Assembly: GCA_016928995.1 (NCBI GenBank)
Contig: JAFGJS010000036.1
Coordinates: 1 to 13,913 of the forward strand
Source: Candidatus Sumerlaeota bacterium
GTDB taxonomy: Bacteria > Sumerlaeota > Sumerlaeia > JAFGJS01
Direction: 5' to 3'
DNA: 13,913 nucleotides
Below, one piece after another: positions 1 to 13,913 of the stretch. How positions within the stretch are numbered: the stretch's first letter is position 1; every line of letters starts with the position of its first letter. The notes under the pieces are model-generated. The model made no database searches, was not told where the DNA came from, and worked only from the letters and a program-made list of their open reading frames with translations. The translations under genes were made by a program, and so were the position numbers.

Positions 1-2
1 CG

Positions 3-1427
3 CATTTGGCGGGCGATTCGTCCGCCCCGGAGCTGGACCGTCTGTTCACCGTCCGCAAAGGCGGGTTTAAGATTGAGTTTAAAGCCGACGGCGCCTTCAG
101 CGAGCTGAAACGCCATAATATCATTTTCTCAGCTCGGCAACAGGAGGGCGAACTGCGAATCACCAAAGTCGTCAAGGACAAGACGCCCGTGAAGAAGGGC
201 GATGTAGTGATTGAAATCTCGCGTGAATCACATCTGCAGCGGCTCGATCAGTTAAAGCAGGAACTGGAGACCTCGTATAAAGACCTGGCGCTTTCGCGCG
301 AAGAACTGGAGATCAAAAAGAGCGGCAACATCGCAGACATCAAGAATAGCGTCAACGCCTTGAACCAAGCTGAGGAGGCTTTAGCTCAATATCGGGACAT
401 GGAGGCCAAAAAAAGGAAGAAGCAGCTGAGCAATGCGATCGACGACGCTATCGACAAGTATGATGCGGCCGTGGCGAAGCTCAAAGAGGCGCGCGAAAAC
501 AAAAACGCTGTTCAGGCTGGCGGGACAAAGGATGAAGAGCTGGAGCAGTTTGAACGCCAGGTGAACGAGTCGCGACAGCAGGTGGAGCAGGCGCAATCGT
601 CTTTGGATGAAGCGCAGTATCAGCTGCGCGTGTTCCGTCAATACGAGCATCCGCAGAAAATGGATTCGCTGCTGGAAGCCGTCACTCGCGCCAAGCTCGA
701 ATTGGAAGACGCCATCGTGAATGCCAAAGGCAGCGTAGTGCAGGAGGAAAGCAAGATCCTCAATCTGTACAACCGCATCTCGCAAATCAAAAGCAAGACC
801 AAAGAAGTCAATAATGATTTGGATAACCTCGAACTCCGCGCGCCGGCGGACGGCATCATCAACCTGGGTCCGCCTGAAAACCAACGCTATGGCGCGTTCC
901 AGGAATTGCCTCAAGTCGGCACAAGCGTCTATCCCGGCCAAATCCTGGCCACGATACCAGTGCTTTCGAAGATGATCGTCAGAACGAAGATCCCCGAAGC
1001 GCATCGTTCGAAAATCCAAGAGGGCCTGCTGACGCATATCTCCGCTCCCGCCATTGGAAACGTCAATATGGCCGGCAAGATCAAATCGATCGCGTACATG
1101 GCGGAAAACTCGAATTCCAGCGATGGATCGGGCGGAACAAAATACTATCCGACGGAAATCGAAATCACTCGGGTGGATCCCCGGCTTGTGCCTGGCCTGA
1201 GCGCCAAAGTGGAAATCATCGTCGAAGACGTGCAGAACGCGCTGTATGTGCCGCTTGAAAGCGTGTATGCGCGAGCGGGCATGACCTGGTGCAAGGTTTT
1301 AAAGGGCGGTCAGACCATTGAAAAAGAAGTCGAAACAGGCCGCTCATCCCTGCATTACGTGGAAATCCTCTCCGGCCTGGAGGAGGGCGACCAAGTCCTT
1401 CTCGCTCCGAATGACAGCGGTGTGTGA
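3..1427 (+). CDS. MacA/HlyD-family periplasmic adaptor of an ABC exporter (5' partial)
   Basis: Membrane-fusion adaptor that would bridge an inner-membrane ABC transporter to an outer-membrane channel. The frame is open to the left edge of the window, so the true start and the N-terminal signal or membrane anchor are missing; the TTG at base 6 is only the first possible start seen. Counting from that TTG, residues about 15-75 form the first half of the lipoyl-like barrel-sandwich domain. Residues about 75-272 are a long charged helical hairpin, rich in E, K and Q with heptad-like spacing. The second lipoyl half follows at about 275-320 (LRAPADGIINLG). The beta-barrel and membrane-proximal domains run to the end, including LYVPLESVYAR and a final GLEEGDQVLLAP of the usual family type. 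The stop overlaps the start region of the ATPase gene. No TolC-like gene is present in the window. The family is clear; the substrate is unknown. Confidence 0.88.
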   Translation, partial: HLAGDSSAPELDRLFTVRKGGFKIEFKADGAFSELKRHNIIFSARQQEGELRITKVVKDKTPVKKGDVVIEISRESHLQRLDQLKQELETSYKDLALSREELEIKKSGNIADIKNSVNALNQAEEALAQYRDMEAKKRKKQLSNAIDDAIDKYDAAVAKLKEARENKNAVQAGGTKDEELEQFERQVNESRQQVEQAQSSLDEAQYQLRVFRQYEHPQKMDSLLEAVTRAKLELEDAIVNAKGSVVQEESKILNLYNRISQIKSKTKEVNNDLDNLELRAPADGIINLGPPENQRYGAFQELPQVGTSVYPGQILATIPVLSKMIVRTKIPEAHRSKIQEGLLTHISAPAIGNVNMAGKIKSIAYMAENSNSSDGSGGTKYYPTEIEITRVDPRLVPGLSAKVEIIVEDVQNALYVPLESVYARAGMTWCKVLKGGQTIEKEVETGRSSLHYVEILSGLEEGDQVLLAPNDSGV

Positions 1428-1429
1428 TC

Positions 1430-2166
<737 letters not shown>

Positions 2167-2170
<4 letters not shown>

Positions 2171-3435
2171 AACTGCACGGCAACATCTCCACGGCGATTC
2201 GGGACATCATGGCGCATCGCTTCCGCAGCGCACTGACCGCCCTGGGCATCATCTTCGGTTGCGCCTCGGTTGTGACTATGATGGCTATCAGCGAAGGCGC
2301 CCAACGCGAAGCGATTCGGCAAATCGAGTCGATGGGCATTGATAATCTCGTCATCCGGTCCGCCATGGTCGACGTCGGCCAGCAAGGCGACGGTCAGTCT
2401 CAATCATGGCTCAAGTCCTATGGCGTGACCAGCCAGGACATGATTCACATCCGCGAGAAATTCGAAAACGTGAAAAGCACCGCGGCGATCCGCGAATTAG
2501 GCGGCGTGGTGTACGATCATCAGTCGCGGATGACGGATATTAAATGCTTCGCCGCCACTCCGAGTTTCATGGAAGTCACCAGGACTCGCGTGATTCCGGA
2601 GGAAGGCCGCGCGCTCAGCGAACTGGATGAAAAACAGGTCAACCAGGTCTGCGTCATCGGCAAAGAGGCCGCGCGAAAGGTCTTCTCCTATAATCCGCCA
2701 GTCGGGCGTACGGTGACGGTGTGCAATGAGATCTTTCGCGTCGTCGGCGTGATCGAAAATCCCGACCGGTTGAAACTGCCCGGCGGCTATGACATCAACA
2801 ATCAAATCTTTGTGCCGTTTGAAACCGCCAATCGTCATCTGGGCAAAATCGCGCATAAGCAATCGGGCGGCGCCTCGCACTTCACCAAACTCGAAGCGGA
2901 TTTATTCTACATCCAGATCAAGGACGTGAATCAGATTGGCAACATCCTCGCACGGCTGCGGAGTTTCCTGAAAACGACGCACGAGGAAAAGGATTATGAG
3001 ATCATCGCGCCGTTTGAATTGCTGAAACAAAAAAGACAATCCGAGCGCATCTTCAAGATCGTGCTGGCCTGCATCGCAGGCATGTCGCTGTTGACCGGCG
3101 GCATCGGCATCATGAACATCATGATGGCTAACGTCTATGAGCGCAAAAAAGAGATTGGCACGCATCGCGCGCTGGGCGCCACGCAACTGGATATCCTGAC
3201 GCACTTCCTGTTTGAGTCACTTTTTCTCTGTCTGCTGGGAGGCGTTTCCGGCGTGGCGGTTGGCGTTGGACTGGCGCTTGGAGTTCAGCATTATGCGGAA
3301 ATGGAGATCGTCATCACGCACACATCCATCATCATTTCCCTCGGGCTGTCCTTCGTTGTTGGACTGATCTTCGGAACCTATCCCGCGCAAAAAGCCGCCA
3401 GCATGGATCCCATCGAAGCCCTGCGCACCGAATAG
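2167..3435 (+). CDS. FtsX/MacB-type ABC transporter permease
   Basis: Inner-membrane permease of the type VII (MacB/LolCE) ABC superfamily. One membrane segment lies near residues 20-41. It is followed by a periplasmic MacB-PCD-type domain of about 250 residues. Three more membrane segments come at about 297-320, 346-372 and 385-407. The cytoplasmic loop YERKKEIGTHRALGA (324-338) is the conserved coupling motif of the FtsX domain, and the C-terminus (YPAQKAASMDPIEALR) is the standard family ending. Length, 422 residues, is normal for a stand-alone permease. The GTG start overlaps the ATPase TGA by four bases. It is preceded by a good ribosome site (GGGGAGGAAAG at about 2153-2163), so both coupling and direct initiation are possible. 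Such systems act mechanically, moving peptides, antibiotics or lipoprotein-like molecules from the periplasm outward; which one applies here cannot be read from the sequence. Confidence 0.93.
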
Positions 3436-3444
3436 AACGATTCA

Positions 3445-4167
3445 TCACTCAACCGATGCGACCGGCGCATTGAGCAAACCTTCGACTTCGAACAGGCTTT
3501 TAATCCGTGGAAATGGGACCGGCGCTTGATCGACGCCGTTTCGCGTCAGCCAGACCGGGCGCAGTCCAGCGTCCCGCGCGCCTTCACAATCCGCTTTCAG
3601 ATTGTCTCCGACAAACATCGTCTCGTGCGGCGCGGTTTCGGCCAGACGGCAGGCTTCCATGAAAATCTCCGGGGCGGGTTTCTCAAAACCGAACAGCGCG
3701 GAGACCAGCGTAAAATCCGTCCGCTCCGCATATCCCAACGCCTGCAAGCAGTCGATCACGCCTTGCGTGCCGTTGCTCACAATCCCGATTTTCAGCCCAC
3801 GTTCGCGCAAGGCTTGCAGCGCTGGCATCGCATCGTCATAAGAGTGCGCATATTCGCCAGAGTTGAAACGGCGCTCCATGTCATGCGCCATTTCGTCCAA
3901 GCCGTCGCGTACGCCCGCCGCCTTGAACACCAGCCGGTTATAATCCAGCCAGCGCTCGTGCAATTCCTCCGCCGTGCAGCGCCATCCATTGGCATGCGGC
4001 TGGTGGCGCTGGTGATGCTCAGCCTCCACCTCGGGCAGAACGGCCTCAATCTCCGCCGCACGCACGTCATGGCCAAAACGGCGGCAGACGTCGGCAAACG
4101 CTCCGGCATAGGAGGGATGCAGGTCGATTAAAGTCTGGAAAGCATCGAAAAGAATCGCGCGAATCAT
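3445..4167 (-). CDS. HAD-superfamily hydrolase (REG-2/haloacid-dehalogenase-like)
   Basis: Cytoplasmic hydrolase of 240 residues with all four HAD motifs in order. Motif I is FDAFQTLID with nucleophile Asp8. Motif II is IVSNGT with Ser131. Motif III is GFEKPAPE with Lys163. Motif IV is FVGDNLKADCEGA with Asp188 and Asp193. A helical cap of about 90 residues lies between motifs I and II (C1 cap). The residue two after the nucleophile is Phe, not the Asp used as acid/base in most HAD phosphatases. Haloacid dehalogenases and REG-2-like proteins also lack it, so phosphatase activity should not be assumed. The ATG at 4165-4167 fits the usual start of the family (MIRAILFD), but I see no clear Shine-Dalgarno sequence. 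The gene converges on the permease with only nine bases between stop codons, leaving no room for a terminator. The substrate is unknown. Confidence 0.88.
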   Translation of the reverse strand: MIRAILFDAFQTLIDLHPSYAGAFADVCRRFGHDVRAAEIEAVLPEVEAEHHQRHQPHANGWRCTAEELHERWLDYNRLVFKAAGVRDGLDEMAHDMERRFNSGEYAHSYDDAMPALQALRERGLKIGIVSNGTQGVIDCLQALGYAERTDFTLVSALFGFEKPAPEIFMEACRLAETAPHETMFVGDNLKADCEGARDAGLRPVWLTRNGVDQAPVPFPRIKSLFEVEGLLNAPVASVE

Positions 4168-4180
4168 CGTCAGAAAATCT

Positions 4181-4212
4181 CACATTAAACACGGAAGCAC
4201 AAAGAAAAAAAC
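4181..4212. repeat. Dispersed-type intergenic repeat fragment
   Basis: On the minus strand this reads as a run of T, then CTTTGTGCTTCCGTGTTTAA. It resembles the segment at 11958-11989 (CTTTGTGCCTTGGCGCC followed by TTTGTGTG), in the opposite orientation. Both copies lie just upstream of gene starts. Sequences of this CTTTGTG...GTGT type are familiar from recall as scattered non-coding repeats in several environmental bacterial phyla. The match between the two copies here is short and imperfect. Confidence 0.4.
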
Positions 4213-4278
4213 CGATCCGGCGCCTTATTTCGCTCATTGCGCCACAGCGCCCTGATGTGCGATTATGCGTGATTCGAG

Positions 4279-4305
4279 TAACAAAAAGCGCCATACTGTC
4301 GATAA
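4279..4305 (+). promoter_or_regulatory. Sigma-28 (FliA)-like flagellar promoter
   Basis: TAACAAAA (4279-4286), an 11-base spacer, then GTCGATAA (4298-4305). The well-known enterobacterial sigma-28 consensus is TAAAGTTT-N11-GCCGATAA. The -10 element matches at seven of eight positions, the first four bases of the -35 at three of four, and the spacing is exact. Transcription would start near 4312, upstream of the small gene and the FliK-like gene, which is a fitting target. If the promoter is real, the small gene cannot start at the ATG at 4265. The remaining -35 positions match poorly, and no transcript data are available. Confidence 0.5.
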
Positions 4306-4324
4306 GGAAGGTAGACGCAGCTTG

Positions 4325-4353
4325 CCCGGCGATCAGTCGCCCGGGAAAGGGCG
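4325..4353 (+). promoter_or_regulatory. Leader with two mutually exclusive hairpins over the ribosome site
   Basis: Hairpin 1 pairs CCCGGCGA (4325-4332) with TCGC and CGGG (4337-4340 and 4342-4345), with loop TCAG and one bulged C. Hairpin 2 pairs CGCCC (4338-4342) with GGGCG (4349-4353) around loop GGGAAA. They share bases 4338-4342, so only one can form at a time. Hairpin 2 covers the purine-rich stretch AAAGGGCGG ahead of the ATG at 4364; hairpin 1 would leave it free. This is read by eye and not folded by program. It does not match any riboswitch I know. Confidence 0.35.
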
Positions 4354-4363
4354 GTATAGTACG

Positions 4364-4651
4364 ATGGATGAGATCTTCAACATTCCCCAGATGGACAATC
4401 TGGCGAACAACATCAATCAGCGTGTGAAGCGGAGACAGCGAAATCAGGACCAGGGCCAACAGCCGAGTGATGAAGAGGAGCAGAACGCTGAAGAACAGCC
4501 CTCCGGCGAGGACGTGCTGGAACTTCGTTTGCTGGAAGCGCTCGATGATGAGCCTGAGCCGGCTCAACAGGACGCTCCTGAACGTAAAAATCAACCCGCG
4601 AACAAAGACACCCCGCCGGAATCCAACCATGCCATTGACATCGTGATTTGA
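4364..4651 (+). CDS. Small disordered acidic/Gln-rich protein coupled to the FliK-like gene
   Basis: Not recognised. From the ATG at 4364 the product has 95 residues. It has a short N-terminal part (MDEIFNIPQMDNLANNINQ), a basic patch (RVKRRQR), and a long stretch rich in Gln, Glu, Asp and Pro that looks disordered. A hydrophobic C-terminus follows (HAIDIVI). There is no signal peptide and no membrane segment. A longer form of 128 residues from ATG 4265 is open in the same frame, but its extra N-terminus would overlap the sigma-28-like promoter and the hairpin leader, so the shorter form is preferred. Only one base separates its TGA from the ATG of the FliK-like gene, so the two are almost certainly co-transcribed and translationally coupled. 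A role in flagellar assembly is inferred from context only. Confidence 0.6.
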   Translation: MDEIFNIPQMDNLANNINQRVKRRQRNQDQGQQPSDEEEQNAEEQPSGEDVLELRLLEALDDEPEPAQQDAPERKNQPANKDTPPESNHAIDIVI

Positions 4652-4652
4652 T

Positions 4653-6890
4653 ATGGACGCCAGTCTGCGAACATCGATCATCCGCCTGCCGGATACGCTG
4701 AAACTGCCCTCCGAAGGCGTGCGTGAATTGCGCATGGGCGACGCCGTGCGAGCCGTCGTGCAAGATGCTGCAGCCACGCCTCAAGGCGACCGCGCCGTAA
4801 TCCGCATCCTCGGCCACAGCCTCATCGCCGACACCCAAACACTGCTGACCAAAGGCGAAGTTTTGCGCCTCGAAGTTGCCTCGCTCCAGCCTCATGTCGA
4901 ATTGCGCATCATCGCGCAAGAGAGCCAGGCGGCGCAGCCCACAACAGTTCAGGACGCTGCGGCCATGCGCGGCATGCTGCTGGAAGCATTGCGGCAAGCC
5001 GGAGGAGCGCTAGCTGAAACCGCTCCAAACAGCGCGCAGAGCACAGCAGTGCAGAACGCCATGCTGAATCTGGCCGCGCAACCTGCCGCGGATCAGATCC
5101 GGCAGGTTCTGATGAATCTGAATCAGCCCGTGGAGACGATTTTGCGCACGGTCTTGCAGGCGAATTCCGAGTTGCCGTTCGAACTCATTCAAAACTTGCG
5201 CGCAGCACTCGCCAGCGCCGCGCTCGATACATCCAGCGCTGCGCAAACTCCTCAGACGTTGGTGCGATCCTTGTTTGAGGATGCTGTCGCCCGTTTGCAG
5301 GGACAGCTCACGCTGCAAACGCAACAAGGCGGAAAAGGCGGCATGCCCCAGGCTGAATTGCGCGCCCTGTTGCAAACGTTGCAGACATTGCCGCAGGAGG
5401 CGGCGCAGGTTTTCTCCCGCTCACAACCAGACAACTCGATGAACGCCCTGCAGACCGTTCTGGCGCGCATCCCCACTGGCCCGAACCAAAGCGGACTGCC
5501 GGCGCAATCCTCCCCTGCCGCATTCACGAACATCGTATGGGAACCGCTGGGGCATTCGCTGGAACTTTTATCAAACCTTGGGCCGCAACCGTTGAAGATG
5601 CCTGGCGGCTTGCGGCAGATTTTCTCTCAGCAGTTGCAACAAGCCTTGAATCTGCGCATGCCGGTAGAAGCCTTGCCGGTTGCAGGAAAATGGCACATGC
5701 TGGTCGAAATGGCGCGCGTCTTGCAGGCGCATCCCGCCGCAGGCCTTGACGGACAGGCATTCTCCGCGCTGCTGGAAATGACCGGCCGGTCGCTTTCACC
5801 CCAAGCCACGCCGCAACAGATCGCCCAATGGCTGCAAGCGCAATCGGGCGCTCTGCAAAACCTGATCGCCCTGCAAACCGGCGCGGGATCGCCTTCGGCG
5901 CTGACCTTGCTGCCATTGCACTGGCATCAGGCGCTGCAGAATTTCATGCAGCAACTGGCGGCGAATATTCAGCCACCGGGGCAACCTTCAACCACAGCGG
6001 CTGCTCAGCAACAATCAACTGCCTTCGTGATCTCTCCGTCTGATATATTCGCGCACAGCAAACTCTGGAACGCCGCGCTGCATGCGGCGATGTCCGGCGT
6101 ACAAGCCGTGCATCAACACCCGGAGAGCGTTCAGGGCATCTTGCAGCATATGGAGCAATTGCTGCAAAGCATCCTGCGCGAAACACCTCAAGCCCCGGCT
6201 GCGCGAGCCACGCAAAATGGCGCTACGCCAGCGCTCTCGCGCAATGCTCCGCTGCTCATGGAACTCCGCTCCGCTTTGCAGACCGCGCTGAATTCGATGG
6301 CTTCGTCCGGCTCATCGACCTCAACTCTGGTATCGGCGCAGCAAACCGTGGCGCCCGAGGCCCTACCGCAAGCCTTGATCCTGTTGGCCCAGGCAGAGGC
6401 CGCCCAGTTGCGTGTCTCAACGTCCGGATTCGTTAATCCGCTCCGCGAGCTGGCCGTACGGCTCGAAGCGCATCAGACGATCAACGCCTTCAACGCTGAA
6501 GCCGCGCGGCCATTGCACCTGCTGCTGCCGATGCTGGGACTTGGGCTGTTTTCCATGGCGGAAATCCGCGTGCTGCGCGAAAACCGCGAACGGCAAAAAT
6601 CCGGCGGCAAAGCGGGCTATAACCTGCTGCTGGTGCTTGATCTCAAACACGCTGGCGTCATGCAATTCGAGTTGCACGTCCACGAGGACCGGATTGAAAT
6701 GCTGATCACGTTCTCCCGTGAGCCGACGCTCAAACGCGCGGAAATCATGCTCGAATCGCTTAAACAGGAACTGGAAGAAACGGGCTTTAAGCTCCAGGAT
6801 ATCCGCCTGCTGCACAATCCCGATCTCGCCGAGATCGAAGACAACGGCGCTCACGGCCTGCGTTATAAGCAGGTCAACATGAAAATCTGA
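4653..6890 (+). CDS. fliK: FliK-like flagellar hook-length control protein
   Basis: Likely hook-length ruler and export-specificity switch protein, acting in the flagellar type III export apparatus and exported through it. The C-terminal part resembles the Flg_hook domain (PF02120) at about residues 650-725. It has alternating strands (LVLDLKHAGVMQFELHVHED, then IEMLITF), a helix (RAEIMLESLKQELEETGF) and a final strand (DIRLL). Residues 1-90 look like a small beta-rich N-terminal domain also seen in some FliK-like proteins. The middle, about 90-620, is rich in Gln, Ala and Leu, as expected for a FliK ruler region. At 745 residues it is longer than typical FliK proteins of roughly 400-600. No other flagellar structural gene lies in the window, and no FlhB-tail gene follows as it does after Bacillus ylqG. 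The start codon is one base after the upstream stop. Expression is probably from the sigma-28-like promoter. Confidence 0.75.
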   Translation: MDASLRTSIIRLPDTLKLPSEGVRELRMGDAVRAVVQDAAATPQGDRAVIRILGHSLIADTQTLLTKGEVLRLEVASLQPHVELRIIAQESQAAQPTTVQDAAAMRGMLLEALRQAGGALAETAPNSAQSTAVQNAMLNLAAQPAADQIRQVLMNLNQPVETILRTVLQANSELPFELIQNLRAALASAALDTSSAAQTPQTLVRSLFEDAVARLQGQLTLQTQQGGKGGMPQAELRALLQTLQTLPQEAAQVFSRSQPDNSMNALQTVLARIPTGPNQSGLPAQSSPAAFTNIVWEPLGHSLELLSNLGPQPLKMPGGLRQIFSQQLQQALNLRMPVEALPVAGKWHMLVEMARVLQAHPAAGLDGQAFSALLEMTGRSLSPQATPQQIAQWLQAQSGALQNLIALQTGAGSPSALTLLPLHWHQALQNFMQQLAANIQPPGQPSTTAAAQQQSTAFVISPSDIFAHSKLWNAALHAAMSGVQAVHQHPESVQGILQHMEQLLQSILRETPQAPAARATQNGATPALSRNAPLLMELRSALQTALNSMASSGSSTSTLVSAQQTVAPEALPQALILLAQAEAAQLRVSTSGFVNPLRELAVRLEAHQTINAFNAEAARPLHLLLPMLGLGLFSMAEIRVLRENRERQKSGGKAGYNLLLVLDLKHAGVMQFELHVHEDRIEMLITFSREPTLKRAEIMLESLKQELEETGFKLQDIRLLHNPDLAEIEDNGAHGLRYKQVNMKI

Positions 6891-6952
6891 CTGATCCCCT
6901 TAACCCGTATTTCTCACCACCCTCTTGGTTCCCTGTATGTAAAATTATCACT

Positions 6953-7023
6953 CTTGCTCATGCTCTTGCTCGAAAAACATCGTGTCGTACGTCCAAAAGA
7001 GCAAAAGCATGAGCATGAGCAAG
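6953..7023. repeat. Inverted repeat built from hexamer units
   Basis: The left arm (6953-6971) is CTTGCTCATGCTCTTGCTC, made of TTGCTC and ATGCTC units. The right arm (6999-7023) carries the complementary units GAGCAA, AAGCAT, GAGCAT and GAGCAA. The outermost 14 bases (TCTTGCTCATGCTC and its complement) pair perfectly; the inner part pairs with slippage because the arms have different unit numbers. The spacer of about 27 bases contains the palindrome CGTACG. It lies in the gap between convergent genes. It could act as a bidirectional terminator or be a copy of a dispersed repeat. Confidence 0.7.
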
Positions 7024-7119
7024 ACAACCCGGACTGAAGCATTCGATGATTACAATTTCATTCACCGTGGTGAGATCATCGGGTAAAGCCATTTGCCCTA
7101 TCTTCAACCGGAAAAGAAC

Positions 7120-7151
7120 AATGCGCAATTGGCCATCGCCAATTGCGCATT
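7120..7151. terminator. Perfect 14-bp hairpin between convergent genes
   Basis: AATGCGCAATTGGC (7120-7133) and GCCAATTGCGCATT (7138-7151) are exact complements around a four-base loop, CATC. It lies 28 bases past the stop of the minus-strand gene at 7180. Read on the minus strand the stem is followed by GTTCTTTTCC, which suits a terminator for that gene, although the T-run is broken. The stem and the flanking ATGAATTAA also look like a dispersed repeat, so the terminator role is inferred. Confidence 0.55.
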
Positions 7152-7179
7152 ATGAATTAAGCAGAGACAGCTCTTGCCC

Positions 7180-7872
7180 TTATTGTTTCACACGATTCGC
7201 TAATTCGCGGATCGTGGCGATCAGTTCTCGCGTGGTCTCTTCCTCTGGAGTAAACTCGGCTGAATCTTCCGCGAGATACGCCAGCATCTCATTGACATGT
7301 TCGAGCACCGCCCCATACCCCAACAAGTCGACCTCCATGTCGGAGTCCTTAACGGATGCCTCAAGGAGTTCATAAAGAGCGTCCTCAAACATGGCGGCGC
7401 CTTCGTCGTCGGCCAGTTGCGCCGCGGCGTTCCGCAGAGTCTCGCCGTGCGTCTTCATATGCCCCTGCACCAATTCATAAAAGAAATCATCGGCGCCGTT
7501 GACGAGTTGATCCGCGGTGCTCAGGATTTGCGATTGAATCCAGCTGCGAAATTCCGGCAGGCTCTCGCGCAAGATCTTGTCGAACAGGCCATCCACCAGC
7601 GCGGGAACTTCCTCGCTGGCCGTCTCTTCCAGCGCGGCTCGCGTCCGGGGCAGCGTATCCACAACACGGTCGATGGCAATCGCCGCGACTTCATCCGGCT
7701 CAATCGCCTCTTTCATCTTCCCGGACATAAAGGCGAAGTATCCGAAAATAACCGCCATCAGGACGAATCCAACGAAGAGATTGTTATTGTTATGGCGCTT
7801 GAGCTGTGCGATTTCGGCGTCCAGTTTCGCTTCCAGGGACTTCAAGTCTGTATTGTTGCTTGAATCGTTCAT
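7180..7872 (-). CDS. Single-pass membrane protein of unknown function, helical extracytoplasmic domain (B of pair)
   Basis: Not recognised. It has 230 residues. A polar N-terminus with a short predicted coiled coil (residues about 9-27) is followed by one membrane segment at about 32-50 (FVGFVLMAVIFGYFAFM). A helical, acidic domain of about 180 residues follows and probably lies in the periplasm; the basic KRH before the membrane segment supports that orientation. There is no cleavable signal or lipobox. The ATG overlaps the stop of the upstream gene by ATGA and has a strong ribosome site (AGGAGG, eight bases upstream), so the two are a translationally coupled pair. The layout and parts of the sequence resemble the upstream protein: LPEF occurs in both at the same relative place after the membrane segment. 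That suggests an old tandem duplication. Confidence 0.8.
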   Translation of the reverse strand: MNDSSNNTDLKSLEAKLDAEIAQLKRHNNNNLFVGFVLMAVIFGYFAFMSGKMKEAIEPDEVAAIAIDRVVDTLPRTRAALEETASEEVPALVDGLFDKILRESLPEFRSWIQSQILSTADQLVNGADDFFYELVQGHMKTHGETLRNAAAQLADDEGAAMFEDALYELLEASVKDSDMEVDLLGYGAVLEHVNEMLAYLAEDSAEFTPEEETTRELIATIRELANRVKQ

Positions 7873-8672
7873 TGCTGAGCCTCCTCGTTAAGATTGCGCG
7901 ACGCTTCCACTTGTTTGAAAAACTCCATCAGATTGGGGTTATCCGAAGAGGCCAGTTTTTGCACGGCATAGGCACCCAGAACGTGGGTGAGATGATTCTC
8001 AAGCTCGGCATCGGACATCGCCTGGATATGCTCGGGTATCGGAAACTCATCGATCATCCGTTGCAGTTCCTTTGTCGAATTGATGTGATCTTTCAAGTAG
8101 GTATCAAGAAAACGATCCAGAGCTCCTTGGGCAGCTTTCTGCATATTGGAGGCGATCAGCTCCGCCTTTTCCGGATCAGCGGCTTCGGGAAGCTCCGCCT
8201 TCAGGACTTTTTCCAGCCAACTCACCATTGATTGACTGCGATTTTGCAGCCGTTTTTCCGCTTCAGCGGATAGGTTATCCACCAGAAGCTTGCTCTCTTT
8301 TTCCAGTTGCGCGCTGAATTCCGGCAGCCGTTCGGTTGATTTATCTCGAACGATCTGCACAACAACCGGCCCGGTGTTTTTCAGCAGCTCCTGGGCTTCC
8401 AACTGAAGCGCGGGCAACACGCGTTGCTCCACTTCCTTGCTGAAGGCTTGCTGGTAAGGCGCTGGATTCTGGTATGCGGATAAAACAGGACTCAGCAAGA
8501 CATATACGCCGGCAATCGCCACCACCGCCACCAGAATGGCCAACAGAAAACCGGTGCGCTTGGTTCTCTGCATGGCCGTCTTCATCGCCGCCAATTTTTC
8601 ATGCAGACGGCGCGCCTGTGCATTGACGCCTTCCTGTGCGCTTCCACTGGACTGCTTCTCATCTTCATTCAT
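7869..8672 (-). CDS. Single-pass membrane protein of unknown function, helical extracytoplasmic domain (A of pair)
   Basis: Not recognised. It has 267 residues from the ATG at 8670-8672; a GTG one codon further upstream is also possible. The ATG is preferred because AAGGAG lies eight bases from it. Residues about 15-38 are a basic amphipathic helix. One membrane segment follows at about 41-61 (GFLLAILVAVVAIAGVYVLL). A helical domain of about 200 residues, rich in Glu, Gln, Lys and Leu, comes next and probably lies in the periplasm. There is no signal peptidase site. It is the first gene of a two-gene unit and ends inside the start of its partner. Helical, coiled-coil-like domains beyond a single anchor occur in envelope scaffolds and in sensor-like proteins, but no catalytic or binding motif is visible, so no function is assigned. 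Confidence 0.8.
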   Translation of the reverse strand: MNEDEKQSSGSAQEGVNAQARRLHEKLAAMKTAMQRTKRTGFLLAILVAVVAIAGVYVLLSPVLSAYQNPAPYQQAFSKEVEQRVLPALQLEAQELLKNTGPVVVQIVRDKSTERLPEFSAQLEKESKLLVDNLSAEAEKRLQNRSQSMVSWLEKVLKAELPEAADPEKAELIASNMQKAAQGALDRFLDTYLKDHINSTKELQRMIDEFPIPEHIQAMSDAELENHLTHVLGAYAVQKLASSDNPNLMEFFKQVEASRNLNEEAQQ

Positions 8673-8989
8673 CACAAGATCTCCTTTTAAAGAATTGAAC
8701 TCATCTTAAGAGAATTGAGGCTTGGTTATATATAGCAATCCCGCAAAAAAACCCGTACACTCCCTTTCGACGTTTTTTTGACTTTGTTTAGATAAAATCA
8801 GCGATAATGCAAAGAAATCTGCAAGTGCGGGAAATTCGCTCGATGAAAGCAAGAGCGTCAAAATCGATTGATTTTAATGCGTTTGCGCAACTACATTGTT
8901 GGTTTTTGGTGTCTTAAGGGATCATAAGGTCAAAATCGAACAATCCCAAGCATTAAGATATATCATTGTTGAGCGGTAACTTAAAGCAC
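8673..8989. other. AT-rich intergenic region between minus-strand genes
   Basis: About 317 bases with no credible gene. It must hold the minus-strand promoter of the membrane-protein pair. A TATATA at 8728-8733 could be its -10 element, but no good -35 element lies at the right distance. An 11-base direct repeat, GTCAAAATCGA, occurs at 8857-8867 and 8929-8939. On the plus strand TTGACT (8779-8784) followed 19 bases later by GATAAT resembles a promoter, but no plus-strand gene follows. No clear terminator is seen for the Nnr gene that ends at 8990. Confidence 0.5.
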
Positions 8990-10522
8990 TCACTCGCCTT
9001 TTTCAACACGGAGAAACGCCGGACCGATGTGCGCAAGGATATCCTCGACAACCGCGCCGCGTTCGCCTTGCACTTTCGCGGCGAGTTCCGCAGCCAAACC
9101 GTGGATATACACAGCGATCAGCGAGGCTTCGCGCTCAGTGCAATTCTGCGCCAGCAAACCAGCAATCATGCCGGTGAGCACATCGCCCGAGCCGCCTTGC
9201 GCCAGGGCGGTGTTGCCGGTCGGGTTGATGAAAACCTCGCCATTGGGATCGGCCACAACGGTGCGCTCCCCTTTCAGCACCATATGCACCTGGTGCTCCT
9301 GCGCGAACTGCCGCGCGACTTCGAGCCGGTGGCGTTGGATCTCATCCACAGGCCGTCCGATCATGCGCGAGAGCTCGCCGGGATGCGGCGTGACTACCGT
9401 TGGGGCCTTGCGCCGCTTTAATGGCGACATGTCCCCTTGCAGCGCGTTCAATCCATCGGCGTCGAGCACCAGCGGCTTTTCTACTTCGAGCAAGCGCAGG
9501 ATCAATTCCTGCGTTCCCGGCGCCTGGCTCATCCCCGGCCCCAGCGCGATGACATCCATGGTCTTGGACGCACCCTTAAGCAAATCGAAACAGGCCGCGT
9601 CCAGCGCGCCGGACTGCTCGCCGGGCATTGGAATCGTCAGCGCTTGCGGCAGGCTGATTTCCATGATCGGATTCAACGATTGCTTTACGGCGACGTACAC
9701 GAGTCCGGCGCCAGCGCGCATGGCGCCGCGCGAACAGAAAATCGCCGCGCCGGTCATGCCGCGCGAACCGGCGATCACCATCACGCGGCCATAGGTGCCC
9801 TTGTGGCTGTTCGGCTGGCGCACGGGCAGCACGTCGCGTACTATGCCTGGATCGATCAGGTTGTCCGTAAATGAACTATCCTGCATCAGATCATCGGGAA
9901 AGCCGATAGAGTCGATCACCAGCCGGCCGCAGGCCTCGATGCCGGGATAGATCATCATCCCCATTTTCGGCAGCCCCATGCACACCGTCAGGTCGGCCAG
10001 CACACACGCGCCTTCGGGATCGCCCCCATCCGCCGGCAGGCCGGAAGGAATGTCCGCCGCCACCACGGTCTTGCGCGCGCGGTTGATTTCATCAATCGCC
10101 TCGCCGAAAATGCCGCGCGGCGCGCCTTTCGCGCCAGTGCCCAGCAAGGCGTCCACGATGACCTGCTGTTCCTGAAAGATGCCGGAGAGTTGCGATGCGG
10201 ATTTGATGTCCGTGACTTTGATCTCGGAGTCCATCTTCACGTAATGGGTCAGCGCATCGCCGGTGAGTTCCTCCATCCCGCAAAGACAGGCGCAATGCAC
10301 TTTCACTCCGGCTTCATGCAGATAGTGCGCAGCCACGAATCCATCGCCGGCATTGTTCCCCCGGCCTGTCACGATGCAGACAGACGACGGCTTGAAATGT
10401 TCCATGATTTCCCGCGTCAGGGCCTTGCCCGCACGGTCCATCAGCACACTACCGTTGATCCCGCGCTCCTGAATTGCGATCCGGTCGATCTCGCGCATTT
10501 CTGCGGCCGTTACAATCTTCAT
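8990..10522 (-). CDS. nnr: Bifunctional NAD(P)HX epimerase / ADP-dependent NAD(P)HX dehydratase
   Basis: Metabolite-repair enzyme that restores damaged, hydrated NADH and NADPH. The N-terminal domain (about 1-215) epimerises the R and S hydrates. The C-terminal ribokinase-like domain (about 225-505) dehydrates the S form using ADP. Visible motifs are GRGNNAGDG (53-61) and VDALLGTG around Asp124 in the epimerase half. The dehydratase half has KGTYG (241-245), AGSRGMTGA (251-259), LDADGLNAL (353-361), TPHPGE (378-383) and GGSGDVL (443-449) with the conserved Asp. At 510 residues it has the normal length of the fused form. The ATG has a good ribosome site (AAGGAG, seven bases upstream). It starts 16 bases after the era stop, so it is probably the last gene of a ybeY-era-nnr operon. 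Confidence 0.95.
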   Translation of the reverse strand: MKIVTAAEMREIDRIAIQERGINGSVLMDRAGKALTREIMEHFKPSSVCIVTGRGNNAGDGFVAAHYLHEAGVKVHCACLCGMEELTGDALTHYVKMDSEIKVTDIKSASQLSGIFQEQQVIVDALLGTGAKGAPRGIFGEAIDEINRARKTVVAADIPSGLPADGGDPEGACVLADLTVCMGLPKMGMMIYPGIEACGRLVIDSIGFPDDLMQDSSFTDNLIDPGIVRDVLPVRQPNSHKGTYGRVMVIAGSRGMTGAAIFCSRGAMRAGAGLVYVAVKQSLNPIMEISLPQALTIPMPGEQSGALDAACFDLLKGASKTMDVIALGPGMSQAPGTQELILRLLEVEKPLVLDADGLNALQGDMSPLKRRKAPTVVTPHPGELSRMIGRPVDEIQRHRLEVARQFAQEHQVHMVLKGERTVVADPNGEVFINPTGNTALAQGGSGDVLTGMIAGLLAQNCTEREASLIAVYIHGLAAELAAKVQGERGAVVEDILAHIGPAFLRVEKGE

Positions 10523-10538
10523 GTTGCGCTCCTTGTTG

Positions 10539-11450
10539 TCACTTTCGCAGTTTCAGGTATCCCAGACGCTTCAATTCATGGTCTTTCTTAGTCCAGTTCT
10601 TGCGCACCTTCACCCAAAGTTCCAGGTACACCGGACGCCCGATCAGTTCCTCAATCTCCGGCCGGGCCTCGCGGCCGATGTCTTTCAGCGCCGCGCCGCC
10701 CTTGCCGATCAGCATGCCCTTTTGCGATTCGCGCTCCACGTAAAGGATGCAGCGGATGAACGTTTTGCCATTCGCGCGATCCTTGAACTCATCGGTCTCA
10801 ACCGCAATAGAATAAGGCAACTCCTGTCCCATGGCGTGGTAAGCTTTTTCGCGCACGATCTCCGCCGTCAGGAAGCGCTCATCCCGATCCGACAGGATGT
10901 CTTCATCATAATAGCGCGGCCCTAATGGCAGCGCGGCGACGATAGCGTCCAGCATCGCCTCCACGCCGCTGCCGTCCAGCGCTGAAATCGAAAACTCGCG
11001 CTCATACTCCCCTGCCGGGACGCGATATGCAGGCTGCGCACCTGCGGGCAGCAGGTCCATTTTGTTATAGATCAGAAACTTGCGCGCATGGGCGCCTTGA
11101 ATCGCCTCGCGCACGCCTTCCGGAAACGGCGAGGCGTCGCGCGCGTCCACCAGATGCAAGACAAGGTCGGCATCGCGCAACCCGTCCAACGCCTCATCCA
11201 GCAGGCATTGATTGAGCTTGTCGCGCGGCTGCATCAAGCCCGGCGTATCCACGAACACCGCCTGGTATTGCTCCTCGCTGAGAATCCCCAGGATGCAGTC
11301 GCGCGTGGTCTGCGGCTTGTCCGAGACAATCGACACCTTCGCCCCAATCAACCGGTTCATCAGCGTGGATTTCCCTACGTTCGGCTTGCCCATCACGGCG
11401 ATATACCCCGACCGGTGCTCTGGATTGCATGTCTCTAAAAAATCATTCAC
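10539..11450 (-). CDS. era: GTPase Era
   Basis: Essential GTPase that binds the 3' end of 16S rRNA and helps mature the small ribosomal subunit. The G domain has G1 GKPNVGKS (21-28), G2 in PQTTRD (46-51), G3 DTPG (68-71), G4 NKMD (129-132) and G5 SAL (156-158). The C-terminal KH domain carries ERESQKGMLIGKGGAALK and the conserved IEELIGRPVYLELWVKV region. Length, 303 residues, is typical. The start is GTG at 11448-11450 and overlaps the end of ybeY by eight bases, so translation is probably coupled; an AAGGAG lies further upstream than ideal. The ybeY-era pairing is common in bacteria and both products act on 16S rRNA. Confidence 0.97.
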   Translation of the reverse strand: MNDFLETCNPEHRSGYIAVMGKPNVGKSTLMNRLIGAKVSIVSDKPQTTRDCILGILSEEQYQAVFVDTPGLMQPRDKLNQCLLDEALDGLRDADLVLHLVDARDASPFPEGVREAIQGAHARKFLIYNKMDLLPAGAQPAYRVPAGEYEREFSISALDGSGVEAMLDAIVAALPLGPRYYDEDILSDRDERFLTAEIVREKAYHAMGQELPYSIAVETDEFKDRANGKTFIRCILYVERESQKGMLIGKGGAALKDIGREARPEIEELIGRPVYLELWVKVRKNWTKKDHELKRLGYLKLRK

Positions 11451-11895
11451 TCCGCGTCTCGAACTCCTTTAAGATTTGATTCTGGCGCCGCAGCATTCGG
11501 CGTCGCGCCGCCGGTTCCTCGTCGTCATGCCCCAGCAGATGCAAGATGCCATGCACCAGCAGCAAGGTCAACTCCTCTCGCAAAGAACGGCCGTTCCGCT
11601 GGGCATAGCGCGCCGCCGTGGGGATCGCAATCACGACGTCGCCCAGCACGCGATAGTCGCCCTCCGTGAAATCCTGCGCAAAGGAAAGCACATCCGTCGG
11701 CTGATCCAGCCCGCGGTAATCCCGGTTCAGCGCCTGCATCGCCGCGTCATCCACGAACAGCAGGCTCAGCTCGCCGGACTCGCGAGGCAGTTCAAGGGAC
11801 AAGGCAAACCGCGCCACGTCGCGCGAAAGCACACGCAACCCGCGCCGCCCGATCAATCCCGGCCGGAAATCGTTCGTGATTTGAATGCGAAACAT
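11443..11895 (-). CDS. ybeY: Endoribonuclease YbeY (rRNA maturation factor)
   Basis: Zinc-dependent endoribonuclease involved in 16S rRNA 3' maturation and ribosome quality control. From the ATG at 11893-11895 it has 150 residues, normal for the family. A TTG start 13 codons upstream is open but would add an atypical N-terminus. The conserved YRGLDQPTDVLSF block (60-72) carries the family arginine. GDVVIAIPTA (85-94) and the metal-site motif HGILHLLGHDD (115-125) follow. The usual motif is HGxLHLxGYDH; here His115 and His119 are kept, but the third ligand position (125) is Asp and Tyr123 is His. Asp can bind zinc, so the enzyme may still be active. No strong ribosome site is seen before the ATG. 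It is the first gene of the probable operon with era and nnr. Confidence 0.93.
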   Translation of the reverse strand: MFRIQITNDFRPGLIGRRGLRVLSRDVARFALSLELPRESGELSLLFVDDAAMQALNRDYRGLDQPTDVLSFAQDFTEGDYRVLGDVVIAIPTAARYAQRNGRSLREELTLLLVHGILHLLGHDDEEPAARRRMLRRQNQILKEFETRSE

Positions 11896-11957
11896 GACGG
11901 GAAGCAATCTACGACAAAAGAACAGATAAATCAATCAATCTTCACGAATCAGAAAAT

Positions 11958-12028
11958 TATCTTTGTGCCTTGGCGCCTTTGTGTGATTATTAATCAATAT
12001 CCGGTCAATCCTGTTCATCCTGTCAAAA
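11958..12028. repeat. Dispersed-type intergenic repeat with ten-base periodicity
   Basis: The left part has CTTTGTGCCTTGGCGCC followed by TTTGTGTG. The right part, read on the minus strand, shows degenerate ten-base units: GACAGGATGA, ACAGGATTGA, then CCGGATATTG. The combination resembles scattered intergenic repeats that I recall from several environmental phyla. It occupies most of the divergent gap between ybeY and the dehydrogenase gene. A TTGACA on the minus strand (12020-12025) inside it could serve as a -35 element for the ybeY operon. No convincing -10 element goes with it. Confidence 0.5.
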
Positions 12029-12052
12029 AGAAAGATCAAAAAGGAGTCGTAT

Positions 12053-12766
12053 ATGCGAACCGAAAATTTGAATGATCAAATCGCGCTGGTCACCGGCGCA
12101 AATCGCGGCATCGGCCGCTATATCGCCCAAGCGCTGCATGACGCCGGCGCCACGGTCGGCATCACGGGACGCGACAAGCAAAAAGTTCAGGCGGCAGCCG
12201 CCGAGATCGGCGAACGCTGCACGGCGTTTGTCTGCGACCACAGCGATCCGCAATCGATCCAGAGCATAGCGCGCGAGGTGAAGAGCGCCATCGGCGATCC
12301 GGACATCCTGGTGAACAACGCGGGCTGCATGCGCGGCGGGCGTGTCGCGGATATGGACCTGGATACATGGAATGAAATCATCGGAACCAATCTGACCGGC
12401 GTGTTTCTTGCCACGCAGGCGTTTCTGCCGGGCATGATCAGGAAGAACCGCGGCGATATTTTCATGATCAGCTCGATGAGCGGCAAGAAAGGCGATCCGG
12501 GCGGATCAGCCTACGCCGCCAGCAAGTTCGGCTTACAGGGCTTCTCGCAGGCCTTAAACTACGAAGTGCGCGGACACAACATCCGCGTGATGGTGCTGAA
12601 TCCCAGCCAGGTGAGCAAAAACGCCGACAGCGAGCAATACGATCCCAGTCGTAAAGGCTACCTGCACGCCATCGACATCGCCGACACGATCGTGCATCTC
12701 GCCTGTCTGCCTGCGCGCACCTTGATCCGCGACATGGACATCTGGGGCACGAATCCGCCATCCTAA
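12053..12766 (+). CDS. Short-chain dehydrogenase/reductase (classical SDR)
   Basis: Soluble NAD(P)(H)-dependent oxidoreductase of 237 residues with a complete classical SDR set. The cofactor loop is TGANRGIG (14-21), followed by NNAG (88-91). The catalytic residues are Asn113, Ser141, Tyr154 and Lys158 (YAASK). Arg40 in TGRDKQK follows the second strand and suggests a preference for NADPH. The C-terminus is short and lacks extra domains. The ATG has a good ribosome site (AAGGAG, eight bases upstream). The family includes FabG-like ketoreductases and many sugar or alcohol dehydrogenases; the sequence alone does not fix the substrate, and no biosynthetic cluster surrounds it. The Nudix gene follows after a 97-base gap. 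Confidence 0.93.
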   Translation: MRTENLNDQIALVTGANRGIGRYIAQALHDAGATVGITGRDKQKVQAAAAEIGERCTAFVCDHSDPQSIQSIAREVKSAIGDPDILVNNAGCMRGGRVADMDLDTWNEIIGTNLTGVFLATQAFLPGMIRKNRGDIFMISSMSGKKGDPGGSAYAASKFGLQGFSQALNYEVRGHNIRVMVLNPSQVSKNADSEQYDPSRKGYLHAIDIADTIVHLACLPARTLIRDMDIWGTNPPS

Positions 12767-12863
12767 AAAAAACCGTGCGGGGCAACTTTGCGCTTGCAAG
12801 CTTGAATCCGTCGGCCACATATGGCGCTTACGTTTACACGCATTTCCGGCGCAAAGGCAAATC

Positions 12864-13280
12864 ATGGCGGAAAATCACAGCATCTATACGCAGTCCGCGG
12901 TCATTCCGTGGCGCGAATCTAACGGCAAGATCGAAATGCTGGTCATCTCCTCGCGCAAGCGCAAGCGCTGGCTCATCCCCAAGGGCATCGTTGAGGCTCA
13001 TCTCACTCCCGCGCAGTCGGCGGCCAAGGAAGCGCTGGAAGAGGCTGGTGTGGAGGGCGAACTGGACGATACGCTGCTTGGCGTGTTTGACTATCCCAAA
13101 TGGGGCGGCGTTTGCTCCTGCGAGGTTTACTCGTTACGTGTCGTGAAAATCCGCGAAACATGGCAGGAAGATTACCGGTTGCGTAAATGGGTTCGTCCCA
13201 AGGAAGCCGCTAAACTCATCAGTCAAACTGGCCTGCGCAAAATCATCCTCCGCTTCGCCGAAGTCTGCCAGCAGATATAA
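12864..13280 (+). CDS. Nudix hydrolase (DIPP-like)
   Basis: Small soluble pyrophosphohydrolase of 138 residues, cleaving a nucleoside diphosphate linked to another moiety or a similar phosphoanhydride. The Nudix box spans residues 41-63. Gly41, Glu56, Glu59, Glu60, Gly62 and Val63 of the canonical pattern are present, so the metal-binding core KEALEEAGV is intact. The first Glu of the box (position 47) is Leu, and the usual Arg55 is Lys. WLIPKG before the box resembles the WVIPKG of diphosphoinositol-polyphosphate and diadenosine-polyphosphate hydrolases, a subgroup that I recall also tolerates loss of the first Glu. The ATG has a modest ribosome site (AAAGG). It may be transcribed with the upstream dehydrogenase, but the gap leaves that open. 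Confidence 0.88.
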   Translation: MAENHSIYTQSAVIPWRESNGKIEMLVISSRKRKRWLIPKGIVEAHLTPAQSAAKEALEEAGVEGELDDTLLGVFDYPKWGGVCSCEVYSLRVVKIRETWQEDYRLRKWVRPKEAAKLISQTGLRKIILRFAEVCQQI

Positions 13281-13291
13281 CGTTTACGTAA

Positions 13292-13308
13292 CAGCAGCTT
13301 GTCTGCTG
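13292..13308. terminator. Weak terminator-like hairpin after the Nudix gene
   Basis: CAGCAG (13292-13297) pairs with CTGCTG (13303-13308) around CTTGT, starting 12 bases after the Nudix stop. The following GTTGTGATTGTTGG is T-rich but has no solid T-run, so efficient factor-independent termination is doubtful. Confidence 0.3.
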
Positions 13309-13370
13309 GTTGTGATTGTTGGATCATAATTTATGTCAACTCATGTGAAATTTTAGCCATACAACAAGCA

Positions 13371-13859
13371 TCAAAAGGTTATTGCATATCCAAGCGTCTC
13401 CAAGTTAGTTCCATTTAAACATTCTGAGTTTAGAAAATCATCAATAGCAATATGGCAATCATTTTTATATTTTGAATAGTTAGAATCGAATGGTGAAGGA
13501 AAAGCATTAAAAATCCATTCCCTTCTCTTTTTTGAATCCTTTATGGATTTTATGTAATTAAATGTATGAATGAATTCTTTTGATAAGATCTTCTCCTTAA
13601 TTTCTTTTTCACTCAGGTCAGAAAGTAAAATCGCTTGGCTAGCCAACATTTTTTCATCAAATCGCCGCCATTCACTTCTTGGATTTATTTCTCCACTATC
13701 AATTAATATCCACCATTTTTCCTTGAACTCTACAGGGCAATCATAATCAATATCCAATTTTGCAGTTAGAGATTGCAAGCATGCGGCCTGCTGCCAGTCT
13801 TTCACTGTTATTGTCGGAAGTATGCTCAATATAATTGTCCCCAAAAACTGGACAGCCAT
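13371..13859 (-). CDS. Unrecognised AT-rich gene, 5' end probably cut by an insertion sequence
   Basis: Not recognised. The frame encodes 162 residues, soluble and rich in Lys, Ile, Ser, Asn and aromatic residues, for example EKWWILIDSGE and KKRREWIFNAFPSPFDSNY. Base composition and codon use are far more AT-rich than in every other gene of the window, which points to recent acquisition. The nominal ATG (13857-13859) and about the first eight codons lie inside the IS-like terminal repeat that begins at 13836. The host-derived part therefore starts at about codon 9 (IILSILPT), and the native N-terminus has probably been lost. If translated now, the start would come from IS sequence; a TTG within the remaining part is another option. 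It converges on the Nudix gene with about 90 bases between. Function unknown; probably a gene remnant. Confidence 0.5.
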   Translation of the reverse strand: MAVQFLGTIILSILPTITVKDWQQAACLQSLTAKLDIDYDCPVEFKEKWWILIDSGEINPRSEWRRFDEKMLASQAILLSDLSEKEIKEKILSKEFIHTFNYIKSIKDSKKRREWIFNAFPSPFDSNYSKYKNDCHIAIDDFLNSECLNGTNLETLGYAITF

Positions 13860-13913
13860 TAAGGTGGATTTTTCTCCGGTTTTCGTTCGAAAATTCAGAG
13901 GAACGAAAAGGAG
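13836..13913 (+). mobile_element. Terminal end of an IS3-family-like insertion sequence (runs out of window)
   Basis: TGTCCCCAAAAACTGGACA (13836-13854) resembles the terminal inverted repeats of IS3-family elements of the IS150/IS407 type, which start with TG and carry CCCCAAAA followed by TTGGACA or similar. The sequence then continues to the window edge, ending in GAAAAGGAG, a strong ribosome site. The first transposase gene is thus expected to start within about ten bases past the window. The opposite end and the target duplication are not visible. The family assignment rests on recall of terminal-repeat sequences. Confidence 0.6.
13874..13913 (+). promoter_or_regulatory. Hairpin sequestering the putative transposase ribosome site
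   Basis: CTCC (13874-13877) pairs with GGAG (13910-13913), and TTTTCGTTC (13880-13888) pairs with GAACGAAAA (13901-13909). Two bulged G residues lie between the left segments, and the loop has 12 bases. The stem covers the whole Shine-Dalgarno sequence. In IS10 and IS50, similar fold-back structures block translation of transcripts that enter from outside; the same role is inferred here. Confidence 0.5.

Follow-up and report, generated by a model that had tools for sequence, protein, structure and literature searches.

Two adjacent genes, here termed A and B, in a 13,913-nucleotide stretch of a Candidatus Sumerlaeota contig (the window) encode members of two undescribed protein families whose obligate pairing across phyla is new. 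We propose that the two proteins are probably subunits of an unstudied envelope complex.

Both minus-strand reading frames that the initial annotation had placed at 7180-8672 were found there; they overlap, as it described, and share an ATGA. Gene A (8672..7869, 267 aa) starts with an ATG at 8672, with a GTG at 8675 as an alternative start, and gene B (7872..7180, 230 aa) follows on the same strand, its start codon overlapping the stop codon of A by 4 bp (7869..7872). Each is preceded on the minus strand by a probable ribosome-binding site: a good GGAG for A (8681..8684) and a strong GAGGAGG of its own for B (7880..7886), the latter located within the 3' end of A. A terminator-like hairpin (7118..7153, minus strand), with a 16-bp stem followed by TCTTTT, lies 27 bp past the B stop; the gene downstream of B is convergent, and the gene upstream of A ends approximately 315 bp before it, which together set A and B apart as a two-gene unit. 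Among relatives the distance from A to B varies between -4 and +83 bp; most Fimbriimonadaceae share the 4-bp overlap of the window genes. Given this varying distance and the strong ribosome-binding site of B, the conserved trait is adjacency rather than strict translational coupling; the overlap from which the initial annotation argued is not general in the families.

Several further features of this stretch were recorded. The terminator palindrome, TGCGCAATTGGC-N4-GCCAATTGCGCA (7118-7153), has copies elsewhere in the genome with 2 and 3 mismatches (C71:7138 and C88:29381, against 0 in the control) and is perhaps a small dispersed repeat serving as a terminator. On the plus strand, positions 4653-6890 encode a 745-aa protein whose C-terminus resembles FliK (PF02120, 24.7 bits, below the 29.8 cut-off), directly preceded by a small acidic ORF (4265-4651); besides this FliK-like protein, no flagellar gene was noticed in the window. 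A 162-aa ORF at the contig end (13371-13859, minus strand) has no Pfam match.

Both proteins are predicted to share one plan, namely a short helix in the cytoplasm, a single helix across the membrane, and a helical domain in the periplasm. Hydropathy gives exactly one hydrophobic segment in each, behind 30-40 N-terminal residues, in agreement with the architecture first annotated. In A the segment spans residues ~42-60 (8493..8549, minus strand; Kyte-Doolittle 3.02, next best window 0.36), and in B residues ~32-50 (7723..7779, minus strand; 2.27, next best 0.93). The positive-inside signal is clear in A, with 4 Lys/Arg before the membrane segment and 0 after, and weak in B. An Omp85 gene is present in 38 of 40 genomes of the window's phylum, including the window's own, and from this the large domains of A and B most likely face the periplasm. 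In three Fimbriimonadaceae loci (L105, L107, L108), the C-terminus of some A and B proteins is extended by a long tail of low complexity with much Pro, Ala and Lys, which looks as if suited to binding the wall or a partner.

The likely paralogy of A and B, also raised at the outset, was borne out by profile comparison. BLASTP relates the two window proteins marginally (E 0.032), and hhalign of 15 members of each family gives a clear relation over 162 collinear columns (P=1.8e-9), extending to 218 columns with 27 A and 28 B members (P 2.7e-9). When only the part after the membrane segment is compared, the score is 46.6, while 100 column shuffles reach at most 16.5, so the membrane segment is not the sole carrier of the signal; a reversed control for the same part reaches 31.3 over 52 non-collinear columns, and helical composition therefore contributes to the score. 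The B-family HMM recovers the window A protein at E 2.4e-10 (B positions 4-176, A residues 12-193), where reversed sequences reach 0.027 at best and a background of neighbour proteins gives one weak match. An A model built solely from sequences of the window's phylum matches the B protein of a genome from an unrelated lineage (G113) at 1.7e-10. The signal is weaker when the Armatimonadota A and B sets are compared by themselves (P 3e-4), and the last 60-70 residues of A and of B have no convincing relation. On this sequence evidence A and B are paralogues. A tree of both families together splits them cleanly, with all A on one side of a branch and all B on the other at a support of 100, although the merging of two subalignments favors this separation somewhat. 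The two distance matrices correlate at 0.96 across 27 genomes, although a common species history is by itself enough to produce a high value. That each family forms one clade places one old duplication before the spread to three phyla, since when the two copies have travelled together.

Pairing is without exception among the genomes that carry either gene. Within the window's phylum, an A query and a B query each match 15 of 40 genomes, and these are the identical 15; in all of them A and B are adjacent, on the same strand, A first, and in one copy. Many genomes of the window's class have no such pair, which indicates that A and B are not a universal part of the envelope. Over 386 genomes, a B profile found the same 15 plus G113 and G191, and A adjoins B in both. 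G191 belongs to the Fimbriimonadaceae of the Armatimonadota, a phylum in which B occurs in 16 of 291 genomes, mostly Fimbriimonadaceae, with A beside it in all 16; in one case (G407) A falls under the search threshold, yet is plainly readable just upstream of B. G113 is the single genome of a third phylum with the pair (G113:C70, L068), and 385 further genomes sampled around it yielded no convincing additional member. As only 1 of 5 genomes of its genus has the pair, this copy was perhaps transferred or lies on a misbinned contig. Plasmids and phages searched for B contained no relative. The search for conserved pairing thus finds A and B together in 32 of 32 genomes from three phyla, on one strand with A first and each in single copy, with neither as a singleton, while absence elsewhere refers to approximately 1000 sampled genomes rather than to all bacteria.

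These genetics of the pair suggest that A probably binds B, in line with the hetero-oligomer considered in the initial annotation. Co-inheritance by itself would also follow if A and B were separate homo-oligomers in one pathway, with adjacency merely equalizing their doses. Duplicated homo-oligomers may diverge in this manner, and each family has its own conserved positions; however, the lack of singletons in three phyla and the single copy of each gene fit interdependence better, and we consider separate homo-oligomers unlikely.

The initial annotation drew attention to a shared segment centered on LPEF, found at residues 116-119 of A and 105-108 of B. The tetrapeptide by itself is no evidence of kinship, because 1492 of 2000 shuffled pairs (75%) have at least one 4-mer in common, and in most relatives the site reads only as a hydrophobic residue followed by proline. 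The position stands up better than the letters: profile and merged alignments place the two LPEF sites in the same column or one off, and the proline is kept in 23 of 27 A and 28 of 28 B proteins. By alignment, this proline is homologous in A and B and forms the last rung of a proline ladder, which comprises P72 (partly), P87, P102 and P117 in A (8322..8459, minus strand) and P59, P75, P90 and P106 in B (7555..7698, minus strand). In the merged alignment the rungs of the two window proteins are in register. Counts of proline pairs, which pool related and hence non-independent sequences, show 42 pairs at a spacing of 15 in A against 3.7 expected; in B a spacing of 15 occurs 24 times and one of 16 occurs 19 times, where 3.3 and 3.2 are expected. 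Inside the ladder units hydrophobic residues tend to return every fourth position; the overall hydrophobic period is 3.8-3.9, matched in strength by 0 of 1000 shuffles, whereas that of a canonical left-handed coiled coil is 3.5.

Searches with the A and B families against Pfam, NCBIfam, PADLOC, and the PDB by sequence returned nothing above cut-off, including any enzyme or known binding domain, consistent with no family having been recognized at first reading. Weak matches to RdfA, SseC, CUE, and ApoLp-III were rejected as inconsistent among homologues. The RdfA match (PF21811) scores 18.8 bits against a cut-off of 27 in 1 of 28 B members and is not shared by homologues; the SseC/IpaB translocator-like matches (PF04888), which occur in 2 of the 27 A proteins and 1 of the 28 B proteins, reach 20.0 bits for A and 17.2 bits for B of G015 against a cut-off of 30.2. 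PADLOC anti-phage models do not match the window A or B, and their matches to homologues are weak and inconsistent. Our literature search found nothing on the pair. AlphaFold models of Fimbriimonadaceae A and B, made from 9-10 alignment rows, are mostly helix; with mean pLDDT of 45.1 (A) and 37.8 (B) they are too poor to be used as evidence.

Our preferred reading, to which we give somewhat less than an even chance, is that A and B form a hetero-oligomeric inner-membrane complex of diderm bacteria with a helical periplasmic stalk, acting as a scaffold or tether and not as an enzyme. Each subunit would lead from its short cytoplasmic helix through the membrane helix to four helical units of 15-16 residues and a more divergent distal helical region. 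Every ladder unit would open with a proline and bear a hydrophobic stripe at approximately every fourth residue; these stripes would pack A onto B, giving a kinked helical stalk in the periplasm, a helical-bundle packing that we infer. The divergent ends, both the distal regions and the N-terminal tails, might then hold further components of the envelope, which would let the complex work by scaffolding or tethering. This scaffold role is itself only tentatively assigned. A stronger version, in which A and B constitute a new diderm envelope machine, a heteromeric periplasmic stalk of 15-residue proline-stepped units perhaps a link between the inner membrane and either the cell wall or the outer membrane, is speculative and rather unlikely; such a stalk would so far be confined to the window's small phylum, to Armatimonadota, and to one lineage besides these.

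The same amphipathic units punctuated by proline would also suit membrane-anchored lipid handlers, with helices that lie on lipid or carry it from one membrane to another, as exchangeable apolipoproteins do. Weak sub-threshold Pfam echoes point this way as well: 2 of the 27 A proteins match ApoLp-III, at E 0.0085 at best, and 1 member matches Apolipoprotein (0.015). These matches, however, are far under the Pfam cut-offs and scattered among dozens of helical families, and apolipoprotein repeats are 11/22-mers rather than the 15-16 residues of A and B, which makes lipid handling a doubtful explanation.

Gene neighborhoods in relatives, compared as a guide to function, proved to be local to each lineage, with none conserved across lineages. 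A GNAT acetyltransferase lies upstream of the pair in f12 and an amine-oxidase-like protein downstream in f10, and some Fimbriimonadaceae have a serine hydroxymethyltransferase upstream. No pilus or secretion gene occurs among the sampled neighbors. With no conserved neighbors, context does not name a pathway for A and B. In three lineages, among them L068 and L085, a homologue of the window's Era-like GTPase (10542-11450) is encoded no more than ~7 kb from A and B, in differing orientation; this proximity is probably due to chance. A further reading takes A and B as a transmembrane sensor pair, in which the periplasmic helical domains would detect a ligand or stress and the cytoplasmic helices would pass the signal on to a partner encoded elsewhere. 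The topology is that of many bitopic sensors, and both proteins show partial conservation of an LExKLD-like cytoplasmic helix at the N-terminus, but neither has a kinase, HAMP, receiver, or DNA-binding domain and no neighbor is conserved across lineages, so that a sensor function appears improbable. Membership in the PilN/PilO kind of type IV pilus or type II secretion platform, suggested by the same bitopic paired plan, is largely refuted and very improbable: the window A and B have no match to PF05137 (PilN) or PF04350 (PilO) up to E 10, a PilN-like match of the window genome's own lies on a different contig (G000:C156), the mostly pair-bearing family f12 has no PilN match, and the pair lies outside any pilM-N-O-P cluster, with sampled neighbors free of pilus and secretion genes.

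As two undescribed families of ancient paralogues locked as a pair across phyla, A and B would offer a clean case for how a homo-oligomer turned into an obligate heteromer. They also point to an unstudied envelope component in scarcely studied lineages, such as the Fimbriimonadales, an order of Armatimonadota with at least one member in culture.

Several known systems resemble the proposed A/B complex in part. Apolipoproteins A1/A4/E and ApoLp-III likewise consist of amphipathic helices punctuated by proline, but they have no membrane anchor and repeats of 11/22, whereas A and B are anchored with repeats of 15-16; no match to Apolipoprotein (PF01442) or ApoLp-III (PF07464) exceeds the gathering score, and the window A and B have none. 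FtsL/FtsB is a small bitopic pair with a helical periplasmic part that acts as a heteromer. This divisome pair (DivIC type) is similar to A and B in joining two bitopic proteins with helical periplasmic parts, but its members are ~100 aa with a heptad coiled coil. A and B are longer, at 230-270 aa, and their proline ladder has steps of 15 residues; DivIC (PF04977) does not match the window A or B up to E 10. PilN/PilO of the type IV pilus and GspL/GspM of type II secretion form inner-membrane platform pairs (PMC5805733, PMC3815138). Like A and B, they are encoded by adjacent genes and have one membrane helix and a periplasmic domain each; they are known to heterodimerize, whereas the heteromer of A and B is one that we infer. 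The C-terminal domain of PilN/PilO and GspL/GspM is alpha/beta and ferredoxin-like, and their genes belong to pilus or secretion operons; A and B may be all-helical, and they stand alone. Paired bitopic proteins in one envelope complex are an already known kind of plan.
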